Below, in pieces: positions 1-64,000 of a DNA stretch of 64,000 nucleotides. Every line of letters starts with the position of its first letter. The first letter of the stretch is position 1. A model generated the notes under the pieces. That model saw only the letters and a program-made list of their open reading frames with translations. It did no database searches and was not told the origin of the DNA. The stretch is from Bacteroidota bacterium. GTDB lineage: Bacteria; Bacteroidota; Bacteroidia; 2-12-FULL-35-15. A program made the position numbers and the translations under genes. Where the stretch lies: NCBI GenBank assembly GCA_021323165.1, contig JAJTCJ010000027.1, forward strand, positions 1-64,000, given 5' to 3'.

Positions 1-371
1 ACTTCTCTTCCTTTTCCTTCCGGAAAGCATTCATTATCCTGAAAAAGAACTCCTTTTTTTAAATGGAATGTATAAGTTGTTCCGGCAGCATCAACCTCCC
101 ACTTATCAGCCAGAGAAGGAATAATAGAAAGATCTTTGGTGTTGAATTTTACAAGTCCTTCATAGATCTGATTTGCAATATGAGCTGATCCGATATCGGT
201 GATAGAATAAGGATATAAAGTTTGATATTGCTCCGTTTCATTTATCCGCAATGTGCCGCCATACACCTTGTCGCCTTTGGCAACTCTATCAGAGCCGCTG
301 CCATTGTCCGAGTTGGAGCAGGAAGAGTAAAACACCGCTAAAGAAAGAATAAAAATCAAGGATTTTTTCAT
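1..371 (-). CDS. Partial (truncated by window edge): peptide/oligopeptide ABC transporter substrate-binding lipoprotein
   Basis: Reverse complement from ATG at 371 reads MKKSLIFILSLAVFYSSCSNSDNGSGSDRVAKGDKVYGGTLRINETEQYQTLYPYSITDIGSAHIANQIYEGLVKFNTKDLSIIPSLADKWEVDAAGTTYTFHLKKGVLFQD; lipobox plus SBP_bac_5-like N-terminus. Not in ORF track. Confidence 0.85.
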   Translation of the reverse strand, partial: MKKSLIFILSLAVFYSSCSNSDNGSGSDRVAKGDKVYGGTLRINETEQYQTLYPYSITDIGSAHIANQIYEGLVKFNTKDLSIIPSLADKWEVDAAGTTYTFHLKKGVLFQDNECFPEGKGRE

Positions 372-654
372 ACTGAAATATATCTGAATTGGGTTAAGTT
401 TACTTAAAAATTAGGCTAAAAATTAATTGCAAGATTACATCAACTTTCACGAATATACAAATAAATATAGAAATTTCGTGGTCGCCTTTAAAAATCACGG
501 AAATAGGATTAAAGGAGATAAATTTGTCTATATTTGCGACTAAATGTAAAAATAATCTAATTTTATTTTGAATTCAGTAAATAAGATTATAATATTGCGT
601 TCGAAAATACGGAACCACTCAAGACAAGTTCTTGTTTTTAACATTAAAAATAAA

Positions 655-1455
655 ATGAAAAAAATATTTTTTGCGATATTAAGCTTGGTTTCTACTCTTG
701 CTTTCTCTACAAATGTAATTGTGTTGGAAGGAAATTATCAGGGAAAAAATCTATATGTTCAGAATCCATTTGCTGGTTCGGGTGTTGGTTTTTGTGTAAC
801 TAATATAACTGTTAACGGAAATACAACTACCGATGAGATCGCATCAAGCGCATTCGAAATTGATTTCAGAAATTTACAATTGAAACTTGGCGATAAAGTG
901 GAAGTAAAGATTTCACATAAAGATGATTGCAAACCAAAAGTTTTAAATCCGGAAGTTCTTAAACCAAAAAGTACATTTGAAGTTACCTCGATGATTGTTG
1001 ACAAAGACCTAACTTTTAAATGGTCAACAAAAGGAGAGACAGGAAAATTAACATATACAATTGAACAATTCCGTTGGAGTAAATGGGTGAAAGTTGGAGA
1101 AGTAGAAGGTAACGGTACACCAACTGAAAATACTTATTCATTCAAAGTTGCACCTCATTCAGGAAAAAATCAATATCGCGTTAAGCAGGTTGATTATACA
1201 GGCCAGCCTAAACTTTCAAAAACAGTTGATTTTATGTCAGCTACTCCTGAAGTTTCTTTCAGTCCTGCAAAAGTATCTAAAGAGATTACATTTACTGCCG
1301 GAAGCACTCCGATAGAAACAATGTTTGAGATCTATGATCAATTCGGTAATATTGTAAAAAGAGGTTTTGCTTCTGTTGTAGATGCAGCCAATCTTCCTAA
1401 AGGTGCATATTACCTGAATTATGACAATAAGATGGGTGAGTTTATAAAGAAATAA
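655..1455 (+). CDS. Secreted hypothetical protein with T9SS-like C-terminal region
   Basis: ORF 568..1455; better start ATG at 655 (MKKIFFAILSLVSTLAFS signal peptide); C-terminus FEIYDQFGNIVKRGFASVVDAANLPKGAYYLNYDNKMGEFIKK. Confidence 0.7.
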   Translation: MKKIFFAILSLVSTLAFSTNVIVLEGNYQGKNLYVQNPFAGSGVGFCVTNITVNGNTTTDEIASSAFEIDFRNLQLKLGDKVEVKISHKDDCKPKVLNPEVLKPKSTFEVTSMIVDKDLTFKWSTKGETGKLTYTIEQFRWSKWVKVGEVEGNGTPTENTYSFKVAPHSGKNQYRVKQVDYTGQPKLSKTVDFMSATPEVSFSPAKVSKEITFTAGSTPIETMFEIYDQFGNIVKRGFASVVDAANLPKGAYYLNYDNKMGEFIKK

Positions 1456-1478
1456 TAATCCTGTTCCACAAGAAATAA

Positions 1479-1514
1479 AATAATCCCGATCTAATCATCG
1501 GGATTATTTTTTTG
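1479..1514 (+). terminator. Rho-independent terminator
   Basis: AATAATCCCGAT-ctaatc-ATCGGGATTATT followed by T-run. Confidence 0.8.
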
Positions 1515-1531
1515 TAAAAAATTAAAAGAAC

Positions 1532-1933
1532 ATGTTAAAAATTGAACACCTGGGTATCGCAGTTAAAGATCTTTCCAAATCCAATGCATTGTTTGAGAAG
1601 CTATTTGGCGCAGCTCCGTATAAACTTGAAAAAGTGGAAAGTGAAGGAGTATCTACATCGTTTTTTATGATGGGTGAAAGTAAGATAGAGCTGCTTGAGG
1701 CAACTAATCCGGATAGTCCTATTGCTAAATTCATTGAAAAAAAAGGCGAAGGTATTCATCATATTGCTTTTGAAGTGAAAGACATTTATATTGAAATGAA
1801 AAGACTCCAGAATGAAGGATTTACGCTTCTTTCAGAGCATCCTAAAAAAGGAGCAGATAACAAACTGATCTGCTTTCTTCACCCAAAGGGTACCAATGGT
1901 GTCCTGATTGAGTTATGCCAGGAAATTGGGTGA
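1532..1933 (+). CDS. mce: Methylmalonyl-CoA epimerase
   Basis: 133 aa, MLKIEHLGIAVKDL...GEGIHHIAFEVKDI, glyoxalase/VOC fold family signature. Confidence 0.9.
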   Translation: MLKIEHLGIAVKDLSKSNALFEKLFGAAPYKLEKVESEGVSTSFFMMGESKIELLEATNPDSPIAKFIEKKGEGIHHIAFEVKDIYIEMKRLQNEGFTLLSEHPKKGADNKLICFLHPKGTNGVLIELCQEIG

Positions 1934-2065
1934 TGGAATGGTGAATGGTTATTGGTTAATTGTTATTTTAGGCTGTGTAACCAATATGATGTGTTGGTTA
2001 TCTCGATGTTTCCATTTCTGAAAAATGCATCGGGAAGGTCGGGAGTAAGCTATTCGATAAATTCG

Positions 2066-2725
2066 TTATTCGTATTTAAATATATCCAGAATGCTTTCTT
2101 TCTTAACATCCAGTAAATACGTCTGAATGCCTAACCTTTTCGCAGCTTTAATATGCTGCTCCGAGTCATCAATAAATAAAGTTTCATGAGGTTTTAAGGA
2201 ATTTTCTTTCAATACCATGTGAAAGATCTCATCGTCAGGCTTTCTCATTTTTACCTTGTATGACAAATAGATCTTCTCAAAATAAACCGACAGATCAGGG
2301 ATTCCCATTTCATGTTCAAGTGTTTTATAGATCGTATCGATATGGATATCGTTTGTATTGCTGAGCAAAAATGTACGGTGGGTCTTTTTTAATTCTGAAA
2401 GCAGCTCTAATCTTTCTTTCGGAAGATCCAGCAGCATTGCATTCCATGCATTATCGATTAAAGCATTTGCCGGTTTTATATTAAAGGCGGATTTGAGTTC
2501 TGTTCTGAATTCATGTGAGGTGATCTGACCTTTTTCATAAAGATCGAATAACTGACGTTGCTTAGCTTTCGAAAAAAAATCATCGAAATTATTCAATCCC
2601 ATCTCCCGAAAGGCCTTGGTTGTTAATTCGTAATCAATATTTATGATCACTCCGCCAAAATCGAAAATGATATTTTTAAAGTCTTTGAGGCTAATGGGCA
2701 TATGAAAAAGTTGAATAGTCTGCAA
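2066..2725 (-). CDS. HAD-family hydrolase (phosphatase)
   Basis: IIFDFGGVIINID motif, LLSNTND, RKPDDEIF, FIDDSEQHIKAAKRLGI. Confidence 0.85.
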   Translation of the reverse strand: MQTIQLFHMPISLKDFKNIIFDFGGVIINIDYELTTKAFREMGLNNFDDFFSKAKQRQLFDLYEKGQITSHEFRTELKSAFNIKPANALIDNAWNAMLLDLPKERLELLSELKKTHRTFLLSNTNDIHIDTIYKTLEHEMGIPDLSVYFEKIYLSYKVKMRKPDDEIFHMVLKENSLKPHETLFIDDSEQHIKAAKRLGIQTYLLDVKKESILDIFKYE

Positions 2726-2753
2726 AGATACTATTCAATACGGAGATAGGAAA

Positions 2754-3149
2754 TTATGTGCACCATATCGATGCGAGCTTTGTAGCAATAAAATTATAAC
2801 CTTGCACAGTATAGGGTTTTGAGATATAATCAACTGCGCCTTTACTTATTGCTTTTTTAATATCGATCTCACTGTTTGATGTTGAAAGTATTACTACCGG
2901 GATCTTTGAATATTGTTTGTTCTTATTTAAAGCATCAAGGATATCCATACCATTCATTTCCTGTAGGTTCAGGTCAAGTATGATCAGGCATGGCTTCCCG
3001 ATATCACCACCCATGAGGGCTTCCATTAATTCTTTACCACCAGTGAATGTATAAAGATCATTTTTAATTCCGTAGTTCTTAAAGGCTTGTGTGATAAAGA
3101 GTAGCTCATCTTCATCATCATCAACAAATATAATGGATCCACGGGGCAT
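2754..3149 (-). CDS. Response regulator receiver (CheY-like, single domain)
   Basis: IIFVDDDEDELLF, LIILDLNLQEMNGMDIL, VVILSTS, ISKPY. Confidence 0.9.
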   Translation of the reverse strand: MPRGSIIFVDDDEDELLFITQAFKNYGIKNDLYTFTGGKELMEALMGGDIGKPCLIILDLNLQEMNGMDILDALNKNKQYSKIPVVILSTSNSEIDIKKAISKGAVDYISKPYTVQGYNFIATKLASIWCT

Positions 3150-3156
3150 AAAAAAT

Positions 3157-3417
3157 TTACTTATTTGAATAGAGTTTAGTCATCATCAATCCGTTGTAAA
3201 GAAAGAAGTCATGAGCAAAGAATTTTTGTCCCCCTTCAAAAACAAATTGAATAGAATATAATTTTTCTGATCGGAAGGGCCTGAATTCGTGTCTGGGTTT
3301 TAATTGGATATCTGTTAAAAAATCGGTGCTGCCATTACCAATATGGGCTTTTCTACCAATCCACGAAGAATAGGTGTTTCTGATGTTTTCAGCTTGTTCT
3401 AAATTAAAATATAGCAT
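3157..3417 (-). CDS. Hypothetical protein (86 aa)
   Basis: Intact ORF adjacent to the response regulator. Confidence 0.5.
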   Translation of the reverse strand: MLYFNLEQAENIRNTYSSWIGRKAHIGNGSTDFLTDIQLKPRHEFRPFRSEKLYSIQFVFEGGQKFFAHDFFLYNGLMMTKLYSNK

Positions 3418-3667
3418 TGTAAATCGGTTTAATACCGATCACAGCGATTTCCAAAACTTATACCGAAATTTTTAGAGACTTCTGAAAGTATTACTTCTAA
3501 AGGGATTGGATGAGTTTACAAAACAAATCGTTTTAAATCGGATCAGGGGAATTTGTTCCACAGAGCATTGGAATATTGAATCACTATCAGAATTATTATT
3601 ATGAGAATAAGGTTTCGCGGGCACTTAAACTTTTATTAAAAGGAATATGGATAAACACATAAATTAC

Positions 3668-3675
3668 TATATTTG
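3668..3675 (+). promoter_or_regulatory. Bacteroidota -7 box (TATATTTG) upstream of the tRNA fragment
   Basis: TAnnTTTG consensus inside the direct repeat, ~40 bp upstream of the tRNA 5' end. Confidence 0.6.
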
Positions 3676-3714
3676 CAGCCTAAAATTGCTCTTGATGTTA
3701 TATGAAGACAATTT

Positions 3715-3750
3715 GGGCCTATAGCTCATTCGGTTAGAGCAACAGACTCA
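3715..3750 (+). pseudogene. tRNA-Met(CAT)-like 5' half only (acceptor, D-arm, anticodon 5' strand, loop to C34A35)
   Basis: GGGCCTA TA GCTC ATTCGGTTA GAGC A ACAGA CTCA; no complementary 3' half follows. Confidence 0.8.
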
Positions 3751-4186
3751 ACAAAATTCCTTCATCTGCAAAACTGTAATATCCTTCTTGAGTCAGGATA
3801 ATATGATCCAGTAAGGGTATTTCCATAATTCGTCCAGCCTCTTTTATAATTTTTGTAATTCTAAGATCTGCTTCTGATGGTTTTAGATTGCCTGAAGGAT
3901 GGTTATGTGCAAGCATAATAGATGATGCATGAGCTTTCAATGCTGTTTGAAAAACCACTTTTGTGTCAACCACAGTCCCAGACATTCCTCCATGTGAAAT
4001 TTTGCTGTAACCTAATACCTTATTAGCACGATTTAAAATCATAAGGTACATTTCTTCAATGTATTCCATTTTATTACTCCAAACTGATCTGAATTGTGTT
4101 TCAGCGTCTTTAGAGGTTAATACCTTAGGCAAAGCAGATAGTTTAACCTTAGGGCTATAATTGATTGATATTTCTGATAGTTCCAT
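3734..4186 (-). CDS. RadC-family JAB-domain (MPN+) protein
   Basis: HNHPSGNLKPSEADLRITK, LLDHIILTQEGYYSFADEGIL. Stop codon lies inside the tRNA fragment. Confidence 0.9.
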   Translation of the reverse strand: MELSEISINYSPKVKLSALPKVLTSKDAETQFRSVWSNKMEYIEEMYLMILNRANKVLGYSKISHGGMSGTVVDTKVVFQTALKAHASSIMLAHNHPSGNLKPSEADLRITKIIKEAGRIMEIPLLDHIILTQEGYYSFADEGILLSLLL

Positions 4187-4256
4187 GGTTATTGGGTTAA
4201 GTGAATAAAAAGCTATATTTATATAGATAGCAGTTAAATAAATAAATGTTTGAAGG

Positions 4257-4532
4257 TCAATTGAAGGATGTATGAGAGCAGGTTGGAATTGAGAGTATCA
4301 TAAAGTAATGATGATAATATCCCTTGTCTTGGATGATGTAAACAAGCTTGAATTGCTTATCCATTTTCACTTGAATTACAGTGATTTCCTGACCAATGGA
4401 GTAAAGTCCTACTGCTCTAATGCAAGACACCTTAAATGGGCAGAAAAGCCGGTAGATCCCAGTTTTATTAGCTACTAAAATTGAGTTGTTTGAGCATATC
4501 CTGCTTAGCTCAATTAATTTGTTTTTCTCCAT
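4257..4532 (-). CDS. Hypothetical protein (91 aa)
   Basis: ORF in the same orientation as its neighbours. Confidence 0.45.
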   Translation of the reverse strand: MEKNKLIELSRICSNNSILVANKTGIYRLFCPFKVSCIRAVGLYSIGQEITVIQVKMDKQFKLVYIIQDKGYYHHYFMILSIPTCSHTSFN

Positions 4533-4609
4533 ATGGTTTTAATTTTAGGGTTAAAAAAAGGGAAGCCTCCATTGCTGGAAACCTCCCTCTTAAAACCAAT
4601 ACTGTTGGA

Positions 4610-4948
4610 TTACGCTACTTCCCCATGAAATACAGTTTCCTCCATATTGGCATTCTCAGCTACATACTCATAGCTGTGGTTCAATGTTGCTGTCTCATCA
4701 GTTCCTGGGATCTGATAAGTGTAAGCCTCACATTCAACTTTTTTAATCTCTCCAGGAAACCTAGTTCCTATAACAGATTTACAAGCTTGTTCATTTAATG
4801 TTGTTGTAATTGTGGCTTTCCTTGCGTGAGCATAGTACTTACCAGTTTGAGAAGACTTAATCATCTCTACTTGTCCTTGTAGTTCTAAGACCAAGAAATC
4901 ATCATTATTCTTGTTTTGTCTTTTCACATAATTGATTACTGTTACCAT
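4610..4948 (-). CDS. Hypothetical island protein (112 aa)
   Basis: MVTVINYVKRQNKNNDDFLVLELQGQVEMIKSSQTGKYYAHARKATITTTL...; coherent ORF. Confidence 0.55.
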   Translation of the reverse strand: MVTVINYVKRQNKNNDDFLVLELQGQVEMIKSSQTGKYYAHARKATITTTLNEQACKSVIGTRFPGEIKKVECEAYTYQIPGTDETATLNHSYEYVAENANMEETVFHGEVA

Positions 4949-5089
4949 TTGATTAGTTTTTTTATGAGGTTAAAAAATAGGGCGGAGATTTCCGCTCCAG
5001 ACTAAACAGGGGTGGGCATTTTAGGGGTACTCTAAAGACCAAGATATTCCCAGAGCATTTAAAAAAATAAAAAATAATTTTTTTGAAAT

Positions 5090-5479
5090 CTAGTTAGCAA
5101 AGATCTCTGAAAAGGAATCTTCCTCAAAGTCTTTGTCTAATTCTAAAAAGGAAACATTCTGCTGTTCCATAATAAAAGACTTTAAGCAGAATGTGTCAGT
5201 ACAGACCCCAAATAAATAAGTTTGATAGCTCTGGGAAAATGTCGAATTCATTGCATTACTCATTGAAAAATGATTCTCATTAACAGTGTAATAAGTGAAA
5301 CCACATTCTATTAAATGTAACTTTGCAAACTTTCCTTCGTCACTATGGTAGACCAGATCAAGGAAATGGTGGGTAAATTTGTAACAAAGATCTGCTTTAC
5401 CCTGTGTATCAAATAATTTAGAAACGTAGGCATCCTTACCAATAATGGCAACTACACAAAATTGATTTTTTCTTTCCAT
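5090..5479 (-). CDS. Hypothetical protein (129 aa)
   Basis: Coherent ORF in a same-strand run. Confidence 0.5.
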   Translation of the reverse strand: MERKNQFCVVAIIGKDAYVSKLFDTQGKADLCYKFTHHFLDLVYHSDEGKFAKLHLIECGFTYYTVNENHFSMSNAMNSTFSQSYQTYLFGVCTDTFCLKSFIMEQQNVSFLELDKDFEEDSFSEIFAN

Positions 5480-5484
5480 AACAA

Positions 5485-5886
5485 TTACTCAACAGCAGTT
5501 ATATAGATGGAAAAGCCCACATCTTGTTTGGTAAGTTTATACTGTATATTTTGCTTTTGGTAGTTGATCCAAGTGGTATCATCAACTTTGACAAAGCTAT
5601 TATTTAAAGATATTATAACAGAATTCAAAGAACTGTAAGTGTAACTAATAGCACGTTTAACACATTCATTTGCACTATTAAAAAAACATGCAGAAATAAC
5701 AAAATCCAATGATTTAGATTCATATGTAACATAGCAATCATATGATGGATTATTGTAATGGTATTCAATTTTCCAATAATCAGGATCTGACTGTATGTGA
5801 TTTATGACCTCCTCCTTTGAAGCCCCAATAAATTGAGAATACGAGACTAGAGGCAGTAATATTAAAATGATAATTAATTTTTTCAT
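5485..5886 (-). CDS. Secreted hypothetical protein (133 aa)
   Basis: N-terminal signal peptide MKKLIIILILLPLVSYSQ. Confidence 0.6.
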   Translation of the reverse strand: MKKLIIILILLPLVSYSQFIGASKEEVINHIQSDPDYWKIEYHYNNPSYDCYVTYESKSLDFVISACFFNSANECVKRAISYTYSSLNSVIISLNNSFVKVDDTTWINYQKQNIQYKLTKQDVGFSIYITAVE

Positions 5887-5926
5887 GTTATTGTTGTTAT
5901 AAAGCTGACAACCACCTTTAATGTTC

Positions 5927-6430
5927 TTAATAATTGATCTTAATATATGTTAAAGAATAAGCATATACTCCAGGACCTCCATTTGAAAGATTCTGACTAA
6001 AATTCAAGTAAATATGATTAGAATCATAAACAGCATATGAACTTGGACCATAGCACTGATATACTCCACCATATAAATGATACTGACTCATGTAATTTAC
6101 CCTATGATTAATATACCATGATACTTGTCCAGAGGACATCATTGTGGTAGAAATATTCATAGTATCCATCCTAGAGTTGTAATTAAGTGGAAGAGTTAAC
6201 TTTTTAACACTCCCATCAGTATACATAGTAAGAGTATCTTCAACCATTGAAACATTAGTAGTATTATGAGTATTAACTAACTTATATTTTTGTACAGTAA
6301 CAGTTGATGTTACTACAGGTGCTGGTCCAACAGCCGATTTATTAGCTTCTTTTTCACAAGAAGTAACAATTAAGAGGAAGGTCGCTAGGCTTATGGCTAA
6401 AAATGGTATCGAATAAATTTTCTTTTTCAT
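5927..6430 (-). CDS. Hypothetical lipoprotein (167 aa)
   Basis: MKKKIYSIPFLAISLATFLLIVTSCEKE lipobox. Confidence 0.65.
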   Translation of the reverse strand: MKKKIYSIPFLAISLATFLLIVTSCEKEANKSAVGPAPVVTSTVTVQKYKLVNTHNTTNVSMVEDTLTMYTDGSVKKLTLPLNYNSRMDTMNISTTMMSSGQVSWYINHRVNYMSQYHLYGGVYQCYGPSSYAVYDSNHIYLNFSQNLSNGGPGVYAYSLTYIKINY

Positions 6431-6541
6431 GTTTGTTTTTTTAAATGAGGTTTACGGTATAAGCAAATATAGAATAATCTACCTATAAGTTCCTATTTAT
6501 AAGTAGGTGTATAAAAGTTTCAAAATTCTTCCCTTTGCTGG

Positions 6542-6778
6542 ATGGCTACAGCAGAAGAAAAGCTCAAAAAGCAGATTGGTAACAGAATTAAGAACTTAAG
6601 GCTTCAGGCAGGATATACCAGCCAAGAAGCTTTTGCTTATGATGCTAATATTCCAAGAGCGCAATATGGCAGATATGAATCTGGAAGGTCAAATATCACT
6701 ATTGCCAGCCTGCTTAAAATCACATCTTTTCATAAAATTACTTTTGCCGAATTCTTCAAGGAAGGGTTTGGTAACTAG
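6542..6778 (+). CDS. XRE-family helix-turn-helix regulator
   Basis: IGNRIKNLRLQAGYTSQEAFAYDANIPRAQYGRYESGRSNITIASLLKI. Confidence 0.9.
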   Translation: MATAEEKLKKQIGNRIKNLRLQAGYTSQEAFAYDANIPRAQYGRYESGRSNITIASLLKITSFHKITFAEFFKEGFGN

Positions 6779-7227
6779 GGTGTCGATCACCCATTATCCA
6801 TTTTCTTCAAATATTTTCTTTAAAAAATTAGGAAATCTCGTTTCTTTATTTTACCTTTGCACTTTATTTTGCCATAACGTGCAAATAAGATAGCAGCCGG
6901 GATAATTTACAATCCTTTTAATCATTTCATTTTTTAGCTGGGAACCAAATAAGCCCTCTAAAGACATAGCATAATTGATTCGTTCAATTATTGCATAGAT
7001 CAAGCTTCGGTTGTGGTCTGTTTTTCCAAAAAGACATTTTCTGTCTTAGAAGTTTCAAGTTTTTAAAATTCATTTAAGTTGGCAAATCCTATATTTTTTG
7101 TCCTTGCATGATTTTTCAGATGCTACAGGTAGTTATTCATATACCTGATAATTCCATTAATTATTACTGATAACTAAAGAAACAAGCTTAAGGGTTTTGC
7201 CCGGAGGATAATTCCCCCTTTATTCTT

Positions 7228-8562
7228 GTGAAAAAAATCTGGGTATTACTAAATAAAAGTTTGAAAATATTAAAACCAATTAATTTAAATTATGAGACAG
7301 CAATCAAAAAATACAATCCTAAGTACTACGAAAAGTATGCCTGGCTAATTCATTTGATTTTGCTAAGAAATTTTATATGTGATGATACATTTAATGGATT
7401 TGTAAAACTGCAGTCATGCATACTCAAAGAATATCTAGGGGATAAGTTTTATAAAAAGGTGGTAACCGCCTTGGTTGACAACGATATTATTGAAGTAGAT
7501 TCTTCTTACTCTCCCGGTGAATTCAGCAAATCGTACAGATTGACTAAGATTTACACGGAGTATCCTCCTGTGTGGATTGCATTTTCAACTAGGAAGGCAA
7601 AAGGGTACTTTGAAAAATATAAAAGTTTTGAATGCTCTAATCATAATAAGTTTAATGATCCGGACATGGTAAATGTTATTAATCAAAATATAAAGAAGAT
7701 TAATATTGATAGTTCTTTAGCAGTAGAAAAGGTAGAATTACTACTCTCCGATGGTGTAATTAAAAGCGAAGCCAGAAGTTCATACTTTTATTTTATTGAT
7801 GCTATTTCATCAGGAGATTTGTTTTTATATCATTCACAAAAAACGGGCAGATTGTACCATACCATAGTAGGCTGTCCAAGATCATTGAGGGGTTTTCTTC
7901 ATGTTAATGAAGAGAAGTTATTTCAAGTTGATGTTGCTAACTGCCAACCAATGATATTTGTGAAAATGCTTCAGGAATATTTAAAAGTAATGAGGACAGC
8001 AGTTAAATATGACAGGAAAAGCATAGGTAGTGGTTATCTATTCCTTTCATATATACATGAAAGAACTATATATACTCCCTATGTGTCTTCTTTTTTGTAT
8101 CCACCGGATGTTAACCTTTACATCGAGTTAACAAAAACTGGTGGCTTCTATGAATTTTTAATGAGGAAGTTCAAAGTAAAAGAATCTGATAGAGAAACAT
8201 TTAAAAAAGACTTTTTTGCCCGGGTGTTTTATTCTAAACTGAAAGGAATGGAAAAGTATAGATATGGAAAATTATTCAAGCTGCATTTTCCAACTGTTTA
8301 TAAGGCCATTGTTTGGGGAAAAAGAAGTGGTCATCATCTTCTCCCTACCAAAATGCAAAGTATTGAAAGTAATATTGTTATTCAAAAGGTGTGTGCAAGA
8401 ATTTGTAAAGAGCATGATAATTCAGAAATACCTTTTTTCATCCCAGCACATGATGCAATTATCTGTTTTAAGGAGAAACTAGCATATATAGAAAAGATTA
8501 TGTTAGAGGAGTTCACAAGCAATATGGGATTCACACCTACTGTTAGACAGAAACACTTCTAA
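7228..8562 (+). CDS. Putative compact family A (PolI-like) polymerase palm/fingers-domain protein (444 aa, GTG start)
   Basis: TGRL...; motif A-like LFQVDVANCQPMIF (D235); O-helix-like R322-x3-K326-x3-F330-x3-F334; then F-x2-HFPTVYKAI; MQSIESNIVIQK (Q377); motif C-like IPAHDAIICFKE (H408-D409). Confidence 0.65.
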   Translation: MKKIWVLLNKSLKILKPINLNYETAIKKYNPKYYEKYAWLIHLILLRNFICDDTFNGFVKLQSCILKEYLGDKFYKKVVTALVDNDIIEVDSSYSPGEFSKSYRLTKIYTEYPPVWIAFSTRKAKGYFEKYKSFECSNHNKFNDPDMVNVINQNIKKINIDSSLAVEKVELLLSDGVIKSEARSSYFYFIDAISSGDLFLYHSQKTGRLYHTIVGCPRSLRGFLHVNEEKLFQVDVANCQPMIFVKMLQEYLKVMRTAVKYDRKSIGSGYLFLSYIHERTIYTPYVSSFLYPPDVNLYIELTKTGGFYEFLMRKFKVKESDRETFKKDFFARVFYSKLKGMEKYRYGKLFKLHFPTVYKAIVWGKRSGHHLLPTKMQSIESNIVIQKVCARICKEHDNSEIPFFIPAHDAIICFKEKLAYIEKIMLEEFTSNMGFTPTVRQKHF

Positions 8563-8578
8563 TCATTCAAGATCTACA

Positions 8579-8599
8579 TACTCCCTATGTGGTGCATAT
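8579..8599 (+). repeat. Island boundary motif copy 1: TACTCCCTATGTGGTGCATAT
   Basis: Direct match to copies at 13173, 14324 and 14611. Confidence 0.85.
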
Positions 8600-8602
8600 A
8601 TT

Positions 8603-10471
8603 CTAACCAGCGGGATTAAGTTCTTGCTGGTTATTATTCTTTTTAATAAATTTAAATATGTTCGCAGTTAGCTCTTTTGTCTCAGGTGTTAGGTGATTAA
8701 TATCAGTCATAACTGCTACTGCTTTCTTTGAAAAACCCACTTTGTCTTTGATAGTTCCACTTTCAGCAGCGTAAGTTTTTGATAAGCCAGCAACATTTTT
8801 ATCTATGAAAGCACCCAATTTCGCATTAACATACTTAGATCTCTTTATTTTAGAAAAATCAAGGTTTAATCCATTATAACTTTCATAAGACCTTATAACA
8901 TTTATTACCACTTCTTCCGAGAGAAGATTTTCAATTTCATGAGATTTAAGACAGTAATACTGATCACCTAAATTGATTTTGAGTTTTTCTTGCCTTTCCA
9001 TTTTTTTGGACATGGATCCATTTTTATTCAAACCAGCACCATCTTGATCAGTTATTAAAAACATTTTTCCACACAATGCTTTCACATTTATATTGGGATG
9101 TAACTCATCAGTGTTTTCTAAAAAAGACCAGTGAGTTATATTCCCACCACCATACTCTAAAAAAGAAAAATGAATATCTTCTAGAAATTTTTGGTTTTGT
9201 GTATGTTGATACAGTTCAAGAAATTTCCTAATATAAATCCTATCTGTAATCCCTTCAACCCAAATCGTACAATTAGTTAAGTAAACTGAGGAATTTCTTA
9301 CTCCTAATAATTCTAAAAGATTTCTATTGGTGTTTTCAACATTATCAATTATGAACTCTTGACCTCTCTTTTGAAATGCGTACACAGAAATTTTCTTGAA
9401 ATCCAATGTCATATCTAAGAAATGGTTAGAATGGGTTGTAAGATAAAACTGAAAATGTTTAAATTCTGGAAGCATTAATGTTTCAAGAAATATGCGCTGG
9501 AAACCAGGATGAAGATAAGTATCAGGCTCTTCAAAAAATACGTTCAAATTTTCATTTTGATTAAAGAATAATGGGTATGTTAGAATGATTAAGGCTTGCA
9601 CACCTTCTCCTAACATATATATTGGACGTTCATCTTCTCCTATCTTAACATGAACTGCATTATCATCTATATGTGGAATAATATTGAAATCTTGATTAAT
9701 GAAAAAATTTCGTTTTAAAAAATCTTCAAATTCCCTGATTTTTTGTCTTTTTTCACCAGAACCTAAAAGCAATTTTTTGACATCATCATACAAGCTTAAC
9801 CCAGTGTAAATATTCTCATGAAAACTCTTCTCATCAGGGAAGTAGTCTTTGATAGTCCGGAATTTATAGCTATCAAAATCAACTAAGGTCCTATCCTGGC
9901 TGTAATTAGTATTCCTTAAGCCTCTTAAGGTAGGAATGTAAATATTCCTTTTTTGAAAAGTCTCATCGGTAATGTTTTTTAATTCATCTAGTTGCACAAG
10001 ATATATTGGAATCGTAGTCCTAAAGAACTCAGTTATAGCTTTCATTATTTCAGGACTGTGACTCCATCCTGTTTTAGAAACAACTCTCCCACCAGTTATG
10101 CTCGCAAATTGTTGAATCCTGTTAAATATTTCACTCAGTTCACTTCCTTTACTCCAAAATTTAATTTCAGGTATATTTACATTTACACCTTCAATTTCTG
10201 ATATTTTTTTATCGTTATAAAAATTATATATTACTTCTTTAAGTTCATTAATAACTCTGTTTATTTTTTCTATATCTATTGATTTACAGTTAAACTCAGT
10301 GTTCTTGAGAGAAAATAGCGTTCTTAAAAATCTGCTTTTCCCAGTATTATTAGGTCCTATAAGGATGTTTACATTGGAAAGATTGGACAATACTTTGGTT
10401 TTGGGCTGAACAGAATAATCTGCGAATTCTACCCTATCTATACTAATAGAACTATACTGGTGGTCTTTCAT
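8603..10471 (-). CDS. OLD-type ATP-dependent nuclease (ABC-like ATPase + C-terminal TOPRIM)
   Basis: Walker A NILIGPNNTGKSRFL; NVFFEEPDTYLHPGFQ; TTHSNHFLD; TOPRIM WVEGITDRIYIRKFL and MFLITDQDGAG. Confidence 0.87.
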   Translation of the reverse strand: MKDHQYSSISIDRVEFADYSVQPKTKVLSNLSNVNILIGPNNTGKSRFLRTLFSLKNTEFNCKSIDIEKINRVINELKEVIYNFYNDKKISEIEGVNVNIPEIKFWSKGSELSEIFNRIQQFASITGGRVVSKTGWSHSPEIMKAITEFFRTTIPIYLVQLDELKNITDETFQKRNIYIPTLRGLRNTNYSQDRTLVDFDSYKFRTIKDYFPDEKSFHENIYTGLSLYDDVKKLLLGSGEKRQKIREFEDFLKRNFFINQDFNIIPHIDDNAVHVKIGEDERPIYMLGEGVQALIILTYPLFFNQNENLNVFFEEPDTYLHPGFQRIFLETLMLPEFKHFQFYLTTHSNHFLDMTLDFKKISVYAFQKRGQEFIIDNVENTNRNLLELLGVRNSSVYLTNCTIWVEGITDRIYIRKFLELYQHTQNQKFLEDIHFSFLEYGGGNITHWSFLENTDELHPNINVKALCGKMFLITDQDGAGLNKNGSMSKKMERQEKLKINLGDQYYCLKSHEIENLLSEEVVINVIRSYESYNGLNLDFSKIKRSKYVNAKLGAFIDKNVAGLSKTYAAESGTIKDKVGFSKKAVAVMTDINHLTPETKELTANIFKFIKKNNNQQELNPAG

Positions 10472-10595
10472 GAAAAATGTTATAAATATAGAGGGAGTAG
10501 CTCTGTTCGGTGGCTAAGATATAACTTTTTAACAAGATACTTTGGTTACAATTTCCTATCAACTTTCAGAAAAATCTTAGAATTGGTTATACAAA

Positions 10596-11096
10596 TCAAT
10601 CCAACCCTTCATACCTCAAGTCATCAAAGGCAGTAGGATCAAGTTTTCTTTCTCTGTATTGGGGAGAAATACCTTTCTCCTTTACAGTTTTCTTAACTAA
10701 TGGTATTGGCTCACCACGTTTAATAATCTTAAATCCTGTATGATCAATAATTCTAATTGAATATTTACCACATGTATACCAATCATCTTGAAATTCTATT
10801 GGTGTCCATACCTGACCATTTGAATCAATTAAAGCTTGGATTGGTCCTGGCTTCCATTCATATATTTTAAAGGATTTTTTTGGAGGATCTATACGTTCAT
10901 GAGATATTGCAGGATCAAAAACAGATGATCTGATCTCTATAATCCTGTATGCAAACCATATCAACCTATGGATAATCTCACCGGGTCTGTCTCCTTCTTT
11001 CCTGTTTGGATATTTTATTTCTATTTTTTTAGCTCTAGCTCTCCAAATATCAGCCACTTTATAGGCATCCATTACATTTATATCTTTAATCTTCAT
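10596..11096 (-). CDS. Hypothetical protein (166 aa) upstream of the OLD-type nuclease
   Basis: Coherent ORF on the same strand as the nuclease, 124-bp gap. Confidence 0.55.
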   Translation of the reverse strand: MKIKDINVMDAYKVADIWRARAKKIEIKYPNRKEGDRPGEIIHRLIWFAYRIIEIRSSVFDPAISHERIDPPKKSFKIYEWKPGPIQALIDSNGQVWTPIEFQDDWYTCGKYSIRIIDHTGFKIIKRGEPIPLVKKTVKEKGISPQYRERKLDPTAFDDLRYEGLD

Positions 11097-11273
11097 ACTC
11101 TCAAAGTTAAATTGGGATTTTCCGATAGCTTGCCACGTTTTATAGAATTAATACATTTGCTACGATGTATAACAAGCCCAAACAGACCAAATTATCTTAT
11201 CTCCTTAAGTATCTGTTCATTTTGATAATTGTACACCCGAGTAAAAAGGATTATGAGTTTAGAAAGTTGAGGG

Positions 11274-11486
11274 ATGAAAAAGAATATTGACTATCTAGAG
11301 TTCAGAAAGCTCCCTTCAGCTGAACAGATTGCAGTAATTGAAGACAGAGGCTTATTTGTAAAGAAAACCCAGCAAAAGACTGTCTTTATGGTACATGATT
11401 ACTTTGCTGAAGTAACTTATAATAGAAATAGTCGTACTATTAAGGAAGTTAAACCCATCTTCAGTTTTGATTTTTCCATATTGTAA
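11274..11486 (+). CDS. Hypothetical small protein (70 aa)
   Basis: MKKNIDYLEFRKLPSAEQIAVIEDRGLFVKKTQQKTVFMVHDYFAEVTYNRNSRTIKEVKPIFSFDFSIL; plausible composition. Confidence 0.5.
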   Translation: MKKNIDYLEFRKLPSAEQIAVIEDRGLFVKKTQQKTVFMVHDYFAEVTYNRNSRTIKEVKPIFSFDFSIL

Positions 11487-11554
11487 ATATGATATGAACT
11501 GCGCATAACAATTGAATCGGTTGTATCTTCTTGGGGAATGAGTACTCAAACATG

Positions 11555-11980
11555 TTAATTCCAATAATGTTCAAGACTTTCAATTGTTTTCTTAAATGCT
11601 TCAGCAGTGATTGGTTTAATAAGAAATTGATCAGCTCCCAACTCTAAGCAAGTGAATTTAAGAGGATCTTTTTTTGAACCTGCGAGTATTACAACTGGGA
11701 TATGTTTAGTATCAGGATTATTTTTAACAGCTTTTAAGACCTCTACCCCTTGCAAGTTAGGTAAATGTAAATCAACGATAATAAGATTGGCTTTATTGCC
11801 AAATTTGGCACCTTTTAATTTTTCAGCTTTGGTGAGGAAATCAATTGCTTCTTTCCCATCTTTTAAATGGATGACGTTATTTTGAACTCCAACATTTGTA
11901 AAAGCTTCAAAGGCTAATTCAATATCCCTGGGTCCGTCTTCAACAAAAATGATTTCTATATTACTTAGAGCAAGTGCCAT
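11555..11980 (-). CDS. Response regulator receiver protein (single domain, Rcp1-like)
   Basis: IIFVEDGPRDIELAFEAF, LIIVDLHLPNLQGVEVLKAVK, IPVVILAGS, FLIKPI. Confidence 0.85.
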   Translation of the reverse strand: MALALSNIEIIFVEDGPRDIELAFEAFTNVGVQNNVIHLKDGKEAIDFLTKAEKLKGAKFGNKANLIIVDLHLPNLQGVEVLKAVKNNPDTKHIPVVILAGSKKDPLKFTCLELGADQFLIKPITAEAFKKTIESLEHYWN

Positions 11981-12141
11981 ATTAAAAAGTCAGTTCTTTC
12001 TTTATATCAAAATTGTTTCCAATTAAAGATAAAATGGGTGACAGCTTTAAAGTTCTACATAAATCAATGTATTAAGTTGTGAATTAAATGATTACAAGTA
12101 AATGAATTGGGAAAAAAATTCTACACGTAAATAGTTGATTT

Positions 12142-12570
12142 ATGTCAATCTTTGGCAAGGATAAAATTAACAGTATGCCTTATCAATTAATTGAAACTGA
12201 TAAATATAGCTTTAGAATTCATGCTCAAAATAATCTTCTAGAATATATAATTAAGGAAGGTGTTACCATTGATGTGGTAGACATTATTGAGGGAAAGAAG
12301 CTTCTTACTAAAGCGAAACCTAATACAAAATTCTTTGTGTTGGCAGAAGGAATTGAATTCTTTACTTTAACCAAAGGTGCGCGTGAACTTAGCGCTACTA
12401 AAGAGTTTTCAGACAATACTCATGCAATTGCTTTTTACACAACAAACTCATCTTTATTATTACTTGGAGAAATTTACAATAAGATCAATAAGCCTGTAGT
12501 TCCTACTAAGATCTTTAATGACAGAGATGAAGCCATGGAATGGTTAATTCAACAAATGTGGAAATATTAA
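12142..12570 (+). CDS. STAS/SpoIIAA-like domain protein
   Basis: GVTIDVVDIIEGKKLLTKAKPNTKFFVLAEG...FSDNTHAIAFYTTNSSLLLLGEIYNKINKPVVPTKIFNDRDEAMEWL. Confidence 0.6.
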   Translation: MSIFGKDKINSMPYQLIETDKYSFRIHAQNNLLEYIIKEGVTIDVVDIIEGKKLLTKAKPNTKFFVLAEGIEFFTLTKGARELSATKEFSDNTHAIAFYTTNSSLLLLGEIYNKINKPVVPTKIFNDRDEAMEWLIQQMWKY

Positions 12571-12667
12571 AGACGGCTCTTTGAACTGTTTTTGGTAATA
12601 GCTTGATTTTAGGGCATCCTATGGCATACAATTTGCATTTTACTCCCTGATTTATATAGATTTCCCA

Positions 12668-13096
12668 ATGACAGCCTTTGAATTGCCAGTAACAGACGGT
12701 AAACCATTGAACATAATGGACTTTAAAGTTGATTTAATAGCTTCTCCTCCTGAGATACAACATCGAAGTATTGAAGCTGTGGATCAATACATTTCAATGA
12801 ACTCAGAAGCTTTATGTATTGACTATAAAGATGCCCAGTTAGATGAAGGACGTCTCAATATATACCTTTGTAGATTTCAAACAGGTAAGTTCCGTCTTCA
12901 TATCATTGGAAAAATCAGAGGTCAAGAATTTAGAACTGAACGTGAGATTAAGGAAACTCAAAGTAATAGCTGGGGTACGCTAAACCAAAAAATTAATTAT
13001 GTTTTAGTTAGCAGTCGGAACATCTTAAGAACTTATTATATTAGTTCAAATATCAAAAGCATTGAAAATCATTTGATGGCTTTTATTGTTGCATAG
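12668..13096 (+). CDS. Hypothetical protein (142 aa)
   Basis: Coherent ORF. Confidence 0.5.
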   Translation: MTAFELPVTDGKPLNIMDFKVDLIASPPEIQHRSIEAVDQYISMNSEALCIDYKDAQLDEGRLNIYLCRFQTGKFRLHIIGKIRGQEFRTEREIKETQSNSWGTLNQKINYVLVSSRNILRTYYISSNIKSIENHLMAFIVA

Positions 13097-13172
13097 ATCT
13101 TGTGCTTTCACAGACATGGATAATGGAGAGATGTTGAAGTAGAAATCTATTCTTGATCATTCTTCTTAGTTA

Positions 13173-13189
13173 TACTCCCTATGTGGTGA
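13173..13189 (+). repeat. Island boundary motif copy 2: TACTCCCTATGTGGTGA
   Basis: Intergenic exact match to the 16-nt core. Confidence 0.85.
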
Positions 13190-13287
13190 CTTTTAATCGT
13201 AATTATACATCCTCCCCATCTATCAGGATCATAGAATAGCGCACTTTTTCCAATAATATAAAGTGAACTTTTTCGTTATTTTGTACT

Positions 13288-14013
13288 ATGTGTAAAAAGA
13301 AGGGAAATCAGATGGAATTAAATTTCATCGAAGATAACTATCAGGCTAAAATTACTGATCCTAAAAAATATAAGAAGTATTATGCTGCTTCAGGATATGA
13401 TCATCCATCATGGCCTGTAATCCCATCTGATGATCCATTTGGCATTGACATAAAAGACTGGGGACTAATACCTAGTTGGACAAAAAACTCTCAGGATGCA
13501 AAAACCTTTTCTGACAATAACCTGAATGCTAGAGCTGAAACTGTATTTGAAAAACCAAGTTTTAGACATATAATCAGAAAGCAGAGATGCATTGTGCCCA
13601 TTTCAGGCTTCTTTGAGAGCAGACACATTGGTAAAGATAAAATCCCTTATTATATTTTCCCTAAGGATGGTGCTTGCTTTTCTGTAGCGGGAATTTATGA
13701 TACCTGGATAAATGAAGTTGGTGAGCCGGTACATACTTATACTATATTAACTTGTGATTCAAACCCTTTGTTATCCAAGATCCACAATTCAAAACTCAGA
13801 ATGCCTTTAATCCTGCCAAAAGTATCTGAAAAGGTATATCTGGATTCAAGTATTTCTGATGAGATGTTAAAATCACTTTTTATTCCATATGATGAAAGCT
13901 TGATGGATGCAAGAACTGTTTCAAAACTTATTCATTCCCCAAAGAAGGATCTGGTTAATGTTCCAGAAGTTCTTTCTTCTGTGGAATATCCTGAATTAGC
14001 TTTTTACGATTAA
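13288..14013 (+). CDS. SOS-response-associated peptidase (SRAP / YedK / HMCES family)
   Basis: Starts M-C (catalytic Cys2); WGLIPSW; NARAETVFEKPSFR; RCIVPISGFFE; IHNSKLRMPLIL. Confidence 0.9.
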   Translation: MCKKKGNQMELNFIEDNYQAKITDPKKYKKYYAASGYDHPSWPVIPSDDPFGIDIKDWGLIPSWTKNSQDAKTFSDNNLNARAETVFEKPSFRHIIRKQRCIVPISGFFESRHIGKDKIPYYIFPKDGACFSVAGIYDTWINEVGEPVHTYTILTCDSNPLLSKIHNSKLRMPLILPKVSEKVYLDSSISDEMLKSLFIPYDESLMDARTVSKLIHSPKKDLVNVPEVLSSVEYPELAFYD

Positions 14014-14019
14014 GAAAAC

Positions 14020-14277
14020 ATGAATAATCAAAATTGGGTAACTTTCTGTGAGTCTTCCCTTGAAGTATTACGTCTTATGGGCAGAAAATTTTACACCTGC
14101 TTAATTGATCCTGAAAAGGATTATCAAATAAATATTTACCCATTTAATTCTGAAAATGAAGCGCTGGAACTTTTAAATACAAATGGTGGGACCATTGATT
14201 ATATTTTGGAAGATGATGAAGTATTGCAGGAGTTAGCATGTGGAGTAGAGCTAATACAGGCTAGAATACTTTTATAA
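14020..14277 (+). CDS. Hypothetical protein (85 aa), likely co-transcribed with SRAP
   Basis: Starts 6 bp after the SRAP stop. Confidence 0.55.
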   Translation: MNNQNWVTFCESSLEVLRLMGRKFYTCLIDPEKDYQINIYPFNSENEALELLNTNGGTIDYILEDDEVLQELACGVELIQARILL

Positions 14278-14284
14278 TTAATCT

Positions 14285-14322
<38 letters not shown>

Positions 14323-14323
14323 T

Positions 14324-14343
14324 TACTCCCTATGTAGTGCATA
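14324..14343 (+). repeat. Island boundary motif copy 3: TACTCCCTATGTAGTGCATA
   Basis: One mismatch to the 16-nt core; shares CATAT extension with copy 1. Confidence 0.8.
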
Positions 14344-14344
14344 T

Positions 14345-14569
14345 TTACATGGAGTTTGTATTTAATCCGTAAATAATTCTGGGAGGTCTTTTCTTGACTG
14401 CCTTTTTCTTTTTGGCTTTGGCTTTTTTCTCTTCCTTATGCTTATCAACATCAGCCTGAGTAATGAATCCCATTTCAATACTCTTTTTTAGTTGAGCATC
14501 AACAGCCTTTTTAACCTGTTCCTTACTTACTTTTTTGGGCTTCTTTTTTTTCATTAATTTACTGTTCAT
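14345..14569 (-). CDS. Lys-rich basic small protein (74 aa)
   Basis: MNSKLMKKKKPKKVSKEQVKKAVDAQLKKSIEMGFITQADVDKHKEEKKAKAKKKKAVKKRPPRIIYGLNTNSM. Confidence 0.5.
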   Translation of the reverse strand: MNSKLMKKKKPKKVSKEQVKKAVDAQLKKSIEMGFITQADVDKHKEEKKAKAKKKKAVKKRPPRIIYGLNTNSM

Positions 14570-14610
14570 TTAAATGTATTTCTAGTGATTTGAAAGGAGA
14601 GGCATATTAA

Positions 14611-14626
14611 TACTCCCAATGTGGTG
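14611..14626 (+). repeat. Island boundary motif copy 4: TACTCCCAATGTGGTG
   Basis: One mismatch to the 16-nt core; adjacent to the stop codon of the 14629..16647 gene. Confidence 0.8.
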
Positions 14627-14628
14627 TA

Positions 14629-16647
14629 CTACTTTAAAAGCTTTTCAATCTCCATCTGCCATTTTGGAAATCCATCATTTGCTTCTGAATAATCATGTCG
14701 GATTCTGTGGAATTCATGATCTGTGGTTTCTATATATACAGTTTTCTTCCCTTCTTTTATCGAAATAATCAAAGCTTGAATGGCCTGGTAATTTTCAGCT
14801 AAATTAAACAACTCCTTTTTAATGGGCCATACATAAGTTGCTTCTGAGGTAGTAAGAGTTTCCCATACTGCATAAAAAAAACCTGATCGTTCTATCAGAA
14901 ACACAAAAGAAAATGGTTTGAATAAAAAACGAATTTTTTCTAAATTGGATTGTTTGGATGCTAAATACTTTAAATGATTTTTATGTTTAGTACTTTTTAT
15001 CTCCATTAGATCCTCTAGTAGTCCGTTATCATCTAAATAAAATTCATTCAACTTACTCACTCCTGCATTTTCAAAGAATTGTCTTTGAGTAAGAGAATCA
15101 TTGGATTCGTTTTTACCGTTTAATGCTTTTTTCAGAAAGGAAATTCTTACCTGACTAATAATTGTGGGATTAATTTTGGAAATTTCTGGTGAAGTTGCTG
15201 AATAGCTTTTCACTAAGTGTCCAGAAGTCTCAACAGTCAAGTCTACTTTGATCTGCTTAACTCCTAAGGCTTTTGGAAAGTAATTTTTTACAAATTCAAA
15301 TTCTTTTTTCAGATAAGGATTAAAAATTCTGAATAACAATTCCTTTCTTATCCTTGAGTATTTGTATTTAAAGCAGACTTCTCCATCTTTGAATTCTAAA
15401 TCAGAAAAACTAATATAAACTGTATCAGATATAGTGATTATCTTCTCTTCGGACAAAGAGTTATCTTTTATTGTGGCTTTAGAAATTTCACTCTTATTGT
15501 CTTGCACTTCTTGTGGATAAACAGTTTCAGCTGTTTGAAGTCCTTTAACAGACCTATCCAAGGCATCTCTATCAGTTCTTTCGAAAGAAATACTGTTTAT
15601 ATCTTTCAGAGTTTCTAAATCCTCAGATTGTTCTTGAGTAAAGTCCATTATTCCTTTGTGAAACGATAAAATTTGAGCCTTCAAAACACCAGTATTAGGG
15701 TGAAATTTAATAACTCGTATTAACCAAGACATTGGTTGTGGAAAAGGGTTTATATAAGAAGGCAGTTCTAAGTCTGATAATCTTAGAATTTTTTCTCTTC
15801 CAAGATAAACCTTGTTAGATCGAAAGTTTATAAAATAAGTATGGTTTATGTTAGAATTTTTGAGCTCTTTTTCTTTTAATACTGGATTAGATTTACTTGT
15901 ACTGAACTCATCTTTCTTAACGAGGATTCTTGGTCTTTTAGATTTAGATATACTTTTTTTTTCTTCTTTAACTACTTTCAGAAAAAGAGGCTTGTTATTA
16001 ACAGATGTTTTCTTTTCCTTTTTCACTATTGGCAGTTTCCACGCCTTAGGATGGTTTTTAGCAGTTTTTGCTTCTCTAAGGTTTTCTCTTTCTATATGGT
16101 ATTCTTTCTCCACTAATTGATACTGGAGTGGAGACAATTTTGTCATAGGCATAATAGAAAGTCTTTCTCCTTTAGTTTGAAGAAACTGAACAATTGTTGC
16201 AATACTTATATTAAATTCTTTAGCAACATGACTTAATTTTAACATTTTTGACTCCTCATTGGATAAATGTGACGGAGTTTTCAGGTTTAGTAAAACATTT
16301 TCATCAATTTGTGAATTTTTTAGTTGAGCTTCTTTTAGGAGTTCATATATTTCATGACTCACTTTTGTCATTGGATTATTTTCAATAACATATCCCTTCC
16401 TTTTCAAATAATCAGTAATTGAACTTATTTTTATTCCAAATTCTTTGGCAATACTACTTAGGCGATGTTTCCTCTCCGATATTTTCACTTCTGATATTTT
16501 CAATAATTGAAAAAGGTGATCAGGTATCTCGGTTGAGTGGGAGTTAACCATTTTATGCCCCCTTTTTCTTAAGAACTGAATAATTATTACAGGACTTACC
16601 TTTAATTCAGTTGCAACATCTTTTAATAAATGCACTTTGAAATTCAT
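14629..16647 (-). CDS. Island protein with three tandem IF2_N-like N-terminal domains and a large uncharacterised C-terminal region (672 aa)
   Basis: Repeats LKDVATELKVSPVIIIQFLRKRGHKM..., LSSIAKEFGIKISSITDYLKRKGYVIENNPMTKVSHEIYELL, LSHVAKEFNISIATIVQFLQTKGERLSIMPMTKLSPLQYQLV. Confidence 0.75.
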   Translation of the reverse strand: MNFKVHLLKDVATELKVSPVIIIQFLRKRGHKMVNSHSTEIPDHLFQLLKISEVKISERKHRLSSIAKEFGIKISSITDYLKRKGYVIENNPMTKVSHEIYELLKEAQLKNSQIDENVLLNLKTPSHLSNEESKMLKLSHVAKEFNISIATIVQFLQTKGERLSIMPMTKLSPLQYQLVEKEYHIERENLREAKTAKNHPKAWKLPIVKKEKKTSVNNKPLFLKVVKEEKKSISKSKRPRILVKKDEFSTSKSNPVLKEKELKNSNINHTYFINFRSNKVYLGREKILRLSDLELPSYINPFPQPMSWLIRVIKFHPNTGVLKAQILSFHKGIMDFTQEQSEDLETLKDINSISFERTDRDALDRSVKGLQTAETVYPQEVQDNKSEISKATIKDNSLSEEKIITISDTVYISFSDLEFKDGEVCFKYKYSRIRKELLFRIFNPYLKKEFEFVKNYFPKALGVKQIKVDLTVETSGHLVKSYSATSPEISKINPTIISQVRISFLKKALNGKNESNDSLTQRQFFENAGVSKLNEFYLDDNGLLEDLMEIKSTKHKNHLKYLASKQSNLEKIRFLFKPFSFVFLIERSGFFYAVWETLTTSEATYVWPIKKELFNLAENYQAIQALIISIKEGKKTVYIETTDHEFHRIRHDYSEANDGFPKWQMEIEKLLK

Positions 16648-16696
16648 AAATATTTATTGATTTAACCAAGATACATATTTAATGCGTAAAATGTAA

Positions 16697-17950
16697 TCAC
16701 TGGGTTTCCCCAGTGACTCTTTCATTCATCTCATCAATTACTTCAGACCCATAATTATCAAGGTAAATACCTGTAACCCTGTTACCGTATTCATGTCCTA
16801 GAGCTTCAGCGATTTGGTCTTTGGGATAACCTAAAGATTTAGCAATATTAGCCCACGAATATCTGGCAACGTATGTTGTTAGCTCAAATGGCATGTTACA
16901 TTTTATTCCAATCCTTTGAAGAGCATCATTAACAGACCTTATTCTTAACCCTGTCACCTTTCTATAATCTTTGGGATCTACATTGTCAAACCTGAAATAA
17001 GAAATGAGGTACTTGGTTCCATCATTAATGTAAAAATTAATCAACCTTTGGGCTTCAGGAATTATTTTGATACTATACATTTTACCAGTTTTTCTCCTCT
17101 TATACATTATTCTGTCACCGTGAATATTCTCAGGCTTTAAAAGCACCAAATCAAGGAATGAGATGCCTATTAAATAAAATATCAGGAAGAAGATGTTTCT
17201 GCTATGCCACTGAACAGTATTCTCCTTTAATGGATAGGCTATTAAATTCTTTAAATGTTCCTTTTTAATAGCACGATTAACCGTTTTTTCTGTTTTGATT
17301 TTAAAATCATAAAAAGGATAACAATCCCTAGAGATCAATTTCCGCTTAATTGCCAGATTGAGAATTGCTCTAATTTCCCGGAGGTACATAGCAATGGTAT
17401 TCTTGCTCACACCTTCATCCAGCAATTGAATGTTAAAATCTGAAATAACATTGTAGCTAATCTGGTCAAGAGAGATTTCCTTCCCTGTGAATCCAATCAG
17501 CCTTTTCATTGCTCCCTCATAAGCTTCAGCATTGCCAAATCTCTTTTGCTTTTTAAGATTTTCTATCTCCAGTAAGGCAAAATTCTTAAAGGTGATTTTG
17601 TCCTCATTAGGCTTATTTAAAAGCACTTTAACAAGACTGACAACACTTGAGTCTCCATCGGTTTTATCTGCTCCTAAAAGGCGCTTTTCCAGCTCAAATA
17701 GCTTGTTTTTTAGTAGCAGGTTAAGGCTTTTGTGCTCTGGATGAATTTTGTTGACTTTTCCCTTGGAATTATCCCACTCTTTTGGGAATAATTTTACACA
17801 GGAATCTATGGAAGTACTTCGACTATTGGAAGTTACTCTAAAAATTATTGGTTGTCTGCCATCATTGTATTTACGCCTTTTGTCAATTGTTAACTTTATA
17901 GTAGCCATTTCCTTTGTGGTTATGGCTAAAACCTTCATTTTAACATGCAA
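16697..17950 (-). CDS. Tyrosine recombinase / site-specific integrase (phage integrase, SAM-like N-terminal)
   Basis: FELTTYVARYSWANIAKSLGYPKDQIAEALGHEYGNRVTGIYLDNY; located next to the right direct repeat. Confidence 0.93.
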   Translation of the reverse strand: MHVKMKVLAITTKEMATIKLTIDKRRKYNDGRQPIIFRVTSNSRSTSIDSCVKLFPKEWDNSKGKVNKIHPEHKSLNLLLKNKLFELEKRLLGADKTDGDSSVVSLVKVLLNKPNEDKITFKNFALLEIENLKKQKRFGNAEAYEGAMKRLIGFTGKEISLDQISYNVISDFNIQLLDEGVSKNTIAMYLREIRAILNLAIKRKLISRDCYPFYDFKIKTEKTVNRAIKKEHLKNLIAYPLKENTVQWHSRNIFFLIFYLIGISFLDLVLLKPENIHGDRIMYKRRKTGKMYSIKIIPEAQRLINFYINDGTKYLISYFRFDNVDPKDYRKVTGLRIRSVNDALQRIGIKCNMPFELTTYVARYSWANIAKSLGYPKDQIAEALGHEYGNRVTGIYLDNYGSEVIDEMNERVTGETQ

Positions 17951-18019
17951 GTTATATGCAAGCTGAGGGGATAGAATCCTGATTTTCCAGAATTAATCTT
18001 TTATAAAAAGGAATATAGT

Positions 18020-18118
18020 TAAACACATAAATTACTATATTTGCAGCCTAAAATTGCTCTTGATGTTATATGAAGACAATTTGGGCCTATAGCTCATTCG
18101 GTTAGAGCAACAGACTCA
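18020..18118 (+). repeat. Right direct repeat (attR-proximal), identical to 3652..3750; imperfect similarity starts at 17998
   Basis: 99/99 identity by reading. Confidence 0.97.
18083..18118 (+). pseudogene. Second tRNA-Met(CAT)-like 5' half
   Basis: Same 36 nt as 3715..3750; followed directly by a terminator hairpin instead of a 3' half. Confidence 0.8.
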
Positions 18119-18156
18119 CAAAAAAAGGATATCACAGTGTGATATCCTTTTTTATT
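18119..18156 (+). terminator. Strong hairpin terminator (AAAAAAAGGATATCACAGTGTGATATCCTTTTTT)
   Basis: Near-perfect palindrome with T-run. Confidence 0.88.
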
Positions 18157-18216
18157 TCCACTAACTATTAAGGGCATATACATTGAGAGACTTATTTGGA
18201 AATAAGGCATTAAAAA

Positions 18217-18684
18217 ATGGAAAAAAGAAATTTGCTGATTGACCTTGAAGAATTATCCGCTTTGCAGATGGATAGTGTCAATGGATTTAAACAGATAAAA
18301 GAGAAGATCGAAGATAATAGGCTTAAAGAGTTTATTGTCTTGTGTCATGAACAAAGTACTCTGCTGTGGAATGAAATAAATGAAGAAATAATCAATCTTC
18401 AGGGAGAAATTAAAACTAAGGGTACCATAAAGGGGGCTATCAATCATTTATGGATGAAACTCAAAACGGATCTTGTTAATAGTGATCTCAAGAATATTCT
18501 GGAAAATATCAAAGTGTGTGAGGAATTTAATATTACAAGATACAAAAGTGTTTTGTCTTCTAGATTACCCCAACATATAAAGATCAAACTTCAGAAGCAT
18601 TTACAAATTCTAAGTCTTAGGTTGAATGACCTTGTTCTCCTGCAACAGAATTTAGGTGAACAAAAAGCAGATCAGATATTGTAA
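18217..18684 (+). CDS. PA2169-type four-helix-bundle (DUF2383-like) protein
   Basis: Helical stress-protein pattern with GTIKGAINHLWMKLKTDL and iterated helices. Confidence 0.6.
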   Translation: MEKRNLLIDLEELSALQMDSVNGFKQIKEKIEDNRLKEFIVLCHEQSTLLWNEINEEIINLQGEIKTKGTIKGAINHLWMKLKTDLVNSDLKNILENIKVCEEFNITRYKSVLSSRLPQHIKIKLQKHLQILSLRLNDLVLLQQNLGEQKADQIL

Positions 18685-18923
18685 ATGTTAAGAACGCCTC
18701 CTTTGTTCTCAACATTTCCATATATTGAACCATGAAGATATAAAGTTGCTCCGGGTTTTAAAACTAGTTTATCCGTTATCTTTCCGAAAAGCCGCGCAGT
18801 AACATTTTCCTCAATTATCACTTTTTCTGCTTCTATATTATTGTATTGAATGTTATTTGTGATAACAATAGTACCGGTTATTAAGTCGTTTACCGTTTCA
18901 AAATCTGAAAATTCAGCCTTCAT
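18672..18923 (-). CDS. Small beta-rich, bactofilin-like polymer-forming protein
   Basis: ITGTIVITNNIQYNNIEAEKVIIEENVTARLFGKITDKLVLKPGATLYLHGSIYGNVENKGGVLNIY. Confidence 0.5.
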   Translation of the reverse strand: MKAEFSDFETVNDLITGTIVITNNIQYNNIEAEKVIIEENVTARLFGKITDKLVLKPGATLYLHGSIYGNVENKGGVLNIYNI

Positions 18924-19045
18924 AATTGTATTATTTAAATCCTCATTAATCTGAAGATGATTTCAGGCAAAGGTCAGAGATAATACAATTTTTATTGTTA
19001 CAAATAAACTTGAAAAAATTACATAATTACCACTTTTATAAATAG

Positions 19046-19075
19046 AAAAAGAGCAGGAAGCCCCTGCTCTTTTTA
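19046..19075 (-). terminator. Terminator hairpin downstream of 19092..19361
   Basis: AAAAAGAGCAGG-aagc-CCCTGCTCTTTTT. Confidence 0.75.
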
Positions 19076-19091
19076 TTGAGTTCAATCAGTC

Positions 19092-19361
19092 TTAACGAAC
19101 ACTTTCAGATTTTGCAGGGATTTTCTTTCTCTTTTTCTTTTTAAATAACCAGCCATGCTGTGCATCTGTTTCCATCTGGTTTGATTTCTTTTCTGCTTTC
19201 GTTTCTCTTTTACGTCTTTCCTTTTCACGCTTTTTCTCAGATTTTATTTCAGCTCCTGCCCGACCGTAGTTATTGCCGGAAGTGGTCTGCGCATTTGTAG
19301 AAAGCGAAAGAATACTAGTAAGTAATAGTGGTATGCAATAGAGTTTAATTAGCTTTTTCAT
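19092..19361 (-). CDS. Secreted basic hypothetical protein (89 aa)
   Basis: Signal peptide followed by K/R/E-rich region. Confidence 0.55.
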   Translation of the reverse strand: MKKLIKLYCIPLLLTSILSLSTNAQTTSGNNYGRAGAEIKSEKKREKERRKRETKAEKKSNQMETDAQHGWLFKKKKRKKIPAKSESVR

Positions 19362-19453
19362 GTTAATTCTTTACAAAATTTAACATAAATAATATGCCAT
19401 TCATTGCTCATTCTGCGTTTTACTTTGTAGTATATATTTTAAACATTTGAATT

Positions 19454-19705
19454 ATGAAAACAACACCAGACAATAGCCCTAAAGACCGGGCGATCGTTAA
19501 CCCAGGCAAAGCCGAGGTTGAGGAATCAAAAAATCCGATGGAAGCAAAGTATGATAAGCCCGGAAGAGAAGAAGATCCGGATACTACAAGAAAAGATCCG
19601 GAATGGGATAAGCCTCAGAGAGAGAATGATAATGATAAAACCCGCCATGATGAAGATTCTGATAAGACAGGATCAGATGATGATGCGGATGCTACTCAGC
19701 CTTAA
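19454..19705 (+). CDS. Highly charged low-complexity protein (83 aa)
   Basis: NPMEAKYDKPGREEDPDTTRKDPEWDKPQRENDNDKTRHDEDSDKTGSDDDADATQP. Confidence 0.6.
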   Translation: MKTTPDNSPKDRAIVNPGKAEVEESKNPMEAKYDKPGREEDPDTTRKDPEWDKPQRENDNDKTRHDEDSDKTGSDDDADATQP

Positions 19706-19725
19706 TTATTATTAGGCTAGTACAA

Positions 19726-19771
19726 ACAATAAAGGAGAAATGAATAGATTATCATTTCTCCTTTATTGTTT
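19726..19771. terminator. Bidirectional terminator hairpin between convergent genes
   Basis: ACAATAAAGGAGAAATGA...TCATTTCTCCTTTATTGT. Confidence 0.8.
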
Positions 19772-20722
19772 TATGAAGTTTTTATAGACAAAATTATTTC
19801 CCGAACTAATTCTTAAAAAGTAAACACCTTTACTGAGATCTTCTAATGGAATTGTTAGATCCTTATTACATAAATATGTTTTTATCTTTTCACCAAGTAT
19901 GGTGAATAGTTCTACCGTAAAAGTTTGTGTGGATAGAGAATTTGAAGAAAGAGAAATAAAATTCAAACAGGGATTGGGATAGACAACCAATGAAGTGTTA
20001 TCCAAAGAATTTATATCATGGGTCCCGAGGGGTGGTGTCACGAAAACATCTTCTATTGCATAGGTAGTAAAATTATATCCCGTACCAGAACCTCTGTCAA
20101 ACAAAGTTAGAAGAGAGTCCGGCAGAAACCCGCCAATAGTAATATAGTTTTCTCCCCCCTGTGCAGTATAATCCCCTGAGATAAGTGTCCAGTTAATGCT
20201 ATCATTTAGAACATTGCCTATAGGATTCATAATTTGTGGTGTGTAGGAAAAATATTGTGAAGGATTTATTGGTCCTGTCGAAATATGAATTCCAAGTCCT
20301 CCGTCAATTGCCCAACGTGCGTAATCTTCCATAAGAATCACCCACATACCCACATTGTATGTTTGGCCTGCGATAAGAGGTTGAGTGAGCTGTGTGGAAA
20401 AAGCTTCTCTGAAATCCACCTGAGCTTCATAGTAGCTTACTATACCTGCATATGCTTCTCCGGATCTTGCAGGCTGATATCCTCTTGCGTTTACAGGAAC
20501 GCCAACCCAGCCTGTGTTTACAGAAGATGTATTGTTGCAGGAATGAAAATAATCAGGAGTATACTTTGTGGTCGCCCAGTGGTTAGCATAATCGATCTGA
20601 CTAACAAAATAAGGGCATTCCAGTGAATCTTCGAAGTCAGGATTGGGTACTAGGTTCAATTGAGCAGAAAGATTACCGCACCATAAAAAAACAAACCCTG
20701 TAAAATATTTAATGAATTGCAT
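19763..20722 (-). CDS. Secreted protein with T9SS type A sorting domain
   Basis: C-terminus VVYPNPCLNFISL...LFTILGEKIKTYLCNKDLTIPLEDLSKGVYFLRISSGNNFVYKNFIKQ. Confidence 0.88.
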   Translation of the reverse strand: MQFIKYFTGFVFLWCGNLSAQLNLVPNPDFEDSLECPYFVSQIDYANHWATTKYTPDYFHSCNNTSSVNTGWVGVPVNARGYQPARSGEAYAGIVSYYEAQVDFREAFSTQLTQPLIAGQTYNVGMWVILMEDYARWAIDGGLGIHISTGPINPSQYFSYTPQIMNPIGNVLNDSINWTLISGDYTAQGGENYITIGGFLPDSLLTLFDRGSGTGYNFTTYAIEDVFVTPPLGTHDINSLDNTSLVVYPNPCLNFISLSSNSLSTQTFTVELFTILGEKIKTYLCNKDLTIPLEDLSKGVYFLRISSGNNFVYKNFIKQ

Positions 20723-20952
20723 TTAGCTAAAGTATAAAAATATAGCTCATTAAAGCCTTTGCTTTTAACATACCTTGTGATATAAAAAGATTGTTTCCAG
20801 CTCTTTTTTCGTACCTTTAATTCAATGAAGAAGAGGATATAAACACCAACCCGGTTTCTCACCTTTCAATTCTTCCTCTGCTGTCTTCAATCTACAGTTT
20901 TGCTTACTCGGGAATTTTTTACGCCTACTTACAGAAGGCTCAATCTATTATT

Positions 20953-22035
20953 ATGAAAACTATAAAATTTGTCAGCAATGACAGGTCGCAATTTACTACG
21001 ACCTTAAGAAAAAACGTGAATAATTATTTTAAGGAAAATCAGGTTTCACAAAAGGGGAATAAAGGACTTGCTGTAAAGATTTTTTGCATGTTGAGTTTAT
21101 ATATAATTCCATTTATACTTATAATCACTTTGCCTTTAGCAGGCTGGATGATCTTTCCTCTTTCAGTTATAATGGGTATAGGTATGGCAGGAGTGGGAAT
21201 GTCGGTTATGCATGATGCTGCGCACGGATCCTCCACTTCCAAAAAGTGGTTGAATAAATTGTTAAGTAACACCATTTATCTTTTGGGAGGCAGTGCGTTT
21301 ACGTGGAACCTTCAGCATAACGTTAAACATCATACTTTTACTAATATTAATGGTTATGATGAGGATATAGATACTAAAGCAATCATAAGACTGTCAAAAC
21401 ATGCACCTTTGAAAAGGATCCATCGCTTTCAATACATCTATGCATTCTTTTTTTATACTCTTATGACCATTGCAAAGCTTTGGAATGATTTTAAGCAGCT
21501 AATCGATTATAACAAGAGTGGATTAACTGAACAGCAAAATGCTAAGCCAAGAAAAGAATTTATTAAACTGATTTTATTCAAATCATTTTATGTAATTGTA
21601 AGCTTAGGTTTGCCGCTTCTTTTTTCAGGTTTTGGCTGGGGGTTCGTCTTATTAGGGTTTTTAACAATGCATTTAACCGGTGGCGGAATAATGGCAATTA
21701 TCTTTCAAATGGCTCATATCGCTCAGGAAGCTGATCAGCCTCTCTTGAATTCTGAAGGTAATATTGAGAACGAATGGGCAATTCATGAGCTTCTTACAAC
21801 TGTTAATTTTTCAAGAAATAACAGAGTGCTGGGTTGGTATATAGGAGGTCTTAATTTTCAAATCGAGCATCATTTGTTTCCTAATATCTGCCACGTGCAT
21901 TACAGGAATATTTCTCCTATTGTGGAAAGAACTGCCAAAGAATTCGGGTTGCGTTATAACCTGAAATCCGGATTTTTTGGTGCTATCGCTTCACACACAA
22001 GAATGCTTAAAGAATTAGGAAGGCAAATTGCCTAA
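20953..22035 (+). CDS. Membrane fatty acid desaturase (acyl-CoA/acyl-lipid type)
   Basis: His boxes HDAAHGS, HNVKHHTF, QIEHHLFP. Confidence 0.92.
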   Translation: MKTIKFVSNDRSQFTTTLRKNVNNYFKENQVSQKGNKGLAVKIFCMLSLYIIPFILIITLPLAGWMIFPLSVIMGIGMAGVGMSVMHDAAHGSSTSKKWLNKLLSNTIYLLGGSAFTWNLQHNVKHHTFTNINGYDEDIDTKAIIRLSKHAPLKRIHRFQYIYAFFFYTLMTIAKLWNDFKQLIDYNKSGLTEQQNAKPRKEFIKLILFKSFYVIVSLGLPLLFSGFGWGFVLLGFLTMHLTGGGIMAIIFQMAHIAQEADQPLLNSEGNIENEWAIHELLTTVNFSRNNRVLGWYIGGLNFQIEHHLFPNICHVHYRNISPIVERTAKEFGLRYNLKSGFFGAIASHTRMLKELGRQIA

Positions 22036-22054
22036 ACAGTATACTGATATTAAT

Positions 22055-22083
22055 ACCCGCTGCTAACGTGGCGGGTTTTTTTA
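22055..22083 (+). terminator. Rho-independent terminator
   Basis: ACCCGC-tgctaacgtg-GCGGGTTTTTTT. Confidence 0.8.
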
Positions 22084-22144
22084 TTGAGTGAATTGCGTCT
22101 TAAACAAAATGCTCCCAGTATTGTTTTTAATTAAAACAAAAAAA

Positions 22145-22780
22145 ATGAAAGTAGAGATCTGGTCCGATATTATGTGCCCCTTTTGTTATATTGGAAAACG
22201 AAGGTTTGAAAAAGCATTATCTCAATTTCCCCGGGCTGAAGATGTGGAAATAGAATGGAAAAGTTTTCAATTGAACCCTGAAATGAAAACTGATACCAAT
22301 AAAAATATAAATCAATATCTTGCCGAAATAAAGAACTGGAGTTTAAGCCAGGCTCAGGCAATGAACGACAGGGTAATATTAATGGCAGAAAAAGAGGGAC
22401 TTCACTATGATTTCAACAAGGCAATAGTTGCTAATTCATTTGACGCTCACCGTTTGATCCAATACGCCAAAACAGTACACAAGGGTGATGAAGCTGAAGA
22501 ACGATTGTTTAAAGCCTATTTCACGGAAGGCAAGAATATTTCAGATGGATCTGTATTAATAGATTTGGCCGAAGACATAGGATTGAATAGAACTGAAGCT
22601 GAAGATGTACTAAAAAATAATAAGTTTACTGAAAATGTAAATGAGGATATCCGCGAAGCTGCAAAAATAGGAGTGACAGGGGTTCCTTTTTTTGTTTTTA
22701 ATAGAAGATATGCGGTATCCGGAGCTCAGGAAGCTGAAACTTTCCTCGATGTATTAACAAAAACTACCGAAAATCAATAA
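22145..22780 (+). CDS. DsbA-family oxidoreductase (FrnE-like)
   Basis: MKVEIWSDIMCPFCYIGKRRFEKAL; GVTGVPFFVFNRRYAVSGAQ. Start at 22145 preferred over ORF start 22088. Confidence 0.9.
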   Translation: MKVEIWSDIMCPFCYIGKRRFEKALSQFPRAEDVEIEWKSFQLNPEMKTDTNKNINQYLAEIKNWSLSQAQAMNDRVILMAEKEGLHYDFNKAIVANSFDAHRLIQYAKTVHKGDEAEERLFKAYFTEGKNISDGSVLIDLAEDIGLNRTEAEDVLKNNKFTENVNEDIREAAKIGVTGVPFFVFNRRYAVSGAQEAETFLDVLTKTTENQ

Positions 22781-22801
22781 TAATAATTAAACCAATTTAA
22801 C

Positions 22802-23218
22802 ATGAAAAGATACGCAACAGCTAATTGGAAAGGCACCGGTAAAGAAGGAAAAGGCAGCCTTACAACTCAAAGTAAAGTTTTGGATAATACACAGTATGCC
22901 TTTGGAAGTCGCTTCGAAGAGGGAGTTGGAACAAACCCGGAAGAACTTATAGCGGCTGCTCATGCCGGATGCTTTACAATGAAACTTATTTTTAATTTAA
23001 CTAAAGCAGGTTTTACTCCTGAAAATATTGACACTCATTGTGAAATAACTCTTGATGCTGATAAAGGAGAAATATCGACTTCAAATTTAACTGTTAAAGC
23101 AAAAGTTCCGGGAATCACTAAAGAAAAATTCGATGAGCTTGCTGCAGATGCAAAAGTAAATTGTCCTGTTTCCAAGCTTCTTAAAGCAAATATAGCCTGT
23201 CAGGCTACTTTAGAGTAA
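22802..23218 (+). CDS. osmC: OsmC-family peroxiredoxin
   Basis: ATANWKGTGKEGKG...NPEELIAAAHAGCFTM...CPVSKLL. Confidence 0.88.
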   Translation: MKRYATANWKGTGKEGKGSLTTQSKVLDNTQYAFGSRFEEGVGTNPEELIAAAHAGCFTMKLIFNLTKAGFTPENIDTHCEITLDADKGEISTSNLTVKAKVPGITKEKFDELAADAKVNCPVSKLLKANIACQATLE

Positions 23219-23402
23219 TTAAATCCGGGCTGGTTTATTTTCCGTAAATAATTTATTGGATCCCAATATTGTCTAGAAGTGGAGAAATCATGTTGTTTTA
23301 CATGAACACGATCTACTTTTAGACTTTATACAAATGTCAGTTGTATTGAAAATGTATTATCTGCTGAATTTTGATAGGGGCCTCGTCAATGAATTATAAA
23401 AA

Positions 23403-23555
23403 ATGAGTTCAAATACAGAATACATAGAATCCGGAATTCTGGAGTTGTATGTAATGGGGATTTTAATTGCACGGGAGAGTATGGAAGTACAGCAAATACC
23501 CGCGAGCCACCCTAAAGTTCTTTTTTGCATTCCGCTCTATGAAGGCATAAAGTGA
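23403..23555 (+). pseudogene. Remnant N-terminus of an anti-sigma factor-like gene
   Basis: Frame from ATG 23403 reads MSSNTEYIESGILELYVMGILIARESMEVQQIPASHPKVLFCIPLYEGIK*; only the N-terminal segment is present. Confidence 0.5.
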
Positions 23556-23639
23556 AGATTACTTCTTCTGTTCCCTGCAAAGGGTAGCAGCATAATTCAC
23601 CCCTCTCATAATTCATTCTAATTTGTTTACTTTTGTGTA

Positions 23640-24332
23640 ATGAATTGTATCATAGTTGACGATGATGAATTAATCAGGATTGATCTTGAGGAAAAGATCA
23701 GGCAAACAATGACCCTTAATTTGGTCGGTTCTTGCGGGAATGCACTTGAAGCATCAAATATTGTGATGACAAAAAGTGTAGACCTTATTTTCCTTGATGT
23801 GATGATGCCTGAAATGACAGGCCTTGAATTTATAAAAACACTTTCTGCGTCCCGGCCTGAAGTTATTCTAATCACCTCCAATAAAGAGTTTGCCGCTGAA
23901 GCATTTGAATACGATGTAACTGATTTTTTGCTTAAACCGATCAGCTTCGAACGATTCATTAAAGCTGTAAGTAAAGCTAAAAGAAACTTCGATAAAAAAG
24001 GCACAACCATCAATAAAGTTGATGATCATATCTTTATAAAAGTATCTTCCCGGTTTGTTAAGCTTGACTTAAAAAATATTCTATATATAGAAGCCCTGGC
24101 TGACTATGTTACTATTTATACTCCTACCGATAAGTATACTATACATTCCACAATGAAAGGGATGGAAAATACGCTTCCGGCCAATGAATTTGCCAGAGTT
24201 CATAATTCATTTATTGTTAGGCTTGATAAAATCTCTGTTATTGAAGATAACAGTATTATTATAAATAAAACAACAATTCCGGTAAGCAGAAATAAATTTA
24301 AGCCACTAATGCAGCGCTTAAAACTGATGTGA
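23640..24332 (+). CDS. LytTR-family response regulator
   Basis: Receiver domain plus LytTR: HIFIKVSSRFVKLDLKNILYIEALADYVTIYT...FARVHNSFIVRLDKI. Confidence 0.93.
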   Translation: MNCIIVDDDELIRIDLEEKIRQTMTLNLVGSCGNALEASNIVMTKSVDLIFLDVMMPEMTGLEFIKTLSASRPEVILITSNKEFAAEAFEYDVTDFLLKPISFERFIKAVSKAKRNFDKKGTTINKVDDHIFIKVSSRFVKLDLKNILYIEALADYVTIYTPTDKYTIHSTMKGMENTLPANEFARVHNSFIVRLDKISVIEDNSIIINKTTIPVSRNKFKPLMQRLKLM

Positions 24333-24462
24333 TTAAGTCAGGTATCGAATATAATCACCCGGTTGTCGAAATAAAAGGATGGGGATTTTTGTTAAGGGAT
24401 ATTTTTACGTTACTTATCCAATGGCGTAATTTTTTAGGTAAAACCTTTCTAACATAATAACA

Positions 24463-24831
24463 ATGAATTTGAATGGCGACAATAAATATACAGACCTCAC
24501 CTATCTGAAGTCGGTATCCAAAGGAAATGTAGTTTTTGAGCAAAAAATGCTAAACACCTTTGTTCAGCAGGCAGGAAGTGATATTAAAAAGCTTAGACAG
24601 GCTCTTTTGGTAATGGATTGGGAAACCATACATTTAATCGCGCACAAAATGAAACCTTCTCTGCAGTTTATCGGACTACATATGCTTCAGGCAGACGTAC
24701 ATACTCTGGAGACAATCGCCAAACAGCATAAAGATTTTGATAAAGTAACTGAATTGATCTCCCGCATATTTACAATAATTGAAATTGCGATTGAGGAAAT
24801 CAAGGATGAGCTTATCTCATTTGATAAATAA
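24463..24831 (+). CDS. Hpt domain protein
   Basis: LRQALLVMDWETIHLIAHKMKPSLQFIGL. Confidence 0.85.
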   Translation: MNLNGDNKYTDLTYLKSVSKGNVVFEQKMLNTFVQQAGSDIKKLRQALLVMDWETIHLIAHKMKPSLQFIGLHMLQADVHTLETIAKQHKDFDKVTELISRIFTIIEIAIEEIKDELISFDK

Positions 24832-24852
24832 TTTTAAACGCCTTCCACGGCT

Positions 24853-26934
24853 ATGAAAAATTTCAAAGGAATTTTCCTGAAAGTCATAATAGGATTCAGT
24901 ATTACCGCATGCCTTTTGGGAGTTGCGTATTGGATCACTTATGAAAATCTGAATACTTTGAAGAAAAATCTTCTTACTCTCTCGGAAGTAAATCCCAAAT
25001 ACGTTTATCGTAAAAACATACTCAATAAAATAGATGAGACTGAAACATACGTTAAAAAATATACGATAAATAAGAACCGCGAATTCTTATACCGTTGCGA
25101 CAGCAGTATTAGTGAAATAGGAAAAAACCTTTTTGAATTGAGTAAACTGTCATCCCAGGATCATGATTATTTCAGCAATCTTGAAAAGCTGAATAAATAT
25201 ATAAATCAAAAACTTAGTATTTCCAGGCAGCGTATAGAAATGGCTAATGCATACAGTTCCGGTAAGGAAATGTCAGCTGCCATAAAACGCATTGCGATTC
25301 CTGAAAAGAAAAGTATTCTTCCCGTAGTAGATGAACAACATACCGCTCCTGTGGAGAAAAAGAATTTTTTTTCAAGGCTGTTTTCCAGAGAAAGGAATAA
25401 AACTAAGATAGCTCAGGATACGATCAGACCGGTTGAATCTGTGAGTGAAATGCCGGAATTCTCTGCAGGCTATATGAAAGAAATGCTTCAACAGGCAGAG
25501 CAAAAGGAAACAGAAAAGGCAAACCAGTATCTTCGTGAAAACCTTACATTGATCGATCGGGATGGCCGGATCCATGACAGTATCAGAGCTGTAGCTACTG
25601 TTATGGAGAAGCTGGAAATGGAAGAGTCTGTTGAGAAAATAAATCATCTCACCGAAGTGGCCACTAATAAAACAGGAAATATCTTATCCTCACTAATAAT
25701 AATAGGAATGATGGCTACAGTTCTTATAATTTTTGTGATCTATCGCGGTGTAAGGTTCAATGAAAAACTTAGTCTTGAATTGATAAGGGAAAAAAAGAGT
25801 ACAGAGAAACTGGCTAAAGCAAAAGAAGAATTTCTTGCAAATATGAGTCACGAAATACGGACACCAATGAATGTGATCATGGGTTTTACCGAGCAATTAT
25901 TAAAAAGTGATCTGAATAATGAGCAGCAAAAATTTTTATTAAATATAAAGAGCTCTTCAAAGCATTTGATAACAGTAATAAATGAGATCCTTGATTATTC
26001 CAAAATGGAATCGGGTGTGATCATGCTGGAAAGAATTCCGTTCTCAATTCAGGAAGTTGTTGATGATGTTCATGTTTCTTTTAAGAATTCTGCAGAAAAA
26101 AAGGGTATAGATTTTAACTATGTGATTGATGAAACCATCGCTTTGAAAGTAATTGGAGATCCAGTCCGCTTAAAACAAATATTGCTGAATCTTACAGGGA
26201 ACGCTATTAAATTTACTGATAAAGGGAGTGTAAATATAACCTGCAGATTATGGAATGCAGAAAGTGAATTTCAGACCATACTATTTGAAATTCATGATAC
26301 CGGTATAGGGATTGAATCGCATGTACATAAAACTATTTTTGATCAATTCACTCAGGCTGATTCAAGTGTTACTAGGAAGTACGGGGGCACAGGTCTGGGA
26401 CTTGCAATTTCTAAAAAGCTTGTTGAGCTTCACAATGGCGAGATCGCTGTTAAAAGTGAACCGGGAAAAGGTTCAGTGTTTTATTTCAAGATAGAATATG
26501 CTGTTCCTGTGATAACAAATGCTGAACAACCTGCGTTAATTGAAGTAAAAAATATTGAGCTGTTGAAAGGTAAAAGGATCCTGATCGCTGATGATGATGA
26601 AATGAACAAATTTTTAGCTCAGCATATTTTAGAAGGTTATCAGGTGGATGTCGATAGCGCAGCAAATGGAAAAGAAGCATTGGAAAAGATCCTCAATGAA
26701 TACTTTGATATTGTTTTAATGGATCTGCATATGCCCGAAATGGGAGGCTTGGACGTTGCAATTGCTGTTCGGAAAAATAAGATAAATGTACCTATCATTG
26801 CGATCACGGGAAATGTTTTAAGATCTGAAAGAGACAAATGTGTGCAGGCGGGAATGAACGATTACATATCTAAACCGTATGAAGAAAACGAATTACTGGA
26901 AAAAATAATTAATCAGATTCCAACCGTCTATTAA
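24853..26934 (+). CDS. Hybrid sensor histidine kinase/response regulator
   Basis: FLANMSHEIRTPMNVIMGF, N/G boxes, C-terminal receiver RILIADDDEMNKFL...IVLMDLHMPEMGG. Confidence 0.93.
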   Translation: MKNFKGIFLKVIIGFSITACLLGVAYWITYENLNTLKKNLLTLSEVNPKYVYRKNILNKIDETETYVKKYTINKNREFLYRCDSSISEIGKNLFELSKLSSQDHDYFSNLEKLNKYINQKLSISRQRIEMANAYSSGKEMSAAIKRIAIPEKKSILPVVDEQHTAPVEKKNFFSRLFSRERNKTKIAQDTIRPVESVSEMPEFSAGYMKEMLQQAEQKETEKANQYLRENLTLIDRDGRIHDSIRAVATVMEKLEMEESVEKINHLTEVATNKTGNILSSLIIIGMMATVLIIFVIYRGVRFNEKLSLELIREKKSTEKLAKAKEEFLANMSHEIRTPMNVIMGFTEQLLKSDLNNEQQKFLLNIKSSSKHLITVINEILDYSKMESGVIMLERIPFSIQEVVDDVHVSFKNSAEKKGIDFNYVIDETIALKVIGDPVRLKQILLNLTGNAIKFTDKGSVNITCRLWNAESEFQTILFEIHDTGIGIESHVHKTIFDQFTQADSSVTRKYGGTGLGLAISKKLVELHNGEIAVKSEPGKGSVFYFKIEYAVPVITNAEQPALIEVKNIELLKGKRILIADDDEMNKFLAQHILEGYQVDVDSAANGKEALEKILNEYFDIVLMDLHMPEMGGLDVAIAVRKNKINVPIIAITGNVLRSERDKCVQAGMNDYISKPYEENELLEKIINQIPTVY

Positions 26935-27008
26935 TATGGTCCGCATATCGAAAAATAACCGAAACGGCCGTGGAATCTACGTAACTTTACTTAAAAAAGG
27001 GGGAAATA

Positions 27009-27294
27009 ATGAAACGTATTCTTGTCATAGATGATGATAAACTGCTTCAAAGAGCAATTTCTTTTAAGCGATATTATGATGCCGGATATTTCTGGTTTAA
27101 GTTTGCTTTCACTTCTGAAGCAGTTTTATTTTAACAGAATCCCTGTTATTGTCATTTCTTCGTTAGGAAAAGATCAGGCCGGTGCTTCAGCCATGGATCT
27201 TGGAGCTTACGCGTTCCTTGAAAAACCATTCGATTTTGATGAGTTATTAAAAAAGGTTGCTGAGATGGTTTCTTACCCGGCAACTGGTAGTTAA
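27009..27294 (+). pseudogene. Response regulator receiver with internal deletion and frameshift
   Basis: ATG 27009: MKRILVIDDDKLLQRAISF, then frame shifts to ...LLSDIMMPDISGLSLLSLLKQFYFNRIPVIVISSLGKDQAGASAMDLGAYAFLEKPFDFDELL. Confidence 0.85.
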
Positions 27295-27344
27295 CTTACA
27301 TACACAAAAAAAGATAATGTTATATTTGCAGTAAATCTGTAAAG

Positions 27345-28016
27345 ATGAAATCGCAAAGTTATAGTATTATCTTTTTTTTAATTTTTAGCTTAAATCTGCT
27401 GGCGCAGACAGAACCCGAAACGGTTCGAAAAAAGATCCTTGACCCAAAAGACAGGATTCTTGTTGATTTCAATTACGATTCCTTCACACATTTTCCTGCT
27501 AAAATTGCCCAAAAAGCCTATTCCCTGGGTGGAAACGTTTATTTTATGTGGGATTATCCATTTGGCTACGGACCGTTCAGCATTGCTTTCGGAGCGGGAT
27601 TCAGTACTCATGATGTACATACCAACGGGAAGATCGTATATTCTCTTGATGGGAAATACACATCCTTTGAACCTATTTATAATACTTATAATACCAATAA
27701 ATTATCTCTTAATTATTTTGAGATTCCCGTTGAGCTAAGAATTAGAACACGGGGGAATCATAATTTTAAATTATGCATAGGAGGAAAGGGCGGTTATGCT
27801 TTTAACGTTCACACCAAATATGAAGATGCTGAAGGGAAAATCAAAGTTTATAAGATCAAAAATATCAATTTGTGGCGTTATGGTGCAACATTCAGGATAG
27901 GTTATGACAGATATAATATCCAGGTGTTTTATGCGCTCTCAGAATTATTCGTGAAAGGAAAAGGAGAACCGGGAATGGTTCCTTTTTCAGCTGGGATTGG
28001 TTTACTTCTCTATTAA
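27345..28016 (+). CDS. Outer-membrane beta-barrel (porin-like) protein
   Basis: Signal peptide; alternating strand pattern; AFGAGFSTHDVH...GIGLLLY. Confidence 0.75.
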   Translation: MKSQSYSIIFFLIFSLNLLAQTEPETVRKKILDPKDRILVDFNYDSFTHFPAKIAQKAYSLGGNVYFMWDYPFGYGPFSIAFGAGFSTHDVHTNGKIVYSLDGKYTSFEPIYNTYNTNKLSLNYFEIPVELRIRTRGNHNFKLCIGGKGGYAFNVHTKYEDAEGKIKVYKIKNINLWRYGATFRIGYDRYNIQVFYALSELFVKGKGEPGMVPFSAGIGLLLY

Positions 28017-28519
28017 TAAAAGATCATTAAAAGAAATTCGGTTAGAAAGCCTAAAAGAAATCCGCAATAAACCTGTTTAGGGTCATGAGCATTAAGCTTT
28101 AAACGCGCATAACCTACTAGTCCTCCAAGGAGAATCACAATTATAAGGATGAGGTGAAGATCGATCATCAGCCGTAAAGAAATCCCTAAAATTGCCCCTA
28201 TAATACCTCCTATTCCAATTGCATGCGCACTTATCTTCCATTTAAAATTAATTAAGAAAGTGAAAACAATGGATATTCTTTCCCCGGTGGTTTCCATTTC
28301 AAAACTTTTGATCTTCTTAGCTCTTAAAAGGATCAATGTGTTGAAGGCTGGGAGAAGAAAAGTGAAAACGAAAGTTATTCCAAGTATGACCAGTTTTAGG
28401 TTAAGAGGAATAAAGGTGGAGATATAATTTTTGGTCACAAAAAGGAGTAAAAAACCATAGGTGGGCATCAGTAAAGGATGCAGCAGATACGATATTGTTT
28501 TTGCTAAACGTGTTTCCAA
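28013..28519 (-). CDS. PAP2-like membrane protein
   Basis: Multi-TM; HPLLMPTYGFLLLF...ARLKLNAHDPKQVYCGFLLGFL. Confidence 0.65.
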   Translation of the reverse strand: METRLAKTISYLLHPLLMPTYGFLLLFVTKNYISTFIPLNLKLVILGITFVFTFLLPAFNTLILLRAKKIKSFEMETTGERISIVFTFLINFKWKISAHAIGIGGIIGAILGISLRLMIDLHLILIIVILLGGLVGYARLKLNAHDPKQVYCGFLLGFLTEFLLMIFY

Positions 28520-28533
28520 AAAGGTCTAAGGGA

Positions 28534-29988
28534 TTATAATTCTTTACGAAGACGGGCAACTGGAATTTCTAGCTGCTCACGATATTTTGCAATTGTTCTG
28601 CGGGCAATGTTATAACCTTTTTCTTTGAGGATCTTTGCCAGCTTATCATCCGTGAGTGGTTTCTTTTTATTTTCTGCATTTATGCAATCAGAAAGTATCT
28701 TTTTAACTTCCCGTGTTGAAACTTCTTCGCCACTGTCAGTAGAAAGTGATTCGCTGAAAAATGTTTTTAATAAGAATGTTCCGAAAGGCGTCTGAACATA
28801 TTTGCTATTAGCAACCCGTGAAATCGTAGAAATATCCAGGCCTACTTTTTCAGCAATATCTTTTAAGATCATTGGTCTTAAAAGGGTTTCATCTCCTGTA
28901 AGAAAATAATCTTTTTGATATTCCATGATGGCATTCATGGTAAAAAGAAGCGTTTGATTTCGCTGTTGAATGGCATCAATGAACCATCTTGCACCATCCA
29001 GTTTCTGCTTGATGAACATGGAAGCTTCTTTATTTGCTTTATCCTTGGTCTTCGAATACTCTTCGAACATTTTATTGTATTCGCGGCTAACCTTAAGATC
29101 AGGTGCGTTCCTGGAGTTAAGTCCGAGCATCAGTTCACCTTCATCAATTGCAATTGTGAAATCCGGAATTACCTGCTGATAGCTTTTTTGTCCGTCTGCC
29201 ATAGAATTTCCCGGACGTGGATTAAGCTTGAGGATCTCATTGATCACTTCTCTTAATGTTTCATCATCGATCTCCAGTTTTTTCTGGATCTTATCATAAT
29301 GTTTTTTAGAGAACTCATCCATTTGCTTTTCTACTACTTCAGTGGCAAGCTCAACGATCTGGGTTTGCAATTCTTTTCTTCTCAACTGGATCAGTAAACA
29401 TTCCTGAAGATCACGGGCACCAACGCCAGCTGGATCAAAATCCTGGATAACCTTTAACAGCTCCTGAAGTTCTTCTTCTGTTGTTACAATGTTTTGTGAA
29501 AATGCGATATCATCTACTATAGAACCGAGATCTCTGCGCAGATACCCATCGTCATCAAGGTTTCCGATAAGGTAATCAGCGATCTGGTATTCACGATCAT
29601 CCAATGCTTTCATTCCTAATTGGCTTTCGAGCATATCCTGGAAAGATAAACCTACAGAAAAGGGAATTTCTTTTCTTTCTTCATCCGGACTAACATTATT
29701 CGCTTTTAGTTTATAGGAAGCACCTTCATCGTCATCCATATAATCGGTAAGTGCAAAATCATCACGTTGATTTTCCTCGCTTTTCGGCTCCTCATACTCC
29801 TCATTCTCAAATTCATCGCGAGGCTCATCATCAGATTCAGAACCTTCCTCCAGGGCAGGATTCATCTCCATCTCTTCTTTTATCCTTTGCTCTAAAGCAA
29901 TAGTGGGAAGCTGTAAAAGCTTCATCAACTGGATCTGTTGCGGAGAAAGTTTTTGTAATAATTTTTGTGACTGGACCTGCCTTAACAT
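28534..29988 (-). CDS. rpoN: RNA polymerase sigma-54 factor
   Basis: QKLLQKLSPQQIQLMKLLQLP; DISTISRVANSKYVQTPFG; ARRTIAKYREQLEIP RpoN box. Confidence 0.96.
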   Translation of the reverse strand: MLRQVQSQKLLQKLSPQQIQLMKLLQLPTIALEQRIKEEMEMNPALEEGSESDDEPRDEFENEEYEEPKSEENQRDDFALTDYMDDDEGASYKLKANNVSPDEERKEIPFSVGLSFQDMLESQLGMKALDDREYQIADYLIGNLDDDGYLRRDLGSIVDDIAFSQNIVTTEEELQELLKVIQDFDPAGVGARDLQECLLIQLRRKELQTQIVELATEVVEKQMDEFSKKHYDKIQKKLEIDDETLREVINEILKLNPRPGNSMADGQKSYQQVIPDFTIAIDEGELMLGLNSRNAPDLKVSREYNKMFEEYSKTKDKANKEASMFIKQKLDGARWFIDAIQQRNQTLLFTMNAIMEYQKDYFLTGDETLLRPMILKDIAEKVGLDISTISRVANSKYVQTPFGTFLLKTFFSESLSTDSGEEVSTREVKKILSDCINAENKKKPLTDDKLAKILKEKGYNIARRTIAKYREQLEIPVARLRKEL

Positions 29989-30059
29989 ATATCTTTTGCA
30001 CTATATCGTATTCCTTACAAAAATAACAAATATTTAACCAAAAGAGGAGGGGAATTCGG

Positions 30060-33000
30060 TTAAATACGGAATCCGATAACTAAAACATCATCAATTTGCT
30101 CAAGGTTGCCTTTCCAGTCATCAAAAGCTTTGAGTAGAGCTTTTTCCTGCATTTCAACACGTTGTTCGTGAATATCAGAAATGAGTTTCTGCATATTTCC
30201 AACCATAAATTTTTTCCCTTTCGGCCCACCAAACTGATCCGCATAACCATCTGAAAATACATAGATCATATCTCCTTTTTCCACCGGGATAGTGTGATTG
30301 GTGAATCTGCGTTTTTCATTTTCATGAAGCTCCATACCACCTATAGGAAATTTATTCGCTTTTATCATTTCAAATGCTTCTTCACCACCCTTGTTTTTTC
30401 TGAAGATCCATAAAGGCCTGTTCGCCCCTGCATATTCAAGGATGTTTCCTTCTTCATTCAATGAACACAATGCTATATCCATTCCATCTCTTCGTTCATT
30501 CTCACTTTCACTTTGCTTTAAAGCTGTTTTAACTCCGGCATGTAGCTCATCCAGGATCTCAGATGGTTTTGTGATGTTCTTTTCTGTTACGATCTCGTTC
30601 AATAAAGTGTTCCCGATGATGCTCATAAAAGCTCCCGGTACACCATGGCCTGTACAATCTACAGAAGCAACAAAACGTTTGTTGTTACGTTTGGCAAACC
30701 AGTAAAAGTCACCGCTTACAATATCTTTGGGCTGATAAAGAACAAATGCCTCTTTTAATTCTTTGTGAAGATTCTGCAATGGCGGAAGTAAAGCTTCCTG
30801 AATATTTTTAGCATATTTTATACTATCTGTGATGTCGTGATTCTTCGCTTCAATGATCGCTTTTTGTTCGATCACTTCTTTATTGATCACTTCTACTTTT
30901 TCTTTCTCTTCACGTAACTGGAATGTCCTTAATTCCACTTCTTTTTCCAGTTCAATTTTTGCTTTCTCTAAATTTCGTGTACGAACAACAATGAAAAGAT
31001 AGATGCATGTTACAGCAATTACAGCAACAAGTGTATAGAACCACCAGGTTTTGTACCATGGTGGAAGCACAGCAAATTTGAATGTTACATCACGCTCATT
31101 CCACAACCCGTCATTATTCATTGCTTTTAAATGGAATACATATTCTCCTGCCGGTAATGAAGAATAAGTTGCTTCAGTTTTTGAGGTTGGAGGAAACCAG
31201 TCTGCATCCGCTCCTTCAAGTTTGAATTGATATTTAACTTTGTTTGGATTTGAGATACAAACACCGATGAAATCGAAAGTGATATGGTTCTTGTCGTAAG
31301 GCAAAACCAGGTCTCGCGGCAAATTGGTGGTGCTGTCAAGTCCTTTGGAATTTTTTATAAGATCCTCTTCCGCATTTTGAAAGAATAAACGAATTCCTGT
31401 AATTCGTGTGAGTGCTTCTTTCCGATTGATCTTATCATAACGGGGGTTGTAAACAGTAACGCCTTTAATAGTTCCAAACCAAAGGTTTCCTTCAGAATCT
31501 TTGAACTTAGCATTACGATTACATTCAACTCCTTTTAATCCATCATCCTTTCCAAAATGTTTAATTTCGATCTTATTATTTGAATGATATAAATTAAGAT
31601 TAATTCTGTCTATTCCTTTTGTTGTTCCTACCCACAGATTATTGTTATTATCATTCTCAATCAGATAAACCTTGTTAGCAGCTAATCCGTTGTTCTGATC
31701 GATCCGTTCAAAACTTGTGAAATTATAACTGAACACTCCTTCTCCTGTACCGAACCAGAGATATCCATTTTTATCCTGGGCAATTGAAAGAACGCGTTTA
31801 TCAGTAAATCCGTTTCCTTTAGTGTATTTGATCGCTGTTTTACGATTGTATTTGATCACCCCGTCTTCAGTCGCGATCCAAAGGTTACGGCCTCTGTCTT
31901 CAAAAATAGCAAACACAGGGAGTGAACCCTGTGTAACAGCAAGCTTTTTTATTTCTTCGATCTCAATTAATTTTTCTCCCTTGAAATAACAAAGTCCGTT
32001 ATTTGTTCCTATCCAGATAACACCTTGATGATCCTTAGTTATAGAATAGATGTTCTTATTTGGTAATCCATTTTCTTCATAATAATTCTTAAAAGTACTC
32101 CCGTTAAATACACTAAGTCCGGCTATACTCCCGAAGTATAAATTCTTTTGATTGTCTTCTGCGATTGCCTGAATCTCATTATCAACGAGAGAGCCTGCAA
32201 GGTTTTGGACATTTAGTTTGTATGTTGTGATCTCATTATTTTTTAGTTTGGTTATACCAAAGCCTTTGATCCCAAGCCACATGTTCTTTTGGGAATCTTC
32301 AAAAAGACAATTTATATAGTCACTAGGTAATCCATCTTTCGAACTGTAAGAAATAAATGCCTCACCTGAAAACTTTGAAACTCCGAAGCCCGGTGTTCCA
32401 AACCAAAAATTCCCTTCTCTGTCCTGAAAAGCGCAGTAAATGTTGTTGCTTGCCAGGCCATTTTTTTCTTTATAGATCCGGTAAGTGAAGCCATTGTATT
32501 TATACACCCCGTTACTTGTAGCAAGCCAAAGATTGTTTTTATTGTCAGCAACTATATCAGTAAAAGCAAGATCCCTTTCTCCGGGAATATTCACTTCCTC
32601 AACTTTTCCGTTTGTATTGATCTTGCTGATGCCTTCAAGTGTCCCGATATAAATATTGCCCTGAATATCTTCATTGATGCATCTTACATTGTTATTCCTC
32701 AGACCATGATCAGTTTTATAATTGTTGAAGATTTTTGTTCCTGGATTATACCTGATCACTCCATTACCAAAAGTTCCGAACCAGATATTACCGGCCTTAT
32801 CTGCATACATGCTGAAAACAATTGACTTGTTGAGAAGTGTATCAGAATTAAAAGGAATTATCTTATTGTTACTGAACTGACAAACACCTGCCGCAGTTCC
32901 TATCCATATGACTCCTTTATTATCCTGAAGGACTTTAAATACGCGGTTATGAGGAAGGCCTTTTTTATCTGTGTAGGTGGAAAAATCTTTTCCATTATAA

Positions 33001-33311
33001 AAACTGATCCCGCCATTAGTTCCGAACAGAAGCTTACCGTTATTTAATTCACAGATAGAAAAAACTACATTGTTTACAAGGCTGTCGTTCTCACTTAAGG
33101 TAATGAACTTATTACCGTCATACCTGCTCACACCGCCACTGTTTGTACCAAACCATATATTGCCGGATCTGTCCTGGCACATTGAAAGTATCTGCGATTG
33201 CGCAAGTCCATCTTCTACATTGAAATTCCGGAAGTCGTAAGTCTGAGCAACAGAGACGCCTGCCGAGAAATAAACAGCAAGGGAGAAAAATATTTTTAGG
33301 AATGATCTCAA
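30060..33311 (-). CDS. Two-component regulator propeller / Y_Y_Y domain protein with SpoIIE (PP2C) phosphatase
   Basis: Repeated D-x2-GN-I/L-WFGT blades; C-terminal FVLYQPKDIVSGDFYWF...VDCTGHGVPGAFMSIIG. Confidence 0.93.
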   Translation of the reverse strand: MRSFLKIFFSLAVYFSAGVSVAQTYDFRNFNVEDGLAQSQILSMCQDRSGNIWFGTNSGGVSRYDGNKFITLSENDSLVNNVVFSICELNNGKLLFGTNGGISFYNGKDFSTYTDKKGLPHNRVFKVLQDNKGVIWIGTAAGVCQFSNNKIIPFNSDTLLNKSIVFSMYADKAGNIWFGTFGNGVIRYNPGTKIFNNYKTDHGLRNNNVRCINEDIQGNIYIGTLEGISKINTNGKVEEVNIPGERDLAFTDIVADNKNNLWLATSNGVYKYNGFTYRIYKEKNGLASNNIYCAFQDREGNFWFGTPGFGVSKFSGEAFISYSSKDGLPSDYINCLFEDSQKNMWLGIKGFGITKLKNNEITTYKLNVQNLAGSLVDNEIQAIAEDNQKNLYFGSIAGLSVFNGSTFKNYYEENGLPNKNIYSITKDHQGVIWIGTNNGLCYFKGEKLIEIEEIKKLAVTQGSLPVFAIFEDRGRNLWIATEDGVIKYNRKTAIKYTKGNGFTDKRVLSIAQDKNGYLWFGTGEGVFSYNFTSFERIDQNNGLAANKVYLIENDNNNNLWVGTTKGIDRINLNLYHSNNKIEIKHFGKDDGLKGVECNRNAKFKDSEGNLWFGTIKGVTVYNPRYDKINRKEALTRITGIRLFFQNAEEDLIKNSKGLDSTTNLPRDLVLPYDKNHITFDFIGVCISNPNKVKYQFKLEGADADWFPPTSKTEATYSSLPAGEYVFHLKAMNNDGLWNERDVTFKFAVLPPWYKTWWFYTLVAVIAVTCIYLFIVVRTRNLEKAKIELEKEVELRTFQLREEKEKVEVINKEVIEQKAIIEAKNHDITDSIKYAKNIQEALLPPLQNLHKELKEAFVLYQPKDIVSGDFYWFAKRNNKRFVASVDCTGHGVPGAFMSIIGNTLLNEIVTEKNITKPSEILDELHAGVKTALKQSESENERRDGMDIALCSLNEEGNILEYAGANRPLWIFRKNKGGEEAFEMIKANKFPIGGMELHENEKRRFTNHTIPVEKGDMIYVFSDGYADQFGGPKGKKFMVGNMQKLISDIHEQRVEMQEKALLKAFDDWKGNLEQIDDVLVIGFRI

Positions 33312-33337
33312 ACGTTCGTATGTGTGAATAAAGATAT

Positions 33338-33374
33338 AAAAAAAACCTCCTCAAATTAATTTAAGAAGGTTTTG
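33338..33374 (-). terminator. Hairpin terminator downstream of asnS
   Basis: AAAACCTCCTcaaattaattTAAGAAGGTTTT. Confidence 0.65.
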
Positions 33375-33393
33375 ATTACATTAATTAAACAGT

Positions 33394-34827
33394 TTAGAAC
33401 TCTGCTGTTTTCGGAGCTCTTGGGAATGGTATAACATCTCTGATATTAGTCATTCCTGTGACGAACAACACCAGCCTTTCAAAACCAAGTCCAAAGCCCG
33501 CATGAGGTGCCGATCCGAATCTTCTTGTATCTAAATACCAGTAAAGCTCCTCTGTAGAGATATGCATTTCATTCATTCTTTTTTCTAATAACTGTAAGCG
33601 CTCTTCACGCTGCGAACCTCCAATGATCTCACCAATCCCAGGAAAAAGAATATCCATTGCACGAACTGTTTTTCCATCATCATTCTGACGCATGTAGAAT
33701 GCTTTTATGTCCTTAGGATAATCCGTAAGTATCACCGGCTTTTTAAAATGTTTCTCTACAAGAAAACGTTCATGTTCGCTTTGCAGATCCGCGCCCCAGC
33801 CTTCGATAAGATATTTGAATTTCTTTTTCTTATTAGGAGTTGAATTTTTCAGGATCTCGATCGCCTCGGTATAGGTCAGGCGTTCGAAGCTGTTATCAAG
33901 ACAAAAATTAAGTTTTGCTGTAAGATCAAGTTCAGCTCTTTCTTCCTGTGGTTTCGATTTTTCTTCTTCGAGTAATCTGTTCTTTAAAAATTCAATTTCA
34001 TCCGGACATGTTTTTAAAGCATAGCTGATTACATATTTCAGTAGGTCTTCTGCTAATTGCATGTTGTCATAAAGGTCTGCGAAAGCAACCTCCGGTTCTA
34101 TCATCCAGAATTCCGCAAGATGGCGGGTTGTATTTGAGTTCTCAGCGCGGAATGTTGGGCCGAAAGTATAAATTTCTCCCAATGCCATCGCGGCAAGCTC
34201 ACCCTCTAATTGGCCAGAAACAGTCAGGTTGGTAGCTTTGCCGAAAAAGTCCTGTTTGAAATCAACTTCACCGCTTTCTGTTTTTGGTGCATTATTAAAA
34301 TCCAATGTTGTTACCTTAAACATTTCACCAGCTCCTTCGGCATCCGAAGCTGTAATGATCGGAGTATGAAGGTATACAAAACCTTTATCATTAAAGAACT
34401 GATGAATAGCAAATGCAAGAGCATGACGAACTTTAAAAACAGCATTGAAAGTGTTTGTGCGGAACCTTAAATGCGCGATCTCACGAAGAAATTCCAGGCT
34501 GTGTTTCTTTGGCTGTAAAGGAAATTTTTCAGCATCACTGTCTCCAAGAATTTCCAGTTCCTTTACTTTGATTTCTACTTTTTGCCCTTTTCCCAGGGAT
34601 TCGATCAACTCACCTGAAATGCTTACAGCCGTTCCTGTCGTTAGTTTCTTTAAAAGCGATTCATCTGTATTTGTGAAATCAACTACTGCCTGAATATTAT
34701 TTATAGTAGAGCCATCATTAATGGCTATGAACTGATTGTTTCTGAATGTTCTTACCCAACCCTTAATCACTACTTCACTTCCAAATGCTGAAGAATTCAG
34801 CAGATCTTTAACTTTCGTTCTTTTCAT
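33394..34827 (-). CDS. asnS: Asparagine--tRNA ligase
   Basis: 477 aa; [52 protein letters not shown]. Confidence 0.97.
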
Positions 34828-34927
34828 TGTATATTAATTTAATTAGCTTTCGTTGCTTTCCGGTGCAAAAAAACGAAAAAAATGCGAATAAACTTTAGTT
34901 TCTCAACTCTATAGCAAGCAAACAGGG

Positions 34928-36328
34928 TTAAATAATTGTTTTATTAAGTCTTTTTAAAGTACGGTCAATATATTGTTCAGTAGGCAGCTGCGATTGCTGG
35001 ATCCTTCGGGCATACGTGATACTGTCAATGATCTCTTTTTGATGTTCTTCAACCTGAAGTTTTTGTTCCTCAACAATTTTATTTTTTAATGCGATCTCGT
35101 CTCTTACTTTTTCGATAACCTTTTTCTGCCGCTGGGTGGTTTTAAGAGAACGGAAGATAACCACAGAAACTAAGGCCATTAATAGTAAACCTCCTACTAC
35201 GGTATAAGTAATGATCCGTTGTTTCTGCAGATCTGTTTTTTGCAGTTCCTTGTCTTTGTTCAATAATGCAATTTCCTGTTCCTTCTTTTCGGTTTCATAT
35301 TTTGTCTGTACTTCGGCTAACTGCTTACTTTTTGTTTCATTATAAAGAGTGTCTTTTATTTCGGATAATAACACCTGATATTCATAAGCTTTCTCATAAT
35401 TGTTTGTAAGCTTGGATACTTCAGACAGGTTTACATACGCTTCTCTGATAAGGTCTTTATAATCAATTTCTTTAGCAACAGATAATGTAAGTTTAGCATA
35501 TTCAAGTGATTTATCATATTGTTTCTTTTTCTGAAATACATTTCCGATGTTAGTATAGCAAGAGCCAATTCCAACTTTATCATTAAGTTCTCTGCAGATT
35601 TTCAGCGAAGCAAAATAACTTTCTAGTGCTTCATTTAATTTGTTCTGTTCTTCATAAATAACTCCGATCCCGATATATGAATATGCGATTCCTTCTTTGT
35701 CCCCCGATTCCTTTCTCATTTCCATGGAAGAATAGAATTGTTCAATGGCCTTGTCATAGTTTTGCTGCTTCCAGTAGACGATTCCCAGATTGTGGTATGA
35801 GGCACCGATATCCCGAATTACCGCCATCGGCTGCTCTTTTCCTTTTTTCTTTGAGTCTTCAATTATTTCTTTCCGGATCTTTAGTGCAGAGGAATGATTC
35901 TCAATTGACTGAGGATAGTTTTCCATCATCATATAAATAACACCTATGTTATTATAAGAGGTTGCCATTTCATATTTATCACCAAGTTCCTGTTCTATTT
36001 TTAATGAGTTGATGAATTTTTGTAGAGCCTTATCATACGCTCCCTGGTTATGATAAATGTTTCCAATGTTTTTAAGTGCAGCAGCAATTCCTTTTTTATA
36101 ATAAAGTTTTTCCGACAATTCTAATGCTTCGAAACCACGCGCAAGACCTTTGTCGTTCTCTCCCAGTTTTTTATATTCCCAGCAAAGTTTGATCAGGTGA
36201 AACACTTTGGCAGTATCCGGTTTGTCGGTACTTAAGAGTTGTAGAAGCGAATCGGTTTTAGAGGTCTGAGAATAAAGATCAGGCAGTATGAAAAAACAGA
36301 TAAAAGAGACAAGTATAAATTTACGCAT
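34928..36328 (-). CDS. TPR-repeat membrane-anchored protein ending in the IDSITYARRIQ linker
   Basis: Six or more TPRs, TM helix, coiled coil, ends at ...SQLPTEQYIDRTLKRLNKTII. Confidence 0.85.
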   Translation of the reverse strand: MRKFILVSFICFFILPDLYSQTSKTDSLLQLLSTDKPDTAKVFHLIKLCWEYKKLGENDKGLARGFEALELSEKLYYKKGIAAALKNIGNIYHNQGAYDKALQKFINSLKIEQELGDKYEMATSYNNIGVIYMMMENYPQSIENHSSALKIRKEIIEDSKKKGKEQPMAVIRDIGASYHNLGIVYWKQQNYDKAIEQFYSSMEMRKESGDKEGIAYSYIGIGVIYEEQNKLNEALESYFASLKICRELNDKVGIGSCYTNIGNVFQKKKQYDKSLEYAKLTLSVAKEIDYKDLIREAYVNLSEVSKLTNNYEKAYEYQVLLSEIKDTLYNETKSKQLAEVQTKYETEKKEQEIALLNKDKELQKTDLQKQRIITYTVVGGLLLMALVSVVIFRSLKTTQRQKKVIEKVRDEIALKNKIVEEQKLQVEEHQKEIIDSITYARRIQQSQLPTEQYIDRTLKRLNKTII

Positions 36329-36383
36329 ATGCCTAAAATACTAATAATAAGTGCTGTTACTGAATAGCTTTTCGATTCATAAT

Positions 36384-36425
36384 AAAAAAGCCACCCTCTG
36401 TAAAATCAGAAGGTGGCTTTTTTTA
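36384..36425 (-). terminator. Hairpin terminator downstream of 36433..40194
   Basis: AAAAAAGCCACC...GGTGGCTTTTTTT. Confidence 0.8.
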
Positions 36426-36432
36426 TAAGTAT

Positions 36433-39400
36433 TTATTTTGTGATCACTAATCGTTGCAGACTGCTTTTTCCGTCCTTTACGAGGATGATAAAGTAAATAC
36501 CTGCATCCAGTTTATGGTCTTCCAGAGTAATTGTCTGCTTATAATTCCCTGAGGCCTGTTTAGTATTGACCGGCTCAGCAATCAGAACTCCAAGAGGATT
36601 GTATACGCCCAGACATACATTACTATTGTTTGTCAGATTATAATCTATTACAATGTTTCCTTTGGTTGGATTCGGATAAACTGTAAATGCTGTTTCAATC
36701 TTTAACTTCGTAATTCCTACAGAAAGCTGAACAGGGTATACATCAGTCGAATCTGCCACATAATCCATTCCAGGGAAAGTAGTGGAGGTTGATGTTACTA
36801 CAACAGAGTGTGTCGAATCACGATCGATTCCCGGTATATCAACGTAAATTGTATAGTATTCGCCTGGTAAGTTCACAGGAATTCCGGTAAAGGTATATCC
36901 ACCCGAAGCGCCTGTTTGTGTATTGGTTACTAATTGTCCTCCGGGATTTCTACCAAGCTTAATATCAACTCCCGGGATCGGATCACCCGGTATGCGGTCA
37001 AATCCATTACCTTCTTCAACAACACCGGAAATAACTCCTGGCCCGATCAGTGATGCAGATTCATTCATCATAACATTTGCAATAGTTGCTGCACATGCAT
37101 GTGTGATAACCGATGCAGAATCCCAAAGGAAAGCATCGCCATAATAAGTAGGGATCAACGAAGGATAAGCAGTTGTATCTGCAAAGATCTTGATAAGATA
37201 ATCACCCTGTGCTACCGATGTAAATGTGTAATTACCTGAAGCATCAACTGTGGTGATCATTAATGTATCAAAAGATGTGGTTGGATACAATACTGCAGTG
37301 TTCATTCCAGATGAAAGACTTCCTCCGGAATAACTAACTTGTCCAGTTATATCCGCAAGTGGTGAAACTATAACTGTTACAGTGCTTGGAATAGAGATGC
37401 ATCCAATGTTATCAGTAACATTAAGTGTATAAGATGATGTAACAACAGGAGCTACTGAAATGGATGAGGAAGTTCCTCCATTGCTCCATGAAAAACTGTA
37501 AGGTAAAACACCACCTGAAACAGTCCCTGTGAGTGTTGCTGTATCACCAGCACATATCATTTGATTTGATCCCGTAGATAATGTTAATGGACCCGGTTCA
37601 GTTACAATTACATTTTGCGTTGTATTGCAGCCATTTGCATCAGTAACAGTAACAGTATAAATTCCTGCACAAAGAGAACTTATAGAAGAAGTTGTTTGTC
37701 CTCCCGGAGACCAGGAATATGTATAAGAAGCTGTCCCACCTGTTGGTGAAGTAAAGGCTGTGCCGTTGCATGCTCCATAACAATTAGCATTGGTCGTAGT
37801 AGGGTTAGCATTTAAAAGTGAAGGCTCCGATATAGTTAACGTGTCGGAAGCTGTGCAGCCGTTGATGTCTGTAACGATTACATAATAAGTGGAAGCGCAT
37901 AATCCTGTTGCAGTTTGTGTAGTCTGTGTAGCAACGTCTGACCACTGATAAAGATAAGGTCCGGAACCACCGGCAGCATTAACAGTTGCGATAGCATCGC
38001 AAACTCCGTTACAGCTTACATTTGCACTTGTTGATGTTAAGGTCATCAATGAATTAACTATAACATTTGTTGTCGATGTGTTAGAACATCCATTTGCGGT
38101 AACTGTTAAAGTATATACTCCTGCGTTTGCAGAAGTTACATTACTGATAAAAGGATTTTGAAGAGTGGATGAGAAGCCTGAAGGACCTGTCCAGCTGTAT
38201 GTTCCTCCGGCAATACTATTTGCAGAAAGGCCCAATGATGCTCCCGGACATAAAGGACCATTATTACTTGTTGTTACACTTGGCAATCCATTTACTGTTA
38301 CGTTAAATGTAGCTGAACCAGCAGGACAACCACCGCCAGCGGCAATTGTATTAGTAACCGTATAGGTGCCCGGACTTGTTATTCCGAGGTTAATCACTCC
38401 GGTAGAAGAGTTTATAACCATACCTGCAGGAGAAGAAGTAAAGGTTCCCGCTGATGCGCCACCGGCTAACGTAGGTGAAGGGTCTGGAGCATTTTGACAA
38501 AACACAGAAGAAGGATAATTGAATGTTGCATTACTTGGTGCAGTAATAGTAATCGTGGAATTTGCTGAAACTGCAGCACAACCACCTGAGGCAGGAATTG
38601 TATTGGTAACAACATAGGTTCCCGGAGTGCTTGCTGCCAGATCAATTTGTCCTGTTGATGTATTGATTATCACAAGTCCTGCTGTTGAGCTGAATGTACC
38701 TGCAGTTCCGCCCCCGCTAAAAGTTGGTGAAGGGTTTCCTGCACCCTGGCAAAAAGGTGTTCCTAAGTAGCTGAAGCTTGCTACTGGTGGATTGTTAACG
38801 GTAACAGTTCCGAATCCTGTTTGCTGACAACCGGACTTTGTATAAGTGCAACTATAACCTGTTGTGCTGGAAGGTGAAACATTGATAGAAGATGATGTAG
38901 ATCCACCAGGAGACCACAAATAGGTTCCACCTGATGGAATTGCTGTACACGTTAAATTCGCTGAGCCCCCGGCACAGATAGTAGTACTGTTAACCCCTAC
39001 ACTTGGAGTTGGATTAACTGTAACAGTTATTGATATTGGATTGCTCACACAACCTGCAGAAGTCCCAGTAGCTGAATAAGTAGCTGTTCCGGTAACGCCA
39101 CCTGTTGTGTTTAACGTTTGGGAGATAATGCTGGTGCCGCCCGAAGATGCTCCTGAAACTCCGGATTGCGTAGCAGTCCAGGAATAGGATGTTCCACCTA
39201 ACGAACTTGAAAGTGTTATATTCGTTGTTGTTCCTCCGCATATTGTAGAAGAGGCCGGAGTAGCATTGATGACAGGTACAGAATTCACAGTTACTGTTAT
39301 TGGATAAAAATTTCCATAACATCCGTTTAGTGACGTTGGCTGTACTGTATAACTAACATTTGTTGTTGATGGAGCTATGCTGGTAATAGTATTGTTTAAT

Positions 39401-40194
39401 GTGCTTGTAGTTTGTGTTGTCGTACTTTCTCCTGTGGTGTTTGCATTATCAGTTGCACTCCAGGTATAGGTCGCAGGAATATTACTTGTAAAAGGGAGGC
39501 TAACTGTTCCGCCACTGCAAATAGTTGCTGTTCCGGAGCTTGTAATAACCGGAGCAGGGTTAACTGTTATAACAGTGGTTATCGGACTTCCTGTACAGCC
39601 GTTAGCTGAAGGAGTTATTGTATAGGTTGCAGTTCCCGGTGTTGAGCCTGTGTTTGTGAGGAACTGTACAATTGCCGCGTTCGAAGAAGGTGTTGCCCCT
39701 GTAACTCCCGATTGACTTACCGTCCATGAAAAACTGGCTCCACCAACATTACTGCTAAGTGAAATTCCTGAACTGCTGTTACTGCAGATAGTTTGAGCAG
39801 ATGGCGTAGCTGTTACATTTGGGATCGGATTAACATTCACAATAATAGAAGCACTGGTCACATTCGATACCGCATCAGTTACAATTAAAGTATAAGTTGT
39901 TGTTGAGGTTGGTGAAGCAGACGGATTAGCAGTGGTTGTAGAGCTTAATCCGACTGAAGGAGACCATGAGTAGGTATAAGGTGGTGATCCTCCGGTGGCA
40001 GATGGAGACCCCCCAATAGTTAATGAACTTCCAAGACAGATGGAAGTATTGGTTCCTGCATTTGCAGTTAATTGCGCATAGGAATGCATAGTTCCAATAC
40101 TTAAAAAAAAGATCAATAAAAATTTTAATCTTTCCTTGTTGCTTAAAAGTCCTTTCATGATCAAATGTTTATTTGTTAAAATACTCTTATTCAT
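36433..40194 (-). CDS. Large secreted adhesin-like protein with PKD/Ig-like and SprB-type repeats and T9SS sorting domain
   Basis: Multiple repeats; C-terminus FTVYPNPTKGNIVIDYNL...LDAGIYFIILVKDGKSSLQRLVITK. Confidence 0.9.
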   Translation of the reverse strand: MNKSILTNKHLIMKGLLSNKERLKFLLIFFLSIGTMHSYAQLTANAGTNTSICLGSSLTIGGSPSATGGSPPYTYSWSPSVGLSSTTTANPSASPTSTTTYTLIVTDAVSNVTSASIIVNVNPIPNVTATPSAQTICSNSSSGISLSSNVGGASFSWTVSQSGVTGATPSSNAAIVQFLTNTGSTPGTATYTITPSANGCTGSPITTVITVNPAPVITSSGTATICSGGTVSLPFTSNIPATYTWSATDNANTTGESTTTQTTSTLNNTITSIAPSTTNVSYTVQPTSLNGCYGNFYPITVTVNSVPVINATPASSTICGGTTTNITLSSSLGGTSYSWTATQSGVSGASSGGTSIISQTLNTTGGVTGTATYSATGTSAGCVSNPISITVTVNPTPSVGVNSTTICAGGSANLTCTAIPSGGTYLWSPGGSTSSSINVSPSSTTGYSCTYTKSGCQQTGFGTVTVNNPPVASFSYLGTPFCQGAGNPSPTFSGGGTAGTFSSTAGLVIINTSTGQIDLAASTPGTYVVTNTIPASGGCAAVSANSTITITAPSNATFNYPSSVFCQNAPDPSPTLAGGASAGTFTSSPAGMVINSSTGVINLGITSPGTYTVTNTIAAGGGCPAGSATFNVTVNGLPSVTTSNNGPLCPGASLGLSANSIAGGTYSWTGPSGFSSTLQNPFISNVTSANAGVYTLTVTANGCSNTSTTNVIVNSLMTLTSTSANVSCNGVCDAIATVNAAGGSGPYLYQWSDVATQTTQTATGLCASTYYVIVTDINGCTASDTLTISEPSLLNANPTTTNANCYGACNGTAFTSPTGGTASYTYSWSPGGQTTSSISSLCAGIYTVTVTDANGCNTTQNVIVTEPGPLTLSTGSNQMICAGDTATLTGTVSGGVLPYSFSWSNGGTSSSISVAPVVTSSYTLNVTDNIGCISIPSTVTVIVSPLADITGQVSYSGGSLSSGMNTAVLYPTTSFDTLMITTVDASGNYTFTSVAQGDYLIKIFADTTAYPSLIPTYYGDAFLWDSASVITHACAATIANVMMNESASLIGPGVISGVVEEGNGFDRIPGDPIPGVDIKLGRNPGGQLVTNTQTGASGGYTFTGIPVNLPGEYYTIYVDIPGIDRDSTHSVVVTSTSTTFPGMDYVADSTDVYPVQLSVGITKLKIETAFTVYPNPTKGNIVIDYNLTNNSNVCLGVYNPLGVLIAEPVNTKQASGNYKQTITLEDHKLDAGIYFIILVKDGKSSLQRLVITK

Positions 40195-43100
40195 TAATTA
40201 CCAATCGTAGTATACTGCTTTTGCCATTGACCCTCAGGGATACAAAATAAACTCCGTTTGTTAACCTTGAATGCCCTTCATTATTTATTTTGTACTTATA
40301 TGTTCCGGACACTTGTTTTTCTTCCGCAAGATCTATCACTTTCACGCCAAGAACGTTGTAAACTCCAAGTGAAATAACCGCATCATTGGTAATTGTATAT
40401 TCTACCGAAGCGAAACCATTTGCAGGATTTGGATATACACTGAAGGTATTAGATGCACTCTGAGAAGAAAGATTATTTGCAGTTCCTGTTGTTATATTGT
40501 TAACAATGTAAATGACAGTGGAGTCAACATAATAATCAAGATTCAGATAACTGTCATTCGTTGAGTCGACAGTGAATGTATAAGAAGAATCTCTGCCAAG
40601 ACCAGGAATATCAGCATATACAGTATAGTCGCCATAGGCAACATTGGAAAATGAATACACTCCATTTCCATCAGTAGTTGTATTTGTCACAAGAGCTCCT
40701 CCCGGATTTCTTCCTAACTTAACATCAACCCCTGGGATCGGATCGCCTGGTGCTCTGCCGAATCCAAGGTCTTCACGAACAATTCCCTGAAGATATCCCG
40801 GACCGGTTGATCCAAGTTCTTCAACAGTTATAATATTAAAAGTGTCGTTCATCGCGCAGTCATGGCTTACCACTGTTGCAGAATCCCAAAGGAATACGTT
40901 CCCGTAATATGTTGGAACGAGCGTAGTATATGACGCATTAGGAAATACTTTGATCAGATAATCGCTATGATTAACAGAAGGAAAATAATAATTACCGGCT
41001 CCATCGGTTGTTGCTACACCTATCGTATCAAAATTGGTAAGATATGGTTGGTATTTGTAAAGCACCACAGAGCTACCGTTAACAGTACCACTTGTATATG
41101 TGACAGTACCGTAAATATCAGTGCTTGGAGTAACACTTACACTTGTTGATCCTCCGCCTACAAAACATCCTGCAGCATCTACTGCAGAAATGGTGAAAGA
41201 TGTGCCCCCTATAGGAGAAGTATTAACTGTTTCACCGTAAAGATAGCTTCCGCCCATATCCCATGTATAAACATAAGGCGCACTTCCACCACTTACACCA
41301 GCAGTTAAACTTGCAGTATCAGCATAACATATTGTAACAGGTGCAGGTGAATTAAGTGTCATTTGAGTGTTCGCGTACACATAGATCGAATCCATTAAAG
41401 GACAACCGGAAAGAGTGTCTACAACAAAATATTCTGTGCTTACAGAAGGTGAAGCGATTACTTCACTTCCCTGTGTGATGTTCAGATCAGCTGTTGGACT
41501 CCACGTTGTACTTGGTTTTCCGCCCATTACAGTTAATGTAATAGAGCTTCCAAAACACATGGTATCGGCTGCCTGAGCAAATGAAAGCTGAGGAACCAAA
41601 AAGTCAACGGGAGTCTGGGTTACACACCCGTTATTGTTTGTGGTAGTTAAAGTGTATGTTGTTGAAACGGTTGGAGTAATAACTGTGTTCAATGTATTTG
41701 TTGAAGTCACTCCGGTTGCAGGGGTCCATGAATAAGTCATAACAGTATCATCAACTTTAAACCTGATGGTCCAGCCTTTTAAATTTCCGTCATCACCTCC
41801 GATATGATCCTGTACACTTAATACCCAACCGCCATTTGGGTTTCCTAAAAGTGTTCTGAAATCTCCCTGTGGAACAAACTGGCCAGTAAACGGTGTACCT
41901 GCAGATCCAATGTACTGACCTGCATCCATTCTGAATTCTGTTCCGAAATAAGTATTATTCTCATCGCTTCCATTGCTTTGTGATAAAGTGATGTAGCTTC
42001 CTGTAGGAGTATAGATCCCAATATCAAGGTCAGCTGAATAGGTATGATATAAACTGTCAATGGTTACAGACATTAATGCATCACAAGCACATGTAGAGCT
42101 AAGTCCGCTTACATTGATAGTATCATAAACGTTTCCGCCAAGGAGGTCACTTATAGAATCATTTGTTGTTTTATGAATCGGAGGGTCAGGAAAATAAACA
42201 TTAGAAATGGCTGTAGCGTTTATGTTCATACTTGATCCGCTGCATATTGTTGTAAATCCGCCTTGAGCGGGATTGATCATTGTTATCGATGGTCCGGCAA
42301 TACTGTTAATGTTAACTGTATCCATATCAGAACAACCGTTGGCACTTACATACTGAAGAAAGAATGTTCCTGGGGAGATCACATTCGTTGTTTGTGTTGT
42401 GGCTTCGTTGCTCCAGTAATATCCATTGCCGCTTGGGCCCGCATCAAGAGTAACACTTGCTCCATAACACACCGACTGATCCGGTCCAAGATCAACTACA
42501 GGAGGCGCTATGGTGCATTTTCTCCAGATCTCTGCTCCGCCCATACCAAACGCTCTTTTTCCTCCTCCGGAATAATATTCTCCGCTATAATAAACATTGT
42601 TTCCAAAGCCTGTTATAGCACCATAATAACCATGTCTGTTTGAATCGCCAAAGCCATTATTATTCGAAACAGTAAAAGTTGTTCCGTTAGATGAGTAGCT
42701 GATGAGGCCTGTAGAGGAGCTGCCCACAGCGCATATCCAGAGTTTTCCATCCGCAACATTAAGACTTGTGATCCGCGAGTGAGAATACGGTAATTGCTGA
42801 ACCATTGTCCAGTTAATCTCATCACTTGACCTCCAAACCTGTGCACCGACAGTGTTGTTTTCCACAGCAACGTATATGTATCCGCCAAATGAATTAATCG
42901 CGGTAATGGAATAATTATTTGGGTCACCAAAGCCGGCTGACGCAGTTGGATTCATCACCCAGTTGTTGCCGTCTACCGAACTGTAAAGATTTGCCCCTGT
43001 TGTTCCGAAGAAGAGCTTGGAACCGTGTTTTGCCACTACATTAATAAGAGCCCCTGAGCTGATTGCATCCAGGTTGAAAACAGTGTCCCATGCGCCTCCA

Positions 43101-43597
43101 ATATTAAGAGGGTCGGAACTGTTGTAATGTGATTTCATCATGAATCCATTTTCAGTGATATAGATAGAATCTGCTGATCCTGTTCCTTTGAAAGGAATGA
43201 TGTTCGTCACAAAGTAAGATGATAAATAGTATGTGCTCCAATTTATGCCGTCAGTGGAACGCATGATCCTGGAAGTATCAGGCCAGTTGCTTCGTGAAGA
43301 GATATAGATATTTCCTCCCCCTTCAGTTGTTGAAGTGATTGCATTAACACTTACAGAAATAGGATCAGAAAAAACTTTTGTCCAGGTATACGGATTCCCT
43401 GTTGAGCTTTTATAAACATATCCGCTGTCCATTCCTGTGGCAGCATATAGTTCATTATTAAAAACATTCATTTGAAATACAGTTGAATTCCCTGGATAAC
43501 CAAATCCTGAACTTACTGTTTTTGTCCAGGCATCTTGTGCCATAAGGTTATTGGTGACAAAAAGGAATACGGTTAACTGAAGTAAAATTTTTCTCAT
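40187..43597 (-). CDS. Large secreted protein with proprotein-convertase P-like domain and T9SS sorting domain
   Basis: C-terminus FSVYPNPANGFASVEYTI...NGVYFVSLRVNGKSSILRLVINE; P-like segment DLDIGIYTPTGSYITLSQSNGSDENN. Confidence 0.85.
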   Translation of the reverse strand: MRKILLQLTVFLFVTNNLMAQDAWTKTVSSGFGYPGNSTVFQMNVFNNELYAATGMDSGYVYKSSTGNPYTWTKVFSDPISVSVNAITSTTEGGGNIYISSRSNWPDTSRIMRSTDGINWSTYYLSSYFVTNIIPFKGTGSADSIYITENGFMMKSHYNSSDPLNIGGAWDTVFNLDAISSGALINVVAKHGSKLFFGTTGANLYSSVDGNNWVMNPTASAGFGDPNNYSITAINSFGGYIYVAVENNTVGAQVWRSSDEINWTMVQQLPYSHSRITSLNVADGKLWICAVGSSSTGLISYSSNGTTFTVSNNNGFGDSNRHGYYGAITGFGNNVYYSGEYYSGGGKRAFGMGGAEIWRKCTIAPPVVDLGPDQSVCYGASVTLDAGPSGNGYYWSNEATTQTTNVISPGTFFLQYVSANGCSDMDTVNINSIAGPSITMINPAQGGFTTICSGSSMNINATAISNVYFPDPPIHKTTNDSISDLLGGNVYDTINVSGLSSTCACDALMSVTIDSLYHTYSADLDIGIYTPTGSYITLSQSNGSDENNTYFGTEFRMDAGQYIGSAGTPFTGQFVPQGDFRTLLGNPNGGWVLSVQDHIGGDDGNLKGWTIRFKVDDTVMTYSWTPATGVTSTNTLNTVITPTVSTTYTLTTTNNNGCVTQTPVDFLVPQLSFAQAADTMCFGSSITLTVMGGKPSTTWSPTADLNITQGSEVIASPSVSTEYFVVDTLSGCPLMDSIYVYANTQMTLNSPAPVTICYADTASLTAGVSGGSAPYVYTWDMGGSYLYGETVNTSPIGGTSFTISAVDAAGCFVGGGSTSVSVTPSTDIYGTVTYTSGTVNGSSVVLYKYQPYLTNFDTIGVATTDGAGNYYFPSVNHSDYLIKVFPNASYTTLVPTYYGNVFLWDSATVVSHDCAMNDTFNIITVEELGSTGPGYLQGIVREDLGFGRAPGDPIPGVDVKLGRNPGGALVTNTTTDGNGVYSFSNVAYGDYTVYADIPGLGRDSSYTFTVDSTNDSYLNLDYYVDSTVIYIVNNITTGTANNLSSQSASNTFSVYPNPANGFASVEYTITNDAVISLGVYNVLGVKVIDLAEEKQVSGTYKYKINNEGHSRLTNGVYFVSLRVNGKSSILRLVINE

Positions 43598-43766
43598 TTG
43601 TTTATATTTTATTCTGTGTTAGAGATGGCGTTTCCCAAAACGGATAACGGAGTGCTAAAATAGACCTTTTTGTAATACAAATAACAAATAAATACCTGAT
43701 GTTTAAGCTCTTATAAATTTAAAACAGGAAACGTTTTCAATGGCAAAGGGAACCCTTCGGAGCATT

Positions 43767-43794
43767 GGAAACTTTAAAAACAAAAAATGTTTCT
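43767..43794. promoter_or_regulatory. Putative TetR operator unit 1 (GGAAACTTTAAAAACAAAAAATGTTTCT)
   Basis: Inverted GGAAAC/GTTTCY; same layout as 43848..43875. Confidence 0.6.
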
Positions 43795-43847
43795 TTTTTA
43801 TAATTGAAAATCAACGAGATATATGAATATGCCAAATTATTAATCAA

Positions 43848-43875
43848 GGAAACTTTGGGAATAAAAAATGTTTCC
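43848..43875. promoter_or_regulatory. Putative TetR operator unit 2 (GGAAACTTTGGGAATAAAAAATGTTTCC)
   Basis: Inverted repeat directly 5' of a TAGTTTTG -7 box at 43877-43884. Confidence 0.65.
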
Positions 43876-43902
43876 ATAGTTTTGCGGCCGATTTTAATTA
43901 GC

Positions 43903-44517
43903 ATGGAAACTAAAACAAGAATTTTACACGGTGCCGAAGAGCTTTTTTTTAAGTACGGGATCAAAAGTGTGACAATGGATGATATTGCCAAACACCTGGC
44001 AATTTCTAAAAAAACAATTTACCAGTTTTTTGAAGATAAGAATGAATTGGTTGAAACTCTGATGTCAGTAGCACTTAAAAAAGATGAGTGTGAGTTCAAA
44101 CAAATTCAGACAGATTCCGAGAATGTAATTGTTGAGGTCTTCAACATGATGAAACATATGGGAAATATGTTTTCCAAGATAAATCCGAATATTTTTTATG
44201 ATCTTCAGAAATATCATCCGAATGCCTGGAAACAATTTAAAGTATTCAAGCACGAATGCATGGCTAAAATGGTGGAAGGTTCTATTGAACGCGGAATCAA
44301 AGAAGGATTGGTCAGAACAGATATCAATGCAAAAGTGATTGCACGTCTGAGGATCGAAGAAGTGGAAATGGGCCTTAATCCTGAAATATTTCCTCCCGAT
44401 AAATTTAAAATGTTGGATGTTCAGCTTGCAATGATAGATCATTTTTTACATGGCATCTGCACTTTAAAAGGACATAAACTAATTAATAAATATAAAGAGG
44501 TTACTGAAGAAGAATAA
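43903..44517 (+). CDS. TetR/AcrR-family regulator
   Basis: TRILHGAEELFFKYGIKSVTMDDIAKHLAISKKTIYQFFEDKNELV; start at 43903 preferred. Confidence 0.92.
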   Translation: METKTRILHGAEELFFKYGIKSVTMDDIAKHLAISKKTIYQFFEDKNELVETLMSVALKKDECEFKQIQTDSENVIVEVFNMMKHMGNMFSKINPNIFYDLQKYHPNAWKQFKVFKHECMAKMVEGSIERGIKEGLVRTDINAKVIARLRIEEVEMGLNPEIFPPDKFKMLDVQLAMIDHFLHGICTLKGHKLINKYKEVTEEE

Positions 44518-44546
44518 TCTCAGACTGAAACCATTCAATATCTTCT

Positions 44547-45896
44547 ATGAAAAAAATAATCACTTTGCTCATTTTTGGAATTACTTCTCAGCTGACTTTT
44601 GCTCAGTCGAAAGACAGCGCTGGTAATTCTTTTTCACTTAAGCAGGCCATCGATTACGCAATGCAGCATCAGGTAAATGTTCAGAATGCAATTATTGATG
44701 AGGCTATAGCGCACAAAAAAGTAAATGAGATCATGGGTGCAGGTCTGCCCCAGGTAAACGCAAGTTTTGATTTTAAAAACTTTGTCGAAATCCCAACCAT
44801 GTTTCTACCCGCTGAATTTGTAGGAGGTATGCCGGGAACCTTTATTCCTGTAAAGTTTGGAACACAGTATCAATCCACAGCCGGATTAGATGCTTCACAG
44901 CTTATTTTCAGCGGAGAATATTTTTTAGGTTTAAAAGCATCCAAAGTTTTTGTGGAATTAAGTGAGCGTTCCACTCAAAGAACTAAGATCGAAGCAGCAG
45001 CGGCTGTTAGTAAAGCTTATTATACAGTACTTATTAATGAAGAGCGAATGAAGCTCATGGATGCGAATATTGCCCGGTTAAAAAAAGCAATGGACGACAC
45101 AAAAGCATTGCTTGATAATGGTTTTGTTGAAAAGCTGGATCACGACAGACTTTCAGTTGCATATAATAACATGCTTGTGGAACAGGAAAAGGTACAGCGT
45201 CTATTGAAACTTGGAACGTATCTTTTAAAGTATCAGATGGGAATGTCAATCAATGACAACTTAACCCTTACTGATAAGCTTGCAGATATTAAATTCGAAC
45301 CTCTCACAAATGTTGATGCACAAAAATTCGATTATGAAAAACGTGTTGAATATAGCTTATTTACTGTGCAATATAAGTTAGCAAAACTCGATCTAAAGCG
45401 TCAACGTGTTTCTTATCTGCCTTCAGCTTTTGCTTACGGTAGCTTAAGCGGTGCAGCTCAACGTACCGATCTTGATGTATGGGATACGCAGAAGCCGTGG
45501 TATCCGACAGCAGTGATTGGGTTAAAAGTTAGTATGCCCGTATTTACTGGTTTTGCGCGTCATTCGCGAAACCAACAGGCAAAGCTTGCGGTGCAAAAAG
45601 CAGAAAATAATCTCGAGATGTTAAAACTATCAATTGATCTCGAGCTTGCTTCAACAACCGCTACTTTGCAGAATGCTGCTTCCTCATTAGAGATTCAGAA
45701 AAAAAATATCACTACCGCTGAAGAAGTTTACCGTGTTTCTAAAATAAAATTTGAGAGCGGTGTTGGTTCCAACCTTGAAATGATCACGGCTGAAACAACT
45801 TTAAAAGAAGCCCAGACTAATTATTACAATGCCCTTTTTGATGCTGTCGTTTCAAAGATCGATTTCGATAAAGCGAACGGAACTTTAATTAAATAA
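44547..45896 (+). CDS. TolC-family outer membrane efflux protein
   Basis: TolC helical repeats; signal peptide. Confidence 0.93.
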   Translation: MKKIITLLIFGITSQLTFAQSKDSAGNSFSLKQAIDYAMQHQVNVQNAIIDEAIAHKKVNEIMGAGLPQVNASFDFKNFVEIPTMFLPAEFVGGMPGTFIPVKFGTQYQSTAGLDASQLIFSGEYFLGLKASKVFVELSERSTQRTKIEAAAAVSKAYYTVLINEERMKLMDANIARLKKAMDDTKALLDNGFVEKLDHDRLSVAYNNMLVEQEKVQRLLKLGTYLLKYQMGMSINDNLTLTDKLADIKFEPLTNVDAQKFDYEKRVEYSLFTVQYKLAKLDLKRQRVSYLPSAFAYGSLSGAAQRTDLDVWDTQKPWYPTAVIGLKVSMPVFTGFARHSRNQQAKLAVQKAENNLEMLKLSIDLELASTTATLQNAASSLEIQKKNITTAEEVYRVSKIKFESGVGSNLEMITAETTLKEAQTNYYNALFDAVVSKIDFDKANGTLIK

Positions 45897-45932
45897 GAAC
45901 TCTCACATTCAATAATTCTAAATAAATAAAAA

Positions 45933-47039
45933 ATGAAAAAATTATTTTTACTGCCTGTCTTAGCATTTACGATCATAGCTTGTAATTCTGGTGAAGGTGA
46001 TAAGAAAGCAGAACTTGATAAATTGAAAAAACAGCAGGCGGAGATCAAGGCAAAAATTGATGTGCTTGAAGCAGAGCTAAGCGCGAACGATTCGTCAGCT
46101 TCTGCTATGACAGTATCTGTTATGCCTCTGAAGGCTATGCCTTTCAAAAATTATATCGATGTACAAGGTCGTGTAGATGCTGATGAGAATATTTCCTTAA
46201 GTACAGAAATGCCGGGTACCATAACAAAAATAAATGTGAAGCCGGGCGATGAGGTGAGTGCCGGACAAGTTCTTGCAGAAACTGATGCGCGTGCTGTTAA
46301 TCAACAGATCTCAGATCTTCAGACCAATGCTGCTCTTGTAAATCAGGTTTATGAAAAACAAAAAGCATTGTGGGATCAGAAAATAGGAACTGAGATCCAG
46401 TTCTTACAGGCTAAGACCAACAAGGAAAGTATGGAAAAGAAAATGCAGACTTTGCAGGAGCAGGTACGCATGACTAAAATAATCTCTCCTATCAGTGGAA
46501 CAGTTGACGCTGTTGATATTAAGCTCGGACAGGCAGTCGCACCGGGTATGCCCGCAATACGTGTTATAAATTTTTCAAACTTAAAAGTGAAAGCCGATGT
46601 TGCTGAAAGCTATGCTTCCAAAATCAAAAAGGGAAGTGAAGTGGTTGTTCATTTCCCCGATACAAAGGATTCACTTGTTACGAAGGTTAATTTCGTTTCA
46701 CGCGCTATAAATAATGCCAGCAGAACATTTACTGTAGAAGTATTGCTTGATGATAAAAAAGAATATCACCCGAACATGGTGGCACGTTTGAATATCAATG
46801 ATTATCAATCTCCTCAGCCTGCTATTACTGTTCCTGTTAGGACTATTCAAAAGGATGAGTCGAATCAGTCATTCGTATTTGTGGCTGAAAATGGAATAGC
46901 AAAAAAGCGAATCGTTACTCTTGGAAAAGAATATAAAGGACAGGCTGAAATAACAAGTGGATTAAAAGAAGAGGACATCCTTGTTACTTTAGGTTATGAT
47001 CTTATCAATGATGGTGACAATATCGTTTATAATAAATAA
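45933..47039 (+). CDS. Efflux RND periplasmic adaptor (HlyD/MFP family)
   Basis: Lipobox ACNSG; MPGTITKINVKPGDEVSAGQVLAETD; ISPISGTVDAV. Confidence 0.94.
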   Translation: MKKLFLLPVLAFTIIACNSGEGDKKAELDKLKKQQAEIKAKIDVLEAELSANDSSASAMTVSVMPLKAMPFKNYIDVQGRVDADENISLSTEMPGTITKINVKPGDEVSAGQVLAETDARAVNQQISDLQTNAALVNQVYEKQKALWDQKIGTEIQFLQAKTNKESMEKKMQTLQEQVRMTKIISPISGTVDAVDIKLGQAVAPGMPAIRVINFSNLKVKADVAESYASKIKKGSEVVVHFPDTKDSLVTKVNFVSRAINNASRTFTVEVLLDDKKEYHPNMVARLNINDYQSPQPAITVPVRTIQKDESNQSFVFVAENGIAKKRIVTLGKEYKGQAEITSGLKEEDILVTLGYDLINDGDNIVYNK

Positions 47040-47112
47040 GAGACACATCATCTCTTTTACATAGAAATAAAAGCTATGCGCCTTTGCGTCTTAGCGGTAA
47101 AAAATAAAGTTT

Positions 47113-50100
47113 ATGGATTTTAAAGAATTTAAACCTTCAAGCTGGGCAATCAATAATAAGATCAGTATTTATGTGCTGACATTCATTATTACTGTTTGGG
47201 GAATCAAAAGTTATAACAGCATTCCGAAAGAAAGTTTTCCGGAAATAGTTGTTCCTACTATTTATATCAATACGGTGTATGCAGGTAATTCTCCTGCCAA
47301 TATAGAAAACCTGGTTACAAAGCCTATTGAAAAACAATTGAAAGGTATAGCCGGTGTAAAAAAACTTAACTCAACCTCATTACAGGATGTTTCTGTTATT
47401 ATGGTGGAATTCAATACCAACATGAAAGTTCCTGAAGTAAAGCAAAAGGTTAAAGACGCTGTCGATAAAGCGGCAACAGATCTTCCGAAAGACCTTACCC
47501 GTCAACCTAATGTAATGGAAGTTAACTTTTCTGAAATGCCTATCCTGTATGTTAATCTTGCAGGAAAAATGGATCTCAATAAGCTGAAGAAGTATGCAGA
47601 GGATATGAAGGACCGCATTGAAGGAATGAAAGAGATCTCAAGAGTACAAATGGTTGGGGATCTTGAAAGAGAGATCCAGATCAATGTGGATATGTATAAA
47701 ATGCAGGCGGGAAATTTTTCAAGCTACGATATTTTCAAAGCTGTTTCTGAAGAGAATCTTAATATGTCAGGTGGTCTTGTTCCAATGGATGGGATGAAAC
47801 GTAATCTTACTGTTAAAGGTGAATTTGTAAATGTGGAAGAGATCAGAAATTTGATAATCACCTCCGGATCTGGCGCAAGGGCTTATCTTAAAGATATCGC
47901 GGAAGTACTTGATGCTACAAAAGAACAGGAAAGCTATGCAAGGCTTGAAGGAAAGAATGTAATCACATTACAGGTTATCAAACGAAGCGGAGAGAATCTT
48001 ATTGAAGCCTCTGATAAAATAATTGAGCTTAAAGATGAAATGGTAAAATCGGATTTCCCGAAAGAGATGAAAGTTACCATCACCGGAGATCAGTCTGAAA
48101 AAACAAGGAGCACACTTCATGATCTCATTAATACGATCATTATAGGTTTTCTTCTTGTAACATTTATCCTTATGTTCTTTATGGGAGTTACCAATGCATT
48201 GTTCGTGGCTGCTTCTGTTCCTTTATCAATGTTCATCGCATTCATTTTCATGCCTATAATCGGAGGAGTATTTGATTTCAGCTATACAATGAACATGATT
48301 GTTTTGTTTGCCTTCCTTCTGGCACTCGGAATTGTAGTAGATGATGCTATTGTTGTGATTGAAAACACCCATCGCCTTTTTGAGAACGGGAAACGTGATA
48401 TTAAGATAGCTGCAAAAATGGCCGTAGGAGAGGTTTTTCTACCTGTGCTAAGCGGTACACTTACAACACTTGCTCCATTCGTTCCTTTGTTATTTTGGGG
48501 AGGTATCATTGGGAAATTCATGTTCTATCTTCCGGTCACACTTATCATAGCATTGCTTGCATCTCTGCTTGTAGCTTATATTATTAATCCTGTTTTTGCG
48601 GTCGACTTTATGAAACCTCATGAGCCGGGAAGCCATACACCCAAATGGACCGGTAAGACCACAGGTATGGTTGTGGTAATGGGATTGCTTGCAGTCTTAT
48701 TGCACGCTTCAGGTTCTCATGCTATGGCAAATGTTGTTTTATTTATTCTCGTATTCTCTTTACTGAATAAATTCTATCTCTATAAAGTATTTGAAAAATT
48801 TCAGACAAAGTTATGGCCTACCATTCAGCGGAAATATACTAACCTTCTGCTTAAATTTTTAAAGCGTCCTGCAATGTCGCTTATCGGAATTTTCGTATTG
48901 TTCGTTCTATCCTTGGTTTTCTTTATGGCCCGCAGCCCTAAGGTTGTCTTCTTTCCTCAGGGAGATCCGAACTTCGTTTATGTTTATGTTAAACTTCCTG
49001 TAGGTACAGATCCTGATAAAACAAACAAGGTAATGATGCTTGCAGAACAAAGAGTGAACAGTGTCCTCGGTGATTCGAATCATATTGTAAAATCAGTAAT
49101 TACAAATGTTACAAAAGGAACAACCGATCCTGCCGATCAGGATCAGAGCGATTATCCGAACCGTGGTAAAATAGCGATCTCATTTGTTGATTTCAAGGAT
49201 CGCGAAGGTCAATCCACAAGTGCATATCTTGAAAAGCTTCAGCAGCTAAACTGGAATATCCCGGGTGCGGAAATAAGTGTATCTCAGGAACAGGCCGGTC
49301 CTCCGGTTTCCAAACCGATAAACATAGAGGTGAGAGGAGATAATTTTGATGAGCTTGTAAATAATTCTATAAGATTAAAAAGATATCTCGATCAGCAGAA
49401 AATTGAAGGAGTTGAAAATCTAAAATCGGATTTTGAAACGATTAAACCTGAGATCGTTTTTACAATAGACCGTGAAAGAGCGAACAGGGAAGGCGTTAGT
49501 ACCAGAACAATTGCAGGCGAGATCAGAACTGCGGTGTTTGGATGGGAAGTGAGTAAGTTTCGTGACGAAAATGATCAGTACCCGATCCAGCTTCGTTATA
49601 AATATGATCAGCGTAATAATATTGAAGCATTGCGGAATTTAAAGATCACTTTCCGTGATATGAACATGGGTGGTATTCTTAGAAGTGTTCCTTTGTCAGC
49701 ATTTGCGAATGTTGAATACAGCAATACTTACGGTGGGATCAAACGTAAAATGCAAAAACGTGTTATTACATTATCCTCCAATGTAGTAAGCGGATTTAAT
49801 GAGAATGAAGTTGCTGCGAATGTCCGCTCAGCTATGGCTGGATATGCTCCGCTTGGAAAAGTAGAAGTTGTTATGACCGGACAAGCAGAAGAACAAGCGG
49901 AGACAGGAGAGTTTCTCGGAAACGCATTGCTGATGTCTATTGCTATGATGTTATTTATTCTTGTACTTCAGTTCAATGCGGTTGGAAAACCCATCATCAT
50001 TCTTTCAGAGATCTTTTTTAGTATCATCGGTGTTTTGATCGGAACAGCGTTGTTCAAAATGGATATGAGTATCGTTATGACAGGTGTTGGTATCATTGCT

Positions 50101-50586
50101 CTTGGAGGTGTTGTTGTAAGGAATGGTATACTTCTTATCGAATTTGCTGAAATGGCGCGCAAGGATGGGATGAGCCTTTGGGATGCAACTGTTGAAGCGG
50201 GAAGAACACGAATGACTCCTGTTATTTTAACTGCGACAGCTGCAATGCTTGGATTGATCCCATTAGCAGTGGGATTGAACATCGATTTCGAAACACTCTT
50301 CGCTCATGGCAATCCGCATTTATATTTCGGAGGTGATAATGTTGTTTTCTGGGGACCTTTATCCTGGACAATGATCTTCGGTTTAGGATTCGCAACTTTT
50401 TTAACATTGCTGCTAGTTCCCGTAATGTATCTTATTTCAGAAAGATTGAAACGTAAATCGGAAGTGATCCTTGATCATTTCGGTTTATCGCACGCATTAA
50501 TGTATATTCCTTTCTTTATCATGTTCACACGTTTGTTCATGAGAATAAAGGGTGTGAAACTTGAGTATGGAAATCTCGACAGATAA
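47113..50586 (+). CDS. Efflux RND transporter permease (AcrB/HAE1-like)
   Basis: 1157 aa; ALGIVVDDAIVVIENTHRLFE; GGVVVRNGILLIEFAEMARKDG. Confidence 0.96.
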   Translation: MDFKEFKPSSWAINNKISIYVLTFIITVWGIKSYNSIPKESFPEIVVPTIYINTVYAGNSPANIENLVTKPIEKQLKGIAGVKKLNSTSLQDVSVIMVEFNTNMKVPEVKQKVKDAVDKAATDLPKDLTRQPNVMEVNFSEMPILYVNLAGKMDLNKLKKYAEDMKDRIEGMKEISRVQMVGDLEREIQINVDMYKMQAGNFSSYDIFKAVSEENLNMSGGLVPMDGMKRNLTVKGEFVNVEEIRNLIITSGSGARAYLKDIAEVLDATKEQESYARLEGKNVITLQVIKRSGENLIEASDKIIELKDEMVKSDFPKEMKVTITGDQSEKTRSTLHDLINTIIIGFLLVTFILMFFMGVTNALFVAASVPLSMFIAFIFMPIIGGVFDFSYTMNMIVLFAFLLALGIVVDDAIVVIENTHRLFENGKRDIKIAAKMAVGEVFLPVLSGTLTTLAPFVPLLFWGGIIGKFMFYLPVTLIIALLASLLVAYIINPVFAVDFMKPHEPGSHTPKWTGKTTGMVVVMGLLAVLLHASGSHAMANVVLFILVFSLLNKFYLYKVFEKFQTKLWPTIQRKYTNLLLKFLKRPAMSLIGIFVLFVLSLVFFMARSPKVVFFPQGDPNFVYVYVKLPVGTDPDKTNKVMMLAEQRVNSVLGDSNHIVKSVITNVTKGTTDPADQDQSDYPNRGKIAISFVDFKDREGQSTSAYLEKLQQLNWNIPGAEISVSQEQAGPPVSKPINIEVRGDNFDELVNNSIRLKRYLDQQKIEGVENLKSDFETIKPEIVFTIDRERANREGVSTRTIAGEIRTAVFGWEVSKFRDENDQYPIQLRYKYDQRNNIEALRNLKITFRDMNMGGILRSVPLSAFANVEYSNTYGGIKRKMQKRVITLSSNVVSGFNENEVAANVRSAMAGYAPLGKVEVVMTGQAEEQAETGEFLGNALLMSIAMMLFILVLQFNAVGKPIIILSEIFFSIIGVLIGTALFKMDMSIVMTGVGIIALGGVVVRNGILLIEFAEMARKDGMSLWDATVEAGRTRMTPVILTATAAMLGLIPLAVGLNIDFETLFAHGNPHLYFGGDNVVFWGPLSWTMIFGLGFATFLTLLLVPVMYLISERLKRKSEVILDHFGLSHALMYIPFFIMFTRLFMRIKGVKLEYGNLDR

Positions 50587-50589
50587 AAT

Positions 50590-50619
50590 AAAAAGAGCTT
50601 CTTAATGAAGCTCTTTTTA
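50590..50619 (+). terminator. Terminator of the RND operon
   Basis: AAAAAGAGCTTC-ttaat-GAAGCTCTTTTT. Confidence 0.85.
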
Positions 50620-50720
50620 TTTTGTCATCCCTACCTCGCTGGAGGGATCTTTTGTCAAACGAAGTGATGCCTCTACGTTATTAATATTTTAAGAGAATTG
50701 AAAATTTTCAGTTGATAAAA

Positions 50721-50908
50721 ATGGGAGCAGTGTTATTCATAAGTATCGGGATTATGTTCTTTTTAAGCATTCCATAATCACATCAAGACTTGCAAATCGA
50801 ATGGAAAGAGATTCGAGAAAATGATTCTTTATTGGCCTTATCCTACCGGTTGTTGCAACATTTATTTTATTCCTGTTGCCGGATATTTCCAGGAAAGGCA
50901 AAAGTTAA
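50721..50908 (+). pseudogene. Degraded small membrane protein gene (frameshift and in-frame TGA)
   Basis: MGAVLFISIGIMFFLSIP* in one frame, then ITSRLANRMERDSRK*FFIGLILPVVATFILFLLPDISRKGKS* in another. Confidence 0.5.
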
Positions 50909-50926
50909 TTTATGTTGTAGTTAGTT

Positions 50927-52054
50927 TTACTTTCTCTTCCTCTTCGCTTCTTTCGCTTCTCGGACCGCTCTTTTTTTATCTTCAGCAGCTTTTTTCTTGG
51001 CATTTTTTTCTGCTTCAGCTTTTCGTTTTTTTTCTGCCTTTAACTGTCCTTTAGGCTTTGTAAATTCAATAGCTCTGAAACCAACATACACACCGTAGGA
51101 AGAAACCATTTGCTGGGTTTTGATAGATTGAATTGAAGATTGGCTTACATCAGCATTAGCAAAAATTCCGGTAAAAAATATTTTACCATTATATCCGATA
51201 CCGGTTTTCGCTCTCCCAACCAAAGGGAATGCAATTTTATAATTCTGATCATCAGGGAAGTTATAGAATTGACTTTGTATCCCTATACCCGCCAATAATG
51301 CACCTGAAAAATAAAACCTGCTTTTTGTAAGATTGAAACCGTATCCCGTATGTAATAAAAATGCATAATTTCTGTTTCGCTGAAGATCTACATAAGGGCC
51401 ATAGTATTGCTTGACTCCATCAGGAATAAGATCTTTTGCCTTCACTTCATTAAACTTAAGTGAGAAGGTCATCATCCAGGAACCCGCACTTTTTTTCTGA
51501 AGCACGGTTTGGTTGAATGCGGCATTGTAAGAAAATCTTTTACCGTTAAAGATCAAAAGAAAGTTAGCTCCGAACTGGTATGAACGGATATCAGAATTGT
51601 AATTTTTCAGATTTCTGGATAAAGAATCATCTCCTTTATATTTATAATAGAATCGCTGATAATCCTGGTAGTAGCCTTCAAACCCAAACCTGCTGCCATA
51701 GATATTCATCTGAAATTGCTTGAATGCAGATTTGGCCTGTCCTGTTGTATCCAGGTAATCGTTTGTGAATTTAAAAATATAAGACGCACCGAATCCTTTG
51801 ATGTTTAAAGAAACACCGGCTGTTGGAGGTATGTATGGGTTGTAGGTAATCTTCGCATCTTTAAGCTGCTGTTCAGTAAATAAGGAATTGTGTTGAGGTG
51901 TAATTATATATGAAAATCCGTTGTCGATAAGAAAAAGTTTTATCGCAAAAATGTTCTTGAAGGTCTGGACATAATTGGTGTCAACCTCGCCACCCGCAAT
52001 ACATTTTATAGATCCTAAAACGAAAAGAAATAATATGGCTGTCCTTTTTAGCAC
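50927..52054 (-). CDS. DUF4421-like outer membrane protein
   Basis: Signal peptide; VDTNYVQTFKNIFAIKLFLIDNGFSY; beta-barrel pattern; Lys/Ala-rich C-terminus. Confidence 0.7.
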   Translation of the reverse strand: MLKRTAILFLFVLGSIKCIAGGEVDTNYVQTFKNIFAIKLFLIDNGFSYIITPQHNSLFTEQQLKDAKITYNPYIPPTAGVSLNIKGFGASYIFKFTNDYLDTTGQAKSAFKQFQMNIYGSRFGFEGYYQDYQRFYYKYKGDDSLSRNLKNYNSDIRSYQFGANFLLIFNGKRFSYNAAFNQTVLQKKSAGSWMMTFSLKFNEVKAKDLIPDGVKQYYGPYVDLQRNRNYAFLLHTGYGFNLTKSRFYFSGALLAGIGIQSQFYNFPDDQNYKIAFPLVGRAKTGIGYNGKIFFTGIFANADVSQSSIQSIKTQQMVSSYGVYVGFRAIEFTKPKGQLKAEKKRKAEAEKNAKKKAAEDKKRAVREAKEAKRKRK

Positions 52055-52102
52055 GAAGTAAATATAAAGTGTTTTTCTAAAAAAATGATTTGGCTTAGCC
52101 GC

Positions 52103-52408
52103 TTATTTGATTTTTAATGTATCAAGCATTTCATTCGTTATATCATCGGAGTATATACCATAAGCATTTATTAAGATTCCCTTCAGGTTGTATTTTTCCG
52201 ATGTGATCGCGTAAATTATACTTTGATCAGATGGGTCAGTGTCGTTTTCAAACCGGAAATATTTATCTACCACAAATTCGTTGTGAAAGATTTTATAATG
52301 CCCGTCACGACAAGTAATACAATTCTGGTGGAGGTTAAAATCTTCAGTATAGCCTTGCTTTTTTAATCCATTAATCGCCTCGATGAGATTGTTATAATTT
52401 TCCATATT
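52103..52408 (-). CDS. Conserved hypothetical small protein
   Basis: MENYNNLIEAINGLKKQGYTEDFNLHQNCITC...; internal start preferred. Confidence 0.6.
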   Translation of the reverse strand, partial: NMENYNNLIEAINGLKKQGYTEDFNLHQNCITCRDGHYKIFHNEFVVDKYFRFENDTDPSDQSIIYAITSEKYNLKGILINAYGIYSDDITNEMLDTLKIK

Positions 52409-52424
52409 GTGAACATTCGTTAAA

Positions 52425-53003
52425 CTATTTATCTTGTAGAGTCTTCTCAATTCGTTTATCAGGAATGAACCACAACACTGCAACTATTACATAAAAGCTA
52501 ATACTTAAAATCGGCTGGAAAAGTGATACAATAACACCTGTTGCATATAAGATTATTGAAAACTTAACTTTATTGTTTTTATTTAATGCTTTTCCCACTT
52601 TCGAATCAATACCTTCTTCTTTGATTATCTGCCTAGCAAGTATTGCCCAGGCAATGCTGGCCATTAGTAAAATGATTCCATACAATGCAACCGGATAACT
52701 CGAAAAATGATTTTCACCCATCCAGCCGGTGGTGAATGGAAACAGAGAAAGCCAGAAAAGCAAGTGAAGGTTTGCCCATAAGATCTTTCCATTTACATGC
52801 TCAACAGCCTGCCATAAATGATGGTGATTATTCCAATAAATAGCCAGATAAATAAAACTCAGCAGGTAAGTGATGAATTTCGGAACAATAGGCAAAAGAT
52901 CCTGAAGAGAGTCTCCTTCGGGCACTTTGATCTCTAAGATCATAATTGTTATAATAATAGCTAATACACCATCACTAAATGCTTCCAGGCGACTTGTTTT
53001 CAT
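52425..53003 (-). CDS. TMEM175-family (DUF1211) membrane protein
   Basis: RLEAFSDGVLAIIITIMILEIKVP; YWNNHHHLWQAVEHVNGKILWANLHLLFWLSLFPFTTGWMG. Confidence 0.92.
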   Translation of the reverse strand: MKTSRLEAFSDGVLAIIITIMILEIKVPEGDSLQDLLPIVPKFITYLLSFIYLAIYWNNHHHLWQAVEHVNGKILWANLHLLFWLSLFPFTTGWMGENHFSSYPVALYGIILLMASIAWAILARQIIKEEGIDSKVGKALNKNNKVKFSIILYATGVIVSLFQPILSISFYVIVAVLWFIPDKRIEKTLQDK

Positions 53004-53173
53004 TTTCTTTAATTAAATCCGAATATTAACAGATATCGTATTTAAAATCAAATTAAAGTTAAAAAACTCTAAATCCAATCTTTTATAAAACAAAAAAACT
53101 CCCCTTACGTTGTCGGGATGATTATAAATTTTTATATTATCTTTGTTATTCAAATCATTGCTACACATAATTA

Positions 53174-55025
53174 ATGGAATTTAAAGCCGGCAACCTGCTC
53201 GATTATTGATGTAGTTTCACAAAAAGGAGGTCATTTCGGTGCCAGCCTTGGGGTTGTTGAGCTTACAGTAGCATTGCATTATGTTTTCAATACTCCTTAT
53301 GATCAGATAGTATGGGATGTGGGCCATCAGGCTTATGGCCATAAGATTCTTACAGGCCGCAGAAAAGTATTTGATACCAATCGTATTTATAAAGGAATCA
53401 GCGGTTTTCCAAAACGTTCGGAAAGTGAATATGACACTTTTGGTGTAGGTCACTCATCTACATCAATCGGTGCCGCACTCGGGATGGCAGTTGCATCCGC
53501 ATACAAAGGAGAAAAAGAGCGTCAGCACATTGCTGTAATAGGTGACGGGGCAATGACAGCCGGAATGGCTTTTGAGGCCTTAAATCATGCCGGAATCAGT
53601 AATTCAAATCTGCTGGTTGTTCTGAATGATAATTGCATGAGCATCGACCCGAATGTTGGTGCTTTAAAAGAATATTTAACCGATATAACCACTTCTCATA
53701 CTTATAATAAAGTAAAAGATGAGATCTGGAACCTTCTCGGAAAGATCAGCAAATTTGGCCCTAATGCACAGGAAATTGCATCCAAGATCGAAAATGGAGT
53801 TAAAACATCTTTGCTTAAACAAAGCAATATGTTCGAATCACTCAAGTTCCGTTATTTTGGCCCTGTGGACGGTCACGATGTGGAACGCTTAACAAAAGTC
53901 CTGCAGGATCTTAAAGACATACCAGGTCCAAAAATATTACACTGCCTTACTCAAAAAGGAAAGGGATATAAGTTCTCCGAAGAAGGAAATCAAACTGTAT
54001 GGCATGCTCCGGGACTTTTCAATAAAGAGACCGGTGAGATCATTAAAATTGTTCCTAAAGAGCCACAGCCTCCTAAATACCAGGATGTTTTTGGATATAC
54101 AATAGTTGAATTAGCAGAAAAAAATCCCAAAATAATGGGAATAACTCCTGCTATGCCTTCTGGATGTTCACTGAACATTATGATGAAAGCAATGCCTGAC
54201 CGAGCATTTGATGTTGGAATCGCAGAGCAGCATGCGGTAACGTTCTCTGCCGGGCTTGCTACTCAAGGTCTGGTGCCTTTCTGTAACATCTATTCCTCAT
54301 TTATGCAGCGTGCTTATGATCAGGTTGTACATGACGTAGCTCTGCAGAATTTACATGTTGTATTTTGTCTGGATAGGGGAGGATTAGCAGGTGCTGATGG
54401 ACCTACTCATCATGGAGCCTTCGATATTGCTTACTTCAGATGCATTCCAAACATGGTGGTTTCTGCACCTATGAATGAAGAGGAACTTCGTAATTTAATG
54501 TATACCGCTCAGCTTCCTGAAAATGCTTTGCCATTTTCTATTCGTTATCCTCGCGGTAACGGTGTAATGATCGATTGGAAAAAACCTTTCCAAAAGATCG
54601 TGATCGGAAAAGGCAGAAGAATCCAAAATGGGGATGATATAGCAATTCTCACGATCGGACATATAGGTAACTATGCTGTTGAGGCTTGTCAGAAGCTGGA
54701 GGCGAAGGGTGTAAAGGCTGCTCATTACGATATGCGCTTTGCCAAACCAATAGATGAAGAATTACTTCATGAAGTATTTGCAAAACATACAAAGGTTATA
54801 ACGGTAGAAGATGGCTGTATAGTAGGAGGAATGGGAAGTGCTGTCCTTGAATTCATGGCAGATAATAATTATAATGCACGGGTAAAACGTCTGGGTATTC
54901 CTGATAAATGGATCGAACATGGCAATCAATTGGAACTACATATTGAATGCGGATTTGATGTTGACAGCATTGTTAGGACAGCCTCAGAAATGATAGGTGT
55001 GAAAAAAAATACAATGACCGGTTAA
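53174..55025 (+). CDS. dxs: 1-deoxy-D-xylulose-5-phosphate synthase with apparent 5' deletion/frameshift
   Basis: ATG 53174 gives MEFKAGNLLDY*, then a shifted frame from 53202 gives IIDVVSQKGGHFGASLGVVELTVALHYVFNTPYDQIVWDVGHQAYGHKI...; the rest of Dxs is intact to 55025. Confidence 0.9.
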
Positions 55026-55049
55026 GCTCAGGTCTTTTTAATATATTTG

Positions 55050-55082
55050 AGGTCGGGAACAGAACATTCCGGCCTTTTTTTA
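55050..55082 (+). terminator. Terminator downstream of dxs
   Basis: AGGTCGGGA...TTCCGGCCTTTTTTT. Confidence 0.65.
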
Positions 55083-55151
55083 TTCGTTAATATTCGCATT
55101 TCAAGAGTGTAATTTATTTGTATATTTGACTGTAACTTAAAATTTTAAGCC

Positions 55152-56003
55152 ATGAACTTTATTACAACAATCCGGTTTGCATTTCTGATAACTGCAGCAG
55201 CAACAATTTCATCATGCGGCTCTTCAGCTGATAGTGATAATGTTGAAGGTAATGATACCGCCTCTCTTGTAAATTCTGAAAAAGATACCAGGGCTCAAAA
55301 TGTATTGGCAGGAGCTAAGTATAACTCAAGCTACCTTAATCCAATCGATAATGTTTCCAAATATTCAACGGCTGCTGCTAGAGCTTTGAATCTTGGTGTT
55401 TATGGAACAGATCTTAGCTTTACAAGTATCTTTGACCAGACACAGGAATCAATGCTGTATCTGCGTTGTACAAATAAACTTGCAACTAGTTTAGGTATCA
55501 GCGGTGCTTTTGATGAAGCAACAACATCCCGTATTGAAGCGAATCTTGAGAACAGAGATTCATTGCTTACGATCATTTCTGATTCATATTGGAATGCTGA
55601 TTCTTATCTGAAAGAAAACGGACAACCTGGCGTTTCTGCACTTATTATTGCTGGTGGCTGGATCGAAGGTCTTTATATCGCAACACAAATTGCAAACGCA
55701 ACTAAAAACGAAGATATCATAACCCGCATCGGAGAACAAAAGATCTCCCTTGATAACCTTGTAGGTTTGCTTGATACTTATAAAACTACCAATGATGGCG
55801 TTAATTCTACTTTTTTACAGCTTCAGGAATTAAAAACAATTTATGATGGTATTGAGGTTAAATCTGCAGAGACTGAAGTTTCAACGGATAAAAAAGAAGG
55901 TGTTACAACAATCGATAACAAAAGCAGCTACAAATTAAGTCCTGAGCAATTGAAAGCCATATCTGAAAAATGTGCTCAAATAAGAAACAAAATTATACAA
56001 TAA
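55152..56003 (+). CDS. Hypothetical lipoprotein
   Basis: Signal sequence with ISSCGSS lipobox. Confidence 0.75.
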   Translation: MNFITTIRFAFLITAAATISSCGSSADSDNVEGNDTASLVNSEKDTRAQNVLAGAKYNSSYLNPIDNVSKYSTAAARALNLGVYGTDLSFTSIFDQTQESMLYLRCTNKLATSLGISGAFDEATTSRIEANLENRDSLLTIISDSYWNADSYLKENGQPGVSALIIAGGWIEGLYIATQIANATKNEDIITRIGEQKISLDNLVGLLDTYKTTNDGVNSTFLQLQELKTIYDGIEVKSAETEVSTDKKEGVTTIDNKSSYKLSPEQLKAISEKCAQIRNKIIQ

Positions 56004-56020
56004 GCGTATAACACGCTTGT

Positions 56021-56467
56021 ATGAAACACAATTACATCTTTAAAGCTGTTGTTTGTATTTTAATCGCAGCTTTGCCCTTAACTTCCGCATTTGCTCAATG
56101 CGACAAGTTCATTAAAAAAAAGTGTATGCCTAAGGTTTCACCCTTTACGCATAACGGACAAACAAATACTGCTGTCGTTCCAGCCGGAAAGAATTCGGAA
56201 TACAATATGACTTTTTATGCCGGGCAGGCTTATCGCATCCTCGTTTGTTCTGAGCCGATATTAGGTGAAGTTACATTCAGAGTATTAGACGAATCAAGAA
56301 TGATCATATTTGACAGCAAGCAGAATGATTATCCTGATTTCTGGGATTTTAAAGTAAAGAATACTCAAAAACTCATTGTCCAGGTTGAAGTACCTAAGTC
56401 GGATTCTCCAAGTTCAGTGCCACCAAGCGGTTGTTTAGCGGTTATGGTTGGATTCAAAAAAGATTAG
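56021..56467 (+). CDS. Secreted hypothetical protein (148 aa)
   Basis: Signal peptide; 17 bp downstream of the previous gene. Confidence 0.7.
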   Translation: MKHNYIFKAVVCILIAALPLTSAFAQCDKFIKKKCMPKVSPFTHNGQTNTAVVPAGKNSEYNMTFYAGQAYRILVCSEPILGEVTFRVLDESRMIIFDSKQNDYPDFWDFKVKNTQKLIVQVEVPKSDSPSSVPPSGCLAVMVGFKKD

Positions 56468-56486
56468 ATAATTAATTTAGAAATAT

Positions 56487-56519
56487 AAAAAAGCGCCCTT
56501 TATTTAAAGGGCGCTTTTT
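56487..56519. terminator. Terminator hairpin between convergent genes
   Basis: AAAAAGCGCCCTTtattTAAAGGGCGCTTTTT. Confidence 0.85.
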
Positions 56520-56538
56520 AATTCATATAATTCGGGAT

Positions 56539-58644
56539 CTATTTAACGATCATTTTCTTTGAAACAGATTCACCATTCATAGAAACTTTAACCAAGTAAA
56601 TACCTGCACCAAGTTTGATCTGATCGCCAATTGATATTAAATGCTCTCCTTCAGTAAGCTCTCCATTAAAAACACTGCTGATCTCTCTTCCCAAGATATC
56701 ATGGATCTTAATGTCAACACTTTGTTTGCTCATAAGATTCAATTGCACTAAAGTGTTTTCGTCTATCGGGTTAGGATAAATATTGAATTCACCGTTAGTT
56801 GTAGATTCATTAACTCCGGTTAAAGAAGTACCGCTGATATTGATATCATCAATATAAATACTGTTACCGCCATCACTGGTAAAACGGAACATAAAATAAA
56901 GATTGGTTTGTGACGCGTAGCTAATAAGATTAGCCGTTTGAGTGAACCACTGTGTAGAGGTCGGAACAAATGAACCTGTCACTACACCACCGGAAGCCAA
57001 TGCGGTTCCTGTCATACTTTTTCTTAAAGCCCATGTTAAGCCGCAATTCGATGAAACATAAAGCTGGAGCTTGTCAGCGCTTGTAGAGGTTCTCTGCGCA
57101 TATGCAGTTTTAAACGTTATTACCGGATTCGATCCTGCAATTGCTGTCATATCAACCGAAGGACCTATTAACTCATCAACATAAGCACCATATGTGCTTA
57201 AATTTGTAAGCATTACAGATTTACTTCCCGATGCAGCAGCAGCACTTGTTAATACCCATGTATTTCCTCCCGGTGACTGATTTCTGACCAACCATTCCGA
57301 CCCCGGAATTGTAGTGGTTTCAAATCCTTCCTGATAAATGGATGCGTTGTATGCTGCAGTTCCTGAATTTACAGTTACATAATTAAGTTTAGTTGTATTT
57401 ACTGAACCGGAACCATTCGTTACAGTTAGTGAAACATTGTAAAGTCCCGGTGTGTTATATTGGATAACAGGAATTGAATCTGTTGAGGTAGATGGTGTTC
57501 CTCCAGGAAACGACCAGCTCCATGATGTAGGATTTCCATTCCAGGAAATATCATTAAAAGTTAATGAGCCACCTGCACAAACTGTATTGTTCGCATTGCT
57601 TGAAAGGAAATCCGCCTGGCAGAGTACCGATGGCGTGCTTAAGCCTGTAGCAGCAAGATTTGTTGTTGTCCATAAACTGCTGCGCTGACCGGTTGAACTA
57701 TTAAGTGCTGAACGCATTCTTGTTTTTTGTCCTGATGTATACATATTGGAACAATAAGAATATTCAAGAAAATTTTGAAGATTTTCAACAACACCCGGAT
57801 TGCAATTTTGGTCGTTAAGGGGACAAACATTTGCGTGTCCTTCTGTTTCCGGGGTGTCGGTTACGCCATCATTACCGCAGGCCACTCCAGGACTATTGGT
57901 ATTCCCCCAAACATGCTGAAGGTTCAGAAAGTGACCGATCTCATGAGTGAGCGCGCGTGAAGCATTAACCGAACCTGTTCCAATGCTTCCGATATAATTC
58001 GAAAGAATGATAATTCCATCCACGGAAGTAGGGAATGCTGTGCCAGGTAAATATGCATAACCTGCCGCCCCGCTGGAGATCGTTTTTACAACCCATATAT
58101 TCAGGTATTTACTTCTTGGCCAGGGATTCAATTTTGAACCGTCATCTCCAATATTTGTTTCTGCTGAAAATATACGGTCAATGCCGTTGTGGCAATTGCC
58201 GCTAGGATCTTTCTGAGCAAGGCGAAATTCAATCTCGCAGTCAGCTGCAATAGAAGTGAAGGCAGGTACAACATCAACTATGTCTGCATTTTGCTTGCGA
58301 AAATCCTCATTAAGGATTCTCATCTGATCCATGATCTGAGCATCAGAAATATTTTCCGGGCCGTTCTGATGAATGATATGAAAAACAACAGGAATTGTGT
58401 AAATAGGTAGAAGTTGAGATTCTCTGTTAGTGTTTTTCAAAGATCTGTTTTGATAAACATCTCTGTCGATTGCTTCAAGACGCATTTGCTCGGCTTCATA
58501 TTCCTGTTTAAGCTGAGGATTGTTGGCTAAAGCACGTTTGACCATTTCATCGGTACTGCAGAGTTTTGACGTCTGCGCGAAGGTGTTTCCCCCAATACTA
58601 AATACTGCAAAGGCTGCACAGATAAGATTGTTGATTTTTTTCAT
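56539..58644 (-). CDS. M43-type zinc metalloprotease with PKD domain and T9SS sorting domain
   Basis: LTHEIGHFLNLQHVWG; PKD WSWSFPGGTPSTSTDSIPVIQYNTPGLYNVSLTV; FNIYPNPIDENTLV...KKMIVK. Confidence 0.92.
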   Translation of the reverse strand: MKKINNLICAAFAVFSIGGNTFAQTSKLCSTDEMVKRALANNPQLKQEYEAEQMRLEAIDRDVYQNRSLKNTNRESQLLPIYTIPVVFHIIHQNGPENISDAQIMDQMRILNEDFRKQNADIVDVVPAFTSIAADCEIEFRLAQKDPSGNCHNGIDRIFSAETNIGDDGSKLNPWPRSKYLNIWVVKTISSGAAGYAYLPGTAFPTSVDGIIILSNYIGSIGTGSVNASRALTHEIGHFLNLQHVWGNTNSPGVACGNDGVTDTPETEGHANVCPLNDQNCNPGVVENLQNFLEYSYCSNMYTSGQKTRMRSALNSSTGQRSSLWTTTNLAATGLSTPSVLCQADFLSSNANNTVCAGGSLTFNDISWNGNPTSWSWSFPGGTPSTSTDSIPVIQYNTPGLYNVSLTVTNGSGSVNTTKLNYVTVNSGTAAYNASIYQEGFETTTIPGSEWLVRNQSPGGNTWVLTSAAAASGSKSVMLTNLSTYGAYVDELIGPSVDMTAIAGSNPVITFKTAYAQRTSTSADKLQLYVSSNCGLTWALRKSMTGTALASGGVVTGSFVPTSTQWFTQTANLISYASQTNLYFMFRFTSDGGNSIYIDDINISGTSLTGVNESTTNGEFNIYPNPIDENTLVQLNLMSKQSVDIKIHDILGREISSVFNGELTEGEHLISIGDQIKLGAGIYLVKVSMNGESVSKKMIVK

Positions 58645-58680
58645 GATAGTAGCGTTTATAATTTATAATTATCTGGGAGT

Positions 58681-59427
58681 CTATTGGTCGTAATCTCTTA
58701 TTGAAGATAAAACATCTTTTATACTGCTTAAGTTTTCCATCAGCTTAATATATTTTTCAGAAACCACAGCAGGTTCAATAAGTTCATTATTCACCTTGTA
58801 CGCAATAAAATCTTCAACTCTGCTGAAATCTTCTCTTTCTGCAGAACGGATTCCTGATTGCATTTCAGTATTTACAATCCCGGGAGCTATTGAAAATATC
58901 CTGAAACCTTTGTGTATGTTATCCAAAGGATGGGATGCCCTAACTTTTTGTTCTGCATCCACTACGCGGCTGAACATATCCAAACCTGCCTTCGAAGAAC
59001 AATATACAGCCCAACCGTCAATCGGGTTTTTTCCGGCACCTGAACTTATATTCAGTATCACTTTTTCGCAATCTATAGTATTATAACATTCAATAAATGA
59101 ATTTGTAAGAATTGAAGGTGCGATAAGGTTTAAAGTATAATTCTTAATAATGGTTTCAGAGGTTAATCTTCCAACCGGTTTTATAAAACCCAGCGCTCCG
59201 GCATTATTGATCAGGTATATTTTCTGAGCATTTGCATGTAGGTCAAATTTGAATTGACTGACAGCTTCCGCATCTGTAAGATCAGCATAATAATGAGTGT
59301 AATTAGGATGATCAATGGTTTTTTGACGTGAGATCCCAATCACAAAATTGGATGGATTCTTTAGTAAATGATCTGCAAAGCCTTTACCGATTCCGCGGCT
59401 GGTCCCTGTTATATAGTAATAATTCAA
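58681..59427 (-). CDS. SDR-family oxidoreductase
   Basis: YITGTSRGIGKGFA; YCSSKAGLDMFSR. Confidence 0.92.
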   Translation of the reverse strand: MNYYYITGTSRGIGKGFADHLLKNPSNFVIGISRQKTIDHPNYTHYYADLTDAEAVSQFKFDLHANAQKIYLINNAGALGFIKPVGRLTSETIIKNYTLNLIAPSILTNSFIECYNTIDCEKVILNISSGAGKNPIDGWAVYCSSKAGLDMFSRVVDAEQKVRASHPLDNIHKGFRIFSIAPGIVNTEMQSGIRSAEREDFSRVEDFIAYKVNNELIEPAVVSEKYIKLMENLSSIKDVLSSIRDYDQ

Positions 59428-59472
59428 ATTCTCGTTTTTTTAAGGAATATAAAAATAACGAATGGAAATTAA

Positions 59473-59502
59473 AAAAGCAAGAACTTTTTACGTTCTTGCT
59501 TT
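59473..59502 (-). terminator. Terminator hairpin
   Basis: AAAGCAAGAACtttttacGTTCTTGCTTT. Confidence 0.75.
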
Positions 59503-59532
59503 CTGTAAAATCATGCCTAACCGGCTTATTTA

Positions 59533-60690
59533 TTAACTTAAAGCCTGCTTCAGATCAGCTATCAGATCATCAATGTCTTCAATACCCACACTTAATCTTA
59601 ATAATGATTGAACAACACCTGCTTTATCACGTTCCTCTTTTGGAATAGAAGCATGAGTCATACTTGCAGGATGATTTATAAGCGATTCAACACCTCCTAA
59701 AGATTCCGCCAATGAGAACACCTTCATACTGGAAGCTATTTTAAACGCTTCTTCCTGGCTGTTTCCTTTTAAAGAGAAAGAGATCATTCCGCCAAAGTCT
59801 TTCATTTGCTTCTTGGCAATGCTGTAGCCTTCACTGTCAGGGAACCCCGGCCAATATAACTTATCGATCTTTGGATGTCCTTTTAGGAATTCGGCTACCT
59901 TGCGACCGTTTGAACAATGACGTTCCATGCGGATATGCAAGGTTTTAATTCCACGTAAAACAAGGAAGCTGTCCATTGGTCCGGGTGTTGCACCGCAACT
60001 GTTATGTATAAACGCTAATTGATTATACAGCTCATCATTGCTCATGCACAATGCACCCATAATTACATCGCTGTGTCCTCCAAGGTATTTTGTAACAGAA
60101 TGCATTACTATATCAGCACCAAGTGCTAAAGGGTTTTGAAGGTACGGAGATGCAAAGGTGTTGTCCACTGCACAAATGATATTGTGTTCCTTTGCCAGCT
60201 TAGCACATGCTTCTATATCTATGATCTGCATGGTTGGATTTGTAGGTGTTTCCAGCCAGATCATTTTGGTTTTATCAGTAATATGTTTTTTAATGTTATT
60301 CACATCCTTCATGTCAATGAACAGAAATTTTATCCCAAAATTTGCAAAAACCTTAGTGAACATTCTGAATGTTCCTCCATAAAGATCGTCTCCTGTTATT
60401 ACCTCATCCCCGGGACGCAGTAGTTTCACTACCGCATCAGTTGCGCCCATACCGCTTGAAAAACAAAGGCCGTATTTCGCGCCTTCAAGTTCAGCAATAC
60501 ATTTTTCAAGAGCCGAACGTGTTGGATTCTTTCCACGTGCATATGCATATCCTTTATGGTTTCCAGGGCTCGCCTGAGTATAAGTAGAAGTTTGATAGAT
60601 TGGCGTCATGATCGCTCCTGTAGTAGGATCGGGTTCCTGGCCTGCATGTATTGCTTTGGTTCCAAAGCCGTAATTTTTTGTGTCTTTCAT
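59533..60690 (-). CDS. Cystathionine gamma-synthase/lyase family PLP enzyme
   Basis: TKAIHAGQEPDPTTGAIMTPIYQTSTY; MHSVTKYLGGHSDV. Confidence 0.94.
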   Translation of the reverse strand: MKDTKNYGFGTKAIHAGQEPDPTTGAIMTPIYQTSTYTQASPGNHKGYAYARGKNPTRSALEKCIAELEGAKYGLCFSSGMGATDAVVKLLRPGDEVITGDDLYGGTFRMFTKVFANFGIKFLFIDMKDVNNIKKHITDKTKMIWLETPTNPTMQIIDIEACAKLAKEHNIICAVDNTFASPYLQNPLALGADIVMHSVTKYLGGHSDVIMGALCMSNDELYNQLAFIHNSCGATPGPMDSFLVLRGIKTLHIRMERHCSNGRKVAEFLKGHPKIDKLYWPGFPDSEGYSIAKKQMKDFGGMISFSLKGNSQEEAFKIASSMKVFSLAESLGGVESLINHPASMTHASIPKEERDKAGVVQSLLRLSVGIEDIDDLIADLKQALS

Positions 60691-60804
60691 GATTAAGAAT
60701 TTTGAATGGTAAAGGTAAAATTTATTAGCTATGAACCTTAAAATAGGGGATTAAGAAATTTTAACAGGCTGTTATAATTGAATTATCTATCTTTGTTGGA
60801 GTTA

Positions 60805-61206
60805 ATGAAAACAGCTCAGAAAATAACTTCTCTTTTTTTGGTAGTGATCCTGCTTGTTTCAAGTCTTGGTTTCACTGCGAATAAAATGCAATGCTTGAAA
60901 AGCGGCAAGACTAAATTGTCGCTTGTTAATATAAAGGACTGTTGTCCGGAAAATGAATCTTCTGCTCCCGTTATTAAATCGGATTGTTGCAATATTACCA
61001 ATACGTTTTTTGATCTGAATGATTTCCAATGCGTTCAGAAATCGGAAGTATGTCAGCCTTTGGCAATTCAGGCATTTTATGATAATTCTTCAGCTAAAAC
61101 CGATTTTGTTTTTATTTCCTCAGAGCAGATCTTTTCCTGTTCAGATCTTCCTCCTCCGCGATCGGGAAAAGTATTTCTTTCATTTATCTCTACTTATATT
61201 ATTTAG
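60805..61206 (+). CDS. HYC_CC_PP-like small Cys-rich secreted protein
   Basis: Signal peptide; NIKDCCPENESSAPVIKSDCCNITN paired-Cys motifs. Confidence 0.65.
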   Translation: MKTAQKITSLFLVVILLVSSLGFTANKMQCLKSGKTKLSLVNIKDCCPENESSAPVIKSDCCNITNTFFDLNDFQCVQKSEVCQPLAIQAFYDNSSAKTDFVFISSEQIFSCSDLPPPRSGKVFLSFISTYII

Positions 61207-61296
61207 CATTTAGTTCAAAGGTTGATCTTTCAGCCTTTTATTATTCAATCGTTAATGAACGATAGAATTCTTTTAGAACTATTTAACTATTGCTAG

Positions 61297-63516
61297 ATGA
61301 ATCGCATATATATATTATTATTTTTTCTTTTCGTTGGAACGATTGCTTTTAGTCAGCACATAAAAGGAAAAGTGACTACAATAAACGATAAAGGAATTGT
61401 TGAGCCTTTAACCGGTGTTAATGTTTACTGGATGGGAACTACCGTTGGATCAGTTACAGGTGAGAACGGTTTGTTTCTTATTCAGAATCCTGATATCTTT
61501 CCTGCATCTCTTATTACCAGCATGGTTGGTTTCATTTCCGACACTGTGGTAATTAAAGATGCTGAACAAACCGGTCTTCAGATCACCTTAAAGAACACTG
61601 TAATGCTTAATGCTGTTAATGTTGAAGCTAAGCAGGATGCTTCAATGTACTCGACAATAAAACCTATTAATACGGAGGTCCTGGGTAAGAAAGAACTTCT
61701 GAAAGCAGCATGTTGCAATATATCAGAGAGCTTCAGTACAAATGCATCTGTAGACGTAGCTTTTACAGATGCTGTATCAGGAGCAAAAAAAATCCAGATG
61801 CTTGGACTTGATGGAGTGTATACCCAAGTGCTTTCCGAGAACATGCCCATGCTGCGCGGACTTTCTTCTGCTTATGGTTTGAATTATATTCCCGGCACTT
61901 GGATCGAAAATATAATGGTGACTAAAGGAACGGGATCTGTTGTTAATGGTTATGAAAGTATTTCCGGTCAGATCAACCTTGAGTTTTTGAAACCGGAGGA
62001 ACAGAAGAAACGTTTTTTCTTGAACATTTACGGAAATCACAAAGGTCGTGCAGAAGCGAACATTCATTTCACACCTAAAGTGAATGAAAAGTGGCAAACT
62101 ATGTTGTTCACTCATGCAAGTTCAAATACCATGAAGCAGGATATGAACAAAGATGGTTTTCTTGATATGCCCTTAACTCGGCAGTACAGTGTTTTCAACA
62201 GATGGAATTATCACAATCAAAAAAATTTTGAGGCACAGTTTGGCATCAAAGGATTATATGAATCCAGGCAAGGTGGACAGTCAAGCTTCAGTTATAGCAG
62301 TGATCATGGGACAACCAAAGCTTATGGAATCGGAATCAATACAAGGCAGCTGGAGTTTTTTTCTAAAACAGGATTTTTATTTCCTTCCAAACCATACAAG
62401 AGCATTGGAGTTCAAACATCCGGAAAGATCCAGCAGCAGGACATGTATTTCGGAATCCGAAAATATACAGGTGAGCAGAAAAGTTTGTATACAAATATAA
62501 TTTACGCTAATATTATTAAAACTACTGATCATAAATATAAGTTGGGCGCGAGTTACATGCTGGATGATTACGCAGAGAAATTTAATGACTCTTTATTTGC
62601 AAGGACAGAAAGCGTTCCCGGAGTGTTTGCGGAATACACCTATACACATGCAGAGAACTTTTCGATGGTAGCAGGAGTTAGAGAGGATTATCATAATATA
62701 CACGGATTGCAATTTACACCACGATTACATCTCCGTTATAGTCCTGTGAAAAAAACTACACTGAGGCTATCTGCGGGAAGAGGTTTTCGTTCACCCAACG
62801 TGATCGTTGAGAACCAATCCATATTTGCAAGTTCAAGAAAAGTAGTGTTTAAGGAAAATATAAAGGCAGAGATAGCCTGGAATTATGGCTTCAGTTTCAA
62901 TCAGCAGTTTAAACTGTTTTCACGCGAAGCATTTATTAATCTGGATCTCTTTAGAACAGATTTTGTTAATCAGCTGGTAGTGGATATTGATCAGCATGTG
63001 AACAAAGTTGTGTTTTATAACCTGAAAGGAAAATCCTATTCTAACAGTCTGCAGGTTGATCTGGGATTCGAACCGATCAAGGATCTGGCTGTAAAGCTTG
63101 CTTATAAATGGTATGATGTTCAGACAACTTATAACTACGAATTAATGGACAAGCCTTACATTCCAAAGCATAGAATTATGACAAACCTGGCATACTCAAC
63201 TTATATGGAGATCTGGAAATTCGATTTTACTGCTAACTGGTTTGGACAAAGCCGTCTTCCGAGTACAGTTTTAAGTCCGGCAGAATATCAATTATCTAAA
63301 AAGTCCAAAAGCTATTTTCTTTTACAGGGGCAGATAACAAAAAAATTCCGCAAATTTGAATTGTATGTTGGATGTGAAAACGCTTTGAATTACACTCAAA
63401 AGAATCCTGTAATAGCTGCAGAATCACCTTTTGGAGAGAATTTTGATGCATCTATGATATACGCACCTGTTGAAGGGAGGATCATTTATGCAGGTTTACG
63501 CTTAGAGATCAAATAG
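61297..63516 (+). CDS. TonB-dependent receptor
   Basis: CarboxypepD-like N-terminus, plug and barrel; 739 aa. Confidence 0.93.
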   Translation: MNRIYILLFFLFVGTIAFSQHIKGKVTTINDKGIVEPLTGVNVYWMGTTVGSVTGENGLFLIQNPDIFPASLITSMVGFISDTVVIKDAEQTGLQITLKNTVMLNAVNVEAKQDASMYSTIKPINTEVLGKKELLKAACCNISESFSTNASVDVAFTDAVSGAKKIQMLGLDGVYTQVLSENMPMLRGLSSAYGLNYIPGTWIENIMVTKGTGSVVNGYESISGQINLEFLKPEEQKKRFFLNIYGNHKGRAEANIHFTPKVNEKWQTMLFTHASSNTMKQDMNKDGFLDMPLTRQYSVFNRWNYHNQKNFEAQFGIKGLYESRQGGQSSFSYSSDHGTTKAYGIGINTRQLEFFSKTGFLFPSKPYKSIGVQTSGKIQQQDMYFGIRKYTGEQKSLYTNIIYANIIKTTDHKYKLGASYMLDDYAEKFNDSLFARTESVPGVFAEYTYTHAENFSMVAGVREDYHNIHGLQFTPRLHLRYSPVKKTTLRLSAGRGFRSPNVIVENQSIFASSRKVVFKENIKAEIAWNYGFSFNQQFKLFSREAFINLDLFRTDFVNQLVVDIDQHVNKVVFYNLKGKSYSNSLQVDLGFEPIKDLAVKLAYKWYDVQTTYNYELMDKPYIPKHRIMTNLAYSTYMEIWKFDFTANWFGQSRLPSTVLSPAEYQLSKKSKSYFLLQGQITKKFRKFELYVGCENALNYTQKNPVIAAESPFGENFDASMIYAPVEGRIIYAGLRLEIK

Positions 63517-63546
63517 CACAAATTTAAAACAATTAAAAACTAAAAT

Positions 63547-63909
63547 ATGAAAACAATAAAAAGCTCTTTAGTGATAGCGATCCTGATGGTAATATCGGTT
63601 GCGGGTATCAACGCACAAACCGATAAGACTGCTGAATTAAAGATCAAAACATCCGCGGTTTGTGATATGTGTAAAGAAACATTGGAAAAAAATCTTGCAT
63701 TTGAGAAAGGCATTAAAAAGTCTGAACTGGATGTCGATTCAAAGATTTTAACCGTAACGTATAATCCGCAGAAGATAACTCCTGAAAAGATCCGTCTGGC
63801 TGTATCAAAGACAGGATATGATGCTGATGATGTACCTGCAAATAAAAAAGCTTATGATAAGTTGGATGGTTGTTGCAAGAAGGGGGCTGTCTGCAACGAT
63901 AAGAAATAA
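63547..63909 (+). CDS. Secreted heavy-metal-associated (HMA) domain protein
   Basis: AVCDMCKETLEKNLAFEKGIKKSELDVDSKILTVTYNPQKITPEKIRLAVSKTGYDADDV. Confidence 0.9.
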   Translation: MKTIKSSLVIAILMVISVAGINAQTDKTAELKIKTSAVCDMCKETLEKNLAFEKGIKKSELDVDSKILTVTYNPQKITPEKIRLAVSKTGYDADDVPANKKAYDKLDGCCKKGAVCNDKK

Positions 63910-64000
63910 ATTAGTGGAGTAGTTAAATAGTTAATGGGTTAAATTAGGCTGTGGGTATAGCTAGCGTACTTTCTCGACTCTGCTCGAAATGACACAATCG

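Follow-up and report, generated by a model that had tools for sequence, protein, structure and literature searches.

The polymerase gene and its island

We analyzed a 64,000-nt stretch of contig JAJTCJ010000027.1, referred to here as the window, whose positions serve as coordinates throughout. An open reading frame at 7228-8562 (+ strand), with a GTG start, encodes a 444-aa protein identified as a compact, divergent family A (PolA-like) polymerase; the position and length of this frame and all residues quoted from it in the initial annotation were as stated there. An alternative TTG start at 7261, where the nearest relative (L020) begins in the alignment, would give a protein of 433 aa. In single-sequence searches, no match to the polymerase was found in Pfam, NCBIfam, PADLOC, or PDB (the last by phmmer), with no PF00476 match at E <= 1 in the Pfam scan, and PF00476 did not appear among the 25 families most often matched across 55 members of the polymerase family. 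In PHROGs, the unnamed family phrog_4756 was the only match of the window polymerase and also matched 19 of its 55 relatives. The host genome encodes its own PolI besides the island polymerase.

The gene lies in a 14.4-kb interval enclosed by a 132-nt direct repeat, 95% identical between its copies at 3625-3756 and 17993-18124 (+ strand). In the left att repeat, an upstream region is followed by the first (5') half of a tRNA-Met(CAT) gene, with the repeat stopping within the anticodon loop; the right att repeat likewise comprises the upstream region and the tRNA-Met 5' half. An intact tRNA-Met was identified in same-genus relatives, and at locus L148 an intact tRNA-Met lies between the orthologues of the HAD gene to the left of the island (2066-2725) and of the genes at 19092 and 19454 to its right, representing the empty site. 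The 3' half of the tRNA was sought in the window and in the assembly and was not found, which probably reflects a gap in the assembly or a second element in tandem. In 2 relatives (G404 and G405), the tRNA has the reverse orientation with respect to the HAD gene. The 14.4-kb element bounded by the repeats contains a tyrosine integrase (16697-17950, - strand; PF13102 E 8e-18, PF17293 E 4.5e-10), and the polymerase is encoded on this island, as had been proposed from the sequence.

Other genes of the element include, on the - strand, a RadC-like JAB protein (3734-4186; PF04002 E 1.7e-38) found in the same place in L020 (1227-1781, by eye), a 91-aa element gene (4257-4532) with a similar L020 protein by eye and no Pfam match, and a 112-aa conserved element gene (4610-4948) with homologues in 10 relative loci and no Pfam match. 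The 112-aa protein was considered as a candidate OB/SSB-like partner of the polymerase; this is a guess, for which no credible PDB or PHROG match gave support. Upstream of the polymerase lies an HTH_3 (Cro/C1-type) regulator (6542-6778, + strand; PF01381 E 1.7e-8), matched by eye to L020 9269-9505. The cargo comprises an AAA/OLD-like ATPase (8603-10471, - strand; PF13175 E 6e-15), possibly a defence gene given its AriA/NsnB/Old/GajA-like PADLOC matches, and an SRAP (HMCES-like) protein (13288-14013, + strand; PF02586 E 8e-47). A 672-aa protein at 14629-16647, carrying several N-terminal IF2_N/HTH-like repeats, adjoins the integrase. The island proteins searched with Pfam included no recognizable helicase, primase, SSB, or relaxase.

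A 16-nt repeat, TACTCCCTATGTGGTG, was identified at 8579-8594, with further copies at 13173, 14324, and 14611; another copy, at 8073, is partial and falls within the polymerase gene. All copies are on the + strand, the 5 found compare with 0.23 expected in the window, and no copy with <=1 mismatch occurs elsewhere in the genome. These repeats are a possible element-specific binding site.

Conserved residues and predicted fold of the polymerase family

Of 396 Bacteroidota genomes, 10 yielded relatives of the polymerase in whole-protein searches, which also identified relatives in huge phages (595-735 kb) and on 1 Hymenobacter plasmid and a more distant homologue in a Vibrio phage. Scans of a genome collection and a viral collection added 50 and 14 loci, respectively, and the added loci include 2 planctomycete genomes, 1 planctomycete MAG, and 1 MAG bearing the label Rhizobium, the polymerase of which clusters with those of Bacteroidota. 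With a profile search, the polymerase was found in 15 of the 396 Bacteroidota genomes, a sporadic distribution, and in 0 of the 20 nearest relatives.

We assessed conservation in 2 alignments, A1 with 15 members, all from whole-protein searches, and A4 with 55 members, largely gathered with a motif-A pattern, whose identity to the window polymerase is 20-36%. Residues R208, D235, Q240, P241, Y308, K326, F350, P355, Q377, E380, and D409 are invariant in A1, and D235, N238, Q240, Y308, K326, E380, H408, and D409 are invariant in A4. Because the motif-A pattern was used for collection, the A4 invariance across D235-P241 is partly imposed; the invariance of D235, Q240, and P241 was seen independently in A1. 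Departures in motif A were noted in 2 divergent homologues outside both alignments (DMRNCHY in L011 and DFKSIHP in L016).

The conserved residues follow the order of PolI. R208 (7849-7851), counterpart of the PolI TGR arginine, is Arg in 54 of 55 A4 members and is followed by the putative catalytic Asp of motif A, D235 (7930-7932; 55 of 55), and by Q240 (7945-7947; Gln in 55 of 55) at the position of the PolI E710 steric gate. The O-helix, R322-x3-K326-x3-F330-x3-F334 (8191-8229), has Lys at position 326 (8203-8205) in all 55 members, Arg or Lys at position 322 (47 and 8 members, respectively), and Phe, Leu, or Ile, never Tyr, at position 334. The counterpart of the PolI QGTAAD helix, Q377..E380 (8356-8367), is conserved in 54 of 55 and 55 of 55 members, and motif C, H408-D409 (8449-8454, with D409 at 8452-8454), in 55 of 55. 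As these motifs are shared within a protein family, they go beyond chance, and dN/dS values of 0.06-0.23 in close polymerase pairs indicate purifying selection.

The window polymerase therefore has neither the PolI Glu at the steric gate, where it carries Gln, nor the O-helix Tyr, with Y766 replaced by Phe, Leu, or Ile across the family. Mutant work on T7 RNAP and PolI indicates that an O-helix position without Tyr combined with a bulky gate points away from rNTP selection. With Phe, Leu, or Ile at position 334 and the bulky Q240 forming a gate without a tyrosine hydroxyl, we infer that the polymerase would favor dNTPs.

An AlphaFold model of the window polymerase (55 sequences) reached pLDDT 88 and pTM 0.84 and has the element order of the PolI palm and fingers. 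It comprises a beta-hairpin with R208 before the palm, a strand (232-236) with D235 at its end, a helix (239-261), and fingers with a helix (319-334) bearing R322 and K326; these are followed by a helix (371-395) bearing Q377/E380 and a beta-hairpin (404-413) bearing H408-D409. In a Foldseek search against PDB, family A DNA polymerases made up all 50 best matches (prob 0.97-1.00, best E 9.5e-5), including apicoplast DNAP, Pol theta, Klenow, T7 DNAP, Bst, and Taq, with modest TM-scores to the solved polymerases (at most 0.41 when scaled by query length, with long rmsd). Among viral models, the top matches were a 409-aa protein (TM 0.67/0.72) and a marine phage 'Putative DNA polymerase I' (0.69/0.75), followed by phage proteins of ~430 aa, Barba31A included.

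The N-terminal domain (aa 13-118; 7264-7581, + strand) has a predicted winged-helix fold. When aa 1-128 were folded alone, AlphaFold gave pLDDT 86.7, and Foldseek retrieved mainly winged-helix DNA-binding domains, including TubR, CodY, and the N-domains of plasmid Rep initiators, with weak scores (E >= 0.028). We claim the fold class alone, because the hits are weak and many winged helices are among them; assignment as a specific initiator was rejected, the Rep initiator N-domains (4pt7, 5kbj) standing at E ~0.1 amid many winged helices.

Profile comparison by hhalign aligned the polymerase family with PolA at a score of 29.7, against 12-20 for reversed or unrelated controls, with TGR, motif A, RxxxK, Q, and HD in order. 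The family A assignment and the ordered motif series read from the single sequence are thus borne out by the fold search, with its match to a right-hand palm, by the confident model, and by the 55-member alignment. The suspicion that no exonuclease domain of usual size could be present also proved sound, as the model contains none. In the profile check suggested with that annotation, the PolA motifs aligned, PF00476 itself was not matched in Pfam, and the T7 RNAP profile matched over a short segment, considered below.

Recurrence of the polymerase in integrative elements

A tyrosine integrase was identified within <=10 kb of the polymerase in 35 of 50 genomic loci and within <=5 kb in 30 of 50, often no more than ~100 bp away. 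The host genome encodes 3 PF13102 integrases in 4.0 Mb, corresponding to a chance of ~1% per 5-kb neighborhood, a value that will differ in other genomes. Ten further elements of 5.4-14 kb were found in which direct repeats of at least 40 nt surround polymerase and integrase; most of these elements lie at a tRNA gene (Lys, Asp, Arg, Val, Asn, Ala, Ser, or Met). No such repeats were found in the 13 integrase-free loci or in 80 control intervals.

The two smallest elements, of 5.4 kb in L041 and 6.1 kb in L062, have recognizably in common only the integrase and the polymerase (by eye), with neither SRAP nor RadC present. Other elements carry more, with a type I restriction system lying between integrase and polymerase in L052 (by eye) and DUF3871 and an AAA_24 ATPase added in flavobacterial elements. 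Since relatives of the polymerase lie beside an integrase in many islands, the polymerase is probably the enzyme that copies such islands.

Several homologues were found in other settings. The homologue on the Hymenobacter plasmid was considered as proof of a sole replicase, a reading rejected because a replication initiation protein is annotated on that plasmid as well. L020 encodes a Rep_1 HUH-type replication protein (15264-16340; E 7.5e-14) just beyond the repeat-bounded element of the nearest polymerase relative. In Flavobacterium soyangense (L056, 9017-18904), the homologue lies directly upstream of Cas1/Cas2 look-alikes (by eye), with a Cas9-like gene downstream. A 686-aa homologue in Tenacibaculum (L037, 9989-12049) has a C-terminal tail resembling a GIY-YIG/NUMOD homing endonuclease, and GIY-YIG/NUMOD families were matched by 1 alignment member. 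In huge-phage contigs L072 (7995-10465), L017, L070, and L071, a conserved gene directly follows the compact polymerase gene; in L072, it encodes a 429-aa PF00476 DNA polymerase A (E 1.5e-21), placing 2 family A genes in tandem.

Described relatives and proposed function

We compared the polymerase with those described from mobile elements and viruses. Its closest described relatives are the phage divPolA2 proteins by homology and the transposon-virus polymerases (TV-Pol) by resemblance. Yutin et al. (2024, PMC11348598) described divPolA2 from phages that include Barbavirus and the ICP1-like group, and a profile of this set (ICP1 ORF100, Barba31A, and others) aligned with the window family over the palm and fingers only (hhalign prob 98.4, E 6e-15), a profile match by which the 2 groups are homologous. 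Both are compact and without an exonuclease domain, with an unrecognized N-terminal domain where the known thumb would stand. In contrast to the window family, divPolA2 is encoded by lytic phages alongside a regular DNAP, has His or Trp where the window family has Gln, does not share the N-terminal domain, and forms a separate clade split off with support 100 on long branches. The conserved ORF100 of Vibrio phage ICP1 (HQ641347.1; locus L124, 5473-7140), a 'hypothetical protein', is one of the divPolA2 relatives of the family, and 2017 ICP1 isolates carry another homologue at a nearby place (L128, 559-1863).

TV-Pols, predicted primase-polymerases (Iyer, Abhiman, Aravind 2008, PMC2579912), resemble the window polymerase closely as analogues on the basis of their published description. 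They share the size (400-600 aa), the family A core with Arg hairpin, 2 Asp, and RxxxK, the lack of a nuclease, and residence in mobile elements that carry direct repeats together with an integrase or resolvase, and Bacteroidetes and planctomycete members are listed. They differ in being linked to a D5-like helicase or bearing an all-helical N-terminal domain, whereas here no helicase was recognized and a winged helix is predicted.

The SCCmec polymerase CcPol, a proven dNTP-using primase-polymerase when paired with MP, is likewise a family A enzyme of an integrative genomic island and requires this SSB-like partner (Bebel et al. 2020, PMC7581432); a survey of PolA-SSB pairs found them in Bacillota only (PMC10061031). 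CcPol is close to housekeeping PolI, retaining E710 and F762, whereas the window polymerase has Q240, and the CcPol element has serine recombinases and combines SSB partner and helicase in one operon, whereas the window island has a tyrosine integrase and no proven SSB partner. Pipolins (PMC7385651) are also bacterial integrative elements encoding their own DNA polymerase, but theirs (piPolB) is of family B, and the fold search for the window polymerase gave family A only. The bacterial PolA1, PolA2, and PolA3 groups (NAR 2026, PMC12926913) belong to family A too, but in the accessible part of that account none is described as a compact, exonuclease-free mobile-element polymerase, and divPolA and Bacteroidota are not mentioned there. 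Whether the subfamily had been characterized, a question raised by the initial annotation, can thus be answered in part: phage relatives (divPolA2) and analogues (TV-Pol, CcPol-MP) have been described, but no description of the integrase-linked Bacteroidota branch was found in the accessible literature, and this branch seems undescribed.

The initial annotation named replicase, repair, and primase-associated roles as inferences, and the genomic context favors element replication. We consider it fairly likely that the protein is an exonuclease-less, catalytically competent family A polymerase of a tyrosine-integrase element in the tRNA-Met gene and most likely copies the excised element. The integrase would excise the element as a circle, and the predicted N-terminal winged helix would bring the polymerase to DNA, possibly by binding an origin. 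The palm would then make element DNA, with D235 and D409 acting with 2 metals and R322/K326 holding the incoming nucleotide, and synthesis on the excised circle would precede re-integration or transfer. The polymerase may also make its own primers, which is plausible by analogy because TV-Pols are predicted primase-polymerases (PMC2579912) and CcPol-MP was shown to prime (PMC7581432). Against element replication stand the lack of a recognized helicase, primase, or SSB in the island, in contrast to the helicase association of TV-Pol and CcPol, the modest TM-scores, Gln for E710 and Phe, Leu, or Ile for Y766, the annotated initiator of the Hymenobacter plasmid, and the tRNA 3' half missing from the assembly.

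A more far-reaching version, which we regard as rather doubtful, is that small, widespread Bacteroidota elements (down to 5.4 kb) depend on one family A protein combining winged-helix origin recognition, priming, and synthesis, with no helicase or primase, as a family A counterpart of pipolins. The polymerase might instead be a repair or gap-filling enzyme, acting for example on integration gaps or in counter-defence repair, and not the element replicase. Such a role would fit the lack of a recognized helicase beside the polymerase in the island, the co-occurrence there of RadC and of SRAP, which is an abasic-site protein, the PF00476 PolA gene adjoining the huge-phage homologue in L072, and the proposal that divPolA2 is a repair DNAP in phages having another replicase (PMC11348598); it is nevertheless unlikely, as the minimal elements retain polymerase and integrase but not SRAP or RadC and the host already possesses PolI.

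We consider it quite improbable that the protein is a single-subunit (T7-like) RNA polymerase or an RNA-primer-making enzyme of the element, although RNAP was an option that Yutin et al. kept open in the case of divPolA2 (PMC11348598), PF00940 RNA_pol was weakly matched by 3 members (best 0.003), and a few members match PHROG RNA polymerases. The T7 RNAP profile gave a score of 38.4, but over 31 columns round motif C (HDS) only, and T7-like RNAP identity was rejected as the weak matches trace to this motif. No RNAP is among the 50 best PDB matches, there is no whole-palm profile match, and position 334, corresponding to the O-helix Tyr of T7 RNAP (Y639), is never Tyr, with a bulky Gln at the steric gate. 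That the protein keeps a polymerase fold but is catalytically dead or serves as a DNA-binding accessory, as the very divergent sequence and the change at both nucleotide-discrimination positions might suggest, is very improbable given that the catalytic Asp pair, RxxxK, and Q/E are invariant or nearly so at 20-30% identity and under purifying selection.

Replication of the element remains the most plausible role of the polymerase, given its recurrence beside the integrase, and phage divPolA2, of undecided function, is now linked to chromosomal integrative elements. Elements of 5-6 kb are small enough for tests in Flavobacterium or Bacteroides of element copying by a single polymerase. If the polymerase primes itself, it would add to CcPol-MP a second, independent type of family A primase encoded by an element.
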